This document shows positions 1 to 64,000 of a DNA stretch of 64,000 bases, piece after piece. This stretch comes from Exiguobacterium sp. Helios. Lineage in GTDB: Bacteria > Bacillota > Bacilli > Exiguobacteriales > Exiguobacteriaceae. The position numbers were made by a program, and so were the translations under genes. Numbering within the stretch: the stretch's first letter is position 1; each line of letters starts with the position of its first letter. The DNA is taken from NCBI RefSeq assembly GCF_014524545.1, contig NZ_CP053557.1, positions 2,939,501-3,003,500 of the forward strand, written 5' to 3'. The notes under the pieces were generated by a model, which was not told where the DNA came from, did no database searches, and saw nothing but the letters and a program-made list of their open reading frames with translations.

Positions 1-846
1 TTCCATCGTCGTTCCGAGGAAACAACGGACATCGGCTTCGATGTCTTCTCCGTCAAAGAGAATGACGCCTGTCTTTTGTCCGGTTTGGCGTGCTTCATCG
101 ATGAGTTGCTGCAGGAATGAGAGGTCACCCGCTACAACGGATAACGTTGCTTCCGGTGCATAGTGCGTGTACTTCATGCCTGGTGCCTTCGGTGTCTGGT
201 CTTTCATCGATAAGGCAGGATCAAGTGACACGTCCCCGATGATCGATTCGATCTGTTCCCGCGTCACACCACCCGGCCGTAAAATCACCGGTGGATTCAC
301 GGTACAGTCGATGACCGTCGATTCGACACCGATTCCGGTCTCCCCGCCGTCGACGATTGCGGCGATGCGGCCCGAGAGGTCATGTGCGACATGCGCAGAT
401 GACGTCGGTGAAGGTTTTCCGGAACGGTTGGCACTTGGTGCTGCCAGACCTAACCCAGTCGCTTCGATTAACTCAAGCGCCAGCGGATGGTCCGGCATCC
501 GTAATCCGATCGTATCCAGTCCTGCGGTGACGAGTGAGGATGCACGTCCGTTTGATTCTAAAATGATCGTCAAGGCACCCGGCCAAAACGTATCCATCAA
601 TTGAGTCGCGACATCCGGAATATGAGTGACGAACTGCTTTGCCTGTTCGATGGATGCGACATGGACAATCAACGGATTGTCGGAAGGTCGACCCTTCGCG
701 GCGAAAATTCGCCGAACGGCCGTTTCGCTCGTCGCATCCCCTGCGAGACCATAGACCGTCTCCGTCGGAATCGCGACGACTTCACCTTCTTGTAATAGTC
801 GTACCGCTTCATTTAATGTCTTCTGCTGAATCATTTCCGTCTTCAC
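1..846 (-). CDS. ywlC: Threonylcarbamoyl-AMP synthase (Sua5/YrdC/YwlC family), 3' end cut by window
   Basis: Makes threonylcarbamoyl-AMP from threonine, bicarbonate and ATP, the first step of t6A37 tRNA modification in the cytoplasm. The visible 282 codons include the YrdC-domain motifs near the N-terminus (PTETVYGLAGDA, then KGRPSDNPL) and SANRSGKPSPT and GVESTVID further on; the region after about residue 215 fits the Sua5 C-terminal domain, and the end lies outside the window. I chose the GTG at 846 because it overlaps the prmC stop (GTGA) and has an AAAGGA ribosome site 9 nt upstream; an in-frame ATG at 834 would be 21 nt away. Last gene of the visible prfA-prmC-ywlC run, the order known from Bacillus. 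Confidence 0.92.
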   Translation of the reverse strand, partial: MKTEMIQQKTLNEAVRLLQEGEVVAIPTETVYGLAGDATSETAVRRIFAAKGRPSDNPLIVHVASIEQAKQFVTHIPDVATQLMDTFWPGALTIILESNGRASSLVTAGLDTIGLRMPDHPLALELIEATGLGLAAPSANRSGKPSPTSSAHVAHDLSGRIAAIVDGGETGIGVESTVIDCTVNPPVILRPGGVTREQIESIIGDVSLDPALSMKDQTPKAPGMKYTHYAPEATLSVVAGDLSFLQQLIDEARQTGQKTGVILFDGEDIEADVRCFLGTTME

Positions 847-1691
847 TCTGGACAATCCTTTCGTTCCGCATACACGATACGGTCTTTACCGTTTATATCT
901 TTTAAAATACCCGTTTCTACAGTTGGATAACGTTTTTTTAACATCATTTGCACTTCATCGCCCTGATTGTGTCCGATTTCGAACGCAATCAAACGAAAAT
1001 CATCGCGCAGGATCCGACTGCTGTCTTCAATCAGGCGGCGGTAGAACACGAGTCCGTCTTTCCCGCCAAACAACGCGAGGTGGGGCTCATGGTCAAACAC
1101 GACGTCACTGAGCAATTCATCTTCTTCAATATAAGGGGGATTCGAGACTAACACCCGGACTGACCGGTCAGCAAGCGGTGCCAGCAAATCCCCTTCCAAA
1201 AAGGTGACCTCTCCGCCAAGCATCTGTTGATTTTCTTTGGCAACCGCAATCGCCTCCGCCGAAATATCGACCGTCGTGACCGGTTGTTTCAGTTCAAGGG
1301 CAAGCGTCAGACAAATCGCTCCGCTGCCGGTTCCGATATCGACGATTTCACCGGGTTTGAATGTTTCTCCTTGCAGGCGTCCCGTCACGAATTCAATCAA
1401 TTCTTCCGTCTCCGGCCGCGGAATCAAAACAGCGGGTGACACGCGGAAGTCGCGTCCGTAAAACGGCTGGTATCCGATCAAATGCTGGACCGGGACACCA
1501 TTTAAATGGGCCAGTAAATATTCACTGAACAACAGGTCCTGTTCCGGCTCAAGTTCGTCCGACAAACGGATCAACAATCTGGTCCGGTCGACCTGTAAAA
1601 CGTGCATAAGTAACCATTCGGCACTCGAGGCCTCGCGTCCTGCCGTCAAGAGCATCGTTTGTGCCTGATTCAGACGTTTTGCGATTCGCAT
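843..1691 (-). CDS. prmC: Peptide chain release factor N5-glutamine methyltransferase PrmC
   Basis: Methylates the glutamine of the GGQ motif of release factors using S-adenosylmethionine. The 282-aa protein has an N-terminal helical domain, the SAM-binding motif VDIGTGSGAICLTLAL near residue 118 and the hallmark NPPY motif (SNPPYIEE) near residue 184, which binds the target glutamine. Length is normal for the family. The ATG at 1691 overlaps the prfA stop as ATGA, so the two are translationally coupled, and its substrate is the upstream gene product. Confidence 0.96.
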   Translation of the reverse strand: MRIAKRLNQAQTMLLTAGREASSAEWLLMHVLQVDRTRLLIRLSDELEPEQDLLFSEYLLAHLNGVPVQHLIGYQPFYGRDFRVSPAVLIPRPETEELIEFVTGRLQGETFKPGEIVDIGTGSGAICLTLALELKQPVTTVDISAEAIAVAKENQQMLGGEVTFLEGDLLAPLADRSVRVLVSNPPYIEEDELLSDVVFDHEPHLALFGGKDGLVFYRRLIEDSSRILRDDFRLIAFEIGHNQGDEVQMMLKKRYPTVETGILKDINGKDRIVYAERKDCPE

Positions 1692-2749
1692 CAGTTCGCC
1701 GCCTCCGATGCCCGGGCCTGATACTCCATGACGAGAGTATCGATGACTTCATCCATCTCACCTTGCAGAATCCGGTCAAGTTTTTGAATCGTCAAACCGA
1801 TCCGGTGATCAGTGACACGGTTTTGGGCAAAGTTATACGTCCGGATCCGCTCTGACCGGTCACCCGTTCCGACCGCTGATTTCCGCTTTTCATCGTACTC
1901 GGCCTGCTGCTCGCGTTGAATCTTATCGTAAACACGTGCCCGCAGCACCTTCATCGCTTTTTCTTTATTTTTAATTTGTGACTTTTCATCCTGACAGCTG
2001 GCGACGATTCCCGTCGGTACGTGCGTGACCCGGACAGCCGACTGGGTCGTGTTGACCGATTGTCCGCCCGGTCCGCTCGATGTGAACGTATCGACGCGGA
2101 CATCTTTGTCGTGAATCTCGACTTCGACATCTTCTGCTTCCGGCAAGACGGCAACGGTTGCGGTCGATGTATGAATCCGTCCGCCCGACTCGGTTGACGG
2201 GACACGCTGGACTCGGTGGGCGCCGTTCTCATACTTTAGCTTCGAATACGCACCCGTTCCTTTGACGATGAAGATGATTTCCTTGTAGCCGCCAAGCTCC
2301 GTATAGCTGGCATCGATGATCTCAATTTTCCAGCTCTGTTTTTCAGCGAACTTCGAATACATTTTAAAGAGATCGCCGGCAAATAACGCCGCTTCATCAC
2401 CGCCTGCCGCACCACGGATTTCGACGATGACGTTTTTATCGTCGTTCGGATCTTTCGGCAGGAGCAGAGCTTTCAGCTTCGTCTCGAGTTCCTTGATTTC
2501 CGGCTCGAGCACGGCGACTTCCTCTTTCGCGAGATCGCGCATCTCCGGGTCCGTCAACATATGACGCGCCTCCTGATAGGCTTCCATCTTATCGCGGTAG
2601 ACGCGGTACACTTCAACGGTCGGTGCCAGTTGGGACTGCTCCTTCGATACCTCACGCAGTTGATTCGTATCTTTAATGATGGCGGGGTCCGCCAACAGGT
2701 CATTTAATTTTTCATAACGGTCTTCCAACGCACTTAATCGCTCTAACAT
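1691..2749 (-). CDS. prfA: Peptide chain release factor 1
   Basis: Recognises UAA and UAG stop codons and triggers peptide release on the ribosome. The 352-aa sequence carries the catalytic GGQ motif ([12 protein letters not shown]) in the middle and the usual RF-1 length, with the basic segment and the [10 protein letters not shown] stretch after it. It heads a tight prfA-prmC-ywlC cluster. Unlike Bacillus subtilis, tdk, rpmE and rho are not directly upstream but about 26 kb away in this window, so the cluster has been split. Confidence 0.97.
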
Positions 2750-2873
2750 TCTCGGTCATCCTTCCTGATGATTCTTCTGTCGTCAGTATAGCAAATATTT
2801 AGAGTCGCGTTACGCCGGAGCAACATTTCTTCCTTATTAAAAGCGTTTCCCGTCACTCCTTTTTTTACTCCAC

Positions 2874-2902
2874 TTGACGTCCTGGATGGATTTTCCTATA
2901 AT
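2874..2902 (+). promoter_or_regulatory. SigA-type promoter of the GntR-ABC operon
   Basis: TTGACG (2874-2879), a 17-bp spacer and a perfect TATAAT (2897-2902). The predicted start of transcription falls inside the palindrome described next. Confidence 0.8.
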
Positions 2903-2903
2903 T

Positions 2904-2928
2904 AGTGTACTAATTGAATTAATACACT
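2904..2928. promoter_or_regulatory. Palindromic operator for the GntR (YtrA-type) regulator
   Basis: The arms AGTGTA (2904-2909) and TACACT (2923-2928) flank an AT-rich centre that is itself nearly symmetrical. It begins just after the -10 box and ends before the AGGAGG ribosome site, so a bound protein would block transcription. The spacing and half-site style are as reported for YtrA-subfamily GntR operators; autoregulation by the gene that follows is an inference. Confidence 0.7.
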
Positions 2929-2943
2929 TAAGGAGGTAATCGA

Positions 2944-3312
2944 ATGTTTACGGTTGACCCTAAAAGTTCGTTGCCGATTTACGAGCAACTGGTCGCCCAA
3001 ATCATCCGTGCGGTTGCCCGCGGACTTCTCCGGTCCGGTGAACAGATGCCGTCGGTCCGTGAACTGGCGAGCACGTTACTCGTCAATCCGAATACCGTTT
3101 CCCGTGCCTATCAGGAACTCGAAAGCCGTAACTTCATCGTCACGATGCGCGGCAAAGGTTCCTTTATTTCCGATTTACCGATCGAACAGGTCAAACAGGC
3201 TGCGATTCAACCACATGTGCAGACACTGTGCAGCGTAGCCGATGAATTATCGATATCCAATGCAGATCTTTATCAACTACTTATCCAAACAAGGGAGGAT
3301 TCCTCATGTTGA
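2944..3312 (+). CDS. GntR-family transcriptional regulator, YtrA subfamily
   Basis: A 122-aa DNA-binding repressor: winged helix-turn-helix over residues 10-75 (PIYEQLVAQI, then SVRELASTLLVNPNTVSRAYQELE) with only a short helical C-terminal tail for dimerisation, which is the mark of the YtrA group. These usually control adjacent ABC transporters. Ribosome site AGGAGG lies 7 nt before the ATG. Its stop overlaps the start of the downstream ATPase gene, so the three genes 2944-5127 form one operon; the effector is unknown. Confidence 0.9.
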   Translation: MFTVDPKSSLPIYEQLVAQIIRAVARGLLRSGEQMPSVRELASTLLVNPNTVSRAYQELESRNFIVTMRGKGSFISDLPIEQVKQAAIQPHVQTLCSVADELSISNADLYQLLIQTREDSSC

Positions 3313-4172
3313 CCGTGTCTCACCTGACCAAACAGATTGATTACAAAATGATTTACGAAAACGCCTCGTTCACGTTGCCAGCCGGAACGATTACAGCACT
3401 GATCGGACGAAACGGTGCCGGCAAGACGACGTTACTGAAAACACTCGTCGGAGCACTTGAGCCGTCCCGCGGAAAAGTCGAATGGAACCAACAGTCCATC
3501 CATCACGTTCCGTCAGCCCGGCAACATCTGTTTTTAGTTCCGGATTCAATCGGCGTCTACCGTCAGATGACACTCGGGGAATTGATAGGCTTTTACAATG
3601 CGTTTTATCCGAATTTCGAACGGACTTTTATTGAAAACTATTGCCGGTCGTTGAATCTCGATCGTGGACGCCGTGTCACCTCACTCTCAAAAGGTCAGGC
3701 CCAGCTGTTTTTACTGCAGCTTGCTTTCGCAACCAACGCACCGGTCCTGTTGCTCGATGAACCGACGGACGGACTCGACCGGATCAATAAACGAAATTAC
3801 TTAAAACAGCTTGTGACCTTGCTTGCTGAACGTCAAACGGCCGTCCTGATCGCGTCCCATCAGTTAGAGGAACTCGATTCACTGGCCGACCGGATCATGA
3901 CGATCGAACAACACCTCGTCAAAGAACCACAAACACTCGAAGATGCGAAATCGAGTATGCAGAAATGGCAACTCGCCTATGAGACGGTCCCGGATTTCCA
4001 CCATAACGATGTTCACGTCCTGTCACAAACCGGCCGGGTCGTGACGCTGATCGTCCGCTCGGAAGCCGGTGCCGCTTACGTCGACAAGACAAATCCGTTA
4101 CTGAGAGATGTGTTACCTGTCCAACTCGAAGATTACTTTTTAGGAACGTTCGGAGGCGATCAACATGTATAA
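3306..4172 (+). CDS. ABC transporter ATP-binding protein
   Basis: Energises export through the permease encoded next. Walker A GRNGAGKTT (about residue 34), signature SLSKGQAQ (about 122; the usual SGGQ is changed to SKGQ, as in many YtrB/CcmA-type exporters) and Walker B VLLLDEPTDGLD (about 146), followed by a switch histidine in IASHQLEE. The last 80 residues are a variable domain. It starts 7 nt inside the GntR gene and overlaps the permease gene by 8 nt. Substrate cannot be read from the sequence; related operons respond to cell-wall-active compounds. Confidence 0.9.
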   Translation: MLTVSHLTKQIDYKMIYENASFTLPAGTITALIGRNGAGKTTLLKTLVGALEPSRGKVEWNQQSIHHVPSARQHLFLVPDSIGVYRQMTLGELIGFYNAFYPNFERTFIENYCRSLNLDRGRRVTSLSKGQAQLFLLQLAFATNAPVLLLDEPTDGLDRINKRNYLKQLVTLLAERQTAVLIASHQLEELDSLADRIMTIEQHLVKEPQTLEDAKSSMQKWQLAYETVPDFHHNDVHVLSQTGRVVTLIVRSEAGAAYVDKTNPLLRDVLPVQLEDYFLGTFGGDQHV

Positions 4173-5127
4173 ACAACTGATCCGTTATCATATCAAGCAG
4201 GGCATCTGGCCACTCGCTTCTCTTTTCCTGCTCGCTGTCTTCAGTTACGGCTTCGGCAGTTACACGGTCATCGATAACTTCGGTACATACGGTGGAGCAG
4301 AAAACGAAATCATCCAATCCGTCCTCGTCAGTCCGAGTTTTGCCGGATTCGGCGCGATTCTGATGGCGGTCTTCGCGATTTTAATCCTCGGAAAAGAGCG
4401 TGGAAGCGGCCGGAGCTTAATGCTTCACGCTTTGCCGGTCAATAAAAAAACGCTCTACTGGATCAAATGGAGTCTCGGCGTCGCCATCCTGCTGATTTTG
4501 CCGATCATCGGTTTCTTCGTCAGCTGGCTGATTTTACAAGGAATCGGCGGCATTCATCCGTTTGACTACGTCAGCCTGTCTGACCTGACGCTCGATTTTG
4601 TCTCGTATTTTCTATTCGATCTCGTCGTCTTCAGTATCTTTTTACTCGCGGGAACGATTGCCGGCGACGTCATCGGCCAATTATTACTCGGATTGTTCTT
4701 TCTGTTTTTAAACTACCTGACCTTTTTTGCGATCGCCGCCATCACGACACTCGGATTTGGTCTCGCCGATGAGGAGGCTTCGTTGTTCGATTTCCTGACG
4801 ACGACGGCTTCACCGTTCACCTTGTTGTTCCAAGACGAACAGTTGATCAGCGCCCTCGTATTCAACCTGGTCTTGCTGGTCCTCTTAATCAGTTGCGGCA
4901 GTCTGCTTTATGTCAGAAGCGAAAACGAACGCCTTGGCCGTTTCACGGTTTTCCCGAAGATCCATCCGCTGTTGATCATCGTTTTCTCCGTCTATACGAC
5001 CATTTTGCTCGCAGCTGTCATCGGTGTGATCTCGTCTGAAAATCAATTTCTCTACTGGCTTGCCGTCGCGATTCTCGCCTGGCCTGCTTTTAGTTCGTAC
5101 CGCCGGATGATTGGGTGGAAACGTTGA
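4165..5127 (+). CDS. ABC transporter permease
   Basis: A 320-aa integral membrane protein with about eight strongly hydrophobic stretches (for example around residues 15-35, 60-80, 108-130, 155-190, 230-250, 270-310) and a motif GKERGSGRSLMLHALPVNKKTLYWIKW before the second pair of helices that is typical of ABC-2 type exporters. It is translationally coupled to the ATPase gene and closes the operon. No other recognisable domain. Confidence 0.85.
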   Translation: MYKQLIRYHIKQGIWPLASLFLLAVFSYGFGSYTVIDNFGTYGGAENEIIQSVLVSPSFAGFGAILMAVFAILILGKERGSGRSLMLHALPVNKKTLYWIKWSLGVAILLILPIIGFFVSWLILQGIGGIHPFDYVSLSDLTLDFVSYFLFDLVVFSIFLLAGTIAGDVIGQLLLGLFFLFLNYLTFFAIAAITTLGFGLADEEASLFDFLTTTASPFTLLFQDEQLISALVFNLVLLVLLISCGSLLYVRSENERLGRFTVFPKIHPLLIIVFSVYTTILLAAVIGVISSENQFLYWLAVAILAWPAFSSYRRMIGWKR

Positions 5128-5173
5128 TTCCGTGCTACACTATCCCCAACACTTTGGATAAAGGACGGAATCG

Positions 5174-5884
5174 ATGATGCCAAAATATCTTCAGATTTAT
5201 CAGCAATTGGTCGACCAGATTCAGGGCGGGACGTTACCGGCTGAAACCAAACTTCCTTCGGAAACGGAATTGATGCAGGAATTCGGTGCCAGTCGCGGCA
5301 CGGTCCGCAAGGCAATCGATGCCTTGCAGGACAAGGGGTTCGTCCGCAAACACCAGGGAAAAGGAGTCTTCGTACTCAGTCAGGATGCGATTGCCTTTCA
5401 GTTCAACGGCATCGTCAGCTTTTCTGAAGCAAACCGGCAAATCGGCGAACATGACGTCAAGACCGATGTCATTTCCTGTGAGCTGCTCGAAGCGACCGAG
5501 GAACTGGCCCAGTTGTTCCATGTCACGCCCGGTACGTCGCTCACGCAGGTCAAACGGGTCCGGTCGATTGACGGGGAACGGGTCATCTTTGATATCAACC
5601 TGTTCGTGACGTCCCTTGTCCCCGGTTTGACGAAAGAAATTGCCGGTGCGTCGATTTATGCGTATATCGAACAGACACTCGGACGGCAGATCAGTTATGC
5701 CAAACGAAAAATCGAGGCCCAACCCGCGACGGCGGAAGATCAGCAGTATCTGGATCTCGAGGGCACCTCCCATGTCATCGTCATTACGAATGATACGTAT
5801 TATTACGAGGGTCAGCATTTTGAACGGACACAGTCGCGTCACCGGCTCGATAAGTTTCAATTCACGGATATTGCCCGCCGCTAA
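5174..5884 (+). CDS. treR: Trehalose operon repressor, GntR/HutC family
   Basis: Represses trehalose genes and in the family is released by trehalose-6-phosphate. The 236-aa protein has an N-terminal GntR helix-turn-helix (residues 5-70, LPSETELMQEFGASRGTVRKAIDAL) and a UTRA effector domain (about 90-232, ending HRLDKFQFTDIARR, very like TreR of Bacillus). Assignment is supported by treP and treA downstream and by two 18-bp operators before treP. A large GGDEF-EAL gene lies between treR and treP, which is unusual because treR is normally next to treA. Confidence 0.85.
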   Translation: MMPKYLQIYQQLVDQIQGGTLPAETKLPSETELMQEFGASRGTVRKAIDALQDKGFVRKHQGKGVFVLSQDAIAFQFNGIVSFSEANRQIGEHDVKTDVISCELLEATEELAQLFHVTPGTSLTQVKRVRSIDGERVIFDINLFVTSLVPGLTKEIAGASIYAYIEQTLGRQISYAKRKIEAQPATAEDQQYLDLEGTSHVIVITNDTYYYEGQHFERTQSRHRLDKFQFTDIARR

Positions 5885-5911
5885 GGACTCTAAACTCAGA
5901 GTCCTTTTTTT
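5885..5911 (+). terminator. Rho-independent terminator after treR
   Basis: Stem GGACTCT / AGAGTCC with a 6-nt loop, immediately followed by a run of seven T. Confidence 0.85.
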
Positions 5912-5918
5912 GTTTTTT

Positions 5919-5933
5919 TGAACGAAACGTTCA
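5919..5933. promoter_or_regulatory. Perfect palindrome TGAACG-N3-CGTTCA upstream of the GGDEF-EAL gene
   Basis: Perfect 6+3+6 palindrome located 90 bp before the start codon and just after the treR terminator, in the position expected of an operator for the gene starting at 6017. I cannot name the protein that would bind it. Confidence 0.35.
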
Positions 5934-6016
5934 TTCTTCCATTTGAATGTTATATTATAAAAATGTGAACCAAATTTTAGGTTTCTTTTTATATTTTTTA
6001 ACTGGAGGTTTTGCCA

Positions 6017-8803
6017 TTGCCATTTATGAAAGGACTAAATACTTTACTAAAACGCGGTCAGGACGTATCCACCATTGATGAACACTTCATGGAAAACCAT
6101 CCAGATGCGATTTATACGCTCGACATATTAGGACGTGTCACGCGTCTAAACGATAAAACCTCCCTATTACTGGGCTACACGAGAGACGCTTTAATGAACC
6201 ACTTCAAACATTTTGTTCATCCGGACGATCAAGACAGCACAGTGTTCCATTTTCAACAGGTCATGCAGGGAAAAAGCGAGACGTATACGGTACGCATCCG
6301 GCATTCGAAAGGTCATTATCTCGAAATGATGATCGTCAATATTCCGATCTTCTCCAATGGTCTGATTGTCGGGGCTTATGGAATTGCTCGCGATTTAACG
6401 ACAAACCGACTGATGAAACAACAGATGGACTCGATTCAGTTTGATCAGCAATTGGTCGAAACACTTCCGGGAATCGCCCTGGCCGCATTCAATGAGCACG
6501 GTAACTTGTTGCGCTCCTCCGACTCGTTCGCGGAATTATTCGGAGTCCGGCCCGAACAGCTCAAACATTTGTCTAAACAAGAGTTTTTCCAACGGATTCA
6601 TCCTGCTGACCAACAGGAGTTTCGTGAGTATCTCGATCTGTTGAAAACAAACCGCTGTTTGCCTTCACTCGACATCGAAACACGTGTCCTTCATCCACAG
6701 CATGGTTATCAGGATATCTTCTGCCGATGTGCGTTCCGGCAAGATGACCGGCAACAACAGGCAGAGCTCACTTGTGTTCTCTATAATCTTTCGGAACACA
6801 AATCATTGGATAAACAACTTCATGATGAAAAAGAAAAGTTTTTAACGTTCCAACAAGTGTCGACGAGTGCGATTTACCGGTACGATATTGATCAAAAAAA
6901 GATTGATTTTCACACACGGGGATTTGAAAATATCTTTGAAGGATTGCTGCACCGGCACCAACAGGTCGACGGGCTTTGGATCGAGCATTTGATTCTTCCT
7001 GAAGATCGATCAAAAGTCGAAGCGAGTTATCACCGGATTCTCGCCAATCATGAGTCCGAAGTCTCCTATCGTATCCGTCACGACGATAGGATTCATTGGA
7101 TTTTAGAAAACCGGACACCGATCCGTGGCGCAGACGGTGTCGTCTCCGCTTTCCAAAGTGTCATTCAGGACATCACACAGTTAAAACAACAGGAAGAGAA
7201 AATCTTTCAACTGGCGATGCATGACCGGGTGACGGGACTGCCGAACCGGACACTCGTTCTTGAACAAATGAACCAATGGATTGCTACTTATCCCACGTTC
7301 AGCGTCTTGACCGTCAGCTACAATGCCTTACAGGACATCAATCATGATTTCGGTTATCCGATTGGTGATAAGTGGTTGTCAAAAACAGCAACACAATTGT
7401 TACACCACCTGCCGACTGCTTCTTACTTTGGTCACCTCTACGGAGATGAATACATCGTCCTGTTCCCGAACGTCGTCGAAGAATGTTCAATCAACAAGAT
7501 CTGTGAACAATTGATTGAACTGTCCAAACAAAAAATCGTCGTCGATTCCTACGAATGGTACCCGTCAATCGGTATCGGCGTGAGCCGTTTTCCAGAAGAT
7601 GCGGATTCGGCGGAAGACCTTGTCAAAACAGCGAGCATCGCCCTCGGTCGGGCCCGTGTGAATGAATACAGTGTCTATTCCTCGACGTTCAATATCGAGA
7701 CTTACCGGCGCCATCAACTTCAAAAAAGTATCCGAACGGCTATCCGCCGGAACGAACTGTTCCTTGAGTATCAGCCAAAAGTTAACGCGTGGTCCGGAAC
7801 GATTGTCGGAGCTGAAGCGTTAATCCGCTGGCAACATCCGGACTGGGGCCGGATTCCGCCAAACGATTTCATTCCGTTATCCGAGGAAAGCGAGATGCAT
7901 ATCCTGATTGCCGACTGGGTGCTCGAAGAAACATGCCGGAATATCAATCAATGGATTCTTGCCGATTTACCGATCGTTCCGATTTCAATCAACGTTTCTC
8001 CAAAACGCTTGATCCACGGGAACTTTGCCGAGACCTGCCAGGAAACACTCCAGCGCTTCGGTGTTTCCCCAAGCATGCTTGAAATCGAAATTCTCGAGAC
8101 CGATGTCTTGTTTGATAACAGTAAAATTCAGCAGTCACTTCAGATGCTCAGTCAAATGGGCATCAAGATTGCCTTGGATGATTTCGGAAAAGGCTATTCA
8201 TCAATCTCTTATCTGCAACAGTATCCGATTGATACGATTAAGATTGACCGGCAGTTCGCGACGACGCTGATCCAGGACAAAAAAACACAATCCGTCGTCC
8301 GGAGCGTCCTCTTCATGGCAAAGGAATTCGGCATGGATGTCGTTGCAGAAGGTGTCGAGACGATGGGACAACTCCACTTCTTACGAGGACTCGAATGTAC
8401 GACCATCCAAGGATACTTGTTCAGTAAACCGTTACCTAAAGTCCATTTCGAACGCGCCATGCGCGAACGGCAGATTGCAGCGACGGAAGCGATGACTGCC
8501 CCAATCAGCACCCGGACGGTCGATGCTTCCATTACGATTCAACGGCTGAACGGACAGGATATCCACGTCGGTCGAACAAATATCGTGGTCTCCAAAGGGA
8601 CCATGCATAGTGTCTCCTTCTATTCCCCGCTACATCTGCCTGTTCATGAAGGGATTGAACTTGTTTTGATTTTGAAACAACAGCCGATTCCGGTCCGACC
8701 GCTTCAGGCGATCGAACTGGATAACGGTAAGATCGAATATGAATGCCAGTACTTGGATGTGAAGCAGTCCCATCTCGTCTTCGAAGCGCTGCAATCTTCC
8801 TGA
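6017..8803 (+). CDS. PAS-PAS-PAS-GGDEF(degenerate)-EAL cyclic-di-GMP protein with extra C-terminal domain
   Basis: Probable c-di-GMP phosphodiesterase. About three PAS domains fill residues 20-395 (one begins HPDAIYTLDILGRV), then a GGDEF domain whose active site reads LYGDEY instead of GGDEF, so diguanylate cyclase activity is doubtful. The EAL domain (about 575-815) keeps the key signatures: GAEALIRW, SINVSPKRL, DDFGKGYSS, IKIDRQF and AEGVE. The last ~110 residues are an additional beta-rich domain resembling PilZ in outline but without its RxxxR and D/NxSxxG motifs. Start: a TTG at 6017 stands 8 nt after GGAGG; an ATG at 6026 and a TTG at 6011 are alternatives. It sits alone between treR and treP. 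Confidence 0.88.
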   Translation: MPFMKGLNTLLKRGQDVSTIDEHFMENHPDAIYTLDILGRVTRLNDKTSLLLGYTRDALMNHFKHFVHPDDQDSTVFHFQQVMQGKSETYTVRIRHSKGHYLEMMIVNIPIFSNGLIVGAYGIARDLTTNRLMKQQMDSIQFDQQLVETLPGIALAAFNEHGNLLRSSDSFAELFGVRPEQLKHLSKQEFFQRIHPADQQEFREYLDLLKTNRCLPSLDIETRVLHPQHGYQDIFCRCAFRQDDRQQQAELTCVLYNLSEHKSLDKQLHDEKEKFLTFQQVSTSAIYRYDIDQKKIDFHTRGFENIFEGLLHRHQQVDGLWIEHLILPEDRSKVEASYHRILANHESEVSYRIRHDDRIHWILENRTPIRGADGVVSAFQSVIQDITQLKQQEEKIFQLAMHDRVTGLPNRTLVLEQMNQWIATYPTFSVLTVSYNALQDINHDFGYPIGDKWLSKTATQLLHHLPTASYFGHLYGDEYIVLFPNVVEECSINKICEQLIELSKQKIVVDSYEWYPSIGIGVSRFPEDADSAEDLVKTASIALGRARVNEYSVYSSTFNIETYRRHQLQKSIRTAIRRNELFLEYQPKVNAWSGTIVGAEALIRWQHPDWGRIPPNDFIPLSEESEMHILIADWVLEETCRNINQWILADLPIVPISINVSPKRLIHGNFAETCQETLQRFGVSPSMLEIEILETDVLFDNSKIQQSLQMLSQMGIKIALDDFGKGYSSISYLQQYPIDTIKIDRQFATTLIQDKKTQSVVRSVLFMAKEFGMDVVAEGVETMGQLHFLRGLECTTIQGYLFSKPLPKVHFERAMRERQIAATEAMTAPISTRTVDASITIQRLNGQDIHVGRTNIVVSKGTMHSVSFYSPLHLPVHEGIELVLILKQQPIPVRPLQAIELDNGKIEYECQYLDVKQSHLVFEALQSS

Positions 8804-8809
8804 AAAACA

Positions 8810-8966
8810 AGACTGATTCAAAAAGGAATCTCTCGTCTTTTCACGCTCTTTCCTGTAGGAGTTGCGTGAAACAGTGATTCCTGTTTAAACGAGAAAAGGG
8901 CGGCAGAATTAGAATCTACCATCCTTTTCTTTGTAGGGACTGACTTTTGAGTCAGCCCCTTTTTTA
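8810..8966 (+). repeat. Intergenic repeat family, copy A (internally shortened)
   Basis: Copy A runs from the end of the GGDEF-EAL gene to a terminator-like hairpin. It shares with copy B (13760-13978) the block AAAAAGGAATCTCTCGTC near its left end, GTGATTCCT plus TTTAAACG in the middle, GGCAGAATTA, and TTTTGAGTCAG at the right end. The core here is short: CTTTCC is joined almost directly to GTAGGAGT, whereas longer copies have 80-100 bases between these two blocks. The gap 8804-9105 holds this repeat and the treP control region, no gene. Confidence 0.75.
8936..8966 (+). terminator. Terminator at right end of repeat copy A
   Basis: Hairpin CTGACT-TTTG-AGTCAG, extended by GGG/CCC, then a run of seven T. 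It probably ends transcription from the GGDEF-EAL gene. Confidence 0.7.
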
Positions 8967-8984
8967 TTGATCAAAGCGGTTTCG

Positions 8985-9002
8985 AACTTATCTATATAAG
9001 TT
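8985..9002. promoter_or_regulatory. TreR-type operator 1 of treP
   Basis: AACTTATCTATATAAGTT, an 18-bp near-palindrome just before the -35 box. It is the exact reverse complement of operator 2, 26 bp away centre to centre. Confidence 0.75.
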
Positions 9003-9003
9003 G

Positions 9004-9033
9004 TTGACTTAACTTATATAGATAAGTTAAGAT
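9004..9033 (+). promoter_or_regulatory. Promoter of treP-treA
   Basis: TTGACT (9004-9009), 18-bp spacer, TAAGAT (9028-9033). The spacer is filled by operator 2, so repression by direct occlusion is expected. Confidence 0.7.
9011..9028. promoter_or_regulatory. TreR-type operator 2 of treP
   Basis: AACTTATATAGATAAGTT lies between the -35 and -10 boxes and is the exact reverse complement of operator 1. Two operators before a trehalose PTS gene match the arrangement known for the Bacillus tre operon. Confidence 0.75.
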
Positions 9034-9048
9034 GAATGTGCGCATATA

Positions 9049-9062
9049 AGAAAACGTTTTCA
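9049..9062. promoter_or_regulatory. Catabolite-responsive element (cre) of the tre operon
   Basis: AGAAAACGTTTTCA matches the cre consensus TGNAANCGNWNNCA at every fixed position except the first base. It lies about 16-30 bp after the -10 box, where CcpA acts as a roadblock; carbon catabolite repression is inferred. Confidence 0.65.
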
Positions 9063-9105
9063 TTTCAAAATGAGTCTTCAGTTCAATCCCAAAGGAGAAT
9101 GTGAG

Positions 9106-10545
9106 ATGAAACCCAACTATCAGCAAATTGCAGAACAAATCATCGAACGAATCGGTGGCAAAGATAACGTCGAGCAGGCAGCCCACTGTGTCACCCGCCT
9201 CCGCTTGACATTAAAAGATCAAAGTTTGGTCGAACAAGAAGCGTTACTTGAAGTCCCGCTCGTCAAAGGAGCTTTCCTGAATGCGGGTGTCTATCAGATC
9301 GTCATCGGTGCCGGCGACGTTGACCGTGTCTACGCCGAGTTCATTCAATTAACCGGTTTACAGGCGACGACAATCGCTGACGTCAAATCGTCCGGTGCCT
9401 CGAAAATGAATCCGTTCCAAAAACTGATCAAAGTCTTTTCCGATGTCTTCATGCCGATCATCCCGGCCATCATCGTCGCCGGACTGTTAATGGGAATTAA
9501 CAATCTGTTCGGCATCGAGTTTGGCGGCAAGACGATGATCGAACGGTATCCGAACCTGCAGGGTTTATGGGATTTAATCAACATGATGGCGAACACGGCG
9601 TTCGTCTTCCTGCCGGCACTGGTCGGCTGGTCCGCCACGAAACGCTTTGGCGGCAGTGAAATCCTCGGGATTGTCATGGGACTGATGCTCGTGCACCCGG
9701 ATCTCCTGAATGCTTGGAATTACGGTCAAAGTGCACTGAAAGGGGATATTCCGACATTCAATATCCTCGGCTTATTTGAAATCGAAAAAGTCGGTTATCA
9801 AGGACAGATTTTACCGGTCCTCGCTGCCGCTTACGTCTTAAGTACAATCGAACGTTGGCTCAAGAACCGTGTTCCGAATGCGATTCAGCTGCTCGTCGTC
9901 CCGATCACGACCATCACATTAACCGGCTTCCTGGCCCTTGCCGTCATCGGACCGGTCACGCGTCAAATCGGGGACTGGATTACAATCGGCGTCGTCAATA
10001 CGTTTGAAGCCGTTCCACTTCTTGGTGCGTTGCTGTTTGGTGCGCTTTATGCCCCGCTCGTCATCACGGGAATGCACCACATGTTCATCGCCGTCGATCT
10101 GCAACTGATCGGTCAAAGCGGGACGACGTTCATCTGGCCGATGATTGCCATCTCGAACATCGCTCAAGGATCGGCGACACTTGCGATGCTGTTCCTCGCG
10201 AAAAACGTCAATGATAAAAACATGGCATCGACTTCCGCCATCTCGGCTTACTTCGGAATCACCGAACCCGCCATGTTCGGGGTCAATCTCCGGTTCAAGT
10301 ATCCGTTTTATGCGGCACTGGTCGGATCCGCGATTGCGTCTTCCTTCATCGCTGTCAGCGGAGTACTCGCACCGGCAATCGGTGTCGGCGGTCTTCCGGC
10401 CTTCATCTCAATTGTTCCCGGATCGATTCTGTCCTTCATCATCGGGATGGTCATCGCGATCATCGTTCCGATCGTCTGTACGTTCCTGTTCCATTACGTC
10501 TCGACGAAACGTGCCCGCAAAGCGGCACTCAAAGAGGCAGCATAA
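9106..10545 (+). CDS. treP: PTS trehalose-specific EIIBC component
   Basis: Imports trehalose and phosphorylates it to trehalose-6-phosphate. The EIIB domain covers about residues 1-85 with the phosphorylated cysteine in the HCVTRLR motif (Cys28), followed by a ten-helix EIIC domain (about 105-470) containing ITGMHHMFIAVDLQL and AISAYFGITEPAMFG. There is no EIIA domain, so an unlinked glucose-type EIIA must serve it, as is usual for TreP. The ATG at 9106 is preferred because AAGGAG lies 8 nt before it; an in-frame ATG at 9070 has no ribosome site. treA follows 23 nt later in the same operon. Confidence 0.93.
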   Translation: MKPNYQQIAEQIIERIGGKDNVEQAAHCVTRLRLTLKDQSLVEQEALLEVPLVKGAFLNAGVYQIVIGAGDVDRVYAEFIQLTGLQATTIADVKSSGASKMNPFQKLIKVFSDVFMPIIPAIIVAGLLMGINNLFGIEFGGKTMIERYPNLQGLWDLINMMANTAFVFLPALVGWSATKRFGGSEILGIVMGLMLVHPDLLNAWNYGQSALKGDIPTFNILGLFEIEKVGYQGQILPVLAAAYVLSTIERWLKNRVPNAIQLLVVPITTITLTGFLALAVIGPVTRQIGDWITIGVVNTFEAVPLLGALLFGALYAPLVITGMHHMFIAVDLQLIGQSGTTFIWPMIAISNIAQGSATLAMLFLAKNVNDKNMASTSAISAYFGITEPAMFGVNLRFKYPFYAALVGSAIASSFIAVSGVLAPAIGVGGLPAFISIVPGSILSFIIGMVIAIIVPIVCTFLFHYVSTKRARKAALKEAA

Positions 10546-10568
10546 GTTTTAGAAAGGTGTGACCTGAT

Positions 10569-12212
10569 ATGACTCTTACGACAACCGACTGGCGTAAATC
10601 CGCCGTCTACCAAATCTATCCGAAAAGTTTTTACAGTCCGGAAGGCAAAGCGACCGGTACCCTGCGTGGTGTGACGGCGAAACTCGATTATCTGACGGAG
10701 CTCGGCGTCGATTACCTGTGGCTGACGCCGGTCTATGCGTCCCCGCAACGCGACAACGGCTATGATGTCAGTGACTATTACGCGATTGACCCGTCTTACG
10801 GTACGATGGCAGACTTCGATCAATTGATTGTGGAAGCAAACAAACGCCAGTTATCCGTCATGATGGATATCGTCGTCAATCATTGTTCGACCGATCATAT
10901 GTGGTTCCAGCAAGGACGAAATCCCGACAGCCCCTACCACGATTACTTCATTTGGCGGGACGAACCAACGGATTGGGTGTCAAAATTCGGTGGACCGGCC
11001 TGGTCGTTCGACGACGTCGCCGGTAAGTATTACCTGCATCTGTTCGACGAGACGCAAGCCGATCTCAACTGGGAAAACCCGGCGCTCCGGGAAGCCGTCT
11101 ATCAGATGATGGGCTTTTGGCGCGATAAAGGCGTCCGCGGCTTCCGGCTCGACGTCATCAATCTGATTTCAAAAGATGACAGTTTTGCAGATGACCCGAC
11201 CGGTGACGGCCGGAAATACTATACGGACGGTCCGCGCGTGCATGACTACCTGCAGGAGATGAACCAGCGTGTCTTTGCCGGTCATGACTTGATGACCGTC
11301 GGTGAGATGTCGTCAACGACACTCGATCATTGCCTTCGTTACTCGAATACAAACGAGCAGGAACTGAAAATGACCTTCAACTTCCACCACTTAAAAGTTG
11401 ATTATCCGAACGGAGAGAAATGGACGGCAGCTCCGTTTGATTTCCTCGAGCTGAAACGGATTCTCTCCGACTGGCAGGTCGGGATGCAGGGAAATGCCTG
11501 GAATGCGATTTTCTGGTGTAACCATGATCAGCCCCGCGTCGTCAGCCGGTTTGGTGACGACACGGTTTACCGGATCGAAAGTGCGAAGATGCTTGCAACG
11601 ACGTTACACGGCTTACAAGGAACACCGTACATCTATCAGGGCGAAGAAATTGGCACACCAAACCCGGACTTTACCGACTTGGCGGATTACCGGGATGTCG
11701 AGACGCTGAACGCCTATACTGAAAAAACAACGCTCGGTGAAACGGAAGCTGATATTTTGGCCGCAATCCGTCAAAAATCCCGGGACAATGCCCGGACACC
11801 GATGCAATGGGATGCGTCACCGCACGCCGGTTTCTCGACCGCGACACCATGGATTCCGGTTCCTGAAAATCATACTTCGATCAATGTTGAAGCTGCTCTC
11901 GCCGATCCGGACTCGGTCTTCTATCATTACAAGAAGCTGATTCACCTGCGCAAACAGTATGATGTTTTGACGAACGGCATTTACCGGCTTCTGACACCTG
12001 ATGATCTTGCGCTCTGGGCGTACGAACGAATCACTGATGAGGAACGGCTGCTCGTCTTGTCAAACTTTTACGGTACGACAACTTCGTTCACGTTACCGGA
12101 CGAGTGGCTTGATCATCAGATCCTGATTCAGAACTATCCGGATGTCTTAGAGACGTCAGGGCAAGTCACATTACGCCCGTACGAATCCCTCATGCTGTAT
12201 CAAACGGCTTAA
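10569..12212 (+). CDS. treA: Trehalose-6-phosphate hydrolase (alpha,alpha-phosphotrehalase)
   Basis: Cleaves trehalose-6-phosphate to glucose and glucose-6-phosphate in the cytoplasm. This 547-aa GH13 enzyme has the four conserved regions: DIVVNHCS, GFRLDVIN (nucleophile Asp), VGEM (acid/base Glu) and NHDQPR. Length and the start WRKSAVYQIYPKSFYS agree with TreA/TreC. It is the second gene of the treP operon and acts on the product of TreP. Confidence 0.95.
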   Translation: MTLTTTDWRKSAVYQIYPKSFYSPEGKATGTLRGVTAKLDYLTELGVDYLWLTPVYASPQRDNGYDVSDYYAIDPSYGTMADFDQLIVEANKRQLSVMMDIVVNHCSTDHMWFQQGRNPDSPYHDYFIWRDEPTDWVSKFGGPAWSFDDVAGKYYLHLFDETQADLNWENPALREAVYQMMGFWRDKGVRGFRLDVINLISKDDSFADDPTGDGRKYYTDGPRVHDYLQEMNQRVFAGHDLMTVGEMSSTTLDHCLRYSNTNEQELKMTFNFHHLKVDYPNGEKWTAAPFDFLELKRILSDWQVGMQGNAWNAIFWCNHDQPRVVSRFGDDTVYRIESAKMLATTLHGLQGTPYIYQGEEIGTPNPDFTDLADYRDVETLNAYTEKTTLGETEADILAAIRQKSRDNARTPMQWDASPHAGFSTATPWIPVPENHTSINVEAALADPDSVFYHYKKLIHLRKQYDVLTNGIYRLLTPDDLALWAYERITDEERLLVLSNFYGTTTSFTLPDEWLDHQILIQNYPDVLETSGQVTLRPYESLMLYQTA

Positions 12213-12217
12213 TCAAA

Positions 12218-12254
12218 CAAATCCCGCACTCTCCATATGAGAATGCGGGATTTG
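12218..12254. terminator. Hairpin between convergent treA and the symporter gene
   Basis: Long stem CAAATCCCGCA...TGCGGGATTTG with GAGA/TCTC inside. The T tract is weak on both strands; it is placed to serve both convergent genes. Confidence 0.6.
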
Positions 12255-12270
12255 TGCAATGTCAGAGATT

Positions 12271-13629
12271 CTATGAAATTCGTCGTTCGGCCTCCTCCCG
12301 TTTCAACTGTTCCCGGAACAGTCGTGTTTCCGCAATGACGACACCGGACAAACCAATCAAACCAATCAAGTTCGGGATGGCCATCAGTCCGTTGAAGACG
12401 TCGGAAATCGCCCAGACCATGTTCAAGTTCGTCGTCATCGCACCAAGTCCCGCGACGAGTACAAACAGAATCCGGTACGGTAAAATCGATTTTTGACCAA
12501 ACAGATAATAGATTGATTTTTCCCCGTAATAGGACCATCCGAGGACTGTCGAGAAGGCAAACATGACAAGACCAATCGTCACGATGTACTTCCCGGCCGG
12601 TCCAAGGAACACTTCAAAGCTGGCTGTCGTCAATTCGACCCCTTCCAGCTTTTTATCGAGCTGACCACCCATGACGAGTGTCAAGCCGGTTATCGAACAG
12701 ACGACAAGCGTATCGAGAAAGACCTGCGTCATCGAGACGAGTGCCTGACGCCCCGGGAAATCCGTTTTTGCAGCGGCGGCGGCAATCGGTGCAGAACCGA
12801 GACCTGCTTCATTCGAGAAGACCCCGCGGGCGACCCCGTAACGAATCGCGGCACCGATTGCTCCGCCGGTGATGGCTTCGTTCGAGAATGTACTGCTGAA
12901 GATGGTCGCGAGCGCACCCGGAATCAAATCAAAGTTCATGACCATGATCAAGAGACCGCTTCCGACATAGAAGAAAATCATGAACGGGACAAAATAACTG
13001 ACGACTTTCCCAATCGACTTAACTCCACCAATAATGACGACCCCCGTCGCCACCATCAGGACAATCCCCGTTACATACAACGGCACGTCGAACGTCGATT
13101 TCATCGCCAGTGCAACAGAGTTCGTCTGAACACCGTTACCGATCCCGAAGGCGGCAAGCGAAGCAAACGCGGCAAATAACACGCCGAGCCATTTCTGTCT
13201 TAATCCCCGTTCGAGATAGTACATCGGCCCCCCGGCCATCTGTCCTTTCTCATCGACAACACGGTACTTGACGGCGAGAATCGCCTCGGCATACTTCGTC
13301 GCCATCCCGAATAATCCGGATAACCACATCCAGACGATCGCGCCCGGTCCCCCGAGGACGACGGCTGTTGCAACCCCAACGATATTCCCTGTACCGACCG
13401 TTGCCGCAAGAGCTGTCATCAATGCCTGAAAATGACTGATATCCCCTTCCGACGTGTCGTCCTGATGTTTCGTGAATGCCAGTTTTAAGGCATACGGAAG
13501 CTTGGTAATTTGAATGAATCCAAGTCGTATCGTCAAGTAAATCCCTGTACCGACCAAAAAGATAAGCAACGGCGGTCCCCAGACAAAATCCGATACCGTA
13601 CCAATCCACTCACTGAACGCTGTCCCCAT
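12271..13629 (-). CDS. Sodium:amino-acid (alanine/glycine) symporter, AGCS family
   Basis: A 452-aa membrane protein importing alanine, glycine or a related amino acid with sodium. About eleven transmembrane segments and the AGCS signature around WLSGLFGMATKYAEAILAVKYR are visible, together with TVGTGNIVGVATAV and SNEAGLGSAPIAAAAA. Similar to AlsT/DagA of Bacillus, but the exact substrate cannot be told. AAGGAGGGG precedes the ATG. It is a single-gene unit. Confidence 0.92.
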   Translation of the reverse strand: MGTAFSEWIGTVSDFVWGPPLLIFLVGTGIYLTIRLGFIQITKLPYALKLAFTKHQDDTSEGDISHFQALMTALAATVGTGNIVGVATAVVLGGPGAIVWMWLSGLFGMATKYAEAILAVKYRVVDEKGQMAGGPMYYLERGLRQKWLGVLFAAFASLAAFGIGNGVQTNSVALAMKSTFDVPLYVTGIVLMVATGVVIIGGVKSIGKVVSYFVPFMIFFYVGSGLLIMVMNFDLIPGALATIFSSTFSNEAITGGAIGAAIRYGVARGVFSNEAGLGSAPIAAAAAKTDFPGRQALVSMTQVFLDTLVVCSITGLTLVMGGQLDKKLEGVELTTASFEVFLGPAGKYIVTIGLVMFAFSTVLGWSYYGEKSIYYLFGQKSILPYRILFVLVAGLGAMTTNLNMVWAISDVFNGLMAIPNLIGLIGLSGVVIAETRLFREQLKREEAERRIS

Positions 13630-13759
13630 TCTGTTTCCCCTCCTTCAATTCGATATGTACTTTTCTATCTTTTCAGAATTTACAGATTATTGTCAATGGT
13701 TAATTTTCTGTGCAGACGATTGCCTAGCTTATATTGTTGTATTCTTTTTACTGCTCACT

Positions 13760-13978
13760 AAAAGGGGCTGACTCAAAAAGGAATCTCTCGTCCTTTCACG
13801 CCCTTTCCTCAAGCGAGACACAAGCCAGTTTCCCTTCCTGATCCAGGCAGGAAACCGGGTCTTGTTTGTCTCTGCCAGCGTGAAACGAGTGATTCCTCTT
13901 TAAACGGGATAAGGGTGGCAGAATTATAATCTGCCACCCTTATCTTTGGAGAGACTGAATTTTGAGTCAGTCCCTTTT
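13760..13978 (+). repeat. Intergenic repeat family, copy B (219 bp with inverted terminal repeats)
   Basis: The ends are inverted repeats: AAAAGGGGCTGACTCAAAA (13760-13778) and TTTTGAGTCAGTCCCTTTT (13960-13978), differing at one base. The core contains CTTTCCTC, GCGAGACACAAGC, CCGGGTCTTGTTTGTCTC and GCCAGCG, blocks shared with copy D, while its outer parts match copy A. A further hairpin GGGTGGCAGA...TCTGCCACCC lies near the right end. It fills most of the 368-bp gap between the symporter and lipoprotein genes; no gene is seen in it. Confidence 0.8.
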
Positions 13979-13997
13979 CAGGTCAATCAGTTTCTTC

Positions 13998-14807
13998 TTA
14001 TTGCTTGCTGCTCGGCAACTCCTGTGCGTCTTTTGCTTCCGCCGGCAACTCAATCGATTTAATCTCATTGAATTTCGAGAATACAGATTCGTTTTTCATC
14101 GTAAATTCCGTTCCTTCTTCAATCTCAAACGCCATTTCCATATCAAGCGTCTTTGGATAGTAGGTTTTTGCATCATACGTCATCGAGTACTCCATCTTTT
14201 TATAATCCACTTGATCCATGACCTCTTTCATTTGGGCAAGCTGTCCGGATTGTTCAAGAGAATCCTTCATGAAGGCTTTCAGTTGATCGCCTTTCAAATC
14301 AACATCGATTTGATAGACATCGCCCTCTTTTTTCATCGTCCAATTGTCTTTATATTTTTTGAGTAACTTCAGACTTTGTTCTGTCGATGCCGACGACTCC
14401 ATGTTTTCTAACATATCCCCTAGTTCCGATGTATCTTGTACCAACCATTGTCCGGATTGCGACATATACATTTTATCATCCACGAGATACAGTTCCGTTT
14501 CGACATCGGTCCCGTCTTCTGCATTTTTCATTGTCATCTTTTGATACATCGTCATCGGCTTTTGGATGATGTCTGCCGAAATCTTTTGACTGATCGGCAT
14601 ACCGCCAACTTCCGACATCATGTCACTGTCCATATGAAACGACTTGATGTTTTCTTGTGCACTTGACGCTTTTTTCAGCAACTCCGTATTCGAAAGCTGT
14701 TTGGAACCGTTCTCCCCTTGACCATCTTCTATGGTCTCGTTATTACACCCTGCCAGTCCAATCGTTGCCGTGAGGAGACCGACCGTCATCCACCTTGTCT
14801 TCTTCAT
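13998..14807 (-). CDS. Lipoprotein, DUF6612 / LolA-like fold
   Basis: A 269-aa secreted lipoprotein: basic start, hydrophobic stretch and lipobox LAGC at about residues 18-21. The mature part is rich in Met, Gln, Lys and Asp with the pattern of the DUF6612 family of Firmicutes (MYQKMTM, MYMSQSGQW), which resembles the lipoprotein-carrier fold. No function is established. ATG 14807 has AGGAGG 7 nt upstream; ATG 14813 is too close to it. Single gene. Confidence 0.75.
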   Translation of the reverse strand: MKKTRWMTVGLLTATIGLAGCNNETIEDGQGENGSKQLSNTELLKKASSAQENIKSFHMDSDMMSEVGGMPISQKISADIIQKPMTMYQKMTMKNAEDGTDVETELYLVDDKMYMSQSGQWLVQDTSELGDMLENMESSASTEQSLKLLKKYKDNWTMKKEGDVYQIDVDLKGDQLKAFMKDSLEQSGQLAQMKEVMDQVDYKKMEYSMTYDAKTYYPKTLDMEMAFEIEEGTEFTMKNESVFSKFNEIKSIELPAEAKDAQELPSSKQ

Positions 14808-14950
14808 CGTCATTCCTCCTTGAAATTGATTATCTTTATTTACGAGCTGTCACTGGAAAATGTTTCAAAACCATTTCTTATCTTATTACCGTTCTGACTG
14901 TTTTTTACTCATCGAACTTCCTGTCCGACGTAAAGTTTTCTGTTTGATTC

Positions 14951-14988
14951 TTAACAAAACTTTACATCCCTCAAATGTTCGTTTTACA
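14951..14988 (+). promoter_or_regulatory. Possible PhoP-type boxes upstream of alkaline phosphatase
   Basis: TTAACA (14951-14956), TTTACA (14961-14966) and TTTACA (14983-14988) match the TT(A/T/C)ACA hexamer recognised by PhoP in Bacillus. Spacings from start to start are 10 and 22 bp, close to one and two helical turns; the box expected between the last two is poor. Confidence 0.45.
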
Positions 14989-15066
14989 CTCTACCGCTAA
15001 AGTTAGTCCTGTAGATTTGATCCGATACTAAACTATTTATTTATTTTCCTGAAGGAGGAACAATCC

Positions 15067-16425
15067 ATGAAGTTAAAACGAATCATTCCCATTCTTGCCT
15101 TGTCGACCCTTTCCTTAAGTACGATGGTCTCGATGAACGACGCTGAGGCTAAGACGAAACATGCAAAATCACCGGAAATCCGGAATGTCATCTTCCTGAT
15201 CGGGGACGGGATGGGTGTCTCGTATACGTCAGCCCACCGGTACTTAAAAAATGATCCTTCGACGCCGGTCGCGGAAAAAACGGCATTTGATCAATATCTC
15301 GTCGGACAACAGATGACCTATCCGGAAGACCCGGAGCAAAACATCACGGATTCCGCATCCGCCGCGACGGCGATGTCGTCCGGTGTCAAAACATATAATG
15401 CCGCGATTGCCGTCGACAATGATAAATCAGAGGTCAAGACGGTCCTTGAAGCAGCGAAAGAACGCGGAAAATCGACGGGACTTGTTGCGACATCCGAAAT
15501 TACACACGCGACACCGGCTTCATTCGGCGCGCACGATGAGAACCGGAAAAACATGAATGCGATTGCGGACGACTACTTCAAGGAGCGGGTCAACGGCAAA
15601 CATAAGATCGACGTCCTGCTCGGAGGCGGGAAATCAAACTTCGTCCGTCCGGATACCGATTTGACGAAAGCGTTTAAGAAAGACGGTTACAGCTACGTCA
15701 CGAATCTGGATCAAATGCAGGCGGATAAAAACAAACAGGTCCTCGGTCTGTTTGCGGACGGTGGTCTGCCGAAACGCATCGACCGGGAATCATCCGTTCC
15801 GTCACTCGAACAGATGACGAATTCCGCCATCAAACGACTTGATTCAAACAAAAAAGGCTTCTTCCTGATGGTTGAAGGAAGTCAAATCGACTGGGCCGGT
15901 CATGACAATGACATCGTCGGTGCCATGAGCGAGATGGAAGACTTCGAACGTGCCTTCAAAGCGGCAATCGCCTTTGCCAAAAAAGACAAGCACACGCTTG
16001 TCGTGGCGACAGCCGACCATTCGACCGGCGGTTACTCGATTGGAGCGGATGGTATCTATAACTGGTTCGCCGAGCCGATCAAGGCGGCGAAAAAGACACC
16101 AGACTTCATGGCAGCAAAAATCATCGAAGGTGCCGATGTCAAAAAAACGTTGACGACATATATCGACCAGAAGAAACTCACCCTGACGGAAGATGAAATC
16201 GAATCCGTTACACGTGCTGCGGAATCGAAGAAACTGCTTGATGTCGACAATGCGATCGAAGCCATCTTCAATGAACGGTCGCACACCGGCTGGACGACAG
16301 GCGGACATACGGGTGAAGACGTTCCAGTCTATGCGTTTGGTCCAGCGAAGGAACGGTTTGCCGGACAAGTCGATAATACGGATCATGCCAAAATCATCTT
16401 CGATTTACTGAAGTCGAAGAAATAA
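15067..16425 (+). CDS. Secreted alkaline phosphatase
   Basis: Releases phosphate from phosphomonoesters outside the membrane. Signal peptide in residues 1-28 (ending DAEAKT). The active site reads GDGMG (47-50) and TDSASAATAMSSG with the nucleophile Ser96; metal ligands lie in EGSQIDWAGHDND, TADHSTGGY and GWTTGGHTGEDV. At 452 aa it is the size of Bacillus PhoA/PhoB-type enzymes. GGAGGAAC lies before the ATG. A small lipoprotein gene follows 11 nt later, probably in the same operon; phosphate-starvation control is suggested by the upstream hexamers. Confidence 0.94.
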   Translation: MKLKRIIPILALSTLSLSTMVSMNDAEAKTKHAKSPEIRNVIFLIGDGMGVSYTSAHRYLKNDPSTPVAEKTAFDQYLVGQQMTYPEDPEQNITDSASAATAMSSGVKTYNAAIAVDNDKSEVKTVLEAAKERGKSTGLVATSEITHATPASFGAHDENRKNMNAIADDYFKERVNGKHKIDVLLGGGKSNFVRPDTDLTKAFKKDGYSYVTNLDQMQADKNKQVLGLFADGGLPKRIDRESSVPSLEQMTNSAIKRLDSNKKGFFLMVEGSQIDWAGHDNDIVGAMSEMEDFERAFKAAIAFAKKDKHTLVVATADHSTGGYSIGADGIYNWFAEPIKAAKKTPDFMAAKIIEGADVKKTLTTYIDQKKLTLTEDEIESVTRAAESKKLLDVDNAIEAIFNERSHTGWTTGGHTGEDVPVYAFGPAKERFAGQVDNTDHAKIIFDLLKSKK

Positions 16426-16436
16426 GGAGACTTTCC

Positions 16437-17087
16437 ATGAAACAGATACTTGCTGCCTTGATGCTCGGGACGATTCTTTCGGGTTGTGGCACTACGCCAG
16501 ACACCGTCCAAGAGAAGTCATCAGAAAAGTCGGCCCCGAAACAGGAGACACCGGTATCGATCGAAAAGTCTGCCGCATATGTCCCGAACCCGCAATTACC
16601 AGATGACCGGAAACTGACGAAAGTCGACGCATCGGTTACCGACGACAAAGGCGAATTGACGTTAAAACAGTTTGTCCGTCCCGACGTGACACGCACGATC
16701 GGACCGATCACGATGAAAGTCGAAGAAGTGAAAGTGTTCCATGCCCGGCCGAGTTACGGGATGATTGATTTCTTCCACGGGTTTACGCATGAGGAATCGT
16801 TTGACCTCGTCAAGACACGTGTGACGATCACGAACAGAGGCGATGAGCCGGTCACGTTTAACCCCGTCGCTCACTTCAGGCTCGATGCAAAAACCGAGAA
16901 GACACTGCAAGACGATGTCTACCTCGAGTCGCTCGCTGCGACATATGCCCCCGGCGAGACACGAAGCGGAAACTTCGGTTTCATTATCGAACAACCGCTC
17001 ACATCAGTCGAGTTGTTGACGAGTGATGTCCTCAGTGCGAAACGTGATGTGCTTGGAAAAGGTTCGTCCCTTTCTTTGCGCTTATAA
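16437..17087 (+). CDS. Putative lipoprotein of unknown function
   Basis: 216 aa with a signal peptide and lipobox LSGC (Cys at about 20), a charged linker rich in Ser, Glu and Lys (22-45), then a globular part with an immunoglobulin-like beta pattern (VTITNRGDEPVTFNP, TYAPGETRSGNFGFI) of the kind seen in DUF4352-type extracellular domains. Ribosome site AAGGAG is 8 nt before the ATG. The 11-nt gap to the alkaline phosphatase gene suggests co-transcription and a role at the cell surface; function is not known to me. Confidence 0.7.
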   Translation: MKQILAALMLGTILSGCGTTPDTVQEKSSEKSAPKQETPVSIEKSAAYVPNPQLPDDRKLTKVDASVTDDKGELTLKQFVRPDVTRTIGPITMKVEEVKVFHARPSYGMIDFFHGFTHEESFDLVKTRVTITNRGDEPVTFNPVAHFRLDAKTEKTLQDDVYLESLAATYAPGETRSGNFGFIIEQPLTSVELLTSDVLSAKRDVLGKGSSLSLRL

Positions 17088-17101
17088 TGCTAAAAGACCA
17101 A

Positions 17102-17147
17102 AAGACGATCCCTTCCTGTTTTGCTGGAAAGGATCGTCTTCTTTTTT
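17102..17147 (+). terminator. Terminator after the phosphatase-lipoprotein pair
   Basis: AAGACGATCC...GGATCGTCTT stem with an internal CTTCC/GGAAA extension and a T-rich tail; ends at the convergent stop codon. Confidence 0.8.
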
Positions 17148-19782
17148 AGTAAAGAGCCGGAATTTGTTCTGCGGGCATCGGGCGACCAAAGTAATAACCT
17201 TGCATCCGCGAGCATTCCAACCAATTTAGAACGTTGACCTGCTCGAGCGTCTCGACACCTTCCGCGATGACCTCAAGATCGAGTGACTTCGCTAAATGGA
17301 TGATGGATGAAATCATCGAGTAGCCGGTCGTCGCCGCTTGGATTTTTTCGACGAACTCGCGGGGAATCTTCAATGTATCAATCGGGAAGTCCGCTAAACG
17401 GGATAAGGAAGAGTAGCCGGTTCCGAAGTCATCAATCGAAATCGTAAAGCCGAGTTCTTTTAAGCGATTCATCGTCACGACGGTTTCTTCGATATCTTCG
17501 ACAGCTGAGACTTCCGTGATTTCAAGATCGATACGCGTCGGATCAACACTTGTTTCCTCTACTAAACGAATCAAAGTCAGGACGAACGTCGGATGATGAA
17601 ACTGTTGCATCGAGACATTCAGTCCAACCTTCAATGTGACTCCTTCATCTTCCCACCGTTTTGCCTGTAAAAACCCTTCGCGTAACACCCATTCACCAAG
17701 CCGGATAATCATGCCGACTTCTTCCACCATCGGAATGAAATCGTTTGGTGCAATCATTCCGAGTTCCGGATGATTCCAACGGATCAGTCCTTCGACACCG
17801 ACCATCTTATACGTGACCGTATCGACTTGCGGCTGATAATGTAAAATCAATTGATTGGTTTCAATGGCAATCGGCAGCTCCGATTCGAGTCGCAAGCGGT
17901 AGGACGCTTTTTCGGCAATATCTTCAAAGAAGATGATGGATTTACCGCCACCCGATTTTGCCTGATACATCGCAAGATCGGCCTGCTTCAGCAACGTCAC
18001 GACGTGTTTTCCCGCTGTCCGCTGACATATGACGGCTCCGATACTTGGATTGGAAATCAATTCGATTCCTTCAATCGCATACGTTCGTTTTAAGTCATCG
18101 AGCAGACGGGCCGTTCGGCTTCTGCCCTGCTCATCCGACGTAACATCCCGCAAGATGACGGTAAACTCATCTCCGCCTTGACGGGCGACGATATCGTCCG
18201 GATTGACGGCTTCTTGCAGGCGCTCTGCCACTTGAATCAACAACTGATCGCCGACATGGTGACCGAACGAATCATTGACGAGTTTAAAGTCGTCGAGATC
18301 AATAAAACAGAGAATGATGGTTTCTTCCTTCCGCTCTTCTTCGACTAAATGGTGCAATACTTCTTCAAAGTAGGTCCGATTGATGACCCCGGTCAAATGA
18401 TCGTAATAAGCAAGCCGGCGGATTTTTAATTCATTTTCCCGGATGGTCGTGATATCCTGCCCAATCCCGTACATCCCGACGAATCGATCCCGGACGCGAA
18501 TCGGAATGTTGGTTACATTCAGCAAAACATCTGGACCGCCAGATTTTTGGAAAACAGTTTCAAATTGCTGTGCTGTCGCCTTGTCTGTCGATGTCTGTTG
18601 CCATGTCGTGAACTGCCGATACGTTTTGCCAATCAATTCCTCCGCATCCTGCTCCGTCAATTTTTCGAACGAAGGATTCGCGCTTTCAATACGTCCCTTC
18701 AAGTCAAGTGAATAGATGGCATCCGGATGGTAAGTAAACAAAGACTTATACCGTTCCTCACTCACTTCTAACTCGTCCGCTTTATGATGAATTTCTTCAA
18801 TTAATTCTTGGTGACTCAAAATCATTAGAATCTGGCGGACTAAAATCAGGAGAATCGTGATAGCGCAACCTATCATTAAGCCATTCATTGCTTCATTTTG
18901 GCGTGCATAAAAGGTCATCGTTGAAAATAAAAATATGACTAACAGATATGGTAAAAACATTTTCCCGATCGGTGCACGTCTTCGTCGCGTTGTTTCTTTC
19001 TGTTGCCTTTTTTGTACGGGATTATCCAAATGACCAGATATACTAATCGTCAGTAAACCAATGACAAACAATGGATCAATCAACCGGATGACATCCTCAC
19101 CGCTGACGGTCGTCACATAGACAAACGATGTATCTGCGCCGACCTGTAACAACAATCCGATGAACAAACACTGAAACATACGTCGTCGTTTTTGCCACTC
19201 GTGTTTCTCAAATAAATAATAGATACTGATCATACAAAATAACAGAACGATATCGCACATCGGGTAAGCAAAGGCCAGGACGAATTCCGCTTTCGAGGTG
19301 AACGGTTCGTCAAACAGCGGACGGATTAAGAAAAACCAACTGTAGGTAACAGCGACCGTCATAACGATGGCGATATCAAATATAAAGCTGACTAAACGAG
19401 CTTTTGTGACATGGCGTTGGATTGCGTGTAGAAAGGCCACTAAAAAGAAGACAGATTGCAACACGTAAAAAAGATCCGAGATACCGGGAAAGGGAACTTC
19501 GACTTGAAGAATATTCTCATACGTCCCCCACATCAATTCGGCAATCAGATAACTTCCTGTTCCGTATGCAAGGTAGAGAAAAAAATGTCCTTCTTGTTGG
19601 TCCGGTTCTCGTTGCGCCTGAACCAACAAACATGTCGCAAACGCGCAACCGAGTATGGAAAACAAGTTACTGCCCCAAGCTGACAACTCTGGCTGGTTTG
19701 CAAAAATAATCAGCCAAAGATAGTAAATTGTAATAAAGCAGACGATAACAGGCAGATAATAAGCTTTTTTTGAACGCACCAT
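17146..19782 (-). CDS. Membrane PAS-GGDEF-EAL cyclic-di-GMP enzyme
   Basis: A 878-aa bifunctional candidate. The first ~310 residues hold about nine transmembrane helices (MASE-like sensor), then a PAS domain (about 345-455, HPDAIYSLDLKGRI), a GGDEF domain with an intact RQGGDEF site and SFGHHVGDQLL, and an EAL domain with DDFGTGYSS, LKIPREF and AEGVE. The EAL triplet itself reads EGL (GVEGLIRW). The start is placed at ATG 19782; a longer frame to 19893 would begin inside the ribH terminator. Monocistronic. Confidence 0.88.
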   Translation of the reverse strand: MVRSKKAYYLPVIVCFITIYYLWLIIFANQPELSAWGSNLFSILGCAFATCLLVQAQREPDQQEGHFFLYLAYGTGSYLIAELMWGTYENILQVEVPFPGISDLFYVLQSVFFLVAFLHAIQRHVTKARLVSFIFDIAIVMTVAVTYSWFFLIRPLFDEPFTSKAEFVLAFAYPMCDIVLLFCMISIYYLFEKHEWQKRRRMFQCLFIGLLLQVGADTSFVYVTTVSGEDVIRLIDPLFVIGLLTISISGHLDNPVQKRQQKETTRRRRAPIGKMFLPYLLVIFLFSTMTFYARQNEAMNGLMIGCAITILLILVRQILMILSHQELIEEIHHKADELEVSEERYKSLFTYHPDAIYSLDLKGRIESANPSFEKLTEQDAEELIGKTYRQFTTWQQTSTDKATAQQFETVFQKSGGPDVLLNVTNIPIRVRDRFVGMYGIGQDITTIRENELKIRRLAYYDHLTGVINRTYFEEVLHHLVEEERKEETIILCFIDLDDFKLVNDSFGHHVGDQLLIQVAERLQEAVNPDDIVARQGGDEFTVILRDVTSDEQGRSRTARLLDDLKRTYAIEGIELISNPSIGAVICQRTAGKHVVTLLKQADLAMYQAKSGGGKSIIFFEDIAEKASYRLRLESELPIAIETNQLILHYQPQVDTVTYKMVGVEGLIRWNHPELGMIAPNDFIPMVEEVGMIIRLGEWVLREGFLQAKRWEDEGVTLKVGLNVSMQQFHHPTFVLTLIRLVEETSVDPTRIDLEITEVSAVEDIEETVVTMNRLKELGFTISIDDFGTGYSSLSRLADFPIDTLKIPREFVEKIQAATTGYSMISSIIHLAKSLDLEVIAEGVETLEQVNVLNWLECSRMQGYYFGRPMPAEQIPALY

Positions 19783-19853
19783 CTTCCTTTCCACCCTTCT
19801 GTAAAGAGTCTTTCCCTTATCATTAGGGATGGAGTTCGTAAAGTCCTGCCAGA

Positions 19854-19891
19854 ATAAAAAAAGAGACCTGTTCCATTCGGAAACAGGTCTC
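19854..19891 (-). terminator. Terminator of the riboflavin operon
   Basis: On the minus strand, GAGACCTGTTTCC / GGAACAGGTCTC hairpin followed by a run of seven or more T, directly after ribH. Confidence 0.88.
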
Positions 19892-19908
19892 AAGACTCAG
19901 TTATTTCA

Positions 19909-20367
19909 TTAAATAGTCCGTAACAGGTTCGCCATCTCGATTGCTGAGACCGCTGCTTCGTATCCTTTGTTCCCCGCTTTCGTTCCCGCCCGTTCGACCG
20001 CCTGTTCAATTGAGTCAGTCGTCAGGACACCGAAGATAATCGGCACCCCTGTTTCACGTGACGCGCCGGCGACACCTTTCGCGACTTCGTTGCAGACATA
20101 ATCGTAGTGTGATGTCGCACCGCGAATGACGGCACCGAGTGTGATGACAGCGTCATACTTTCCGCTTTTCGCAAGCTTTTCCGCGACGAGCGGAATCTCG
20201 AACGCTCCCGGAACCCATGCTGTATCGACAGCATCCGCAGCGACTCCGTGACGACGGAATGCATCGTTTGCTCCACCGACCAGTTTCGATGTGATCAATT
20301 CATTGAATCGTGCTGCGACGATTGCGACGCGTAGTCCTTCACCTGTTAAAAATCCTTCGAATACCAT
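19909..20367 (-). CDS. ribH: 6,7-dimethyl-8-ribityllumazine synthase
   Basis: Penultimate step of riboflavin synthesis: condenses the pyrimidine and 3,4-dihydroxy-2-butanone 4-phosphate. The 152-aa protein shows [26 protein letters not shown] and [12 protein letters not shown], the family motifs. ATG 20367 follows the ribBA stop by one base with AAGGAGG before it; the longer frame to 20460 is an artefact. Last gene of the operon. Confidence 0.96.
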
Positions 20368-20368
20368 G

Positions 20369-21553
20369 TTATTGTCCTCCTTGGATATCGAGCAGATGCC
20401 CGAGTTTCGTTTGTTTGGTTTGCAGATACTGCTTGTTTTCCGGAACCGGGGCAATCTCAAGCGGAATCCGCTCGAGCACCGTAATACCGTTTTGTTCGAG
20501 TGCCTGTTGTTTTTCCGGATTATTCGTCATCAGCCGAATTTTCGTGACACCTAAATCGTGTAACATCGCGGCTGCGACTTTGTAATCCCGTAAATCAGTC
20601 GCATACCCGAGCGCGTGATTCGCTTCGACCGTATCGAGTCCCTGCTCCTGCAACTCATAGGCTTTCAGTTTCGCCATCAAGCCGATACCGCGCCCTTCCT
20701 GGCGCAGGTAGAGTACCGCTCCGCCTTCATGTCCGATGCGTGCCAGTGCTGCGTCAAGTTGCGGACCGCAATCACAGCGTTTTGATCCGAAGACGTCTCC
20801 CGTCAGACATTCCGAATGCAGCCGGACGAGCATTCCGTCTTCCGGCTCTCCCGACAGGACGGTCACGTGTTCTTTTTGATCAGGCGTCGTATAGCCGAGT
20901 ATCCGAAACGCGCCGTGCGCGGCCGGAAGCAGGACGTCCGCTTCGCGCCGGACGGGGCGTTCGAGATACGTGACGAGGGCATCGATTGTAATCATCTTCA
21001 GCCCGTGGACTTCTTTATACGTCAGCAAATCATCCACGCGCGCCATCGTCCCGTCCTCTAAGATGATTTCACAAATGACAGCTGCTTCAGCACTTCCGGC
21101 AAGCCGTGCCAAATCCACACCGGCCTCCGTATGTCCACGCCGTTCCCGGACACCGCCCTCTTTCGCAATCAAGGGGAAAATATGACCGGGACGCTTAAAT
21201 TGTTTCGCCTCATCCGTCAGCATCCGTTGAATCGTCAACGCACGTTCCGCGGCACTGATGCCGGTCTTCGCTTCTTCATGATCGATGCTGATCGTAAACG
21301 CCGTCCCGTGCGGATCGGTATTGTGATCTGTCATCGGATTCAGCTCAAGGCGTTCTGCAAGTTGCGGGCTGACCGGAACACAGACGAGTCCTTTCCCGTA
21401 CGTGATCATGAAGTTGATTTGTTCGGGTGTCGCATGTTCCGCGAGGAGAATCAGGTCCCCCTCATTTTCCCGGTTTTCATCATCACAGACGATGATCGGA
21501 CGTCCGTGTTTTAATTCTTCAATCGCTTCTTCTACGAGATCAAATCCGTTCAT
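20369..21553 (-). CDS. ribBA: Bifunctional 3,4-dihydroxy-2-butanone-4-phosphate synthase / GTP cyclohydrolase II
   Basis: Makes both precursors of lumazine, from ribulose-5-phosphate and from GTP. The N-terminal ~200 residues carry the DHBP synthase motif [11 protein letters not shown]; the C-terminal half is GTP cyclohydrolase II with zinc ligands in [18 protein letters not shown] and the RQEGRGIGL loop. 394 aa, the usual size of the fused enzyme. ATG 21553 has AGGAGG 9 nt upstream and overlaps the end of ribE. Confidence 0.96.
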
Positions 21554-22179
21554 CCTGCTCCGCCTCCTAAAAATGCCGACCAATCCGTTTTTTGTTCCTG
21601 CTGTGTAAAGTGATACAAATGTTTTGCCATCAAATCACACTCGATATTGACGAGTGCCCCGCTTTGCAACCGGTCGAACGTCGTCAACTGTCGGGAGTGC
21701 GGAATCAATGAGATGATTAAACTGTTCGGTTCCACGTGTTGGACCGTCAAGCTCGTTCCGTTGATCGCAATCGAGCCTTTCGGAATACAGTATTTACTCC
21801 ACTCCCCGGTCTCGAACCGGTATTCCATCGCTTCACCGTCCGGTCGACGGCTTAAGAACCGGGCTGTTCCGTCAATGTGTCCGCTGACGAAATGACCGCC
21901 AAACCGTCCGTTCGCCGGCATCGCCCGTTCGAGCTGAACCGGTGTGCCGACCCGCAACGTCTGAAGGGACGTTGCCCGAATCGTTTCGTGAACGGCGTCC
22001 GCCGTGAACCCGGTCGCCGTCATCGCCGTGACCGTTAAACAAATCCCGTCGACGGCGATGCTGTCGCCGATCTTCGTTTCTTCAAGAACATGCCGCGCCT
22101 CGATTTCGAGCGCTAAACCGTTCGGGCGCGGAACTTTTCGTTTAATCGTCCCGACTTCTTCAATCAATCCCGTGAACAT
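21550..22179 (-). CDS. ribE: Riboflavin synthase, alpha subunit
   Basis: Dismutates two lumazines to riboflavin. The 209-aa protein is a tandem of two lumazine-binding domains: the first starts [11 protein letters not shown] and contains [10 protein letters not shown], the second contains VSGHIDGTA and [10 protein letters not shown]. It overlaps ribD upstream by 16 nt and ribBA downstream by 4 nt. Confidence 0.95.
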
Positions 22180-23210
22180 AAGCCGTCTCCTTTCCGCGTA
22201 TAACGCAGATGGACATCCTGTCCGATTTGCGCGACGTCGGTTAAATCGAACCGGTCTTCAATCTCGATTGTGCTTGTCAATCCGGTCGTCCCTTGTAAGA
22301 CGGACGGGGCTTGATAGATTTCAAGACGATCGACAAGGTCTGCTTCTAAAAATGACGACTGAATCGTTGGTCCGCCTTCAATCAACAAACTGCGGATCCC
22401 CTGGTCGTACAATATGTCTAAAATCTGATTCGGTGTCGTATACGTGCCGACGAGAACCGTGACGTTCGATTGAATTGAGACACGCGGTTGTTCCGTCAGC
22501 CAGTATGTCGGATTCAAACCGTCCCGAAAGACTTGGGCGCTTTCCGTCAAACGTCCACGACGGTCGACGACGACCCGAATCGGTTCAGGTCCGGCTTCCG
22601 TGCGTAACGTCAATGCGGGATCATCGATTAAAATCGTCTCACTCCCGACTAAGATGGCGTCATGTGTTGCCCGCAGCTCACGTCCTGCCGCCCGGGCTGC
22701 ATCTGATGTAATCAGGCGTTGCTCACCTGTCGTGACGACACCGTTTAAACTTTGGGCGACTTTGACGGTGACGACCGGTCGTTTCCGCTCGAGACTTTGC
22801 CAAAACGGTGTATAAAATCGAACCGCTTCGTCTTCGAGTAATCCGGTTTCGACCGTCAGTCCGGCTTCACGCAGACGCGTAATACCTTGTCCGGCGACGA
22901 TTGCATGCCGATCTTCCGTTGCGACGAACACCCGCTTGATGCCGGCGGCTAAAATCGCCTCCGTACAGGGCGGTGTCTTTCCATGATGGTTACACGGTTC
23001 GAGTGTGACATAGAGATCCGCACCACGCGCCGCTTCTCCTGCCATGTTTAATGCTTCGACTTCCGCATGCGGACCACCCGCAAACCGGTGGGCACCGAAG
23101 CCGATCACTTTTCCATGTTTCGTAATGACACAACCGACACTCGGATTTGGACTCGTTTGTCCGTCCAGCATCCGTGCCAACTGCATCGCCTGGTGCATTC
23201 GATTATTCAT
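22164..23210 (-). CDS. ribD: Bifunctional pyrimidine deaminase / reductase
   Basis: Second and third steps of riboflavin synthesis. Residues 1-145 form a zinc deaminase domain (HAEVEAL and PCNHHGKTPPC give the zinc ligands); residues 150-348 form the reductase domain (LLIEGGPTIQSSF). ATG 23210 has GAAAGGAG upstream; the frame reaching 23411 runs through the leader. First gene of the riboswitch-controlled rib operon. Confidence 0.95.
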   Translation of the reverse strand: MNNRMHQAMQLARMLDGQTSPNPSVGCVITKHGKVIGFGAHRFAGGPHAEVEALNMAGEAARGADLYVTLEPCNHHGKTPPCTEAILAAGIKRVFVATEDRHAIVAGQGITRLREAGLTVETGLLEDEAVRFYTPFWQSLERKRPVVTVKVAQSLNGVVTTGEQRLITSDAARAAGRELRATHDAILVGSETILIDDPALTLRTEAGPEPIRVVVDRRGRLTESAQVFRDGLNPTYWLTEQPRVSIQSNVTVLVGTYTTPNQILDILYDQGIRSLLIEGGPTIQSSFLEADLVDRLEIYQAPSVLQGTTGLTSTIEIEDRFDLTDVAQIGQDVHLRYTRKGDGLCSRD

Positions 23211-23225
23211 ATTTCCGCTCCTTTC

Positions 23226-23259
23226 AAAAGAAAAGACGCCGCTGCATTTGCAGGGCGTC
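23226..23259 (-). terminator. Attenuator terminator between FMN riboswitch and ribD
   Basis: On the minus strand GACGCC...GGCGTC hairpin (with TGCA in the stem) followed by a T-rich tract, 16 nt before ribD. This position implies control by premature termination. Confidence 0.82.
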
Positions 23260-23370
23260 ATGATTGAAGGATCACGAAAGAAACGTCTTGTTTTCTGTTC
23301 AAAAGCATACAGAAATAGACCTTTTCCCGAACATATTTTTTCAGAAAATGGTTTCAAGCACATTTTTTCG

Positions 23371-23510
23371 TTCTTCTCCCATCCGGACTTTACCGTCGGC
23401 CCTGGAATCACACCAAGTCAGCCACAATGCGTACATTGTGGGTCGCGGGCTCGTCGATTCGAAAATCATCGCATTACCGCCGGTTGGGATTTTCACCCTA
23501 CCCCGAAGAA
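23371..23510 (-). ncRNA. FMN riboswitch (RFN element)
   Basis: Reading the minus strand, the conserved blocks GGGGTAGGGTGAAAATCCC, ACCGGCGGTAAT, GAGCCCGCGA, TGATTCCAGGGCCGACGGT and AGTCCGGATGGGAGAAG occur in order. It lies upstream of ribD and represses the rib operon when FMN is abundant. The 462-bp gap 23211-23672 is filled by this element, its terminator, a promoter (TTGTAT-17-TAGTCT at 23535-23563) and the terminator of the neighbouring operon. Confidence 0.95.
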
Positions 23511-23534
23511 CTGGTTATTCAGTTGTACAGGTCA

Positions 23535-23563
23535 AGACTAGCACAGGTTATTTTAAAATACAA
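23535..23563 (-). promoter_or_regulatory. Promoter of the riboflavin operon
   Basis: Minus strand TTGTAT, 17-bp spacer, TAGTCT, about 25 bp before the riboswitch. Confidence 0.55.
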
Positions 23564-23593
23564 AAGAGAATTTATTTTCTTTTTTCCGGTTCA

Positions 23594-23660
23594 ACAAAAA
23601 AAGTATGGTTTGGCCCGCCCGGTCGTCTTGATGACATCCGGTCGGACCAACACATACTTC
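23594..23660 (-). terminator. Terminator of the metNIQ-amidohydrolase operon
   Basis: Minus strand stem AGTATG...CATACT, extended by TTGG/CCAA and GACCGG/CCGG, followed by seven T, just after the amidohydrolase stop. Confidence 0.8.
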
Positions 23661-23672
23661 TGTCTTTCGCTG

Positions 23673-24884
23673 TTACATCAAGTAACCGTTTTTCCGGTCG
23701 TGGAACTCCTGTTTGACCGTCCCGAGTAACGAGTCATCCGTCAGCAGACGGAACGCCGTCCGGGCCAGGATTTTCGCTCCCGTGATCAAGGCTTCGTCGC
23801 CTTGTTCCGATTTCGTCGCCTCCCGGAAACTTTCCGTATGGGCAACTAAGTCGTCTGCTCCAATCTTGATGTACGGATGGATCGTCGGCAGGACCTGGCT
23901 GATGTTGCCGGCGTCGGTCGAACCGAGACCCTGCCGTTCATCGGTCTTGACGTCTTCCCCAAGCGCCGTCGCTTCTTCCCGGAAAATCTCGTCAAACGTC
24001 CGGTTGAACAACAGGTTATCGACTTCGTTTTGGAAGGCGATGATCTCAAGCGTCGCTCCGGTCGCAAGGGCTGCCCCTTCGGCAACGGCTTTGACTTTTG
24101 CCGTCACCGCATTCAGCCGTTCGCGTGTCGTCGCCCGGATGAAGAAGCGGGCTTTGGCATACTCCGGAATGATGTTCGGCGCATCTCCACCATCGGTAAT
24201 GATTCCGTGAATCCGGATGTCACTCGGCAACTGTTGCCGTAACGCATTGATTCCGTTAAACAACTGAATGACGGCATCCAGGGCATTGATCCCTTCTTCC
24301 GGCGAAGCTGCCGCATGGGCCGGTTTACCGGTAAAGGCAAAATCGAGCGGATCAACGGCGAGCGAAGAACCGGTAATCCGGGTCTGTCCGGACGGATGGA
24401 CCATTAAGGCCGCATCGATGCCCGTCAGCAGATTGTGTTTGACGAAACTCCCTTTCGCACTCCCGTTTGGTCCGCCTTCTTCCGCCGGTGTCCCGAGGAC
24501 GACGACACTGCCGCCGACTTCATCCAGAACTTGACTGACGGCAATCGCTGCTGCGACACTTGTCGTGCCGATGATGTTGTGTCCGCATGCGTGACCGATT
24601 CCCGGCAAGGCATCATATTCAGCTAGAAAAGCGATCGTTGCTCCCGGTTTATCCGAGACCTTCCGGGCGAGAAACGCTGTCTCGTGTCCGGCCACACCAA
24701 GTTCGACTGTAAACCCTTCGGCTGTCAGGCGTTCCGCATGATGACGCGACGCAAAATATTCTTCATTGCCGATTTCCGGTGTCGCATGAATCCGATGGCT
24801 CGTCTCAAGATACGACTCCCGTTTTTGCTCAATATCCTGTTCAATCGTTTGTGTCAGGTTTTGCCGTCTCGTCTGAATTGTCAT
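23673..24884 (-). CDS. M20-family amidohydrolase (AbgB/AmhX-like)
   Basis: A 403-aa metallo-amidohydrolase that removes an acyl or aminoacyl group from a small molecule. Metal site signatures are LAEYDALPGIGHACGHN (around 85-101) and GTPAEEGG; a dimerisation domain follows in the middle. Best overall fit is the p-aminobenzoyl-glutamate hydrolase/aminoacylase group. ATG 24884 is 10 nt after AAGGAG; a GTG at 24893 is too close. It ends the metNIQ operon, so a role in freeing methionine or a derivative from an imported N-acyl or peptide form is plausible but unproven. Confidence 0.85.
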   Translation of the reverse strand: MTIQTRRQNLTQTIEQDIEQKRESYLETSHRIHATPEIGNEEYFASRHHAERLTAEGFTVELGVAGHETAFLARKVSDKPGATIAFLAEYDALPGIGHACGHNIIGTTSVAAAIAVSQVLDEVGGSVVVLGTPAEEGGPNGSAKGSFVKHNLLTGIDAALMVHPSGQTRITGSSLAVDPLDFAFTGKPAHAAASPEEGINALDAVIQLFNGINALRQQLPSDIRIHGIITDGGDAPNIIPEYAKARFFIRATTRERLNAVTAKVKAVAEGAALATGATLEIIAFQNEVDNLLFNRTFDEIFREEATALGEDVKTDERQGLGSTDAGNISQVLPTIHPYIKIGADDLVAHTESFREATKSEQGDEALITGAKILARTAFRLLTDDSLLGTVKQEFHDRKNGYLM

Positions 24885-24910
24885 TTGGGTCACGCTCCTT
24901 TTGGTTTTTG

Positions 24911-25735
24911 TTATTCGCCAATCTCGCTAAGTGGGACGAACGTCGGAATCGTGCTTCCTTTGTACTCTTTTTTGATGAAGGCAGCGACATCGTCCTGCTG
25001 GTAAAGGGAAGCGATTTTTTTCAACGTCTTTTTGTCTTTGTCTTCTGTCCGGGTCGCGATGATGTTGATGTACGGTTTCGCCGTCTCGTTTTCATGGAGA
25101 ATCGAATCTTTGATCGGATTAAAGCCGGCATCGACAGCGATTCCGTTATTGATGATTGAGGCGGAGACATCCGGTAGGACGCGTGGTGTCTGTCCGGCGA
25201 CGACCGGGACAATCTTCAGTTTTTTCGGATTCTCGACGATCTTATCGACGGATCCGTTGCCGTCAAAGTCGTCCGGCAGCTTGATCAGGCCTGCTTCCTG
25301 CAACAGGAGCAATGCCCGCCCCATGTTCGTCGCTTCATTCGGGACGGCAATCTTTCCACCGACCGGAATGTCTTTGACGTCCTTGATCTTATCCGAATAA
25401 ATTCCCATCGGCGCGATGACCGTAGTCGCAATCGGCGACAGTTTTAACTTATGTTCTTTTTTGAAGGCGTTAAAGTAAGAGACGGTCTGGAAGGAGTTCG
25501 CATCAATCTCTCCTTCCGCGAGTGCGAGATTCGGTTGAACATAGTCGGAGAACTTAACGAGCTCAATCGTGATGCCTTCTTTCTTCGCTTTTTTCGCGAC
25601 GTATTCCCAAACTTGGGTGTCAGAACCGCTGACGCCAAGTTTCACCGTCTTTTGATCTTCTTCTCCGGAAGCGGCACATCCCGCAAACAATACCGTCGTC
25701 AATGCTGCACCAATCGCTAATCCTTTTTTCATCAT
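24911..25735 (-). CDS. metQ: Methionine ABC transporter substrate-binding lipoprotein
   Basis: Captures methionine at the outer face of the membrane. 274 aa with signal peptide and lipobox FAGC (Cys near 20), then the NlpA/MetQ fold: VKLGVSGSDTQVWEYV, LALAEGEIDANSFQTVSYFN, VPNEATNMGRALLLLQEAGLI. It lies between metI and the amidohydrolase gene. Confidence 0.94.
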   Translation of the reverse strand: MMKKGLAIGAALTTVLFAGCAASGEEDQKTVKLGVSGSDTQVWEYVAKKAKKEGITIELVKFSDYVQPNLALAEGEIDANSFQTVSYFNAFKKEHKLKLSPIATTVIAPMGIYSDKIKDVKDIPVGGKIAVPNEATNMGRALLLLQEAGLIKLPDDFDGNGSVDKIVENPKKLKIVPVVAGQTPRVLPDVSASIINNGIAVDAGFNPIKDSILHENETAKPYINIIATRTEDKDKKTLKKIASLYQQDDVAAFIKKEYKGSTIPTFVPLSEIGE

Positions 25736-25765
25736 CCATCTCTCCCTTATCTGTTCTATGTTTTT

Positions 25766-26416
25766 TTAGTGTCTCCGAATTTTTCGTGCCAACAGGTTGC
25801 CTGTTGTCTGTAACCCTTGAACCAAAATGACGAGAATCCCGACCGTGATGATCATGACGGTCGTATCAAACCGTTGATAGCCGTACGTGATCGCCAAGTC
25901 ACCCAGTCCCCCGCCGCCGATTGCCCCGGCCATTGCCGATGCCCCGATCAAGCCGATTGTCGCAATCGTCAGGTTCAGGACAAGCGAGCTGAGGGCTTCC
26001 GGCAAGAGGAAACGGAAAATCGTCTGCAGCGGTGTCGCCCCCATCGCTTCTGCCGCCTCCAAGACACCGGTGTCGACTTCGAGCAATGAACTTTCAATCA
26101 GGCGGGCGATGTACGGTGCCGCATAAAAGACGAGCGGAACGATCGCTGCCTGCGTCCCGATCGACGATCCGACAATCAAGCGGGTCAACGGAATGATCGC
26201 GACGAGCAAAATAATGAACGGAACGGACCGGAAGATGTTGACAATACTGCTTAAGACATTGAAGAAGGGGATTTGTTCGAGCAATGCTCCTTTTCGTGTC
26301 ACGACAAGCAGGATGCCGAGCGGTAAACCAATCAATGTCGAAAAGAGTAACGACAGTCCGACCATCGTCATCGTTTGCAAAAAAGCGGTCCAAATATCCG
26401 TATAGTTAACCAGCAT
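25766..26416 (-). CDS. metI: Methionine ABC transporter permease
   Basis: 216-aa membrane subunit with five or six helices and the EAA loop (EAAEAMGATPLQTIFRFLLPEA) that docks on MetN. ATG 26416 has GGAGGTG 8 nt upstream and overlaps the metN stop by 11 nt; the longer frame to 26491 lies inside metN. Confidence 0.94.
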   Translation of the reverse strand: MLVNYTDIWTAFLQTMTMVGLSLLFSTLIGLPLGILLVVTRKGALLEQIPFFNVLSSIVNIFRSVPFIILLVAIIPLTRLIVGSSIGTQAAIVPLVFYAAPYIARLIESSLLEVDTGVLEAAEAMGATPLQTIFRFLLPEALSSLVLNLTIATIGLIGASAMAGAIGGGGLGDLAITYGYQRFDTTVMIITVGILVILVQGLQTTGNLLARKIRRH

Positions 26417-27437
26417 CTGCGAGCACCTCCTCGACGACGACATCCGATTGATCGATGTAATGCAGTGCCCGTTTGATTTCCGCCGCATCACCGATCAGTT
26501 CAACAAGCAGACTGCCAAACGGAATGTTTTGCAGTTCCGTGATGCTGCCGTGCAGGATGTTGAGGTCGACATCAAACCGTTTCGCGACTTGCGATAAAAG
26601 CGGTTGTCCGGTCCCTGCCCCGAGGAAGTTGATTTTGTAGATATGGTGCCCGGTATCCCGTTGATCGATGACTTTTTGAACTGACGCCGGAATCTCATCC
26701 TGCATGACGGAACGGACGAAGTTTTTTGCCGTCGCCGTCTGGGGGTTCGAAAAGACGTCGAATACGGTACCCGATTCAATCAACTTGCCGGCTTCGATGA
26801 CGGCGACCCGGTCACAAATTTCACGGATGACACCCATCTCATGGGTAATCAGTAAGATCGTGATGCCGTATTCCTGATTGATTTGTTTCAGCAGGCGTAA
26901 TATGTGTTGTGTCGTCTGCGGATCAAGCGCCGAGGTTGCTTCGTCACACAACAGGACGGACGGCTGGGTGGCAAGTGCCCGGGCAATCCCGACCCGTTGT
27001 TTCTGTCCGCCCGATAACTGATCCGGGTAATGATCGGCCTTATCCGCCAAGTCGACGAAATCCAGCAGTTCATTGACCCGCCGATGGACCTCGTCTTTTT
27101 TGACGCCCTTTAAGACAAGGGGTTTTGCGACGTTCGCAAAAACCGTATTCGAATCCAGCAGATTGAAGTGCTGAAAAATCATCCCGATGTGTTGTTTGGC
27201 TTCCCGTAACTGTTTCGCCGAGAGCGCCGTCAAATCTTGGCCATCGACCGTCACACTGCCCGATGTCGGCCGTTCAAGCAGGTTGACGCATCGTAATAAG
27301 GAACTTTTACCGGCTCCACTGAAACCGATGACACCGAAGATTTCTCCCTTTCGGATTTCGAGATCGACCCCGTTCAGCGCAGCAATCGATTGTTCCTTTG
27401 TTTCATAGATTTTTTTTACATTTTTGAATGTAATCAC
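26406..27437 (-). CDS. metN: Methionine ABC transporter ATP-binding protein
   Basis: 343-aa ATPase: Walker A GFSGAGKSS (about 38-46), signature LSGGQKQR, Walker B VLLCDEATSALDP, and a C-terminal NIL domain (from about 265) that senses methionine in MetN proteins. The GTG at 27437 is chosen because AAGGGGG lies 8 nt before it and the protein then begins MITFKNVKKIYE; a GTG one codon earlier is possible. First gene of the SAM-I riboswitch operon. Confidence 0.94.
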   Translation of the reverse strand: MITFKNVKKIYETKEQSIAALNGVDLEIRKGEIFGVIGFSGAGKSSLLRCVNLLERPTSGSVTVDGQDLTALSAKQLREAKQHIGMIFQHFNLLDSNTVFANVAKPLVLKGVKKDEVHRRVNELLDFVDLADKADHYPDQLSGGQKQRVGIARALATQPSVLLCDEATSALDPQTTQHILRLLKQINQEYGITILLITHEMGVIREICDRVAVIEAGKLIESGTVFDVFSNPQTATAKNFVRSVMQDEIPASVQKVIDQRDTGHHIYKINFLGAGTGQPLLSQVAKRFDVDLNILHGSITELQNIPFGSLLVELIGDAAEIKRALHYIDQSDVVVEEVLADAG

Positions 27438-27460
27438 CACTTGTTCCCCCTTTAAAATAC

Positions 27461-27496
27461 AAAAAAGGTCTCTTCTTAAGAAACAAGAAGAGACCT
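27461..27496 (-). terminator. Attenuator terminator of the metN SAM riboswitch
   Basis: Minus strand AGGTCTCTTCTT...AAGAAGAGACCT hairpin followed by TTTTTT, 24 nt upstream of the metN start. Confidence 0.9.
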
Positions 27497-27497
27497 G

Positions 27498-27626
27498 GAT
27501 CCGCACAATGGCAGAATCCACTCGACTCATCTCTCAGACAATTGTCTGATGGAATTGGCACAGTGCTCATAATGAGTCTGTTGCCGAGGTTTCGTAGGGC
27601 CAGTCCCTCCACCTCTCTGGATAAGT
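27498..27626 (-). ncRNA. SAM-I riboswitch (S-box) of metNIQ
   Basis: On the minus strand the S-box blocks appear in order: CTTATCCAGAGAGGTGGAGG, GACTGGCCCTACGAAACC, TCGGCAAC, GTGCCAATTCC and GATGAG, with the attenuator directly after. High SAM should stop expression of methionine uptake. The 605-bp gap 27438-28042 holds this switch, its promoter, and the divergent leader of the esterase gene. Confidence 0.95.
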
Positions 27627-27690
27627 GTTGCGGTATGAAATTCGTATGTGTGTTGTTGCCGGTTGAACTTATGTCGTAAAACTAATTTTT

Positions 27691-27719
27691 ACACTACAGA
27701 AAGATCTTTTAAAGGTCAA
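27691..27719 (-). promoter_or_regulatory. Promoter of the metNIQ operon
   Basis: Minus strand TTGACC, 17-bp spacer, TAGTGT, about 65 bp before the S-box. Confidence 0.55.
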
Positions 27720-27814
27720 CCATATTTTCAAAAATAAACCATATGACCCATATCGATTTTTTTCCCGGGACAAACTGGATCGTTGTTTGAATTTTGACGC
27801 CTGTTCAAGAGAGT

Positions 27815-27844
27815 TTGACAATTCATTTCCGCCAATGCTATCAT
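27815..27844 (+). promoter_or_regulatory. Promoter of the SAM-I-like leader and esterase
   Basis: TTGACA (27815-27820), 18-bp spacer, TATCAT (27839-27844), about 35 bp before the structured leader. Confidence 0.7.
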
Positions 27845-27877
27845 CTTCTCAATGATTAATCCGACAATTCCTATACG

Positions 27878-27978
27878 ATATATCAAGAGTGGACGAGAGA
27901 CCTGGCTCTAGGACTCCACGGCAACCTGCTGTTATGCAAGGTGCTCCGACCAGCAAAGCGGTTGCTTTGGATGATACA
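27878..27978 (+). ncRNA. SAM-I-like riboswitch (variant S-box) upstream of esterase
   Basis: Recognisable S-box blocks: TATCAAGAG, GACCTGGCTCTA, CACGGCAACC, GCAAGGTGCTCCGACCAGC and the 3' P1 strand GATGATA. It differs from the neighbouring metN switch (GGCTCTAGGACTCCACGG in place of GGCCCTACGAAACCTCGG) and lacks the AGGTGGAGGGA segment in its usual form. P4 would be AAAGC-GGTT-GCTTT. Ligand identity as SAM is inferred from family resemblance. Confidence 0.75.
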
Positions 27979-28020
27979 CACGAGAAACTCGTTTGCGTCC
28001 AAAGCCAAACGGGTTTTTAT
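27964..28020 (+). terminator. Terminator competing with the SAM-I-like aptamer
   Basis: GCTTTGGA (27964-27971) pairs with TCCAAAGC (27998-28005), with an inner ACGAG/CTCGT stem; GGGTTTTTATTTTT follows after 5 nt. The left arm includes the P4 3' strand and sits beside P1, so aptamer and terminator are mutually exclusive. Confidence 0.65.
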
Positions 28021-28042
28021 TTTTGAAATGGAGGACGAGATG

Positions 28043-28801
28043 ATGAGTATGGTTTATCCTGTTATACCGGGTGCGGAAGCCTTTTCCTTAGGACGCGGAT
28101 CCGTCGGCATTTTGCTCTGTCATGGTTTTAACGCAACGCCGCAAAGCGTTCGGGCTGTAGGAGAACAGTTCGCAGAACAAGGTTTCTCCGTCTATGCCCC
28201 TCGCCTGCACGGTCATGGGACCGATGTCCTGGAATTCGAAGCGACGACGGCAGATGACTGGAAACAGAGCTTGCGTGACGGCTTCGAACAGTTAGCCAGA
28301 CGGTGCGAATCGATCTTCATCGTCGGACAATCGATGGGGGCGACACTTGCCCTGTCACTTGCCGCTGAAGGTCTCCCGATTGCAGGAATCATCACGATCA
28401 ATGCCGCCTTGTCCGTCCCTGCTTACGAAGCCTTATCCTTCACCGATTGTCCGGTCTATCTGCCGGAAAGCACCCCTGATATCAAGCAGACCGCTTTTGA
28501 AATCATCTATGATCTTGTCCCCGCAGTTTGTGCTTCAGAACTGTTACGACTCATTGATGACACGCGACTACACTTAGCGACGATTCAAATTCCGACACTT
28601 ATTTTATATTCTGCTGAGGATCACGTCGTCCCGCCGGCCTGTTCCGATTATTTGTACCGGACGATTGGGGCAACAGATAAACGCAGTTATTGTCTGCTCG
28701 ACTCGTACCATGTCGCGACGCTTGACCATGATCAAAAGACGATTGTCCGTGAGACCTTACAATTCATCGAACAGTTCAGCCGGTTGACACGAACTGGTTG
28801 A
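28043..28801 (+). CDS. Alpha/beta-hydrolase, Est30-like carboxylesterase
   Basis: A 252-aa cytoplasmic esterase. The HGFNAT oxyanion motif is near residue 27, the nucleophile elbow is GQSMGA, the acid is the Asp of SAEDHVVPP and the base is the His of SYHVATLDHD, as in the thermostable Est30/YvaK monoacylglycerol lipase group. The ATG at 28043 is 7 nt after GGAGGA; an ATG three bases earlier is equally in frame. Preceded by a SAM-I-like riboswitch with a terminator, which ties this otherwise generic enzyme to sulfur or methionine status. Confidence 0.87.
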   Translation: MSMVYPVIPGAEAFSLGRGSVGILLCHGFNATPQSVRAVGEQFAEQGFSVYAPRLHGHGTDVLEFEATTADDWKQSLRDGFEQLARRCESIFIVGQSMGATLALSLAAEGLPIAGIITINAALSVPAYEALSFTDCPVYLPESTPDIKQTAFEIIYDLVPAVCASELLRLIDDTRLHLATIQIPTLILYSAEDHVVPPACSDYLYRTIGATDKRSYCLLDSYHVATLDHDQKTIVRETLQFIEQFSRLTRTG

Positions 28802-28802
28802 T

Positions 28803-28855
28803 AAAAAAAAGTGAACGATTCCCGGCCGTGAGGCCAAAGAATCGTTCACTTTTTC
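28803..28855. terminator. Bidirectional terminator between esterase and tdk
   Basis: AAAAGTGAACGATTC...GAATCGTTCACTTTTT hairpin with A/T runs on both sides serves both convergent genes. Confidence 0.88.
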
Positions 28856-28868
28856 AAATCGTCTATTC

Positions 28869-29489
28869 TCAATTTTGCTGTTGTTTTTTCCATTCCTGTA
28901 ACGGTTGCGGTTTGCCCGGAACTTGATGACAATGACGGCAACGCGGTTCATAGGATTCAGACGCCCCGACGAGAATGATTGGATCATTGTAGTTTGCCGG
29001 CTTCCCGTCAATCAATCGTTGTGTCCGTGACGCCGGATCTCCACACGACAGACAAATCGCCTGTAATTTCGTCACGAATTCCGCACGTGCCAGTAATTCA
29101 GGCATCTTGCCGAATGGCTCGGCCCGAAAATCCTGATCGAGTCCCGCACAAATAACGCGTTTGCCATCCTGAGCCAGTGCTTCGATGACTGCGACAATCT
29201 CATCGTCAAAAAATTGAACTTCGTCAATCGCGACGATTTGCGTCTCTTCCGCCACTGCTGCATAGACATCACGGCTCGTCGCCATCGGAATCGCAATGAC
29301 CGAGTTGCCGATATGCGACACGACATGCTCTTCATGATACCGGTCATCGATTGCCGGCTTGAACACTTGAACCGGTAACTTTCCATACTGTGCCCGTCTG
29401 ACACGACGGATCAGTTCTTCTGACTTACCGGAAAACATACTTCCGCAAATCACTTCAATCCAACCATATTGATTGATCACATGCATCAT
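28869..29489 (-). CDS. tdk: Thymidine kinase
   Basis: Phosphorylates thymidine to dTMP in the salvage pathway. The 206-aa protein has the P-loop [14 protein letters not shown] near the N-terminus, the DEVQFFD lid region, and zinc-binding pairs CLSCGD and CRHC typical of type II thymidine kinases. ATG 29489 is the best start (GAGGA 11 nt before); a GTG at 29498 is only 2 nt from that site. In Bacillus tdk neighbours prfA; here it is about 26 kb away but still close to rpmE and rho. Confidence 0.95.
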
Positions 29490-29666
29490 CGTAAACACCG
29501 TCCTCTAAATTAGTCACTTTAACGAGTATAGCCCGAATCTAAATTGAGAAAAAGGATTGACTTCTAAAAATCAAAAACCCTTGCCAAATTCGCCACTTTC
29601 TTCATCTTCTCATTTCAACTGGTATGTATTTCCTGTACACTGAAAGAGAAGTTTCTTTGAAGGAAG

Positions 29667-30317
29667 GTGACTCCGATTCATCACATATTACATGAAGTCC
29701 TCCATCAATATGGAGCGTTCGGACTCGCAATTCTTCTGGCCGGTGGAATCGTCGGTCTTCCGGTTCCAGACGAGACGTTACTCGTCATGTCAGGATTCTG
29801 GATGCATCATGGTGATTTGCCGCTCGTCGGAACAATTTTTGCTGCCTATGCCGGCAGTTGTATCGGAATGACAATCAGCTATGTGCTCGGTCTGAAACTT
29901 GGAATGCCGTTGCTCCATCGAATGGCTCCGAAGTTACGTATTTCTGAAAAACATGTTTTCAAAGCAGAAGCCGGATTTTTACGTTACGGAAAAACGGTTT
30001 TAATCATCGGTTATTACATACCCGGTCTCCGGCAGCTGTCCGCTTTTTTTGCCGGCGTCTCGAAAATGCCGTTCCGGATCTTCGTTACTTATGCCTATAC
30101 TGGTGCTTTAATTTGGATCAGTGTCTTTTTAGGAGCAGGTTATTTCCTAGGTCGCCATTTTTCCTTCAGTCTTTTACTCGAACATTTTGCGAACAATCCG
30201 GATACACTTCCGTATCTGATTGGTGCTGCCGGTGGAATCGGTCTATCCTTCGTTTTAAAAACGTATCTGGCGTACCGTGCCAAGTTCTGTCTATACAAAA
30301 ACAGCCTGCTCCAGTAA
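29667..30317 (+). CDS. DedA/SNARE-associated family membrane protein
   Basis: About 216 aa with four to six hydrophobic segments and DedA features: GLPVPDETLLVMSG near the N-terminus and RYGKTVLIIGYYIPGLRQLSAFFAG in the middle, the latter with the conserved Arg and Pro-Gly residues. DedA proteins act in membrane lipid (undecaprenyl phosphate or phosphatidylethanolamine) scrambling and proton-dependent homeostasis. The start is uncertain: the only standard codon is GTG 29667, which sits 2 nt from its ribosome site; see findings. The stop lies within the terminator hairpin. Confidence 0.85.
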   Translation: MTPIHHILHEVLHQYGAFGLAILLAGGIVGLPVPDETLLVMSGFWMHHGDLPLVGTIFAAYAGSCIGMTISYVLGLKLGMPLLHRMAPKLRISEKHVFKAEAGFLRYGKTVLIIGYYIPGLRQLSAFFAGVSKMPFRIFVTYAYTGALIWISVFLGAGYFLGRHFSFSLLLEHFANNPDTLPYLIGAAGGIGLSFVLKTYLAYRAKFCLYKNSLLQ

Positions 30318-30336
30318 TGGAGACAGGCTGTTTTTT
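30301..30336 (+). terminator. Terminator of the DedA gene
   Basis: ACAGCCTG...CAGGCTGT hairpin followed by six T; the gene's stop codon is in the loop side of the hairpin. Confidence 0.88.
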
Positions 30337-30352
30337 AATACTGAAGTCGCAA

Positions 30353-30598
30353 TTACTTGCGGCCGTATTTTTTGTTGAAGCGATCGACACGACCGTCTGC
30401 AGCGTTGAACTTTTGACGACCAGTGTAGAATGGGTGCGAGTCCGAAGACACATCCACACGGATGAGTGGGTACTCGTTTCCATCTTCCCAAGTGATTGTC
30501 TCGTTCGAAGAACGTGTAGAACCAGTCAAGAATTTGTACTCAGTAGTTGAGTCCATAAATACAACTTTGTTGTAGTTTGGGTGAATTCCTTGTTTCAT
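30353..30598 (-). CDS. rpmE2: 50S ribosomal protein L31, type B
   Basis: An 81-aa ribosomal protein beginning [16 protein letters not shown] and ending RFNKKYGRK. It lacks the CxxC zinc pair of type A L31, so it is the zinc-independent form, often linked to zinc shortage, but no Zur box is evident. AGGAGAG precedes the ATG. The leader on the minus strand has a hairpin CTGG...CCAGG (30625-30646) that could be an L31 autoregulatory structure. Confidence 0.93.
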
Positions 30599-30695
30599 GG
30601 TTGTTTTCTCTCCTTCCGCCCTGGTTCATTTGCTGAGCCAGAGTAAGTTACCTTCCTATACTAAACGATTTTTTCATGCCCCGCAATACCTATTT

Positions 30696-32060
30696 TCAAG
30701 TCGTTGTGTCGGTTTTCGTCACACGTGGCTTCACAGGTGCGCGCCGTACGGGTTTCTTCTTTTCTTTCTCCAGTTCGACAAAAAATTCTTCGTTATTTTT
30801 CGTGTCCCGAATCTTGCGTAAGAAACTGTCGACAAACTCATTGGACTCGTTCATCGTCCGGCGGATCGTCCACAAGGCATCGAGCTGATCTTGCGGTAAC
30901 AACAACTCTTCTTTCCGTGTTCCGGATTTCCGGATATCGATGGCCGGGAAGATCCGGCGCTCGGATAATTTCCGGTCCAGATGCAGTTCCATATTGCCGG
31001 TTCCTTTAAACTCTTCATAGATGACATCATCCATCCGGGAACCGGTTTCGACGAGTGCCGTCGCAAGAATCGTCAGACTACCACCGTGTTCGATATTCCG
31101 GGCGGCACCGAAAAAGCGTTTCGGTTTGTGGAAGGCTGCCGGGTCAATCCCCCCGGACAACGTCCGACCGCTTTGCGGAACAGTTAAGTTATAAGCCCGC
31201 GTCAACCGTGTAATCGAGTCCATTAAAATAACGACATCTTTTTTATGTTCGACGAGGCGCATCGCTCGCTCCAAAACGAGTTCCGAAATCCGGACGTGGT
31301 TGTCCGGTGTTTCGTCAAACGTTGAACTGACGACATCCGCTCCGGGGACAGAACGTTCGATATCCGTCACTTCTTCCGGCCGTTCGTCAATCAACAGAAT
31401 AATCAATTCAACATCCGGATGATTCACCTGGATCGAATTGGCGATTTCTTTTAATAGAGAAGTCTTACCTGCTTTTGGCGGCGCGACAATCAAACCGCGT
31501 TGGCCAAATCCAACCGGGGCAATCATATCCATCACCCGGACCGACAAATGACGCGGTTCTGTCTCAAGACGCATCAGACGATCTGGATAGATCGGTGTCA
31601 ATGCCGGGAAGAACAGACGATTGCGCGCCGTATCCGGTGCTTCTCCATTGACGGCTTCCACACTTAAAAGACCTTGGAACCGTTCATTTTCTTTTGGCGG
31701 CCGGACTTTTCCAGTCACGACGTCTCCGTTACGGAGATTAAAGCGGCGGATTTGTGAGGCGGCGATGTAGATATCTTCAGAGGATTGCGAATAGTTGATA
31801 GGACGAAGGAAGCCGAAGCCGCCATCATTTTGCATTTGTGGGTTTCCGGGGATAACTTCGAGTACCCCTTCGAGGAAATAAAGACCGGTGGACTCTGCTT
31901 GTGCTTTAAGAATCTTGAACATCAATTCACGCTTACGCGCCTCTCGGTACTGTGGTACGTTTTTTGTTTTTGCAATCTCATATAAATCTTTTAATGTCAG
32001 GTTGCTGAGTTGAGCGAGTGTATAGGAACGTTCTGGTTTGTCAGTTTTTTCAGTTGGCAT
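30696..32060 (-). CDS. rho: Transcription termination factor Rho
   Basis: Hexameric RNA-dependent ATPase that ends transcription. The N-terminal helical domain ([20 protein letters not shown]) and CSD-like RNA-binding domain with GFGFLRP come first, then the RecA core with [14 protein letters not shown] (P-loop), [15 protein letters not shown] (Walker B and R-loop) and [12 protein letters not shown]. 454 aa from ATG 32060, which has AGGTGA 6 nt upstream; ATG 32066 directly abuts it. rpmE2 follows on the same strand, as in Bacillus. Confidence 0.96.
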
Positions 32061-32420
32061 ATGCATTCACCTATTCTTCGTATAAATTCAGGAGCAAAGG
32101 ATGTAATCATCATAGTGCGATGATCATGTTGTATATTCTTCGTGAATTAAAGGTATCACATTTCATCCATTTCGTCGTGATTTAAGAAATGGGAATTTCT
32201 TCTTTGTAATATTCGAGTATATTATTGCAGTTATGTTACAAAAACGTCATGTTTTGTAGCGGAACTGAAAAAACGTTTTCATGTCTCCGCATGCTAAGAT
32301 AATCGTGCAGAGAAAAACTTACACAGTTGTAAGGCAAACTGCTTAAACAAACACTTAATGAGATACATCATATAACTCGGTTTTCAAAACTACTTTAAAA
32401 TGACATGGAGGATTTCACAT
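32061..32420. other. 360-bp divergent intergenic region, rho / NlpC-P60
   Basis: No gene. It should contain the promoters of both divergent genes. A possible WalR-type site (32224-32240, see findings) and TAAGAT (32294-32299) as a candidate -10 for the NlpC gene are present but no convincing -35 pairs with it. AAAACGTTTTCA at 32271-32282 resembles part of a cre site. Confidence 0.5.
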
Positions 32421-33104
32421 ATGAAACGTTTTCTAGCATCGGTCGCAACGGCAGCATTAGTGGTTTCAGGATTTGCATCAGTGGGAACAGATAAGGTTGA
32501 GGCAGCTTCTACAGTAACGAAAGTTAAAATCACAGACAGCGGATTACGTGTTCGGACGGGTCCTTCTACAAAAGCAAGCATCGTTGGTAAAGTAAACGCA
32601 GGCCAAACATTTACATACAAAGGTAAATCAGGCAGCTGGACTAAAATTTCATACGGTGGAAAAACACGTTATGTTTCTACACAGTATACGAAAACATACA
32701 AGTCTTCTACTTCAACGGCTAAAAAATCAACAACTTCATCTTCAACACGTACACGCCTTCTAAGCGAAGCAGCTAAACATAAAGGAACTCCTTATGTATG
32801 GGGCGGAACGACAACTCGTGGATTTGACTGCTCTGGTTTCACAAGCTACGTCTACAAAAAAGCAGCGGGCAAAACATTGCCACGTACGTCTTCTTCACAA
32901 TATTCTTCTTCTAGAAAAGTAAGTGTCTCAAACGTTCAACCTGGAGATCTTGTTTTCTTCTCACACGGTAGCGGCATTCAACACGTCGGTATGGCAACAA
33001 GCAAAACAAGCATGGTGAACTCAGAAACAGGTGGCGTTAAGTACTCAAGCTTCAAATCAGGTTACTGGGGTTCACGCCTTGTCGGCGCGGGTTCATACCT
33101 ATAA
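32421..33104 (+). CDS. Secreted SH3 - NlpC/P60 cell-wall endopeptidase
   Basis: A 227-aa peptidoglycan hydrolase. Signal peptide in residues 1-30, one bacterial SH3 domain (about 32-92, LRVRTGPSTKASIVGKV), a Ser/Thr-rich linker (93-110) and an NlpC/P60 domain with the catalytic Cys in FDCSGFTSYV and His in IQHVGMA. It cuts stem-peptide bonds (gamma-D-Glu to diamino acid type). The ATG at 32421 is 9 nt after GGAGG. Codon use is more A/T-ending than in neighbours, as in highly expressed genes. Monocistronic. Confidence 0.92.
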   Translation: MKRFLASVATAALVVSGFASVGTDKVEAASTVTKVKITDSGLRVRTGPSTKASIVGKVNAGQTFTYKGKSGSWTKISYGGKTRYVSTQYTKTYKSSTSTAKKSTTSSSTRTRLLSEAAKHKGTPYVWGGTTTRGFDCSGFTSYVYKKAAGKTLPRTSSSQYSSSRKVSVSNVQPGDLVFFSHGSGIQHVGMATSKTSMVNSETGGVKYSSFKSGYWGSRLVGAGSYL

Positions 33105-33115
33105 TTGAACAAACC

Positions 33116-33149
33116 AAGCGGTTGAGCATCGGCTCGATCGCTTTTTTTC
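33116..33149 (+). terminator. Terminator of the NlpC/P60 gene
   Basis: AGCG-GT-TGAGC...GCTCGA-T-CGCT hairpin followed by seven T. Confidence 0.8.
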
Positions 33150-33176
33150 TACCCTATTACATAAGGAGGACGGATC

Positions 33177-33950
33177 ATGAACGTATTAATTACCGGCGCT
33201 TCTGCCGGAATCGGGCGCGAACTGGCCTATCTGCATGCCGAATAAGGACATCACCTGTTACTGGTCGGACGGAACGTCGAACAACTTTTCGAAACGAAAC
33301 ACTTTGTTGAACAGCGGGGCGGATCTGCCGTCGTGCTTCCATATGATATCGGACAAACCGTTCAAATCGAAGCCTTGTTACGTGCGACAGAAAACATTCC
33401 GGTTGATATCTTGATCAATAATGCCGGGTTTGGTCTGTATGGGGAGTTTGTCGAAACTGATTTATCCCATGAACTCAACATGATTGACGTCAACATTCGA
33501 GCACTGACGCATTTGACGAAAGCTTTTGCCCGTGGGATGAAAGTTCGAGGGAGCGGACGGATCATTCAGATTGCTTCGACCTCTTCTTTCCACGGCGGTC
33601 CTTTCATGAGCGTCTACTATGCAACAAAAGCGTACGTCCTCAGTTTTTCGGAAGCTTTGGCTGATGAGCTTGCGCCTTACAATATTCAAGTGACAGCTGT
33701 TTGTCCGGGCGCCACGTATACAGATTTCGCTAAAACAGCCGATCTTGCGACATCCGGATTGTTTAAACGACCAGGTATCATGGATGCCAATACAGTTGCA
33801 AAGCTTTCCATTACCGGGTACATGAAAGGAAAAACGCTTGTCATCCCCGGTCGCAGTAATGCAGTGTATGTCTTTATGACACGCTTTTTCACACGTCGTA
33901 AATTCGTCCAGATGACACACCAATTGCAAGCTCCGACACACAGTCTTTAA
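33177..33950 (+). pseudogene. Short-chain dehydrogenase interrupted by one in-frame TAA
   Basis: The frame from ATG 33177 (AAGGAGGA 8 nt before) encodes MNVLITGASAGIGREL, the Rossmann TGxxxGIG motif, then meets TAA at 33243-33245 and continues in the same frame to 33950. The rest is a complete SDR: NNAGFGLYGEF, catalytic Ser in IASTSSFH and YATKAY (YxxxK). A CAA to TAA change would explain it. The part after the stop alone (33333-33950) would lack the cofactor site. It could be a true pseudogene, a sequencing error or readthrough. Confidence 0.85.
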
Positions 33951-34054
33951 TACAGTTTTATAATTTCCATGCGATTGGACTTTTATAAATTTGATATCAG
34001 AGCCTGACTCATCAGTCACTCCAAAATCAATTCTCATGACGAACGTTTCCTACA

Positions 34055-34180
34055 TCCTCGCTTTCCACGGGCGGGAGACAAGCCGCGGCTGCTCGAATTA
34101 ATATGCAATCTGCCGGGTCTTCCCTATCCCTGACGGAAGCACTAATCGCGCTTCCTTTTCCCGTAGGAGTCGAGAATGTA
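34055..34180 (+). repeat. Intergenic repeat family, copy C
   Basis: Begins CTCGCTTTCCACGGGCG, then GAGACAAGCCGCG, CCGGGTCTT, CTGACGG, and ends TTTTCCCGTAGGAGTCGAG. The same ordered blocks occur, on the other strand, in copy D. Confidence 0.75.
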
Positions 34181-34424
34181 TGCCTCCGTTCTACAGGAAT
34201 CAAATAGCCGATGATCCTTTTCATGGGACCATCGGCTGTTTCTATGCTCATTTACGACAGTTTGGTGAGTAATTGAGATACCTCATACAAATGCTCTTAT
34301 TTCTTGTACAAAAAGAAAAAAGAAGCAGATTTCCGGATTAAATACCGAAAATCTACCTCCCTTCATTCATTTTTTGAATCATCACTCGCATACAGCATCA
34401 AACTGCATTCCCTTTTCGAAAAGA

Positions 34425-34575
34425 ATTACGTTCTTCACTCGACTCCTACGGGAAAAAGCGCGGTGTTCCGCGCTGTCAGAGACAAACAAAACCCGACTAC
34501 TTGTCCATTTGGACAAAGTAGGCGCAGCTTGTGTCTCGCCCGAGGAAAGCGGGTGAAGAAAACGTAGATTCTTTT
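34425..34575 (-). repeat. Intergenic repeat family, copy D
   Basis: On the minus strand: CCGCTTTCCTCGGGCGAGAC, ACAAGCTGCG, the strong hairpin CTTTGTCC-AAAT-GGACAAG, CGGGTTTTGTTTGTCTCTG, AGCGCGGAACACCGCGCT and TTTTTCCCGTAGGAGTCGAG. It shares its end blocks with copy C and its central blocks with copy B. Confidence 0.75.
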
Positions 34576-34595
34576 GGATAAGCCTGTCATCCCAA

Positions 34596-35561
34596 TTACT
34601 TAATAACGAGCTTCGGTTTTTTCTTGAACGAGTGAATTCCTTCAACGAAACGAACTGTTCCCGACTTCGCACGCATGACGACCGAGTGCGTTTGACCGCC
34701 TTGTGCCGTGAACTGAACACCTTTCATCAACTCGCTGTCCGTGACACCGGTTGCTGCGAAGATGCAGTCATCTCCCGTGACAAGGTCATCCATCATGAGG
34801 ATTTTCGACGGATCTTCAATCCCCATCTTCTTGCATCGTGCGACTTCCGCTTCATCTGCCGGTAAGAGCCGGCCTTGAAGTTCTCCGCCGAGACATTTTA
34901 ATGCAACAGCTGCCAGAACACCCTCCGGCGCCCCGCCTGAACCGAGCAGAATATCAATCCCTGTGTGCGGGAAAGCCGTATTGATGGCTGCTGCGACATC
35001 TCCGTCCCCAATCAGACGAATCCGTGCCCCTGTTGCCCGAATCCGTTGAATGATTTCTTCATGACGTTCCCGGTCAAGAATCGAGACGACGACGTCTTCG
35101 ATTTCTTTATTTTTCGCTTTTGCGACGGCCGCGATGTTTTCTTCAATCGTCGCATCCAGGCTGACGTGTCCTGCTGCTTCCGGTCCGACAGCAATCTTAT
35201 CCATGTACATATCCGGTGCATGTAATAAGTCTCCCGCATCGGCGACCGCAAGAACTGCGAGTGCGCCCCATGTTCCTTTAGCGACGATGTTCGTGCCTTC
35301 GAGCGGATCGACGGCGACGTCAAGACGTGGTCCGTATCCATTTCCGAGTTTCTCACCGATATAAAGCATCGGTGCCTCATCCATTTCCCCTTCGCCGATG
35401 ACGACCGTTCCTTTCATCGGGATCGTATCAAATACATCACGCATGGCGCTTGTTGCTGCGTCATCTGCCTCGTTTTTCAAGCCCTTCCCCATCCAGCGTG
35501 CCGAAGCCAGTGCTGCTGCCTCCGTTACGCGTACGAGTTCCATTGATAAACTTCTCTCCAT
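34596..35561 (-). CDS. glpX: Class II fructose-1,6-bisphosphatase
   Basis: Gluconeogenic step from fructose-1,6-bisphosphate to fructose-6-phosphate. The 321-aa protein shows the GlpX motifs [20 protein letters not shown] and GSGGAPEG; no inositol-phosphatase class I features. GAGAGGGG is 9 nt upstream of the ATG. It stands next to murA2, tal and fba on the same strand, the cluster known in Firmicutes, linking gluconeogenesis, pentose phosphate and wall synthesis genes. Confidence 0.95.
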
Positions 35562-35592
35562 GTGTATAATCCCCTCTCCCTAACTGAAAACC

Positions 35593-36840
35593 TTAAACCG
35601 TTTCGCGCCAAACAAGAGCTCCGAGTCCTTTTAACTTCTCGACGAACTGTTCATAGCTTTGATCAAGTACTTCTGCATGGTGTAATGACGTTTCACCGGA
35701 AGCAAGCATTCCACTTAACACGAGGGCCGCTGCACCGCGCGGATCATGAGCTTCAATTTCCGTACCACGTAACGCTTCACCACCACGGATGATGATCGAA
35801 GCGTCTTCGTGTGTAATTCGTGCATTCAACCGCCGCATCTCCTGGACATGCCGGAAACGTTGAGGATACAGCTTATCGACGACGACACTCGCGCCTTTCG
35901 GTTTCAACAGGACAGCCGAGATGATCGGTTGAAGATCGCTCGGAAAGCCGCCATAGTGAAAAACACGAATATCGATCGGTTTCGCCATATCGATGGATGC
36001 TGTGACCGAATCATCCGCCAACTCGATGTTGGCCCCGAACCGTTCCAGCTTTTGAATGATGCTTTCAAGATGTAACGGAATGACATTATCCACCGTCACA
36101 CGGCCGAGGACTGCTCCCATTGCCAGGAACGTACCTGCTTCCATCCGGTCCGGAATCAAGGTATGGCGGCATCCTTGAAGCGTCTTGACGCCTTTGATTC
36201 GAATCTCATCGGTCCCTGCACCTTTGACACTCGCACCCATATTCGTCAACATCGTACTGACGTCGATGACTTCCGGATCACACGCTGCATTTTCAATGAC
36301 CGTCGTTCCTTCCGCCATGACGGCGACCAGTAAAGCACTGATCGTCGCACCGAATGAAGGAAGATCCAAATAGATCCGGTTTCCCTTCAACTCTTCGACA
36401 TGCATGTAGTAAACCCCTTGTTCATTTCGCATCGCGACACCAAGTCGTTCCAGTGCCTTGATGTGTAAATCAATCGGCCGAGGACCGATGGCATAACCAC
36501 CGGGCAGACCGACGACCCCCTGTTTGAATCGCGCCGCGAGGACACTCATCAGATAAATCGATCCACGTAATTTTCGTGTATCTGTCCCTGTGAGCGGCAT
36601 CGGTTCGACATGACTCGGGTCAATCGTCACCATATCGCCTTGACGTGTTACGACGGCTCCAAGCATCTCAATGATCTGGATCATCGTCGCAACGTCGCCA
36701 ATGTCCGGTACCCCCTCAAGAATGACCTGTTGATCGGTCAGTAATGCTGCCGCGAGACACGGAATCGCACTCTGTTTCGATCCACTGATCATGACGGTTC
36801 CTTCAAGACGTTGTTGTCCTACGATATGCAAAATGTCCAC
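35593..36840 (-). CDS. murA2: UDP-N-acetylglucosamine 1-carboxyvinyltransferase (second MurA, MurAB type)
   Basis: First committed step of peptidoglycan synthesis, transferring enolpyruvate to UDP-GlcNAc. The 415-aa protein begins MDILHIVGQQRLEGTVMISGSKQSAIPCLAAALL, has RKLRGSIYLM, PGGYAIGPRPIDLHIKALE and PDRMEAGTFL. In the usual active-site loop the sequence is GCRHTLIPDRMEAG. The start is GTG 36840 with AAAGG 10 nt before. Location by fba and tal is typical of MurAB (MurZ), the second copy in Bacillales. Confidence 0.93.
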   Translation of the reverse strand: MDILHIVGQQRLEGTVMISGSKQSAIPCLAAALLTDQQVILEGVPDIGDVATMIQIIEMLGAVVTRQGDMVTIDPSHVEPMPLTGTDTRKLRGSIYLMSVLAARFKQGVVGLPGGYAIGPRPIDLHIKALERLGVAMRNEQGVYYMHVEELKGNRIYLDLPSFGATISALLVAVMAEGTTVIENAACDPEVIDVSTMLTNMGASVKGAGTDEIRIKGVKTLQGCRHTLIPDRMEAGTFLAMGAVLGRVTVDNVIPLHLESIIQKLERFGANIELADDSVTASIDMAKPIDIRVFHYGGFPSDLQPIISAVLLKPKGASVVVDKLYPQRFRHVQEMRRLNARITHEDASIIIRGGEALRGTEIEAHDPRGAAALVLSGMLASGETSLHHAEVLDQSYEQFVEKLKGLGALVWRETV

Positions 36841-36867
36841 ATTCCATCAACCTTTCTCTACAATCTG

Positions 36868-37515
36868 TTATTGCTGCGCTTTTTCCCAGTCAGCAAGGAA
36901 ACGTTCGATTCCCTGTGTCGTTAACGGGTGTTGCGTCAGTGACTCAATGACATTGAGCGGAATCGTCGCGATGTCAGCTCCAGCGAGTGCCGCATTCGTG
37001 ACGTGCACCGGATTACGGACAGAAGCCGCGATGATTTGTGTCGGAATATCATGAATGACGAAGATTTGAGCAATCGTCTCGACCAGTCCCATTCCATCTT
37101 GACCGATATCATCCAGACGACCGAGGAACGGTGATACATATGTCGCACCGGCACGTGCCGCGAGCAAGGCCTGGTTCGGGTTGAAGATCAATGTGACGTT
37201 CGTCGTGATGTTTTCTTTTGAAAGAGCTGCGACGGCTTCCAATCCTGCCGGTGTCATCGGAACCTTTACCGTAATGTTCGGTGCAATCTGAGCAAGTTCC
37301 TTCCCTTCCCGAATCATTCCTTCTGCATCAAGCGCAATGACTTCGGCACTGACGGAGACGTCTCCGACGATTTCACAAATTTCGCGCAGTCGTGTATGGA
37401 AATCGACGCCTTCTTTCGCGACAAGTGACGGGTTTGTGGTGACCCCGTCCAAAATCCCCATTTTATGTGCTTTTTTAATATCCTCTACGTTTGCTGTGTC
37501 GATAAAAAATCTCAT
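36868..37515 (-). CDS. tal: Transaldolase (TalC-like)
   Basis: Pentose-phosphate enzyme moving a dihydroxyacetone unit. The short 215-aa form shows [29 protein letters not shown], the Schiff-base lysine in ITVKVPMT, and [34 protein letters not shown] precedes the ATG. Lies between fba and murA2. Confidence 0.95.
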
Positions 37516-37631
37516 CTCTCTCTTTCCCCTTTCATTCCTTAAAATATCCCTTGAAATCGCTTACTCTTCTATTATAAATTTTTTCACCGAGAAGTCCTAA
37601 CGTTTTCCAAAACAATCTGCTGATTTAGATG

Positions 37632-37667
37632 AAAAAAAGCACGATAGACGAGTGTCTACCGTGCTTT
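37632..37667 (-). terminator. Terminator of fba
   Basis: Minus strand AAAGCACGGTAGAC-ACTC-GTCTATCGTGCTTT followed by a T run. Confidence 0.9.
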
Positions 37668-37679
37668 AGGCATGGAAAA

Positions 37680-38534
37680 TTAAGCTTTGTTGCTTGAACC
37701 GAACTCACGCATCTTACCGATGACTGTTTGTTTGATTGCTTCGCGACCTGGTGCGATGAATACGCGTGGGTCATATGCTTCTGGTTTCTCAGCCAAGACT
37801 TCACGAACCACTTTCGCGAACGAAATTTGGTTTTCCGTGTTGACGTTGATTTTCGAAGTACCAAGCGAAATTGCTTTTTCGATATCGTGTGTCGGGATTC
37901 CTGTTCCACCGTGAAGAACGAGTGGAAGGTCTGTTGCGTTACGGATTTCTTCCATTTCAGTGAAACCAAGGTTTGGTTCACCTTTGTATGGTCCGTGAAC
38001 AGAACCGAGCGCAGGAGCAAGCGTGTCAATTCCAGTTTCTTTGACGATACGAACGCAGTCGTCAAGTTTCGCGTACATGACATCACCGATGACGTCGTCT
38101 TCTTGTCCGCCAACTGTACCAACTTCCGCTTCGACTGAAACACCCTTCGAATGCGCATACTCAACAACAGCTTTTGTTGTTTCGATGTTTGTGTCGATCG
38201 GGCTATGTGAATCGTCGATCATTACAGATGTAAATCCAGCGTCGATCGCTTCTTTACATTTTTCAACGCTCGAACCGTGGTCGAGGTGGATTGCAACAGG
38301 AACTGTTACTTTCATGTCGTGAACGAGACCTTCTACCATTTTAACAACTGTGTAGAATCCGCCCATGTGACGTGCTGCACCTTCAGATACTCCAAGAATA
38401 ACCGGCGACTGCTCTTCTTGAGCCGCACCGAGTACTGCTTGAGTCCACTCGAGGTTGTTGATGTTGAATTGACCTACTGCGTACTTACCTTCGAGAGCTT
38501 TGTTTAACATGTCTGTCATAGATACTAATGGCAT
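37680..38534 (-). CDS. fba: Class II fructose-bisphosphate aldolase
   Basis: Glycolytic/gluconeogenic zinc aldolase, 284 aa. Motifs: [17 protein letters not shown], zinc ligands in [32 protein letters not shown] and [14 protein letters not shown] lies 7 nt before the ATG, TATAAT on the minus strand at 38593-38598 is a likely -10. The gene has its own terminator, and codon choice is of highly expressed type. Confidence 0.96.
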
Positions 38535-38666
38535 AATGACATCCTCCTCTGTTTTGATCGCTACTTACACGTAAACGTGCATTTTCAGACTGATTATAAC
38601 ACACTGATTCACCGGAACGTACAGCATTTCACTCCGAATTTAGGATTGTGACGACGACGTGAAGGA

Positions 38667-39041
38667 TTAACCGCTTACATCGTTCGAAATTTGCACAGTC
38701 ACTTCTTTTTTTAATTCAAAGATGTCAAACGGCTTTCCGAAGAAGGCGACGACACCGAGTCGTTTCGCTTCTTCCATCGCTTCTGTTTCGTCCAAAGCAG
38801 TCATCAGAATCGTCCGGATCCGTCGTCCGACCTCGTCCTGATGGCGCAATACTTCAAGACCGGTTCGGCCCGGCATATTGACATCCATCAATAATAAGTC
38901 GTATTCCGTTTCTTTCAGCCGTTCGATCGTCTCAAGACCATCGACAGCGACATCGGTCGTATATCCTTGCGCCCGAAACAATTGTGCCAGTAAATTCCGA
39001 ATCCCCGGTTCATCTTCCGCGATGAGTAATCTTCCTTTCAT
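38667..39041 (-). CDS. Single-domain response regulator, Spo0F-like
   Basis: A 124-aa receiver domain with no output domain: acidic pair in LIAEDEPG, phospho-acceptor Asp in LLLMDVNMPGRTGLE, Thr/Ser in ILMTALDE and Lys in FFGKPFDIFEL. ATG 39041 has AGGAGGAG upstream; the longer frame is not supported. The location (fba, this gene, ywjG, pyrG, rpoE) is that of spo0F in Bacillus. No kinase is adjacent, and related Exiguobacterium do not form spores, so its partner and role are open. Confidence 0.88.
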   Translation of the reverse strand: MKGRLLIAEDEPGIRNLLAQLFRAQGYTTDVAVDGLETIERLKETEYDLLLMDVNMPGRTGLEVLRHQDEVGRRIRTILMTALDETEAMEEAKRLGVVAFFGKPFDIFELKKEVTVQISNDVSG

Positions 39042-39134
39042 CTCCCACACTCCTCCTCTAGTTATTTCCATTCTACATGAAAGCAAAACTTGCTATATAC
39101 TGTGTGTGTGAGAAATTTAGAAAGGATGTTAGAA

Positions 39135-39644
39135 ATGCTGAAAATTTTAGCGACACAATTCAATGGGAAACTACAAACGCTTACAAAACAGGAAGACGAA
39201 TTGTTCGATGTCGTCCGGCTGCTTGCCCAGGCACTCGTCGGTCAAGGAAAAGTCTATCTCGATGCCTACGGCGAGTTTGAAGGACTGTATCCAATGTTGT
39301 CAGACGGTCCGGACCAGATGAAACGTGTCTCGAAAATTAAGGATCATAAAACCCTCCATGCGGTCGACCGCGTGTTGATTTTTACACCGGATACGGAACG
39401 TTCCGATCTGCTCGCGTCGCTTGCCCGCTATGATGCCTGGCACACGCCGTATTCGATCATCACGCTCGGCGACGTGACCGAAACACTAGAACGTTCGATT
39501 GCTCCGCTTGCCTTGAAATTCGATAAAGGGCTGCTTCCGGCTGAGGACGGTTCCCGTCACGGATTGCCGAGTCTCGCGCTTGGTGCCTTCTTGTTAACGC
39601 ACATTTTGACGCAATTACAGGAGATGACGGAAGAGTGGGAATGA
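39135..39644 (+). CDS. YwjG-like protein, DUF2529
   Basis: 170 aa, a small alpha/beta protein that resembles sugar-isomerase (SIS-like) folds and is found beside pyrG in Bacillales. It reads MLKILATQFNGKLQTL, VDRVLIFTPDTERSDLL and GLPSLALGAFLLTHI. ATG 39135 is 8 nt after AAAGGA. Function unknown. Divergent from the spo0F-like gene and convergent with pyrG. Confidence 0.8.
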   Translation: MLKILATQFNGKLQTLTKQEDELFDVVRLLAQALVGQGKVYLDAYGEFEGLYPMLSDGPDQMKRVSKIKDHKTLHAVDRVLIFTPDTERSDLLASLARYDAWHTPYSIITLGDVTETLERSIAPLALKFDKGLLPAEDGSRHGLPSLALGAFLLTHILTQLQEMTEEWE

Positions 39645-39667
39645 GGCTTTTCTTCTATAGTAATAAA

Positions 39668-39709
39668 CTAAACAACCCTGTCTCCAATTTGGAAACAGGG
39701 TTGTTTAGC
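39668..39709. terminator. Bidirectional terminator between ywjG-like gene and pyrG
   Basis: AAACAACCCTGT...ACAGGGTTGTTT hairpin between convergent genes. Confidence 0.85.
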
Positions 39710-39724
39710 CGTTCGCTAAATTTC

Positions 39725-41365
<1,641 letters not shown>

Positions 41366-41370
41366 TTAAA

Positions 41371-41416
41371 AAATAAAAAAGCAAAAGTGCCCCCATTCAC
41401 AGGAGACACTTTTGCT
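41371..41416 (-). terminator. pyrG attenuator
   Basis: Minus strand stem AGCAAAAGTG...CACTTTTGCT with the inner TCTCC/GGGGG pairing, then TTTTTATTTTTT. The left arm's TCTCC can pair instead with an oligo-G tract at the 5' end of the transcript. Confidence 0.88.
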
Positions 41417-41441
41417 GAAATTAAGCACGTTGCTTAAAGAA

Positions 41442-41480
41442 GCCCATGACTAACTTACGTCATTCCGAAAACTTCGTCAA
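41442..41480 (-). promoter_or_regulatory. pyrG promoter with GGGC initiation site
   Basis: Minus strand TTGACG (41475-41480), 17-bp spacer, TAAGTT (41452-41457), then 6 nt and GGGC with +1 at 41445. In Bacillus subtilis and Lactococcus, pyrG transcripts start GGGC and gain extra G residues when CTP is low; the poly-G then blocks the terminator. Every element needed is in place here. Confidence 0.85.
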
Positions 41481-41530
41481 GCAGATTTTTTAAAGAAAAA
41501 AATCACACACACTTGTGTCAGCCGTCAACG

Positions 41531-41564
41531 AAAAAACTACCATTTTCATGTTCAAAAATGGCAG
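41531..41564 (-). terminator. Terminator of rpoE
   Basis: Minus strand TGCCATTTT...AAAATGGTA hairpin followed by six T. Confidence 0.85.
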
Positions 41565-41574
41565 GTTGCGGTTG

Positions 41575-42099
41575 TTAAACTTCTTCGTCATCTTCCTCGA
41601 AATCTTCGAGGTCTTCTTCATCCAAATCGTCTTCAAGGTCATCAATGACCGCAACTTTTTTGAATGTGTCTTCTTCGCTGTCGTCTGCTGCATCGTAATC
41701 AGCAGTTTTCGCGAATGTATCGAGATCATCTTCAATCGTCTCGAACTCATCTTCTTCCGCATCATAGTTGAACTCTTCTTCGAACTCATCGAGTTCACCA
41801 CGTTGACGGGCTTCGATAACCAAATCCTCATCCGATTTATCGAACGGGTACCATGCACGAAGCGACCAACGGTTAGCTCCGACGTTAACGAAGTTCCCAT
41901 CGATGTTCATGTCCGTATAGAGTTGGGCAAGTTTCTCGAACTTATCCTCTTCATTTTTAAACGTATGGAATTTTTCGATTTCTTTAATGATGTCATCGAA
42001 AGTAATAGGCTGTTCGCCCGCTTCTTGCAGCATTTCATTGACGAAGTTAATCAGTGAAAGATCAGTAATTTCTTCTTTACTTAAACGGCTGAGGCTCAT
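41575..42099 (-). CDS. rpoE: DNA-directed RNA polymerase delta subunit
   Basis: Displaces nucleic acid from RNA polymerase and raises recycling and specificity; Firmicutes only. 174 aa: an N-terminal HARE-HTH domain (residues 1-90, LSKEEITDLSLINFVNEML) and a very acidic, unstructured C-terminus (from about 100, mostly Asp and Glu, ending EDDEEV). ATG 42099 aligns with known RpoE starts; a GTG at 42111 is nearer the AAAGGA site but only 1 nt away from it. Confidence 0.95.
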   Translation of the reverse strand: MSLSRLSKEEITDLSLINFVNEMLQEAGEQPITFDDIIKEIEKFHTFKNEEDKFEKLAQLYTDMNIDGNFVNVGANRWSLRAWYPFDKSDEDLVIEARQRGELDEFEEEFNYDAEEDEFETIEDDLDTFAKTADYDAADDSEEDTFKKVAVIDDLEDDLDEEDLEDFEEDDEEV

Positions 42100-42269
42100 T
42101 GTGACGGCCACTTCCTTTCATTTGCGTTCAATCCATTACTTCTCATTATACGCAAAAGGGCTTTTAAAAATCCAGTCCCTCGCAAAAAAAGATTCATCAA
42201 AAAAGAAAATCGGGTTTTTGACAGCGTCGAAAAAGGAATAATCCAAAAGAAAAGAAGGAGGAATCACGG

Positions 42270-42719
42270 ATGGACATGACAATCGAACGGGTTAATGATT
42301 TCGATGGATATAACTGGCTTCCGTTGCTCGCTAAAAGTTCCCAGGAAGGATTCCAACTGGTCGAGCGGATGTTACGGAACCGCCGGGAGGAATCGTTTCA
42401 AAAAGACGGGGAAGCGATGTTCGTCGTCCTTTCGACGAACAATCAAGTCCTCGCCTGCGGGGGATATATGAAGCAATCCGGTCAATCCGGAACGGGTCGG
42501 ATCCGCCACGTCTATGTATTGCCGGAAGCCCGGTCGCACGGCATCGGGACTGCCTTACTGGAAAAAATCATGTCTGAAGCATTTTTGACGTATGATCGGT
42601 TAGTCCTCTACAGCGAACAGGCCGATCCCTTTTATCAAGGGCTCGGATTTCAACTCGTTTCCGGCGAAAAAATCACGCACACCATTGATAAAACATCCTT
42701 CGCCAACTCAAACCGATGA
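42270..42719 (+). CDS. GNAT-family N-acetyltransferase
   Basis: 149 aa. Acetyl-CoA binding region IRHVYVLPEARSHGIGTALLEKIM (motif A, RSHGIG) and a C-terminal FYQGLGFQLVS strand. Substrate unknown. AGAAGGAGG lies 10 nt before the ATG. Its stop is 2 nt from the -35 box of the ArsR gene that follows. Confidence 0.88.
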   Translation: MDMTIERVNDFDGYNWLPLLAKSSQEGFQLVERMLRNRREESFQKDGEAMFVVLSTNNQVLACGGYMKQSGQSGTGRIRHVYVLPEARSHGIGTALLEKIMSEAFLTYDRLVLYSEQADPFYQGLGFQLVSGEKITHTIDKTSFANSNR

Positions 42720-42720
42720 A

Positions 42721-42749
42721 TTGACATATCGAGAAGTATCGATTAGATT
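42721..42749 (+). promoter_or_regulatory. Promoter of the ArsR-type gene, leaderless
   Basis: TTGACA (42721-42726), 17-bp spacer and TAGATT (42744-42749). The start codon at 42756 is 7 nt after the -10, exactly where transcription would begin, and there is no ribosome-binding site. Confidence 0.7.
42727..42744. promoter_or_regulatory. Putative ArsR-family operator 1
   Basis: TATCGA-N6-TCGATT fills the promoter spacer. A related site stands upstream of the transporter pair (43094-43111). Confidence 0.65.
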
Positions 42750-42755
42750 GATGGC

Positions 42756-43073
42756 ATGACACAACAAGTAGATCTTTTTAAAGCGTTGTCGAACGAAGTC
42801 CGTCTCGACATCTTACGCTGGCTCAAGGATCCAGAGACTCATTTCAACAAACCGGCTGCTCACTTGTCAACGAATCTCGCTGAAAAAGGAGGCGTCTGTG
42901 TTGGTGATATCCAGGAGAAGGCGAACTTGTCCCAATCCACGGTATCCCAGTACTTGGCGATGTTACAAAAAGTCGGATTGCTCGAATCCGAACGGCACGG
43001 CAAGTGGACGTATTACCGTCGAAATGAAGAAAAGATCAAAGAGCTGGCAGAGTATCTAAAAGGAGAACTCTAA
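42756..43073 (+). CDS. ArsR-family transcriptional regulator
   Basis: 105-aa winged helix protein: LFKALSNEVRLDILRWL (helix 1-2), recognition helix SQSTVSQYLAMLQKVGLL, wing HGKWTYYRRNEEKI. A single Cys (GVCVGDIQ) stands just before the helix-turn-helix; there is no CxC metal motif of ArsR/SmtB, so the inducer is probably not a classical thiol-bound metal. Likely controls itself and the two transporter genes through paired operators. Confidence 0.88.
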   Translation: MTQQVDLFKALSNEVRLDILRWLKDPETHFNKPAAHLSTNLAEKGGVCVGDIQEKANLSQSTVSQYLAMLQKVGLLESERHGKWTYYRRNEEKIKELAEYLKGEL

Positions 43074-43093
43074 AGGGTTTTCCTTTGTTCATG

Positions 43094-43111
43094 TATCGAC
43101 AATTCCCGATA
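43094..43111. promoter_or_regulatory. Putative ArsR-family operator 2, before the transporter pair
   Basis: TATCGA-N6-CCGATA, with TATAGATT directly after it as the likely -10. It has the same spacing and near-identical half-sites to operator 1. A good -35 box is not visible here. Confidence 0.6.
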
Positions 43112-43143
43112 TATAGATTTAAAAAAGAAAGAAGGAACGGATT

Positions 43144-43572
43144 TTGAAATTCATTTATTACCTGTTGGCTCTCCTCGCCGGAATCGCGCTCAGTATCGAA
43201 GGTGCCATCTACGGGGAACTTGGCAACAGCATCGGAAAACTCGAAAGCAGTTTTTATAATTTCTTTGCCGGTACAATCATCATCGGCATCATCACGCTCT
43301 TTTTCGGAAAAGGTTCGCTCGGTTATACATTCAAGGCACCCAAATGGACGTTGCTGGGCGGATTACTCGGGAGCATCTATTTAACGATCCTGATCATCAG
43401 CATCCCGCTTGTCGGTGTCGGACTCGCCATGATCAGTGTCATCATCGGTCAGATGATTGCCAGCATGGTCATTGAACATAAAGGCTGGCTCGGCAGTCCC
43501 CGCGTCGCCATCAACAAAGACAAATTAATCGCATCCGGCCTGATGGTCATTGCGCTATTTTTGATTTTCTAA
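43144..43572 (+). CDS. YdcZ/DUF606-type small transporter, subunit 1
   Basis: 142 aa with about five transmembrane helices covering nearly the whole protein (LLALLAGIALSIEGAIYGELG, FFAGTIIIGIITLFF). This is a half-size member of the drug/metabolite transporter superfamily, which usually works as a pair with the adjacent gene. The start is TTG 43144, 7 nt after AAGGA. The downstream paralogue starts 14 nt after the stop, and the ribosome site overlaps this stop. Substrate unknown. Confidence 0.82.
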   Translation: MKFIYYLLALLAGIALSIEGAIYGELGNSIGKLESSFYNFFAGTIIIGIITLFFGKGSLGYTFKAPKWTLLGGLLGSIYLTILIISIPLVGVGLAMISVIIGQMIASMVIEHKGWLGSPRVAINKDKLIASGLMVIALFLIF

Positions 43573-43585
43573 AGGAGGAAACTTG

Positions 43586-44065
43586 ATGAATATCGCATTA
43601 CTCGGGATGACACTGCTTGGAGGAATTCTCCTCAGTGCCCAGTCTTCAATCAACGGTGCCTTCGGTCAAAAAGCCGGCGCACTGGAAAGTACATTTTTAA
43701 CTTTTTTCACAGGGATGCTCCTGCTTGCACTCGCCGTCCTCTTTTTCGGACAAGGAGATGTCCTGTTGATTCTTGACGCCCCCCGCTGGCAGCTCAGTGC
43801 CGTCTGGTTTGGTGTCAGCTATCTGTTCCTGACCATTCTCGCTGTTCCGAAAATCGGGGTCACGGCAGCGAGCATCGCAACCGTCATCGGACAGTTATCG
43901 GCCGGAATGGTGCTGGATCACTTCGGGACATTCGGTGGCGTCGAAGTGGCGTTTGACCTTAAACGTTTTTCCGGTCTTCTGTTCATGTTGGCCGCCTTGT
44001 TCTTTATCTATCGCGGGAACAAGCGACGTGTCGAGGCACCCGCTTCCGACTCGATGGCTTCTTGA
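43586..44065 (+). CDS. YdcZ/DUF606-type small transporter, subunit 2
   Basis: 159 aa, homologous to the preceding gene (shared pattern LSAQSSINGAFGQKAGALESTFLTFFTGMLLLALAVLFFG, PKIGVTAASIATVIGQLSAGMVLDHFG), five transmembrane helices plus a short basic tail. ATG 43586 is 7 nt after AAGGAGG. The tandem suggests a heteromeric or oppositely inserted pair. Confidence 0.82.
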   Translation: MNIALLGMTLLGGILLSAQSSINGAFGQKAGALESTFLTFFTGMLLLALAVLFFGQGDVLLILDAPRWQLSAVWFGVSYLFLTILAVPKIGVTAASIATVIGQLSAGMVLDHFGTFGGVEVAFDLKRFSGLLFMLAALFFIYRGNKRRVEAPASDSMAS

Positions 44066-44076
44066 GACCATACAAA

Positions 44077-44115
44077 ACCGGGAGTGTCTTCAACTCGAAG
44101 GCACTCCCGGTTTTT
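44077..44115. terminator. Bidirectional terminator
   Basis: AACCGGGAGTG...CACTCCCGGTT hairpin followed by T run; lies between convergent genes. Confidence 0.88.
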
Positions 44116-44122
44116 CGTCTAC

Positions 44123-44575
44123 TTACTTTTTTAAAAAGGCTAATGCATCAACCGCCAGCTGATGGTCGGCTTCCTGTGACAAACCCGATACGGTAATCGT
44201 TCCGATGACACCGACTCCTGTGACGCGGATCGGGAATGACCCGCCGGCATCCACATAGTCCGCCGGATCGACGGCATACATCGTATGATACGCACGCTGT
44301 TTCGCTTCATTATACAACCGCATGTAGAGTGAGCTGTGTCCGTGCCGGAGGACGACGTTCGATTTTCGCCGGATCCATTCTTCCTGATCGGGTGCCGTCC
44401 CGTCCAGTGCTGCATAAAACAACCGTTGTCCGTTCCGTTTCAGCTCGACAGCGACGCTGAGTTGCTCCCGCAAAGCCCGGTCGATGACGTACTGTCCGGC
44501 ATGCAGTGCATCTTGATTCGTAAACTGACGTAATGTCAGTGTCTCTTCTTGCGCCAACAATTCGGTCAGTTTCAT
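44123..44575 (-). CDS. UPF0303 / GlcG-HbpS-like (DUF336) family protein
   Basis: 150 aa of the UPF0303 family: RQFTNQDALHAGQYVIDRA, RLFYAALDGTAPDQEEWIRRKSNVV, and the glycine-rich GGSFPIRVTGVGVIGTITVSGL. Related to GlcG/HbpS-type heme or small-ligand binding proteins; the biochemical role is not settled. ATG 44575 overlaps the stop of the dehydrogenase gene as ATGA; 9 nt after AAGGA. Last gene of the DeoR operon. Confidence 0.82.
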   Translation of the reverse strand: MKLTELLAQEETLTLRQFTNQDALHAGQYVIDRALREQLSVAVELKRNGQRLFYAALDGTAPDQEEWIRRKSNVVLRHGHSSLYMRLYNEAKQRAYHTMYAVDPADYVDAGGSFPIRVTGVGVIGTITVSGLSQEADHQLAVDALAFLKK

Positions 44576-45612
44576 TGATCCCATTCCTTCCGGAAGATTT
44601 TGCGTCCCGTCTCACTGCTCAAGCGAACAGCCTCGATGAGTTGCATCGTCTTGAGGGCATCCGTCAAATCAACCGGTATGTCACCCGTCTTCAGCCCTGC
44701 AGCAAGCGCTTTGTAAAAACCAAGGTAGTTGCCCGAAAGTGTCGCCAACCGCTCGGCCGGATGATCGGCAATCTTCAGATATCCAAAGTCGGCGGTTTCC
44801 TCTTGACCGATTGAGGCATCGACGGCTTGTCCTGACGCAAGGCGCGCTTCCTGCGGATCCATGCCGTATTTAATATAACTTCCGCGTGTGGCGTGCAACT
44901 CAAATCGCGGGGGTGATCCTTGGATAAAGGAATTGGACCGCAAGATGACCCGGCGTTTCCCGTAAAATAACGTGATGTGGAATCCGTCATCCGTCTCCGC
45001 CCCGTCACGCTGGAATAAGACATCTCCGACCACAGCATCCGGTTCACCGAATAAAGCAAGCGCCTGATCAATCAGGTGGGAACCGAGATCAAACAAAATA
45101 CCCGAACCCGGTCCCGGCTTTTCACGCCAACGATCCCGGACGACCGGACGATACCGGTCAAACCGTGATTCGAACAATTGCCAATCCCCGATCTCATTCA
45201 TCTCGATCAATTGTTCCACCGTCAGAAAATCGCCGTCGTACCGCCGGTTTTGATAGACAGCGACACGGACGCCGTGACGCGTCGCGAGACGTTGCAGTTC
45301 TATCGCTTCTTCCATCGTCACGACCGCCGGTTTTTCGAGCAGGACATGTTTTTTAGCTTCGATGGCTTGTTTCGCCATCACAAAATGTAAAGCTGTCGGA
45401 GTCGTGATGATGACAAGTTCCGTCTGTTCATCTTGTAATGCTTCTTCGAGTGTCCCGATTACCTTTGCTTCCGGGAACACGGTTGCCACTTTATCCTTTT
45501 GGCTTGATACGACTTGCCGGACCGTATATTCGGGTAACGATTGGATCAAGGGAGCATGAAACGTTACGGCTGAAAATCCGAATCCGACCAGTGTCGTTTG
45601 AATCGTCGTCAT
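44572..45612 (-). CDS. Gfo/Idh/MocA-family oxidoreductase
   Basis: 346-aa NAD(P)-dependent sugar or inositol-type dehydrogenase: Rossmann motif LVGFGFSAVTFHAP, then EKPAV (catalytic Lys of the EKP motif) and the C-terminal beta-sheet domain with GILFDLGSHLIDQAL. ATG 45612 overlaps the DeoR stop (ATGA). The DeoR regulator upstream suggests a sugar-phosphate inducer. Confidence 0.9.
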   Translation of the reverse strand: MTTIQTTLVGFGFSAVTFHAPLIQSLPEYTVRQVVSSQKDKVATVFPEAKVIGTLEEALQDEQTELVIITTPTALHFVMAKQAIEAKKHVLLEKPAVVTMEEAIELQRLATRHGVRVAVYQNRRYDGDFLTVEQLIEMNEIGDWQLFESRFDRYRPVVRDRWREKPGPGSGILFDLGSHLIDQALALFGEPDAVVGDVLFQRDGAETDDGFHITLFYGKRRVILRSNSFIQGSPPRFELHATRGSYIKYGMDPQEARLASGQAVDASIGQEETADFGYLKIADHPAERLATLSGNYLGFYKALAAGLKTGDIPVDLTDALKTMQLIEAVRLSSETGRKIFRKEWDQ

Positions 45613-46370
45613 GTTTGTTCCTCCTCTGCTATTTCCAGTAAGACATCGGCTTCGTGCAACCAGGCCTGCCACTGTTCAGGCGGTCGTTCATCCGTAATCA
45701 GGACATCGATGTGGTCAAGATCACAGACCTTGTGCAGAAATCGTTTCTCGAACTTCGTATGATCCGCCAGTACAATAATTTCCGCACCACTCCGGATCAT
45801 CGCCTTTTTCACGATTGCTTCTTCCAGGTTTTCAGCGAATATCCCTTGTTCCGTCAGCCCACATGCACCAAGAAACACACAATCGACCTGATAGTTCAAA
45901 ATATCATCCGCCGTTTTAATACCGACGAGACTGCGTGCATGCCGGTCCAACTTCCCTCCGGCCACATACAAATCGATTTCCGGACGGGCTTCGAGTTGTT
46001 CGACGATCGCCAGTGCATTCGTAATGATTTGGAGTGGTTCTGCCGGCAGATGAACCGTCATCCGGGCAACGGTCGATGCCGCATCAAGAATGATTTTTTG
46101 CTGCGGTTGAATATACTGAACAGCACGTTTGGCAATCCGATTTTTTTCCGGCTGTTCGGTCCGCCGGTCGTACTGAACGGTCGTGTTCGTCCCGACACGG
46201 ATCAAACCGTTTTTGACTCGGATGATTTTTCCTTCCCGCTCCAGTTGAATCAAATCACGTCGGGCCGTATCACGCGAAATGCGGTACGCCTCCATCAACT
46301 GATCGAGTGAAATTTCAGGTGCCGTCTTGATCCATTCCCGCATTTGTTGAAGTCGATCCTGTTGCGCCAT
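45609..46370 (-). CDS. DeoR-family transcriptional regulator
   Basis: 253 aa. N-terminal helix-turn-helix (residues 5-55, ISLDQLMEAYRISRDTARRDLIQLEREGKI) and a DeoRC sensor domain with the phosphosugar-binding pattern ILDAASTVARM and DCVFLGACGLTEQGI. ATG 46370 has GGGAGGA 8 nt upstream. First gene of a three-gene operon with the oxidoreductase and UPF0303 genes; presumably their regulator. Confidence 0.9.
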   Translation of the reverse strand: MAQQDRLQQMREWIKTAPEISLDQLMEAYRISRDTARRDLIQLEREGKIIRVKNGLIRVGTNTTVQYDRRTEQPEKNRIAKRAVQYIQPQQKIILDAASTVARMTVHLPAEPLQIITNALAIVEQLEARPEIDLYVAGGKLDRHARSLVGIKTADDILNYQVDCVFLGACGLTEQGIFAENLEEAIVKKAMIRSGAEIIVLADHTKFEKRFLHKVCDLDHIDVLITDERPPEQWQAWLHEADVLLEIAEEEQT

Positions 46371-46398
46371 GTTGCCTGTCCTCCCGTTCTTTTTCTTT

Positions 46399-46427
46399 AT
46401 TTTAAGTTTTTTGATTAAAATATGCAA
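46399..46427 (-). promoter_or_regulatory. Promoter of the DeoR operon
   Basis: Minus strand TTGCAT, 17-bp spacer, TAAAAT; 29 bp upstream of the start codon. Confidence 0.55.
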
Positions 46428-46501
46428 TTTTAACGTAAAATAACTTCAGTGAATTCGGGTAAAGAACGGTATAACCAGGAATTCAAGAGGAGGAATGACA
46501 C

Positions 46502-47341
46502 ATGCGTACGATTTTCATCACCGGTGCCTCGTCCGGGATTGGTTTCGCGACGGCGACACGTTTTGCTGAAGAAGGATGGACGGTGTATGCCGGTACACGT
46601 GAACTGACACCAGCACTGGAACAAGCCGCCTTACCGCATCTGCATTTTCTTGAAGTCGATGTAACTGATCTCGCGAGTCTAAAACAGGCCGTTTCCGTCA
46701 TCGAGCAGGAAGTCGGTCACTTGAATGCTTTATTTTGTAATGCCGGTCAGGGATTGTTACGGGCGCTTGGACAAGCGACGAGTTATGAAATCAATCAATT
46801 GTTCGATATCAACGTGTTTGGGGTCATGCGGACGATTGAATGTTGTCTGCCGCTCCTGAAGGCCGCTCCGAACGGCAGTCACCTATTAGCCACCTCGAGC
46901 ATCAGCGGACTCGTCGGTCAGCCGATGAACGAAATCTATTGTGCCAGCAAGTTTGCACTCGAAGGTTTGTTCGAAAGCCTCGCCACTTACTACAAACCGT
47001 TTTTTTCGATCGACGTCACATTAATTGAACCGGCTGCCGTCGAGACGAACTTCACGGCAAACGTCCTCGATCGTTTGGAGCAGACAGGTGGTCTTCATGA
47101 CGATGATTTCAAACCGATCGTCGAAAGTTATTTACGGACGTACCGCGTCCGACACGCCAAGCGCCAGTCTCCGGAAACGATTGCCGAGTTGATTTTCGAA
47201 CTCGTCCAAGCCGATGAAAAGCCGTTGCGTGTTCGGACGGCACCGGAAGATGAAGCGTTTGTTGCCCATAAAACCGGAAACGATCCGTCCGGTCTTATCG
47301 GGACGATCAAAACCCGGCAGCTGACGCTAAATTTAGACTGA
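46502..47341 (+). CDS. Short-chain dehydrogenase/reductase
   Basis: 279-aa NAD(P)-dependent SDR: cofactor motif TGASSGIGFATA, NAG in CNAGQG, catalytic Ser in ATSSISGLVGQ and YCASK (YxxxK). The C-terminus is longer than classic SDRs. AGGAGG lies 8 nt before the ATG. Not part of the DeoR operon, which is divergent. The frame of a GGDEF remnant opens right after its stop. Confidence 0.9.
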   Translation: MRTIFITGASSGIGFATATRFAEEGWTVYAGTRELTPALEQAALPHLHFLEVDVTDLASLKQAVSVIEQEVGHLNALFCNAGQGLLRALGQATSYEINQLFDINVFGVMRTIECCLPLLKAAPNGSHLLATSSISGLVGQPMNEIYCASKFALEGLFESLATYYKPFFSIDVTLIEPAAVETNFTANVLDRLEQTGGLHDDDFKPIVESYLRTYRVRHAKRQSPETIAELIFELVQADEKPLRVRTAPEDEAFVAHKTGNDPSGLIGTIKTRQLTLNLD

Positions 47342-47342
47342 T

Positions 47343-47750
47343 TCCCCTTTTCTTCAAAATAAATCAGATTCGTCCTTTTCTTCTTTTTATGAACGGACCG
47401 GGCAAGCGATTCTCAAACAAGACAGTATCATGGTCGTCGTCGTTGACCTGGATGGTTGCAAAGGCATCAATGATACGTACGACCATCAAATCGGCGATGC
47501 CTTTTTGATTCACTTAACCCGGTTGCTCGAACAGACCGTTGAACCACTCGGTTTCGCTGCCCGCGTCGGCGGCGATGAATTCTTTTTGCTACTGCAGAAT
47601 CAAACACCGGACCATGGCATTAGTTTGGATACACTGATTCATCATGCCGATCAGGCCATGTATCATATCAAATACAATGGTAAAAACGGATACCGGATTC
47701 ATGATACACTCTATTCGGTCCAGCGACCGTCCGAAGGAGGTACACGATGA
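47343..47750 (+). pseudogene. GGDEF domain remnant, 5'-truncated and internally deleted
   Basis: In one frame: SFYERTGQAILKQDSIMVVVVDLDGCKGINDTYDHQIGDAFL, then FAARVGGDEFFLLLQNQ, then LIHHADQAMYHIKYNGKNGYRIHD. The N-terminal start and the usual 50-60 residues between GGDEF and the LLxxADxALYxAK motif are missing. There is no start codon with a ribosome site before ATG 47430, although the frame is open back into the SDR gene. Enzyme activity is unlikely even though the GGDEF motif itself is kept. It overlaps the start of the channel gene. Confidence 0.8.
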
Positions 47751-48073
47751 TTTCGATGCTTGCGATTTTTTCACGGTTATTCAAAGGATTACGCCATGCT
47801 TTCCAGTTATCATATTTCCGTGGTCTATTGATCCTTTGTCTGTTGACATTGCTGTCCGGAACGATTTTTTACAGCACTCAGGAAAATTTAACCGTCGTCG
47901 ACGCACTTTATTTTTGTATCACGACGCTTAGTACGGTCGGGCATCCGACGTTTGCTCCTGTCACGACACTCGGGAAAGTCTTTACGATGGCTTATATTAC
48001 AATCGGATGTGGTTTATTCCTTACGTTGATTGCCACACTCGCCTATGTCTTAATCAAGGAACAGGAAGACTGA
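47747..48073 (+). CDS. Two-helix ion-channel-like protein with altered filter
   Basis: 108 aa with two membrane helices (about 20-42 and 78-103) flanking a pore loop, the plan of KcsA-type ion channels. The loop reads CITTLSTVGHPTFAP, so the potassium filter TVGYG is TVGHP. AAGGAGG lies 7 nt before the ATG. Whether it conducts potassium, another ion, or anything is unclear. Confidence 0.75.
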   Translation: MISMLAIFSRLFKGLRHAFQLSYFRGLLILCLLTLLSGTIFYSTQENLTVVDALYFCITTLSTVGHPTFAPVTTLGKVFTMAYITIGCGLFLTLIATLAYVLIKEQED

Positions 48074-48087
48074 AAGGAGATGTCGGG

Positions 48088-48720
48088 ATGCGGCAAGCAG
48101 CCATTCAAAATAACTTCGATTGGTGTCGCCTGATTTGTGAACTGAACGGATGTACCGTCACGGAAACACTCGACAGTTGGAAAGCGACAGGTAACGTCCC
48201 GCCGCTCTATCCGGAAATGATGGTCCGGGCGCATCAACAGCAGCTCGATCTGACTGGCGTCATGAGTATCAAGGACTGTACCGCCAGCTATGATTTTTCA
48301 CTTGCGGGACTGACGCATCTGTTCACAGCGGAATGGATCGTCCGTCCGCCGATTCTCGACCGGCGCGCACTGCCGGCAGACTGGACCGTCGTGACGACTT
48401 CCGAGGACGCGGCACGTTTCTTCGCCCTCATCGAAACGCATGACTTGCCGGATACGTTATTCGAACGAACAGATGTCCGGCTCTTCTTTTCTGATGCCCA
48501 ACAGGCCGGTTTCATCGCCTATTCCAACGGTCAAACGACCGGACTGTCGCATCTGACATCCGACTATCTCGATGAACGGTTGTGGGATGACATCATTCGT
48601 CTCAGTTCCGCTCACTTTCCGGGACAACACCTCGTCGGCTATGAGTATGGCGACCAATTGATTACGGCACTTGAAGCCGGGTTTGATGATATCGGTCCAC
48701 TCGCCGTCTGGATGCGTTGA
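48088..48720 (+). CDS. Protein of unknown function
   Basis: 210 aa from ATG 48088, with AAAGGAG 8 nt upstream; the frame extends further upstream without support. An alpha/beta protein with no signal peptide, membrane helix or motif I can name; contains CRLICELNGC, DYSFAGLTHL-like text (YDFSLAGLTHLF) and a C-terminal segment YGDQLITALEAGFDDIGPLAVWMR reminiscent of GNAT-type proteins, but the acetyl-CoA motif is not evident. It directly follows the channel gene. Confidence 0.6.
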   Translation: MRQAAIQNNFDWCRLICELNGCTVTETLDSWKATGNVPPLYPEMMVRAHQQQLDLTGVMSIKDCTASYDFSLAGLTHLFTAEWIVRPPILDRRALPADWTVVTTSEDAARFFALIETHDLPDTLFERTDVRLFFSDAQQAGFIAYSNGQTTGLSHLTSDYLDERLWDDIIRLSSAHFPGQHLVGYEYGDQLITALEAGFDDIGPLAVWMR

Positions 48721-48773
48721 ACATGTTCTTTTACTCACGTCCTATTTTTAGGATGTTATGCTATAGGGAAAAG

Positions 48774-48826
48774 AAAGGAGGTGAAGGCTAACCACATATT
48801 CCATATGTCCGTTAGCTGATATACCT
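48774..48826 (+). promoter_or_regulatory. Hairpin between ribosome site and start codon of the glycosyltransferase gene
   Basis: AAAGGAGGTG (48774-48783) is 43 nt from ATG 48827. In between lies GCTAAC (48787-48792) pairing with GTTAGC (48811-48816), with ACATAT/ATATGT inside it and a TCC loop. If folded, the effective gap shrinks to about 13 nt. Confidence 0.6.
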
Positions 48827-50395
48827 ATGAAAAGAACTACTTTTTTCACATTGAATACACTGGGAACCAAACGCGGCGGTCTCGTCAAAGCCGTCATCAA
48901 GCGGGCGAATACGATTGCGGCTGCCGAACCGGACCGCTCAGTCCACCTCCTGACGATTGGATTGCAGACACAAATCGACAGCATCCGAGAAGAGATGATA
49001 CAGCTTGACCTTCTAAATCCGAATGTCCAGGTCACGAACCTGATCCATACATTAGGACAGCAGAAGGCAAACGAAAAGCAGACGAAAACTCGTCTCTTGA
49101 AACAACTGAACCGGCAATTCGTCGTCTTTGATGACGCCAGCCGGACAGAAAACGACTCCTATCGTGTTTTCGACAACGGAGTGTACGTTCAGTATCTTCG
49201 TTTTGATGCGATGGATCGCCTTCTTTTCATTGATTACTTCTCAGAGACACGTCATCGTCTGAAACGGGAAGAATATTTGGAAAACGGACAACTGTTCCAA
49301 ATCATTCATTATTCCACGACGACGAACAAACCTGTCTCACGCCAGTTTCTTCACGGTAACGGTACCTGTTATTTAACGCTTTGGCACAAGATGAATTCCG
49401 TGGACTGGAGTCATCTGTTCTATTTCGGAAAAAACGAACAGCTCCAATTCAATGACCCTGCTGCTTTTTATACCTTTGCGCTCAATCGTTTGTTGGGGCA
49501 ATATCCGGCCGTCATGCTGTCGTCCGAATTCCGGGACCGTCTGCCGAACTTACCGAAACAGAATTTAGATGCCGTCGTGCTTAACGTCAATCATCCAAAC
49601 ATCCGAAAAGTTGCGTTTGGACACAGTAACCACTTTGTCTCACCTTTTGATGAAACCGCCACAGTCAGTGGTGTCTGGAATACTTTGTTCAAACGGATTG
49701 ATGAGTGGAGTGCTGTCATTACAGCGACATCCCGACAGGCCGACCATATGAAACAGCAGTTTGGTCACGCGTCCCTGTTCCATTCCATCCCTCATGCGTT
49801 TACGAACACAGCCTCGGGCGAACTTGTTGATCCCGTCAATCCGAATCGGTTTGTCGTCGTATCACGGATTCAAGTCAAAAAAGATGTCGCAGAAAGCGTT
49901 CGAGCGATGCGCCGGATCGTCGATCACAATCCAAACGCTTTCCTTGATTTTTATGGGTTTGGTTATAACGACCAACTCGAAAAAGATCTTTTGGCATTAA
50001 TCAAGGAATTGGCTTTGACCGATCACATCCATTTCAAAGGATTCGTCACTGATATGCGGGAAGCGTATGCCGGTGCCGTCGCCACACTCTTCACTTCACA
50101 ATCCGAAGGGTTTGGGATGGCAATTCTTGAGAGCATGAGCTATGGTATCCCGGTCATTGCTTACGATATTTGTTACGGTCCGGCGGAAATCATCGAGGAC
50201 CGGGTGACGGGACGTCTCATTCCTAAACGAGATACGGCCAAGTTCGCCGAAGCCGCAATCGACTTGATGACACATCCCGATGCCCGACAACTGATGGGAT
50301 CACGTGCCGCTAAAGCACTTGAACCGTTCTCGGATCAACACTATGAAACGCGTTGGGTGAACTTGTTAGAGACACTTGATGCCCAGACCGACTGA
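48827..50395 (+). CDS. Family 4 glycosyltransferase, TagE/TarM-like
   Basis: A 522-aa retaining glycosyltransferase, likely acting on teichoic acid or another glycopolymer. The N-terminal ~300 residues match the DUF1975/TagE-type region, and the C-terminal GT4 half shows NRFVVVSRIQVKKDV, LDFYGFGYN, FKGFVTDMREAY and the donor-binding ExxxxxxxE of SEGFGMAILESMSYGIPVIAYD. No transmembrane segment. Start ATG 48827 has the hairpin-spaced ribosome site described separately. Monocistronic. Confidence 0.86.
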   Translation: MKRTTFFTLNTLGTKRGGLVKAVIKRANTIAAAEPDRSVHLLTIGLQTQIDSIREEMIQLDLLNPNVQVTNLIHTLGQQKANEKQTKTRLLKQLNRQFVVFDDASRTENDSYRVFDNGVYVQYLRFDAMDRLLFIDYFSETRHRLKREEYLENGQLFQIIHYSTTTNKPVSRQFLHGNGTCYLTLWHKMNSVDWSHLFYFGKNEQLQFNDPAAFYTFALNRLLGQYPAVMLSSEFRDRLPNLPKQNLDAVVLNVNHPNIRKVAFGHSNHFVSPFDETATVSGVWNTLFKRIDEWSAVITATSRQADHMKQQFGHASLFHSIPHAFTNTASGELVDPVNPNRFVVVSRIQVKKDVAESVRAMRRIVDHNPNAFLDFYGFGYNDQLEKDLLALIKELALTDHIHFKGFVTDMREAYAGAVATLFTSQSEGFGMAILESMSYGIPVIAYDICYGPAEIIEDRVTGRLIPKRDTAKFAEAAIDLMTHPDARQLMGSRAAKALEPFSDQHYETRWVNLLETLDAQTD

Positions 50396-50402
50396 TTTCC
50401 AG

Positions 50403-50465
50403 TCGATAAAAAAAGTATCGTTCTGCCGAATCTGTTGAGATCCGGCGAAACGATACTTTTTTTGT
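50403..50465. terminator. Bidirectional terminator between glycosyltransferase gene and mgtE
   Basis: AAAAAAGTATCGTT...AACGATACTTTTTT stem with a second inner CCG pairing and T run on both strands. Confidence 0.88.
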
Positions 50466-50466
50466 G

Positions 50467-51819
50467 TTACATCAAACGGCTGATAAAGGCTGTCGCAATC
50501 CCGAAATAGACGAGCAACGACAGGATATCGTTCAGCGTCGTGATGAGCGGACCGGATGCAATCGCCGGGTCGATGTTCAGACGATGCAAAATCAACGGGA
50601 TGATCGTTCCGGCCAATGTCCCGAAAATCAACGTGATAATCAGTGAACTGCCGACGACGAGACCAAGAATCGGATCCCCTTGCCAGACATAGGCGATGAT
50701 GGCAATCAAGATTCCACATGTCACACCGATGATCAGACCGACACGTAACTCCCGGAGAATCAGCCGGGTGACGACTTTTTTGTCGACTTCACGCGTAATC
50801 AAACCACGAACGACGACAGCGAGCGACTGCGTCCCGGTATTTCCGGTCATCCCGGCAATCATCGGCATGAAGAATGCCAACGCGACGACTTTTGACAAGG
50901 TTTCCTCAAACTGGCTGATGATTGATCCGGAAACCAGTCCAATGAATAATAACAAAATCAACCACGGCAGACGCCGGGTCGCGGCCACCCAGGGCTTCGT
51001 ATCAAAATCAATCGATTTACCGGACGCGGATAACTTCTCGATGTCTTCGTTGGCTTCTTCCCGTAAGACGTCGAGGGCATCATCGACCGTAATCAATCCG
51101 ACGAGGACGTCCCCTTCGACGACCGGCAACGAAACTAAGTCGTAGCGTTCAAACATTTTCGCGACATCTTCCTGATCGGTCTCGGACGAGACGCTGATCA
51201 CTTTTCGGTCCATGACGTCCGCAATCCGCTCGTCGTTACTCGCGAGAATCAAATCACGGTATGAGATGACGCCGACGAGCTGACTCAGCTGATTGACGAC
51301 ATAGACGTAATTGATTGTCTCCGAGTATTCGATATAGTCCCGCATCTTCTCGATCGTCTCGCCAATCGTCGACTCCTCCGTTACCCAGATGAACCGGTTC
51401 GTCATCAGGCGGCCTGCTGTCTCTGCCGGGTACGTCAATAAATTGCGGACGACAAGTGCCTCATCCTGACGCATGCCGGACAACAACCGGTCGACTTCTT
51501 CTTTTGGTAATTCTTCCAGTATGTCCGCCAAATCATCATTTTCCATCAAGTCCATCACATGACCGGCATGCTCGACATCAAGGCGTCGTAACACCTCGAG
51601 TTGCTGTTCAAGTTCAAGTTCCTCGATGACGTCTGCCAAACGCTCATGATCGAGATAACGGAGGAGCCGTTCTTGCTCCGTCGCACCGAGCTCACCATAC
51701 CAGTTCGCTAAATCGTATGGATAGACTTCTTCAATCACTTGCTGCGCATCTTCACGCCGCTCTTTTACCAATGCCTCAAGTAAAAGCAACTTCCATTGTT
51801 GTTCCTCTGACTGACTCAT
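50467..51819 (-). CDS. mgtE: Magnesium transporter MgtE
   Basis: 450-aa Mg2+ channel gated by cytoplasmic Mg2+. MgtE N domain (about 20-130), two CBS domains (about 140-255) and five transmembrane helices (from about 280) with the SGNTGTQSLAVVVRG-like region, which here reads MTGNTGTQSLAVVVRG. No M-box riboswitch is seen in the 235 bp upstream. Ribosome site GGGGGTGAGAGG before the ATG. Confidence 0.94.
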   Translation of the reverse strand: MSQSEEQQWKLLLLEALVKERREDAQQVIEEVYPYDLANWYGELGATEQERLLRYLDHERLADVIEELELEQQLEVLRRLDVEHAGHVMDLMENDDLADILEELPKEEVDRLLSGMRQDEALVVRNLLTYPAETAGRLMTNRFIWVTEESTIGETIEKMRDYIEYSETINYVYVVNQLSQLVGVISYRDLILASNDERIADVMDRKVISVSSETDQEDVAKMFERYDLVSLPVVEGDVLVGLITVDDALDVLREEANEDIEKLSASGKSIDFDTKPWVAATRRLPWLILLLFIGLVSGSIISQFEETLSKVVALAFFMPMIAGMTGNTGTQSLAVVVRGLITREVDKKVVTRLILRELRVGLIIGVTCGILIAIIAYVWQGDPILGLVVGSSLIITLIFGTLAGTIIPLILHRLNIDPAIASGPLITTLNDILSLLVYFGIATAFISRLM

Positions 51820-51890
51820 CCTCTCACCCCCGCGTTTTTCTCCTCTTCCATCTTAGCACGATGTTTTCAAAAGCACTTCTACGAAAGCAG

Positions 51891-51919
51891 TTGACATTTA
51901 TTTCGTCTCACCTTAAAAT
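51891..51919 (+). promoter_or_regulatory. Promoter of the mntABC-like operon
   Basis: TTGACA (51891-51896), 17-bp spacer, TAAAAT (51914-51919); about 135 bp before the first gene. Confidence 0.75.
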
Positions 51920-51933
51920 TTGCCTAAAGGAAA
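51919..51933. promoter_or_regulatory. MntR box 1
   Basis: TTTGCCTAAAGGAAA matches the MntR operator of Bacillus (TTTGCCTTAAGGAAAC) at all but one position and overlaps the -10 and start of transcription. Confidence 0.8.
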
Positions 51934-51992
51934 AATTATTAGTTCGTAGAACAATATATGCGATAAGGCAATCTCTTTTTTTAGACTTTTTC

Positions 51993-52007
51993 TTTCCCTA
52001 AGGAAAC
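51993..52007. promoter_or_regulatory. MntR box 2
   Basis: TTTCCCTAAGGAAAC, a palindromic near-match of the same operator in the leader, 74 bp after box 1. Confidence 0.65.
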
Positions 52008-52054
52008 ATTTTTTTTCACACTAAAATTCAAGCAGTTGAAAGGAGTGTCTTCAC

Positions 52055-52795
52055 ATGTACGCAATAGAAGTAGAACAATTAAACGTTTCGTATTTCGAAA
52101 ACATCGCCTTAGAAAAAGTGTCGGTTCGCTTCACGCCGGGTCAACTCATTGGAATCATCGGTCCGAATGGTGCCGGGAAATCAACCTTCATCAAAGCAAT
52201 CATGGGCTTGATTCCGGCAGAAGCAACTACGATCCGTTTGCTTGGTCAATCGATGAAAGAGGCTCGGACGCAGGTCGCTTATGTCCCGCAACGCAGTGCG
52301 ATCGATTGGGATTTTCCGATCCGCGTCATCGATGCCGTTCTGATCGGCTGTTTTCCACAACTTGGTCTATTCAAGCGTCCGACGAAGCACCATCGGATGC
52401 ATGCCCGCTCCTGCCTCGAACGGGTCGGGATGCTCGATTACGCTGACCGTCAAATCGGGGAACTGTCCGGCGGTCAACAACAACGTGTCTTTTTGGCCCG
52501 TGCCTTAGCGCAGGAAGCCCACCTGTTATTGCTCGACGAACCGTTCGTCGGCGTTGATGCCGGCAGTGAAGGAGTCATCATCGACTTGTTACGCACGTTG
52601 CGTGAGGAAGGAAAGACAATCATCGTCGTCCACCACGACTTAAGTAAGGCGGCCGATTACTTTGATACACTGTTACTCCTCAATCGACGGGTCATTTCAG
52701 TAGGTCCGCCAACCGATGTCCTGCAGCCGCATATCATCGAAGGCGCATACGGCAATCCGCTTGCCTTCCTTCAGAAAGTGGAGGTTTCGTCATGA
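52055..52795 (+). CDS. mntB: Manganese ABC transporter ATP-binding protein
   Basis: 246-aa ATPase of the metal uptake (ZnuC/MntB) family: Walker A GPNGAGKST, signature LSGGQQQRVFLARALAQ, Walker B LLLLDEPFVGVD, and switch His in VVHHDLSKA. AAAGGAG lies 10 nt before the ATG. First gene of a three-gene operon whose promoter carries MntR boxes, so manganese import is the best assignment. Confidence 0.9.
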   Translation: MYAIEVEQLNVSYFENIALEKVSVRFTPGQLIGIIGPNGAGKSTFIKAIMGLIPAEATTIRLLGQSMKEARTQVAYVPQRSAIDWDFPIRVIDAVLIGCFPQLGLFKRPTKHHRMHARSCLERVGMLDYADRQIGELSGGQQQRVFLARALAQEAHLLLLDEPFVGVDAGSEGVIIDLLRTLREEGKTIIVVHHDLSKAADYFDTLLLLNRRVISVGPPTDVLQPHIIEGAYGNPLAFLQKVEVSS

Positions 52796-53652
52796 ATGTC
52801 CTTGATTTCATTCAAGCTTTGACCGAATATGATTTTCTCCAGAAAGCACTTGTGACGTCCGTTATGGTCGGCATCATCTGTGGTGTCATCGGCTGCTTCA
52901 TCATTTTACGCGGGATGTCGCTGATGGGGGACGCGATCTCCCATGCTGTCCTGCCGGGTGTCGCCATCTCGTACCTGCTTGGGATTAACTTCTTCATCGG
53001 CGCCGTCGCGACCGGTCTTCTGACCGCACTCGGGATCGGTTTCGTCAGTCAAAACAGCCGGATTAAAAATGACACGGCCATCGGCATTTTATTTACGTCA
53101 GCCTTTGCGCTCGGGATCATCCTGATTTCTTTTTTACGCAGCAGCAGCGACCTGTACCATATTCTGTTCGGAAACGTCCTTGCCGTCCGTCCAAGCGATA
53201 TGTGGATGACGCTCGCCATCGGTCTGATTGTCCTTGGGGCAATTTTTCTATTCTACAAAGAATTGCTTGTCACCTCATTTGATCCGACGATGGCGGCAGC
53301 ATATGGTCTGTCGACCCGATTAATTCATTACCTGCTGATGACGATGTTGACGCTCGTCACGGTCGCATCGCTTCAGACAGTCGGTATCATTCTCGTCGTC
53401 GCGATGTTGATTACACCGGCGGCGACCGCCTATCTGTTAACGAACCGGTTGTCGCGGATGATTTTTCTGTCTGCCGGTCTCGGGACGATTTCTTCCGTCG
53501 TCGGTCTATACTTCAGCTTCACCTATAACCTGTCGTCCGGAGCCTCGATCGTCCTGGTCGCGACCGCCTTGTTTGCGCTGGTCTTCATCTTCTCACCGCG
53601 CCACGGATTGCTCCGGAAATGGAAATTACCGAAAAAGGAGCTCACGCCATGA
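52792..53652 (+). CDS. mntC: Manganese ABC transporter permease
   Basis: 286-aa permease of the ABC-3 family with about eight helices: FLQKALVTSVMVGIICGVIGCFIILRGMSLMGDAISHAVLPGVA holds the conserved DAISHAVLPG motif. It overlaps the ATPase gene by 4 nt (ATGA) and is followed directly by the binding-protein gene. Confidence 0.9.
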   Translation: MNVLDFIQALTEYDFLQKALVTSVMVGIICGVIGCFIILRGMSLMGDAISHAVLPGVAISYLLGINFFIGAVATGLLTALGIGFVSQNSRIKNDTAIGILFTSAFALGIILISFLRSSSDLYHILFGNVLAVRPSDMWMTLAIGLIVLGAIFLFYKELLVTSFDPTMAAAYGLSTRLIHYLLMTMLTLVTVASLQTVGIILVVAMLITPAATAYLLTNRLSRMIFLSAGLGTISSVVGLYFSFTYNLSSGASIVLVATALFALVFIFSPRHGLLRKWKLPKKELTP

Positions 53653-54566
53653 CCTTCAAACGATTCATCCCCTTAGCCGGTCTCGCCCTTTTGCTGGCCG
53701 GCTGTTCTACCGATTCTGCCGACGACGGCAAAATACAAGTCGTTACGACCTATTCGATTTTAGAAGACATGACCCGGGTCGTCGGCGGTGAACACGTCGA
53801 CGTCCACAGCATGGTCAAGATCGGCAAAAATCCGCACGAATACGAGCCGTTGCCAACCGATGTCCGGAAGATGGCGGATGCCGATGTCGTCTTTTACAAC
53901 GGTCTGAATCTCGAAGCCGGCGGATCCTGGTTCAATAAACTCCGCTCTAGTACGAATAAGGACGAGAAGGATGCTCCGGTCTATGCTTTAAGTAAAGGGG
54001 TCGAACCAAAGTATTTGACGGCAGCCGGAAAGGAACAGGAAACCGACCCGCATGCCTGGCTCGATCTCAGCAATGGCATCCAATACGTTGAAAATGTCAA
54101 AGACGCATTGATTAAAGAAGACCCGGCGAACAAAGCGGATTATGAGAAAAATGCGTCGGCTTATGTTAAAGAACTGCAAACACTCGACATGAAAGCAAAA
54201 GAACGCTTTACTGCGATACCGGATGCCGAACGTCATCTGATTACGAGTGAAGGCGCCTTTAAATATTTCAGCTCTGCCTATGATTTTAAAGCGGATTATA
54301 TTTGGGAAATCAATTCCGATAACCAAGGGACGCCCGACCAAGTCCGGCGGATTGTTGATTTAATCAAACAACAGGACATTCCGGTGCTGTTCGTCGAAAC
54401 GAGTGTCGACCGGCGCAGCATGGAGACGGTCTCCCGTGAAACCGGCATTCCGATCGGCGGAACCCTCTACACCGATTCCCTCGGGGCAAAAGGAACAGAC
54501 GCCTCAACATACTTGACGATGATAGAAACGAACTTCGAGACAATCGAACAACAGTTAACGCGATAA
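53649..54566 (+). CDS. mntA: Manganese-binding lipoprotein
   Basis: 305-aa cluster A-I substrate-binding lipoprotein. Lipobox LLAGC near residue 20; metal ligands of the family are visible as His in KNPHEYEP, His in DPHAWLDL, Glu in ITSEGAFKYF and Asp in YTDSLG. ATG 53649 overlaps the permease stop; the frame extends further upstream without support. Specificity for Mn rather than Zn rests on the MntR boxes. Confidence 0.9.
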   Translation: MTFKRFIPLAGLALLLAGCSTDSADDGKIQVVTTYSILEDMTRVVGGEHVDVHSMVKIGKNPHEYEPLPTDVRKMADADVVFYNGLNLEAGGSWFNKLRSSTNKDEKDAPVYALSKGVEPKYLTAAGKEQETDPHAWLDLSNGIQYVENVKDALIKEDPANKADYEKNASAYVKELQTLDMKAKERFTAIPDAERHLITSEGAFKYFSSAYDFKADYIWEINSDNQGTPDQVRRIVDLIKQQDIPVLFVETSVDRRSMETVSRETGIPIGGTLYTDSLGAKGTDASTYLTMIETNFETIEQQLTR

Positions 54567-54659
54567 GAACTGTCATCGAATCGCCATTACCTCCTTACCT
54601 GCCGTTGAACCTTCCACCGTATACTAAGGAAAGAATCAACGAGTGATGGAGGAATGAAG

Positions 54660-55157
54660 ATGCCTGGAAAAACCGGATGGATGATCATGACACTGTCGGC
54701 GACGCTTGCCCTCGGTGCGTGCGGACAGACGGAACAAAAGAGTGCGCCGCATACTGACCACGAGGCCCATGCGACGCACACAAGTGCCGATCAGCTGGAA
54801 CAGACGACGTCGCCGGCGATTGCACCGGCGTTCTTAAAAGAAACGGATTCTTCGATTCAGACGATTTACCTGTCTGTCGCCAAACATCAGGATCTGTTGG
54901 AAAAGATGCCGTGTTATTGCGGGTGCGGGGAATCGGCCGGACACACGAGTAACTATGATTGCTTCATCGCTGATCAAACAGCAGATGGAAAAACGACTTG
55001 GACGACACACGGCATTACGTGCGGAACGTGTCTCGATATCGCCGCCCAATCAATCGTCGCTTACCAACAAGATACTCCGGTCAAACAAATCCGTGCTGAC
55101 ATTGATGCGGCCTATGCAAAGACGGGTGCCAAGCCGACACCGACAACGGCCCTCTAA
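54660..55157 (+). CDS. PCYCGC-motif lipoprotein
   Basis: 165 aa. Signal peptide and lipobox GAC (Cys near 22), then a His-rich stretch (DHEAHATHTS), and the family motif MPCYCGCGESAGH (about 95-107) with further Cys in YDCF and CGTCLDIA; six to seven cysteines suggest metal or disulfide binding. Function of the PCYCGC family is not established. ATG 54660 is 6 nt from GGAGGA; ATG 54654 abuts it. It follows the manganese transporter by 93 bp with no clear terminator between. Confidence 0.78.
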   Translation: MPGKTGWMIMTLSATLALGACGQTEQKSAPHTDHEAHATHTSADQLEQTTSPAIAPAFLKETDSSIQTIYLSVAKHQDLLEKMPCYCGCGESAGHTSNYDCFIADQTADGKTTWTTHGITCGTCLDIAAQSIVAYQQDTPVKQIRADIDAAYAKTGAKPTPTTAL

Positions 55158-55163
55158 ATCAAA

Positions 55164-55197
55164 AAGCTGCTTCGACATCACGTCGAGGCAGCTTTCT
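55164..55197. terminator. Terminator between PCYCGC gene and the next gene
   Basis: AAGCTGCTTCGAC...GTCGAGGCAGCTTTCTTT hairpin with T tail on the plus strand and A run on the left. Confidence 0.75.
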
Positions 55198-55210
55198 TTG
55201 GAGTAAAGAC

Positions 55211-55648
55211 TTATCCTTGTCGGCGAGCCGTCGCATGGAGAACAAACGGTTTACCGGACAGCAATTCCTCCAGCTGATAATACGTATGTGCCCGAAGCGG
55301 TTGACTTGTCCGCGGAAGATGCCGTAATTCATAAGCGATTTCGAGCAGATAAAATTTGTATGTCTCGGCTTCGTCAAACCCGAAACTATTTTTTCGGGCT
55401 TCCATATAACCAATCAAACGCTGTTGTTGCTCAAGCGACAGGCGCTGGACTTGCGGAGCAACCGATTCGCTCGGACGGAGAACCAGTTCCCGTTCTGTCC
55501 GGTACAACCGGTTCATGACCCCTCGTTCCCGTCGAAGCGCAATCAATTTCGCCGGTTGATACGAACGGGGATAGGGATGCGCATGGACTAAATACTGTTC
55601 AATGATCGATTGTGTCGGGGCAGCCGGAAAAGAAATGACATCATGCAT
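55211..55648 (-). CDS. Hypothetical protein
   Basis: 145 aa, mostly helical and rich in Arg, Leu, Gln and Tyr (LSLEQQQRLIGYMEARKNSFGF, YKFYLLEIAYELRHLPRT). No signal peptide, membrane segment or known motif. AAAAGGAG lies before the ATG. Convergent with the PCYCGC gene, which is otherwise unrelated. Confidence 0.65.
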   Translation of the reverse strand: MHDVISFPAAPTQSIIEQYLVHAHPYPRSYQPAKLIALRRERGVMNRLYRTERELVLRPSESVAPQVQRLSLEQQQRLIGYMEARKNSFGFDEAETYKFYLLEIAYELRHLPRTSQPLRAHTYYQLEELLSGKPFVLHATARRQG

Positions 55649-55819
55649 ACAATTCGACTCCTTTTAATAAGATCTACACTCTGCATTCTACTACAAATTT
55701 CCAATTCAACGCATGGACCTTACAGGAAGGAAACAGGTTTTCTAATTTTGGACGGGTTTCGTTTTTCATGACGCGTGGAAAAGTTCAAAAGATACTTATC
55801 TCTGAAAGGATGTTTTGTC

Positions 55820-56842
55820 ATGCAACAGATGAAAGCCATTGGATTCCACAAACATTTACCGATTACGGAAGCCGACAGTCTGATTGATCTTGAAATCGAA
55901 CGTCCCGTCGCAAAAGGACACGATCTGCTAGTCGAAATTAAAGCCATTTCCGTCAATCCGGTCGATACGAAAGTCCGGGCTAAGGGCGCGGACGAACAGG
56001 AACCGAAAATCATCGGCTATGATGCAGCCGGCGTCGTCGTTGAAGTCGGTGATCACGCCTCCCTCTTTTCCGTCGGGGATGAAGTCTACTACGCCGGTGC
56101 CATCAATCGTCCCGGTTCCAACAGTGAATTCCAGCTCGTCGACGAACGGATTGTTGCGAAGAAGCCGGAACGTTTGACGTTCAGCGAGGCGGCGGCGCTT
56201 CCCCTCACTGCCTTGACGGCTTACGAAGCTTTAACTGACCGGATGCATATCACGTTTGATGCCAAATCAAATCTCGAGAAGACGATTCTAATCATCGGTG
56301 CAGCAGGCGGTGTCGGATCGATCGCGACACAACTTGCGAACCATGCCGGCCTGACCGTCATCGGGACCGCTTCCCGTCCGGAAACGATTGACTGGGCGAA
56401 AGCACACGGCGCCCATCATACGATTAACCACCACAAAGATTTCCGGGAACAACTCGAACAACTCGGTTATTCGTACGTCGACTACATTTTTTGTCTGAAT
56501 GCGACCGATCAGCATTTTGATGCGATGGTCGATGTCATCACACCGCAAGGGACCATCTGCAGTATCGTCGAGACGGAGCAGGCACTCAATCTCAGCGCTT
56601 TGCAACAAAAGAGTGCCACTTTCGCCTGGGAGTTCATGTTCACCCGCTCCCTGTTCGGGACACCGGACATGATTCGCCAACATGAAATTCTGACCCGCAT
56701 CGCGACTTGGCTCGAGGAAGAAACACTTGAGACGACTGTCACTCAGACGTTGATCGGACTGAATGCAGAGAATTTAAAAGAAGCACACCGTCTCGTCGAA
56801 AGTGGCAAGACGATTGGTAAGATTGTCGTCGAACAGCATTAA
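55820..56842 (+). CDS. Zinc-type alcohol dehydrogenase-like / quinone oxidoreductase family protein
   Basis: 340-aa medium-chain dehydrogenase of the ZADH (AdhP-like quinone reductase) group: AISVNPVDTKVR, IIGYDAAGVVVEVG, Rossmann motif IIGAAGGVGSIATQLA. The Cys-rich structural zinc loop of true alcohol dehydrogenases is missing. ATG 55820 is 9 nt after AAAGGA; the frame opening at 55775 has no ribosome site. Confidence 0.88.
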   Translation: MQQMKAIGFHKHLPITEADSLIDLEIERPVAKGHDLLVEIKAISVNPVDTKVRAKGADEQEPKIIGYDAAGVVVEVGDHASLFSVGDEVYYAGAINRPGSNSEFQLVDERIVAKKPERLTFSEAAALPLTALTAYEALTDRMHITFDAKSNLEKTILIIGAAGGVGSIATQLANHAGLTVIGTASRPETIDWAKAHGAHHTINHHKDFREQLEQLGYSYVDYIFCLNATDQHFDAMVDVITPQGTICSIVETEQALNLSALQQKSATFAWEFMFTRSLFGTPDMIRQHEILTRIATWLEEETLETTVTQTLIGLNAENLKEAHRLVESGKTIGKIVVEQH

Positions 56843-56850
56843 TCTAAAAA

Positions 56851-56893
56851 AACAGGACGTTCTTCTCGAAAAGAGAAAGAACATCCTGTTTTT
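56851..56893. terminator. Bidirectional terminator
   Basis: AACAGGACGTTCTT...AAGAACATCCTGTT hairpin with A and T runs flanking it. Confidence 0.85.
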
Positions 56894-56896
56894 CGA

Positions 56897-57070
56897 TTAT
56901 CTGCTTTTTTGACGTTTCATTGAAAAGACGATGGCAGCAAGCAATGACAGGAGTCCTCCCGCCCAGCCGATGACCGGTGCGTACTGAAATGTATCGCGCA
57001 GCAACATTCCTCCGATAATGAGGATGGCAGCATCCGCTGCGAACAGCACCGCTAAAAATCGATAATTCAT
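56897..57070 (-). CDS. Small two-helix membrane protein, 57 aa
   Basis: ATG at 57070 (GGAG 7 nt upstream) to TAA at 56897-56899. The predicted protein begins MNYRFLAVLFAADAAILIIGGML, continues with LRDTFQYAPVIGWAG, then GLLSLLAAIVFSMKRQKSR: two hydrophobic segments and a basic tail inside the cell. It ends right at the shared terminator of the convergent dehydrogenase gene. No family can be named. Confidence 0.75.
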   Translation of the reverse strand: MNYRFLAVLFAADAAILIIGGMLLRDTFQYAPVIGWAGGLLSLLAAIVFSMKRQKSR

Positions 57071-57323
57071 CCTTCTTCTCCCCTTTCATTTCAAAATGTT
57101 AATACTTCTGCATTCTTCCTGCCAAAGGACATCTGCCCTTCAACTTCTTAATCCTTACCCTTGATTTAGCACTTTCTGGTATGAATTTCTTGTATTTAAG
57201 ATAATTTTCTAATAACACTGTATTTCTGAGTCTAAAAAATGTACGATTACGGTAAGAAATAAGTATAGTAATTACATCTATGTTCAATACGGAACGCTGA
57301 AGCAAAGGGGCATCCACAATCAT

Positions 57324-59762
57324 ATGAAAAAATGGTTCAATCAAAAAATCAGCCGGCAAATCATGTCCGCTTTTTACCTTATACTGATCACGTTATCAGT
57401 CTCTTCGATTGCCGCTTACTTTTATACGAATCATCAGGTGATGAGCGCCAAGACAAGTCTCGATGCGATCAGTGAACGGCAGGAACGGGCGACGTCCTTA
57501 TGGGACGATTGGCAGTCCTTACAATATGAAATGCGCGGATATATCGTTTTCGGTGATGACGCCGTTCTTGAAACCATTAATGAAAAAAAATCATCTCTTG
57601 AACAGCAAACCGAATGGTTCGAGAAAAACGGAAAATATCAAGCGGATCAGATTTATGCGTCTGATGTCCGTTCCCTGTACACGTCCTACACGACATTCGT
57701 CATGCCGAGCCTGATTAAATATGTCAAAGCCAAACAGGACGGTACCGTGGACGAAACGTTTTTACAGATGCCGAGTTTAAAATCGATGATGCCGCAGGTC
57801 AAGCGGGATCCGAACCGGAAATTCAAGATGAATGCATCGAACAGTGAAACGATGCGCAAAAGCGTTAATACGATGGAGAGTGTCTTCACCAGTTACCGGA
57901 CGAGTCTCCAGGCGAAAGAAGAAATGGCGAAAGAGAAACTAATCAAACAAACGAAATACGCGGAATGGATTTGGCTCATCAATCTGTTGGTCCTGTTCCT
58001 TGTCATTCTGTTGATCATTCGACCGTTCATCGCACGGACGACACGTCAAATCCAGCTCCTCAGTAAAGAAAGTAAACTGCTTGCCCAAGGGCAACATACC
58101 GCACCGCTGATTCCCATGAATCGGACCGATGAAATCGGTGAGCTCAGCAAATCTTTTCATCAAATGGCGACGGCCCTGACCGACAATAAACACCGGTTGA
58201 TGTCATCCAATGATAATTTAGAACAAGCGTTGCGAATCACTTTACGGAACGAAGCACACTTGAAAATCCGGAATCAGCTGACGGAAACTCTTGCTTCCCG
58301 TGATACAGTCACCGCTTATCCGGCCGTCATCGAAAAGATGGTCGAGATTACCGATTCAACGAACGGTTCCTTGATTTTTAAGGAAGGAACAACGGTGACG
58401 AATATCATTTCCTACGGTCTGACGGAACAAGAACAAGACGATTTAATTGCGACAATCGAACCTGTCATCCGCCGAGCACGAAAGGATAAAGTCCCGCACA
58501 TCGCTCAGTTTGCCCAACGCGCGATTGCCGTCACACCGGTTCTTGATGCCAGCACTGATGAGATCATCGCCTATATCTACCTGATGCGTCTCCATCATCC
58601 ATTTGACCCGCAGGAACAAGAGGAGCTTGCTGCCTTTGCACGTCAGCTGGCCTTATCGTTACTCCGGATGCGGACGTTTGATGAGATTGGACGGGAACGG
58701 GAAAAAACAGCCCGCTTGTTGAACTCGATCCGCGAATCGATTGTCTACATCGAACCCGACGGACCGATTCAATTAATCAATCGTCCGTTACTCGATTTAT
58801 TCGATCATCCATCTGCCGTCGACTCGAAAGCAGAATGGTTGATTGAAATCGATGACTCGATCACCTATCTGAAAAATCGAGTGGATCAGCTCTCTGAATT
58901 CGAACGATATCTGCACCAAACATTCATTAATCGTGAAACCGGAGAAGGTATTACCTTTTCGATCGATCGTGAAAAACGTTTCATCAAGACATACTCGGAA
59001 GAAATCCATTACGGCGGAAAATTCCGCGGGATTCTTCTCGTTTTACGTGATGTGACGAATGAAGTCGAAATTGACCGAATTAAAAACGAACTCGTTTCAA
59101 CAATTTCCCATGAATTACGGACACCGCTCTCTTCGATTTATGGATTCACCGAGTTGATGATTCAACGGGATCTCCCTCCACATCGTCAAAAAAAATATCT
59201 GAAAGCGGTCCATTCGGAAACCGAACGACTGTCATTGTTAATCAACGACTTCCTCGACCTGCAACGGATGGAAGCCAACCGTCAGCAGTACACATTCGAA
59301 CCGTTTGATCTACTCGCGATGCTGAAGGATTTGAAGCAACTTCATAGTCTTTCATCTTCTACACATACTATTCGCATCTTGACTGACGTTTCGTCGCTCT
59401 TGATTGAGGCCGATACGAAAAAGATTCGTCAGCTGTTTGGAAACTTGATTAACAATGCGATTAAGTATTCTCCAGCAGGCGGCTCAATTGAAGTTCGTTT
59501 AACGGAACACACTAATCGGGTAACCATCGCGATTACCGATCACGGAATCGGAATTCCCGCTTCCGCGATGAGCGAACTGTTCCAAAAGTTTTATCGTGTC
59601 GATAATTCGGATACCCGAAAAATCGGTGGAACAGGACTCGGGTTATCGATTTGTCGCGAGATCGCCCGTGCCCATGATGGCGAAATTCATGTCGAATCAA
59701 TCGAAGGACAAGGTTCGACGTTCACGGTCGACTTACCGCTTAATCCGACACCACCGTTATAA
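57324..59762 (+). CDS. Orphan sensor histidine kinase
   Basis: 812 aa: TM1 (about 15-35), an extracellular helical sensor (36-210, CHASE3-like), TM2 (about 213-235), HAMP (240-290), a GAF-like region (about 315-455), a PAS-like region (about 470-585), HisKA with the phospho-acceptor His in STISHELRTPLSSIYGF (about 590), and a HATPase domain (N box NLINNAIKYSP, G1 DHGIGIP, G2 GTGLGLSIC). No response regulator is adjacent. AAAGGGG lies 12 nt upstream of the ATG, a long gap. Confidence 0.92.
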   Translation: MKKWFNQKISRQIMSAFYLILITLSVSSIAAYFYTNHQVMSAKTSLDAISERQERATSLWDDWQSLQYEMRGYIVFGDDAVLETINEKKSSLEQQTEWFEKNGKYQADQIYASDVRSLYTSYTTFVMPSLIKYVKAKQDGTVDETFLQMPSLKSMMPQVKRDPNRKFKMNASNSETMRKSVNTMESVFTSYRTSLQAKEEMAKEKLIKQTKYAEWIWLINLLVLFLVILLIIRPFIARTTRQIQLLSKESKLLAQGQHTAPLIPMNRTDEIGELSKSFHQMATALTDNKHRLMSSNDNLEQALRITLRNEAHLKIRNQLTETLASRDTVTAYPAVIEKMVEITDSTNGSLIFKEGTTVTNIISYGLTEQEQDDLIATIEPVIRRARKDKVPHIAQFAQRAIAVTPVLDASTDEIIAYIYLMRLHHPFDPQEQEELAAFARQLALSLLRMRTFDEIGREREKTARLLNSIRESIVYIEPDGPIQLINRPLLDLFDHPSAVDSKAEWLIEIDDSITYLKNRVDQLSEFERYLHQTFINRETGEGITFSIDREKRFIKTYSEEIHYGGKFRGILLVLRDVTNEVEIDRIKNELVSTISHELRTPLSSIYGFTELMIQRDLPPHRQKKYLKAVHSETERLSLLINDFLDLQRMEANRQQYTFEPFDLLAMLKDLKQLHSLSSSTHTIRILTDVSSLLIEADTKKIRQLFGNLINNAIKYSPAGGSIEVRLTEHTNRVTIAITDHGIGIPASAMSELFQKFYRVDNSDTRKIGGTGLGLSICREIARAHDGEIHVESIEGQGSTFTVDLPLNPTPPL

Positions 59763-59767
59763 CAACA

Positions 59768-59804
59768 AACCGCGCCAGTTCCCTTGCGGAACGGCGCGGT
59801 TTTT
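59768..59804. terminator. Terminator between kinase and wrbA genes
   Basis: AACCGCGCC...GGCGCGGTT hairpin followed by five T, between convergent genes. Confidence 0.88.
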
Positions 59805-59806
59805 GC

Positions 59807-60409
59807 TTATCCTTTAATACGGCTTGCGATATCGACCGTCCGTTTCGCCTGGTGACGAACAGCAGGTTCAACCGATTCGACCATGTTTCCGTCCTGATCG
59901 ACAGTGACCGTCGTTCCGTACGGGTTTCCGCCTGCTGCGAACAGGACCGGATCCGAATACCCTGGTGCTGCGACGATCGCACCCCAATGGAACATCGATG
60001 TATAAACAGCAAGAACTGTCGCTTCCTGACCACCGTGCGGATTTTGCGCAGACGACATGGCACTGACGACTTTATTGACCAGCTTTCCTTGTCCCCAGAG
60101 ACCACCTGTCGTATCGAGGAATTGCTGGAATTGTCCAGGAACGTGTCCGTAACGGGTCGGGACGCTGAAGATGATCGCATCTGCCCAGTCAAGCAAGTCG
60201 GGTGTCGCTTCCTCGATGTCACGCGTAGCATCGGTATGTTTTTGCCAAAGTGGATTCGAGGCAATTGCTTCTGCCGGTGCCGTCTCCTTGATTTTCGCAA
60301 GACGGACTTCAGCACCGGCGGCTTCTCCTGATTCTTTCGCCCACATGGCGAGTTGATGATTGGTTCCGGTCGAACTGTAATAGATGACAGCCAGTTTCAC
60401 ATTAGACAT
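59807..60409 (-). CDS. wrbA: NAD(P)H:quinone oxidoreductase, WrbA type
   Basis: 200-aa flavodoxin-like quinone reductase that makes two-electron reductions of quinones in oxidative stress. FMN-binding motif YYSSTGTNHQLA, phosphate contact PTRYGHVPGQ and FSVPTRYG, and the C-terminal GNPYGTT strand typical of WrbA. AAAGGAG lies 7 nt upstream of the ATG. Confidence 0.93.
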   Translation of the reverse strand: MSNVKLAVIYYSSTGTNHQLAMWAKESGEAAGAEVRLAKIKETAPAEAIASNPLWQKHTDATRDIEEATPDLLDWADAIIFSVPTRYGHVPGQFQQFLDTTGGLWGQGKLVNKVVSAMSSAQNPHGGQEATVLAVYTSMFHWGAIVAAPGYSDPVLFAAGGNPYGTTVTVDQDGNMVESVEPAVRHQAKRTVDIASRIKG

Positions 60410-60514
60410 GACTTCGCTCCTTTTTTCGAAAACAGTGACGGACGATGGATGTACATGTCGTCTTTTCCCGTTTTTTGGATAAAGTAACGCTTTTCCTTTG
60501 AATCCAAGATAATT

Positions 60515-61549
60515 TTATACTTCTTGTGTCACGAGCCATTTGAACCAGCGACCGTGTCCGTCCGTCTCGGCAATCGTCTGTTCCGTCAACACACCGTCGA
60601 TGTAGGCATCGAGATGCAGGTAACGGTCCTGGACATTGTTGTAGACGTGATAGAGATTACGCGTCCGCCCGATTTCCCTGACGACCTGGAGCAATTCTTT
60701 TTTGACCGCGAGCGGCATCTGGTTCGCAACATGCGTATGGAAAATACAGAGGATACTATCGTCCGGTGTCTGTGCTGCATAGAGCGGCAACAACTTCACT
60801 CCGTCCCCTTCGACGAGTTCCAGCGCGTACTCTTCTACGTAACGCGCTGCCGCCTCGAACATCTCGAGCCGTTCCCGGTGCTCCGTCCAAATCAGTGCTT
60901 TCAGCCACAACTGTTCATCGGCATCATGTAAGTCGACGATGTTCAGATCAAGTCCGATCCGGCTTGCGACCGGCGGCGGCGTTTGTGCCACGGCCGGCGT
61001 TTCCGTTCCTTCGATGACCGACGTCAAGTGCAGACGCGATACCGGGTTCCCGACGACTTCTCCGTTTCCGTACGCGTAGCTGTATTGATCAAACAGCAGC
61101 TGTAAGCCGGCACTTGTACCGATCTCAAGTAGAGCGAGCGGTCTCTGTGTCTGTTGATGAATCTGACTGAAGACCGGATAGAGATACGTACAGCGCCGAA
61201 CTTCATTTGTTTGGACAAGACGATGTGCCAGGAGCGGAATCAACTCGGCTTCATATGTCGCGCAAAATGACTGAAAATCGGCAAAGGCATCTGTAAACGG
61301 TTTTGGCCGTTCAGTCACGCTTGGATAATACGCGGCGAGCGGATGACCGACGCCTTTTAACAACAGATAATGGACGGCACCAAATAACAGGTTCGGAACC
61401 GGCTGACCGTCACGTGCGTGTTGGCATAATGCGAGAATTTCCGGGTTTTTCGCAATCTCGAGTGATAAGTATTCGTATAACGGACTGGAGTCGCGGCACT
61501 CCCGTTCCGCAAACGTTTGAAAACGTTGTGCGAGTTCTGTTTCTGTCAT
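60515..61549 (-). CDS. DUF2332 family protein
   Basis: 344 aa matching DUF2332 in Actinobacteria and Firmicutes: FAERECRDSSPLYEYLSLEIAKNPEIL, LLEIGTSAGLQLLFDQYSYAYG (a Rossmann-like GTSAGL segment suggesting methyltransferase ancestry), YNNVQDRYL. Function unknown. GGGGGAAC precedes the ATG. Confidence 0.85.
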   Translation of the reverse strand: MTETELAQRFQTFAERECRDSSPLYEYLSLEIAKNPEILALCQHARDGQPVPNLLFGAVHYLLLKGVGHPLAAYYPSVTERPKPFTDAFADFQSFCATYEAELIPLLAHRLVQTNEVRRCTYLYPVFSQIHQQTQRPLALLEIGTSAGLQLLFDQYSYAYGNGEVVGNPVSRLHLTSVIEGTETPAVAQTPPPVASRIGLDLNIVDLHDADEQLWLKALIWTEHRERLEMFEAAARYVEEYALELVEGDGVKLLPLYAAQTPDDSILCIFHTHVANQMPLAVKKELLQVVREIGRTRNLYHVYNNVQDRYLHLDAYIDGVLTEQTIAETDGHGRWFKWLVTQEV

Positions 61550-61616
61550 GTGTAGTTCCCCCTTTGTACGTTCCCTATTGTATTCCCCAAATTATTCCAA
61601 AGACCTGTTTTCTCTA

Positions 61617-61650
61617 CAAAAAACACCTCCACCCATAAGCGGAAGTGTTT
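61617..61650 (-). terminator. Terminator of the acyltransferase gene
   Basis: Minus strand ACACTTCCGC...GAGGTGT hairpin with T run. Confidence 0.8.
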
Positions 61651-61656
61651 CAGTTC

Positions 61657-63690
61657 TTACTTTTCTTCTTTTTTCTTCAGGATATCCGTCACGACTTCAT
61701 TCAGTTTCTGTTTGAAGACCGGTCCGAAACTTTCAGCATATGAATTCGTCATATGACTGATATCACGATAGATGACGACATTCCCGATGACCGGACGGAA
61801 TTCACCGTTGACGCGGAAGTAATCCGTCAAGTCGAGTTTGTAGAGCGATTTGTTCGTTTTTTCGAAGTTTTTCCAATACGCTCCATCACGTTGGTTGACT
61901 TCGGCATTCATCTTCTTCGTCGTCTCTTCGATGCTCGTCGTCTCGAGCGACTCGAGGACGTTGAAGCTGTAACGCGGATTATCCCGCAGTGCCAGACCGT
62001 CGATGCCGTACTCGTCTTTGACGTATTGCATTTGATCGACCATCTGTTGGTGAATCTTATCTTTCGTCGCATCCGCCGCCGTGACGTGCGAGATGATCAG
62101 ATCGACATCGGCATCCTTCAAATAGTCGAGGACGTTTTGATTCCAGATGCCTTTTAGGACGTTATCGTCGTAGCCGGTCGAGAAGCGTGTTCCGGAACGG
62201 GTGATGTTCAAGATCCGGTACTTCTCACCTTTTGCGGCTTCATGAATCGCTCCGAACCATTGCTCCGAGTGCGAACTGCCGACGAGGGCAATCGTTGCGA
62301 TGTAGTTTTTCGTTTCGCCGTATTCGCCGACTTTGACATCACTTTTGCTCAGTCCCTGATTACTGCCATCAGTATGGACGAGCGGCAGGTCATCAAAGAC
62401 GTTGGCATAGGACGGAAACGGATCGCGCTCCGGCGTTTGATCCGGATTCTTGACTGCCATCGCTCCCGGATAATCGTTTGCGCTGACACCCTTCTTTAAT
62501 TCCTGCTCTTCGAAATACTTGAGCCCGATCAGTGAACCGATCAACAACACGTTGATGCTCATCATGATGCCGAGCTTCTTGAAAGCGGACCGGTCGACTG
62601 TTGCACTGCGGATCGGTTTCTCAATAAATTCCGTCATCAGGTACGACAGAAGAATCGCCGACAGGATGATGGCAGTTCCTACCAGGAAACCCGGTGTCTG
62701 CTGGACGTTGTACCGGTAAAACTCCAGCAGGACCCAGTGCCAAAGGTAAATCCCGAATGCAATCCCTCCGAGTTTGACCATCGGCTTTGATCCGAGGAAA
62801 CGTTTGATGCCGAACGTCGTGTCGCGTGTTCCGGACAGGACGATGAACAACGCACATGTCATCGGCCACAAGGCGATGTAGCCCGGGAACATTTGCGAGA
62901 CGTTAAAGAGAATCCCGGTCAGGACAAGACCTATTAATCCGAGCCAGCCCATCAAAGTCGCCATCCATTTCGGAACATGAATCGACGACAGGTTGATGCA
63001 AAGCAGGCTGCCCAACGCAAATTCCCAAACGCGCGTCATCGTGATGAAATACGCCCACGGCTGGTTGACTTCCGTTAAATAAATCGAATAGCTTAACGAT
63101 GTGACGAACAACACCCCTAAAATCGTATTGATCATCGGTTTGACGTTTTTAATCGTATACTTTTTGACCATCCATAAGATGAATGAGAACAGAATAAACC
63201 AAATCATATAGAACTGACCTTGAATCGACAGTGCCCAGAAATGTTCGACCGGCGATTTCATCTGACTCGCATCCAGATAATCCGTACTCGAGATGGCGAG
63301 TTGCCAGTTTTGATAGAAGAACATCGAGGCGACGACTTCACGAATCGTTTTCTCTAAAATCGATTGCGGCAGTAAAAATGAACTGAGAACGAGGACGACG
63401 GCTAAAATGAACAGGACCGACGGCAGTAACCGTTTAATCAGTTTCGTGACGTACGGCAAAAAGCGGAATTCACCGGTCCGGTTAATCGTCGAGATAATCG
63501 ACGTCGTGATCAGGAATCCGGAGATGACGAAGAACACATCGACACCGCCCGATACGCGGTTGAACCAGATATGATAGACTGCGACCAGTAAGGCAGCAAC
63601 GACACGCAACCCTTCGATTTCAGGCCGGAACTGGCTTTTGGTGTTAATGAGTTTTTGTTGCGGCACTTCTTTTTGATTCAGTTGATTCAT
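61657..63690 (-). CDS. oatA: OatA-type acyltransferase with SGNH domain
   Basis: 677-aa membrane O-acetyltransferase of peptidoglycan or surface polysaccharide, as OatA in Staphylococcus and Listeria, where it gives lysozyme resistance. An acyltransferase-3 domain with about ten to eleven helices fills residues 20-380 (EIEGLRVVAALLVAVYHIWFNRVSGGVDVFFVISGFLI), then an extracellular SGNH domain with the serine in ALVGSSHSEQWFGA and the His in DISHMTNSYAESF. AGGAGC lies 11 nt before the ATG. Monocistronic. The exact acceptor is inferred. Confidence 0.88.
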   Translation of the reverse strand: MNQLNQKEVPQQKLINTKSQFRPEIEGLRVVAALLVAVYHIWFNRVSGGVDVFFVISGFLITTSIISTINRTGEFRFLPYVTKLIKRLLPSVLFILAVVLVLSSFLLPQSILEKTIREVVASMFFYQNWQLAISSTDYLDASQMKSPVEHFWALSIQGQFYMIWFILFSFILWMVKKYTIKNVKPMINTILGVLFVTSLSYSIYLTEVNQPWAYFITMTRVWEFALGSLLCINLSSIHVPKWMATLMGWLGLIGLVLTGILFNVSQMFPGYIALWPMTCALFIVLSGTRDTTFGIKRFLGSKPMVKLGGIAFGIYLWHWVLLEFYRYNVQQTPGFLVGTAIILSAILLSYLMTEFIEKPIRSATVDRSAFKKLGIMMSINVLLIGSLIGLKYFEEQELKKGVSANDYPGAMAVKNPDQTPERDPFPSYANVFDDLPLVHTDGSNQGLSKSDVKVGEYGETKNYIATIALVGSSHSEQWFGAIHEAAKGEKYRILNITRSGTRFSTGYDDNVLKGIWNQNVLDYLKDADVDLIISHVTAADATKDKIHQQMVDQMQYVKDEYGIDGLALRDNPRYSFNVLESLETTSIEETTKKMNAEVNQRDGAYWKNFEKTNKSLYKLDLTDYFRVNGEFRPVIGNVVIYRDISHMTNSYAESFGPVFKQKLNEVVTDILKKKEEK

Positions 63691-63961
63691 TTTACATTAG
63701 CTCCTATACTTTTTGATTCATGACGGGACGACTGAAATTGAAAAAATTCCCTCAAACATTAAATACGCACCAATTCATCCTAATGTAAATTACTTATAAA
63801 ATCTATAACATTCCTATTATTTCGATGTTTCTTTTCTCCTTCACTGCTTGAATCCCGGCTTTTTCAAATGCACAGCACATAACGACCGACTCAAACGTTC
63901 GTTCTCATTCGCTTCAGGGTATAGACTATTTCAAGACTATGACGAACGTTAGGAGCAAATC

Positions 63962-64000
63962 ATGATTGTACTCGGTTACGCGTTTTATTTATTGTTGGGC
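63962..64000 (+). CDS. Start of a gene cut by the right edge
   Basis: ATG at 63962 with AGGAG 7 nt upstream, opening MIVLGYAFYLLLG, a hydrophobic start consistent with a membrane protein or signal sequence. Only 13 codons are visible, so nothing further can be said. Confidence 0.6.
   Translation, partial: MIVLGYAFYLLLG

Follow-up and report, generated by a model that had tools for sequence, protein, structure and literature searches.

Members of the SAM-I (S-box) riboswitch family, RF00162, combine a four-way junction, kink-turn G-A pairs, a pseudoknot and a SAM pocket with a downstream terminator, and these are the features that the leader described here has in common with them. Two accounts of the type structure, as far as their available text extends, place A62 in contact with G23-C29 and name G11, C44 and G58 as the positions that recognise the methionine moiety of the ligand (PMC3764141), and describe an A85-U64-A24 triple, the location of A61 and A62 in the P2 minor groove, and a pocket made up of A6-C8, A46-C47 and G56-G58 (PMC9580860). 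The spermidine riboswitch is a variant of SAM-I with a changed J1/2 and P3 internal loop; in the accessible part of its description it is rare, is found in Bacillaceae and their relatives, and works by transcription termination (PMC10853860). S-boxes of Exiguobacterium have been described in a paper whose available text does not contain the word esterase (PMC5399880), and three SAM riboswitches of Bacillus methanolicus lie before genes of unknown function, according to the accessible portion of the report (PMC4342826). In the open literature searched, as far as its listings and available text extend, neither an S-box placed before an esterase nor the subtype described below has been reported.

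The window analysed here is the whole 64,000-nucleotide stretch of the Exiguobacterium sp. Helios genome, with positions counted from its first letter. One of its genes, encoding an esterase, is preceded by a leader that is with high probability a SAM-I OFF switch acting through transcription termination, in which a rewired tertiary lock would surround an unchanged pocket, and by which an esterase of an MGL-like subclade would be co-induced with the S-box regulon. As a riboswitch the leader is a variant within an established class, and for the esterase, membership of the SAM/methionine regulon is most likely. That the leader belongs to the family, that it is conserved and covaries, that its pocket is identical and that it has alternative folds are all results of computation.

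The esterase leader and its alternative folds

The esterase gene is divergent from metNIQ, each having its own S-box in the window, and the elements of the locus are the following:

27466-27496, reverse strand: terminator of the metNIQ S-box (terminator scan)
27524-27627, reverse strand: canonical S-box of metNIQ, the comparison element (RF00162, 91.8 bits)
27815-27844, forward strand: candidate sigma-70-type promoter (TTGACA, 18 nucleotides, TATCAT), matching the consensus at 11 of 12 positions, where sites as good occur at a mean of 1.4 per shuffle of the region
27877-27980, forward strand: SAM-I (S-box) aptamer, variant subtype (RF00162 match)
27877-27884/27973-27980, forward strand: P1, with only four contiguous pairs
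27885-27888, forward strand: J1/2 (covariance model and alignments)
27889-27893/27915-27919, forward strand: P2 (covariance model and alignments)
27897-27899/27906-27908, forward strand: P2b (covariance model and alignments)
27900-27905, forward strand: L2, with one extra base (alignment)
27920-27929/27936-27945, forward strand: P3 (covariance model and alignments)
27946-27953, forward strand: variant J3/4, with CCG for AAU at positions 61-63
27954-27959/27964-27969, forward strand: P4 (covariance model and alignments)
27970-27972, forward strand: J4/1 (GA) and U85, also part of the antiterminator
27964-28005, forward strand: predicted antiterminator, -18.6 kcal/mol (folding)
27985-28024, forward strand: predicted intrinsic terminator, arms 27985-27995/28006-28016 and a U-rich tail (folding)
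28030-28034, forward strand: GGAGG ribosome-binding site, read from the sequence
28040-28801, forward strand: MGL-like serine esterase frame, with an alternative start at 28043

The forward-strand match to RF00162 at 27877-27980 reaches 65.1 bits in cmscan, against a gathering score of 44.4, with an E value of 6.7e-13 over the whole window and of 7.4e-15 over a 701-base stretch. The covariance search with the SAM-riboswitch families thus upholds the original prediction of a SAM-I-like leader before an esterase, the gene at 28040-28801 lying downstream. Its divergence from the canonical metNIQ S-box was also correctly foreseen, as was a mutually exclusive terminator, in that a terminator and a competing antiterminator are both predicted downstream of the aptamer. 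RF00162 is the best match of the leader within clan CL00012, and was the match kept for that clan when a SAM-IV or SAM-I-IV variant was considered. Two other matches near the leader were set aside as falling below their cut-offs, namely PyrR (24.1 bits against 54) and snoZ118 (19.9 bits against 48).

Compared with SAM-I at large, the leader has a short P1 and an esterase as its target, and its antiterminator takes the P4 3' strand together with J4/1. The pseudoknot can form through four Watson-Crick pairs between CUGG (27902-27905) and CCAG (27950-27953), and A64 (27949), which stands in the place of U64, can pair with U85 (27972). Under plain folding the aptamer alone adopts a structure other than that of SAM-I (z -1.27), and the assignment as an aptamer therefore rests on the covariance model and on comparative evidence.

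The predicted terminator hairpin, at about 27985-28016, has an energy of -13.5 kcal/mol with its tail; it was passed over by a terminator scan of the region, its loop being of 10 nucleotides and the limit of the scan 8. In the predicted antiterminator, 27964-27971 (GCUUUGGA) pairs with 27998-28005 (UCCAAAGC), and an inner hairpin is formed by 27980-27984 and 27988-27992. The transcript without the 3' arm of the terminator, when folded unconstrained, forms P2, P3 and the antiterminator. Forced into one state or the other in the absence of ligand, the leader has energies of -42.7 (aptamer plus terminator) and -47.2 (antiterminator). The unconstrained minimum free energy fold of the whole leader (-46.8 and -49.4 in two folds) is neither of these states, and for that reason the thermodynamics of switching are offered as a model and not as a result.

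Elsewhere in the window, an FMN riboswitch (23367-23514, reverse strand) and an L31 leader (30610-30643, reverse strand) are both ordinary. A covariance-model search of the whole genome gave eleven S-box matches. From the Pfam matches of the downstream genes, S-boxes also lie before a luciferase-like monooxygenase, an amino-acid permease, msrA, a Na+/H+ antiporter-family protein and a RuBisCO-like protein, and further ones precede what we take to be three metN-like genes, one mtnK-like gene and one metK-like gene.

A subtype of SAM-I and its pocket

The esterase and msrA leaders of this genome have an unusual J3/4 and J4/1 in common. A covariance model (R1) was built from an alignment (A1) of 12 of the 19 esterase leaders of the genus, near-copies being left out, together with the genome's own msrA leader. 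Esterase leaders score 105-120 bits against R1, the rows used in building it matching by construction; msrA-type leaders score 82-92, and among the matches listed the S-boxes that follow within the order reach 68. In all 24 of the msrA-type loci fetched, which come from two genera of the family, msrA lies downstream. Outside the family, members of the subtype are found in many Bacillaceae genera. A pattern scan gave 85 stretches, and in the 80 loci used the next gene encodes a protein of about 108 amino acids (33), the esterase (17), msrA (8), metY (4), a 75-residue family (4) or metK (2), and is unassigned in 12, three of them cut off; the names metY and metK are ones that we presume for these partner genes.

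For the subtype alignment, 77 of 83 sources were taken, giving 75 distinct rows. Those left out were L156, whose leader is that of L151, the low-scoring L157 and L229 from Kineococcus, and L158, L190 and L209, which are cut off. The comparison set consisted of the 23 other S-boxes at hand, of which 22 are distinct and some are near-copies. Positions 22-30 form an A-U pair in 77 of 77 members, whereas position 22 is G in all 23 comparison S-boxes, from which A22-U30 (for G22-C30) is absent. The 64-85 pair is A-U in 58 of the 75 distinct rows, G-C in 3 (61 of 75 for the two together) and something other in 14; in the comparison set U64 is present in 22 of 22 readable sequences, A85 in 21 of 23 with C in the other two, and neither A64-U85 nor G-C in place of U64-A85 occurs. 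C18 and C37 are each found in 76 of the 77 members, A62 is replaced by C in 67, and L2 has one base added across the aligned members. Since these last features also occur in some ordinary S-boxes (C18 in 4 of 23; C37, C62 and a longer L2 each in 5 of 22), only the A22-U30 pair and the 64-85 swap are marks proper to the subtype.

The four kink-turn columns are G and A in every one of the 77 members. The pseudoknot pair U26-A67 (columns 28-99 of alignment A2) is UA in 65, GC in 8 and CG in 2 of the 75 distinct rows, and the covariation score of the pseudoknot was reached by none of 500 shuffles, the pairs and types measures being reached by 310 and 306 of the 500, respectively. Double changes are present in 15 structural pairs, a figure that 0 of 500 shuffles reach, while the count of pair types was reached by 60 of 500; all of these counts come from an alignment that had been fitted to the structure.

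The original prediction held that the leader differs from the metNIQ S-box at key core positions, which is accurate for conserved positions, the differences being located in L2, P2b, the kink-turn flank, J3/4 and J4/1, and inaccurate for the SAM pocket, where there are none. Neither the (A85-U64)-A24 triple nor the minor-groove contacts of A61 and A62 are found in the subtype, in which U64-A85 is replaced; these are details of the type structure, by which membership of RF00162 is not decided. Because the changed positions are those that carry the A62 contact and the A85-U64-A24 triple in the type structure, the tertiary lock formed by P2, J3/4 and J4/1 appears to be rewired. Forms intermediate between ordinary S-boxes and the subtype were found (L082 and L092), and their existence suggests that the subtype arose by degrees within SAM-I; the genes behind them are presumably metE-like.

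In the pocket, U7, G11, C44, A45, U57, G58 and U88 are invariant in 77 of 77 members, and A46 is present in 74. Three of these positions, A45, U7 and U88, are ones that we take to be direct contacts of SAM. With the pocket intact, metNIQ as a neighbour, and metK, metY and msrA among the partner genes, SAM is the likely ligand of the subtype.

Terminators at or below -8 kcal/mol follow the aptamer in 74 of the 77 members, with energies of -13.2 to -21.7 kcal/mol in nine leaders of the genus; the search for a terminator came up empty in three, L170, L187 and L199, the first of which is an esterase leader. The antiterminator duplex was counted in 72 of the 77, in a count made without a control. 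The J4/1 tetramer (positions 82-85) has an exact complement in the 5' arm or loop of the terminator in 25 of 74 members, as compared with 14.5 +/- 3.0 (maximum 24 in 2000) for permuted regions, a statistic inflated by related rows. Examples of this pairing are GGAU/GUCC in esterase leaders and GGUU/AACC in the msrA leader. Because the pairing includes a G-U, the leader type of the window and the genus esterase leaders shown count as misses in the exact-complement test.

The esterase and the spread of its leader

The esterase product, of 252 amino acids from the start at 28043, matches PF12146 (85.6 bits, cut-off 27), and none of the NCBIfam models compared with it reaches its cut-off. Its nearest solved structures are monoacylglycerol lipases (PDB 4lhe and 3rli), with 4lhe placed first by phmmer at E 3.2e-58; both are presumably of the Bacillus sp. 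H257 type. The earlier description of the enzyme as Est30-like holds at the level of the superfamily and is otherwise imprecise, since the Est30 carboxylesterase (PDB 1tqh) is much more distant, at E 2.9e-23, and was rejected as the nearest relative. Similarity to the bacterial monoacylglycerol lipase (E 3e-58) extends over the whole length and includes the Ser-Asp-His triad. With the triad numbering of the lipase assumed as the guide, the residues are Ser97, Asp193 and His223 (numbered from 28043), and none of the 19 leader-bearing or 29 comparison sequences departs from them. What sets the leader-bearing rows apart from the lipase group is GQSMG for GLSMG, with Gln for Leu before the nucleophile, then Glu142 and Pro145 (numbered as in the esterase itself), at which Ser is found in the lipase and small residues in the other group, and a few further positions. 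As leaderless members of the subclade have these residues too, they mark the subclade, which would be SAM-regulated in part, and not the regulation. The substrate of the esterase may be different from monoacylglycerol.

An orthologue of the esterase is found in 19 of 19 genomes of the genus, its own included, at 62-100% protein identity, and in all 19 an RF00162 match above the gathering score lies directly upstream on the strand of the gene. A second S-box, that of metNIQ in the case of the window, lies about 250 nucleotides off on the opposite strand in 18 of these genomes; the remaining one, G006 (L030), keeps the esterase leader with no other S-box in the 1.5 kb that flank the gene on each side. 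A survey of the class, covering 398 genomes, found an esterase (E <= 1e-35) in 91 of them, with 100 places in total; 91 of these places (19 + 72) were examined for the leader, nine weak ones being left out and L294 being cut at a contig end. The leader is present at 22 of the 91, 19 in the genus and three in one other genus (G088, G207 and G224), and is absent from 50 of the 53 examined loci of esterase homologues outside the genus and its sister genus.

The pattern scan adds eight esterase leaders, from Bacillus sp. EB01, Bacillus sp. PAMC26568, Bacillus sp. OV322, Bacillus sp. SJS, Metabacillus mangrovi, Metabacillus kandeliae, Metabacillus indicus and a Bacillota MAG. Since the Metabacillus indicus esterase is the same as that of G207, the further loci come to ten distinct ones, and all ten have leaders above the RF00162 cut-off and esterases of the same subclade. 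Five of the eight scan loci (L150, L204, L210, L214 and L222) have a canonical S-box nearby on the opposite strand. In Bacillus sp. OV322 the arrangement of the window presumably recurs, the esterase being divergent from a metN-like gene, and in Metabacillus indicus what we take to be a metNIQ-like operon is one gene away. Conservation of the leader-esterase pair, in 19 of 19 genus genomes and ten further loci, thus lends support to one of the alternatives originally put forward, that the esterase is part of the methionine/SAM regulon.

An esterase tree of 60 of the 84 rows places every one of the 19 leader-bearing rows in a single subclade of 28 (support 98/92) and none among the other 32. 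Two changes of state suffice to account for the leader on this tree, and a single clade of leader-bearing esterases is not rejected (AU p 0.119). In G088, G207 and G224 the subclade member carries the leader, and a further paralogue that lies outside the subclade does not.

In the sister genus the esterase is present in 19 of 19 genomes and the leader in 0 of 19. A conserved motif (about AATTAATTGTATCGGTTAA) takes the place of the S-box at L050-L060, between promoter-like sequence and the esterase gene. In the three genomes searched it has one match per genome, each at the esterase, and it is possibly an operator.

Alternative readings and the proposed switch

A score below that of the metNIQ S-box, a weak P1 and an aptamer that by itself is not the minimum free energy fold could be the signs of a decayed or inactive S-box before the esterase, a reading made scarcely credible by conservation and covariation across 77 members and by terminators in 74 of them. 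An ordinary SAM-I switch might instead have been captured from a nearby S-box gene, leaving the esterase as a passenger with no functional link, as its divergent position next to metNIQ and the leaderless esterases of the sister genus would allow. This is unlikely, given that the leader is of a variant subtype, unlike the metNIQ S-box, that it has been kept across the range of 62-100% protein identity, that G006 retains it without an adjoining S-box, and that in the three genomes with two paralogues it stands only before the subclade member.

The possibility of a changed ligand preference, also raised in the original prediction, fared less well. Subtype-wide changes at tertiary positions, unusual partner genes and the existence of a spermidine-sensing SAM-I variant (PMC10853860, accessible text) would be in keeping with a methionine derivative such as methionine sulfoxide, or another SAM-related metabolite, as the ligand. 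More novel still would be a separate ligand class that derives from SAM-I, responds to a metabolite related to methionine or to methylthio compounds, and governs a small regulon of its own (the esterase, msrA and the protein of about 108 amino acids). An altered ligand is very doubtful, and we give just as little credence to a separate class. No variation was seen among the 77 members at the pocket positions examined, and because the pocket is intact an altered ligand was rejected as the main reading. From the available text of PMC3764141 and PMC9580860, the changed positions belong to the A62 triple, the (A85-U64)-A24 triple and the pseudoknot and not to the pocket, which would situate them in the covarying tertiary lock. 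The changes that define the spermidine class affect parts of the pocket, J1/2 and the P3 internal loop, both of which are intact here, and that class was set aside for the esterase leader on a comparison with its published description, as far as accessible, and not with its consensus figure (PMC10853860). Moreover, C18, C37, C62 and a longer L2 each occur singly in other comparison S-boxes, and the subtype also precedes msrA and the metY- and metK-like genes, the last two of which fit SAM as partners.

Under the preferred reading, that of a SAM-I OFF switch, we infer that the leader binds SAM, that it switches in the cell and that the enzyme serves the salvage of methionine or methylthio compounds. 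With abundant SAM, the P4 3' strand and J4/1 would be kept within the aptamer (P1, P4 and the pseudoknot), the hairpin of the terminator would form, and the esterase gene would stay untranscribed. With little SAM, these two segments (GCUUUGGA) would pair with the terminator loop (UCCAAAGC), the inner hairpin would capture the 5' arm of the terminator, and RNA polymerase would read through into the esterase, which would be induced alongside metNIQ, msrA and the remaining S-box regulon. As an enzyme induced at low SAM together with methionine uptake, the esterase might act on an ester or thioester from which methionine or a methylthio compound is salvaged.

The subtype represents a natural test of a change in the SAM-I scaffold with the pocket untouched, and through it a riboswitch would tie an otherwise unplaced esterase to methionine metabolism. 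In Exiguobacterium and several Bacillaceae, the esterase subclade, msrA and the family of about 108 amino acids would join the SAM regulon, and such a placement makes their roles in methionine metabolism directly testable. The protein of about 108 amino acids is encoded by the commonest gene behind the subtype (33 of 80; L211:4079-4402, reverse strand, L216:6895-7224, forward strand, and 31 more). Three of these proteins compared with Pfam gave no match above cut-off, and three compared with NCBIfam gave none. An AlphaFold model (pLDDT 90.3), compared with the PDB, gave nothing at E <= 0.001 with Foldseek and a best Z of 5.5 with VIA-align, and as there is no convincing structural match, no function is read from the fold. 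Bacillus methanolicus has a subtype leader before a gene of this family (L228), an S-box that may already be among the three recorded in the accessible part of PMC4342826.

A distant homologue of the 108-residue protein is encoded at G000:C1:910377-910652 in the Helios genome, where none of the eleven S-boxes is near it, and a match is found in each of the 38 genomes of the family. At L083 and L085 (G138 and G264), the gene for the 108-residue protein has an in-frame stop and the leader is intact. Variant-like S-box sequences also occur in the actinobacterial genus Kineococcus (L157 and L229), at 53.7 and 55.4 bits against R1, before reading frames that we take to encode a luciferase-type monooxygenase and a substrate-binding protein. 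Finally, S-boxes stand in tandem at L178:4381-4659 (forward strand) and L206:4242-4512 (reverse strand), with the variant first in both cases.
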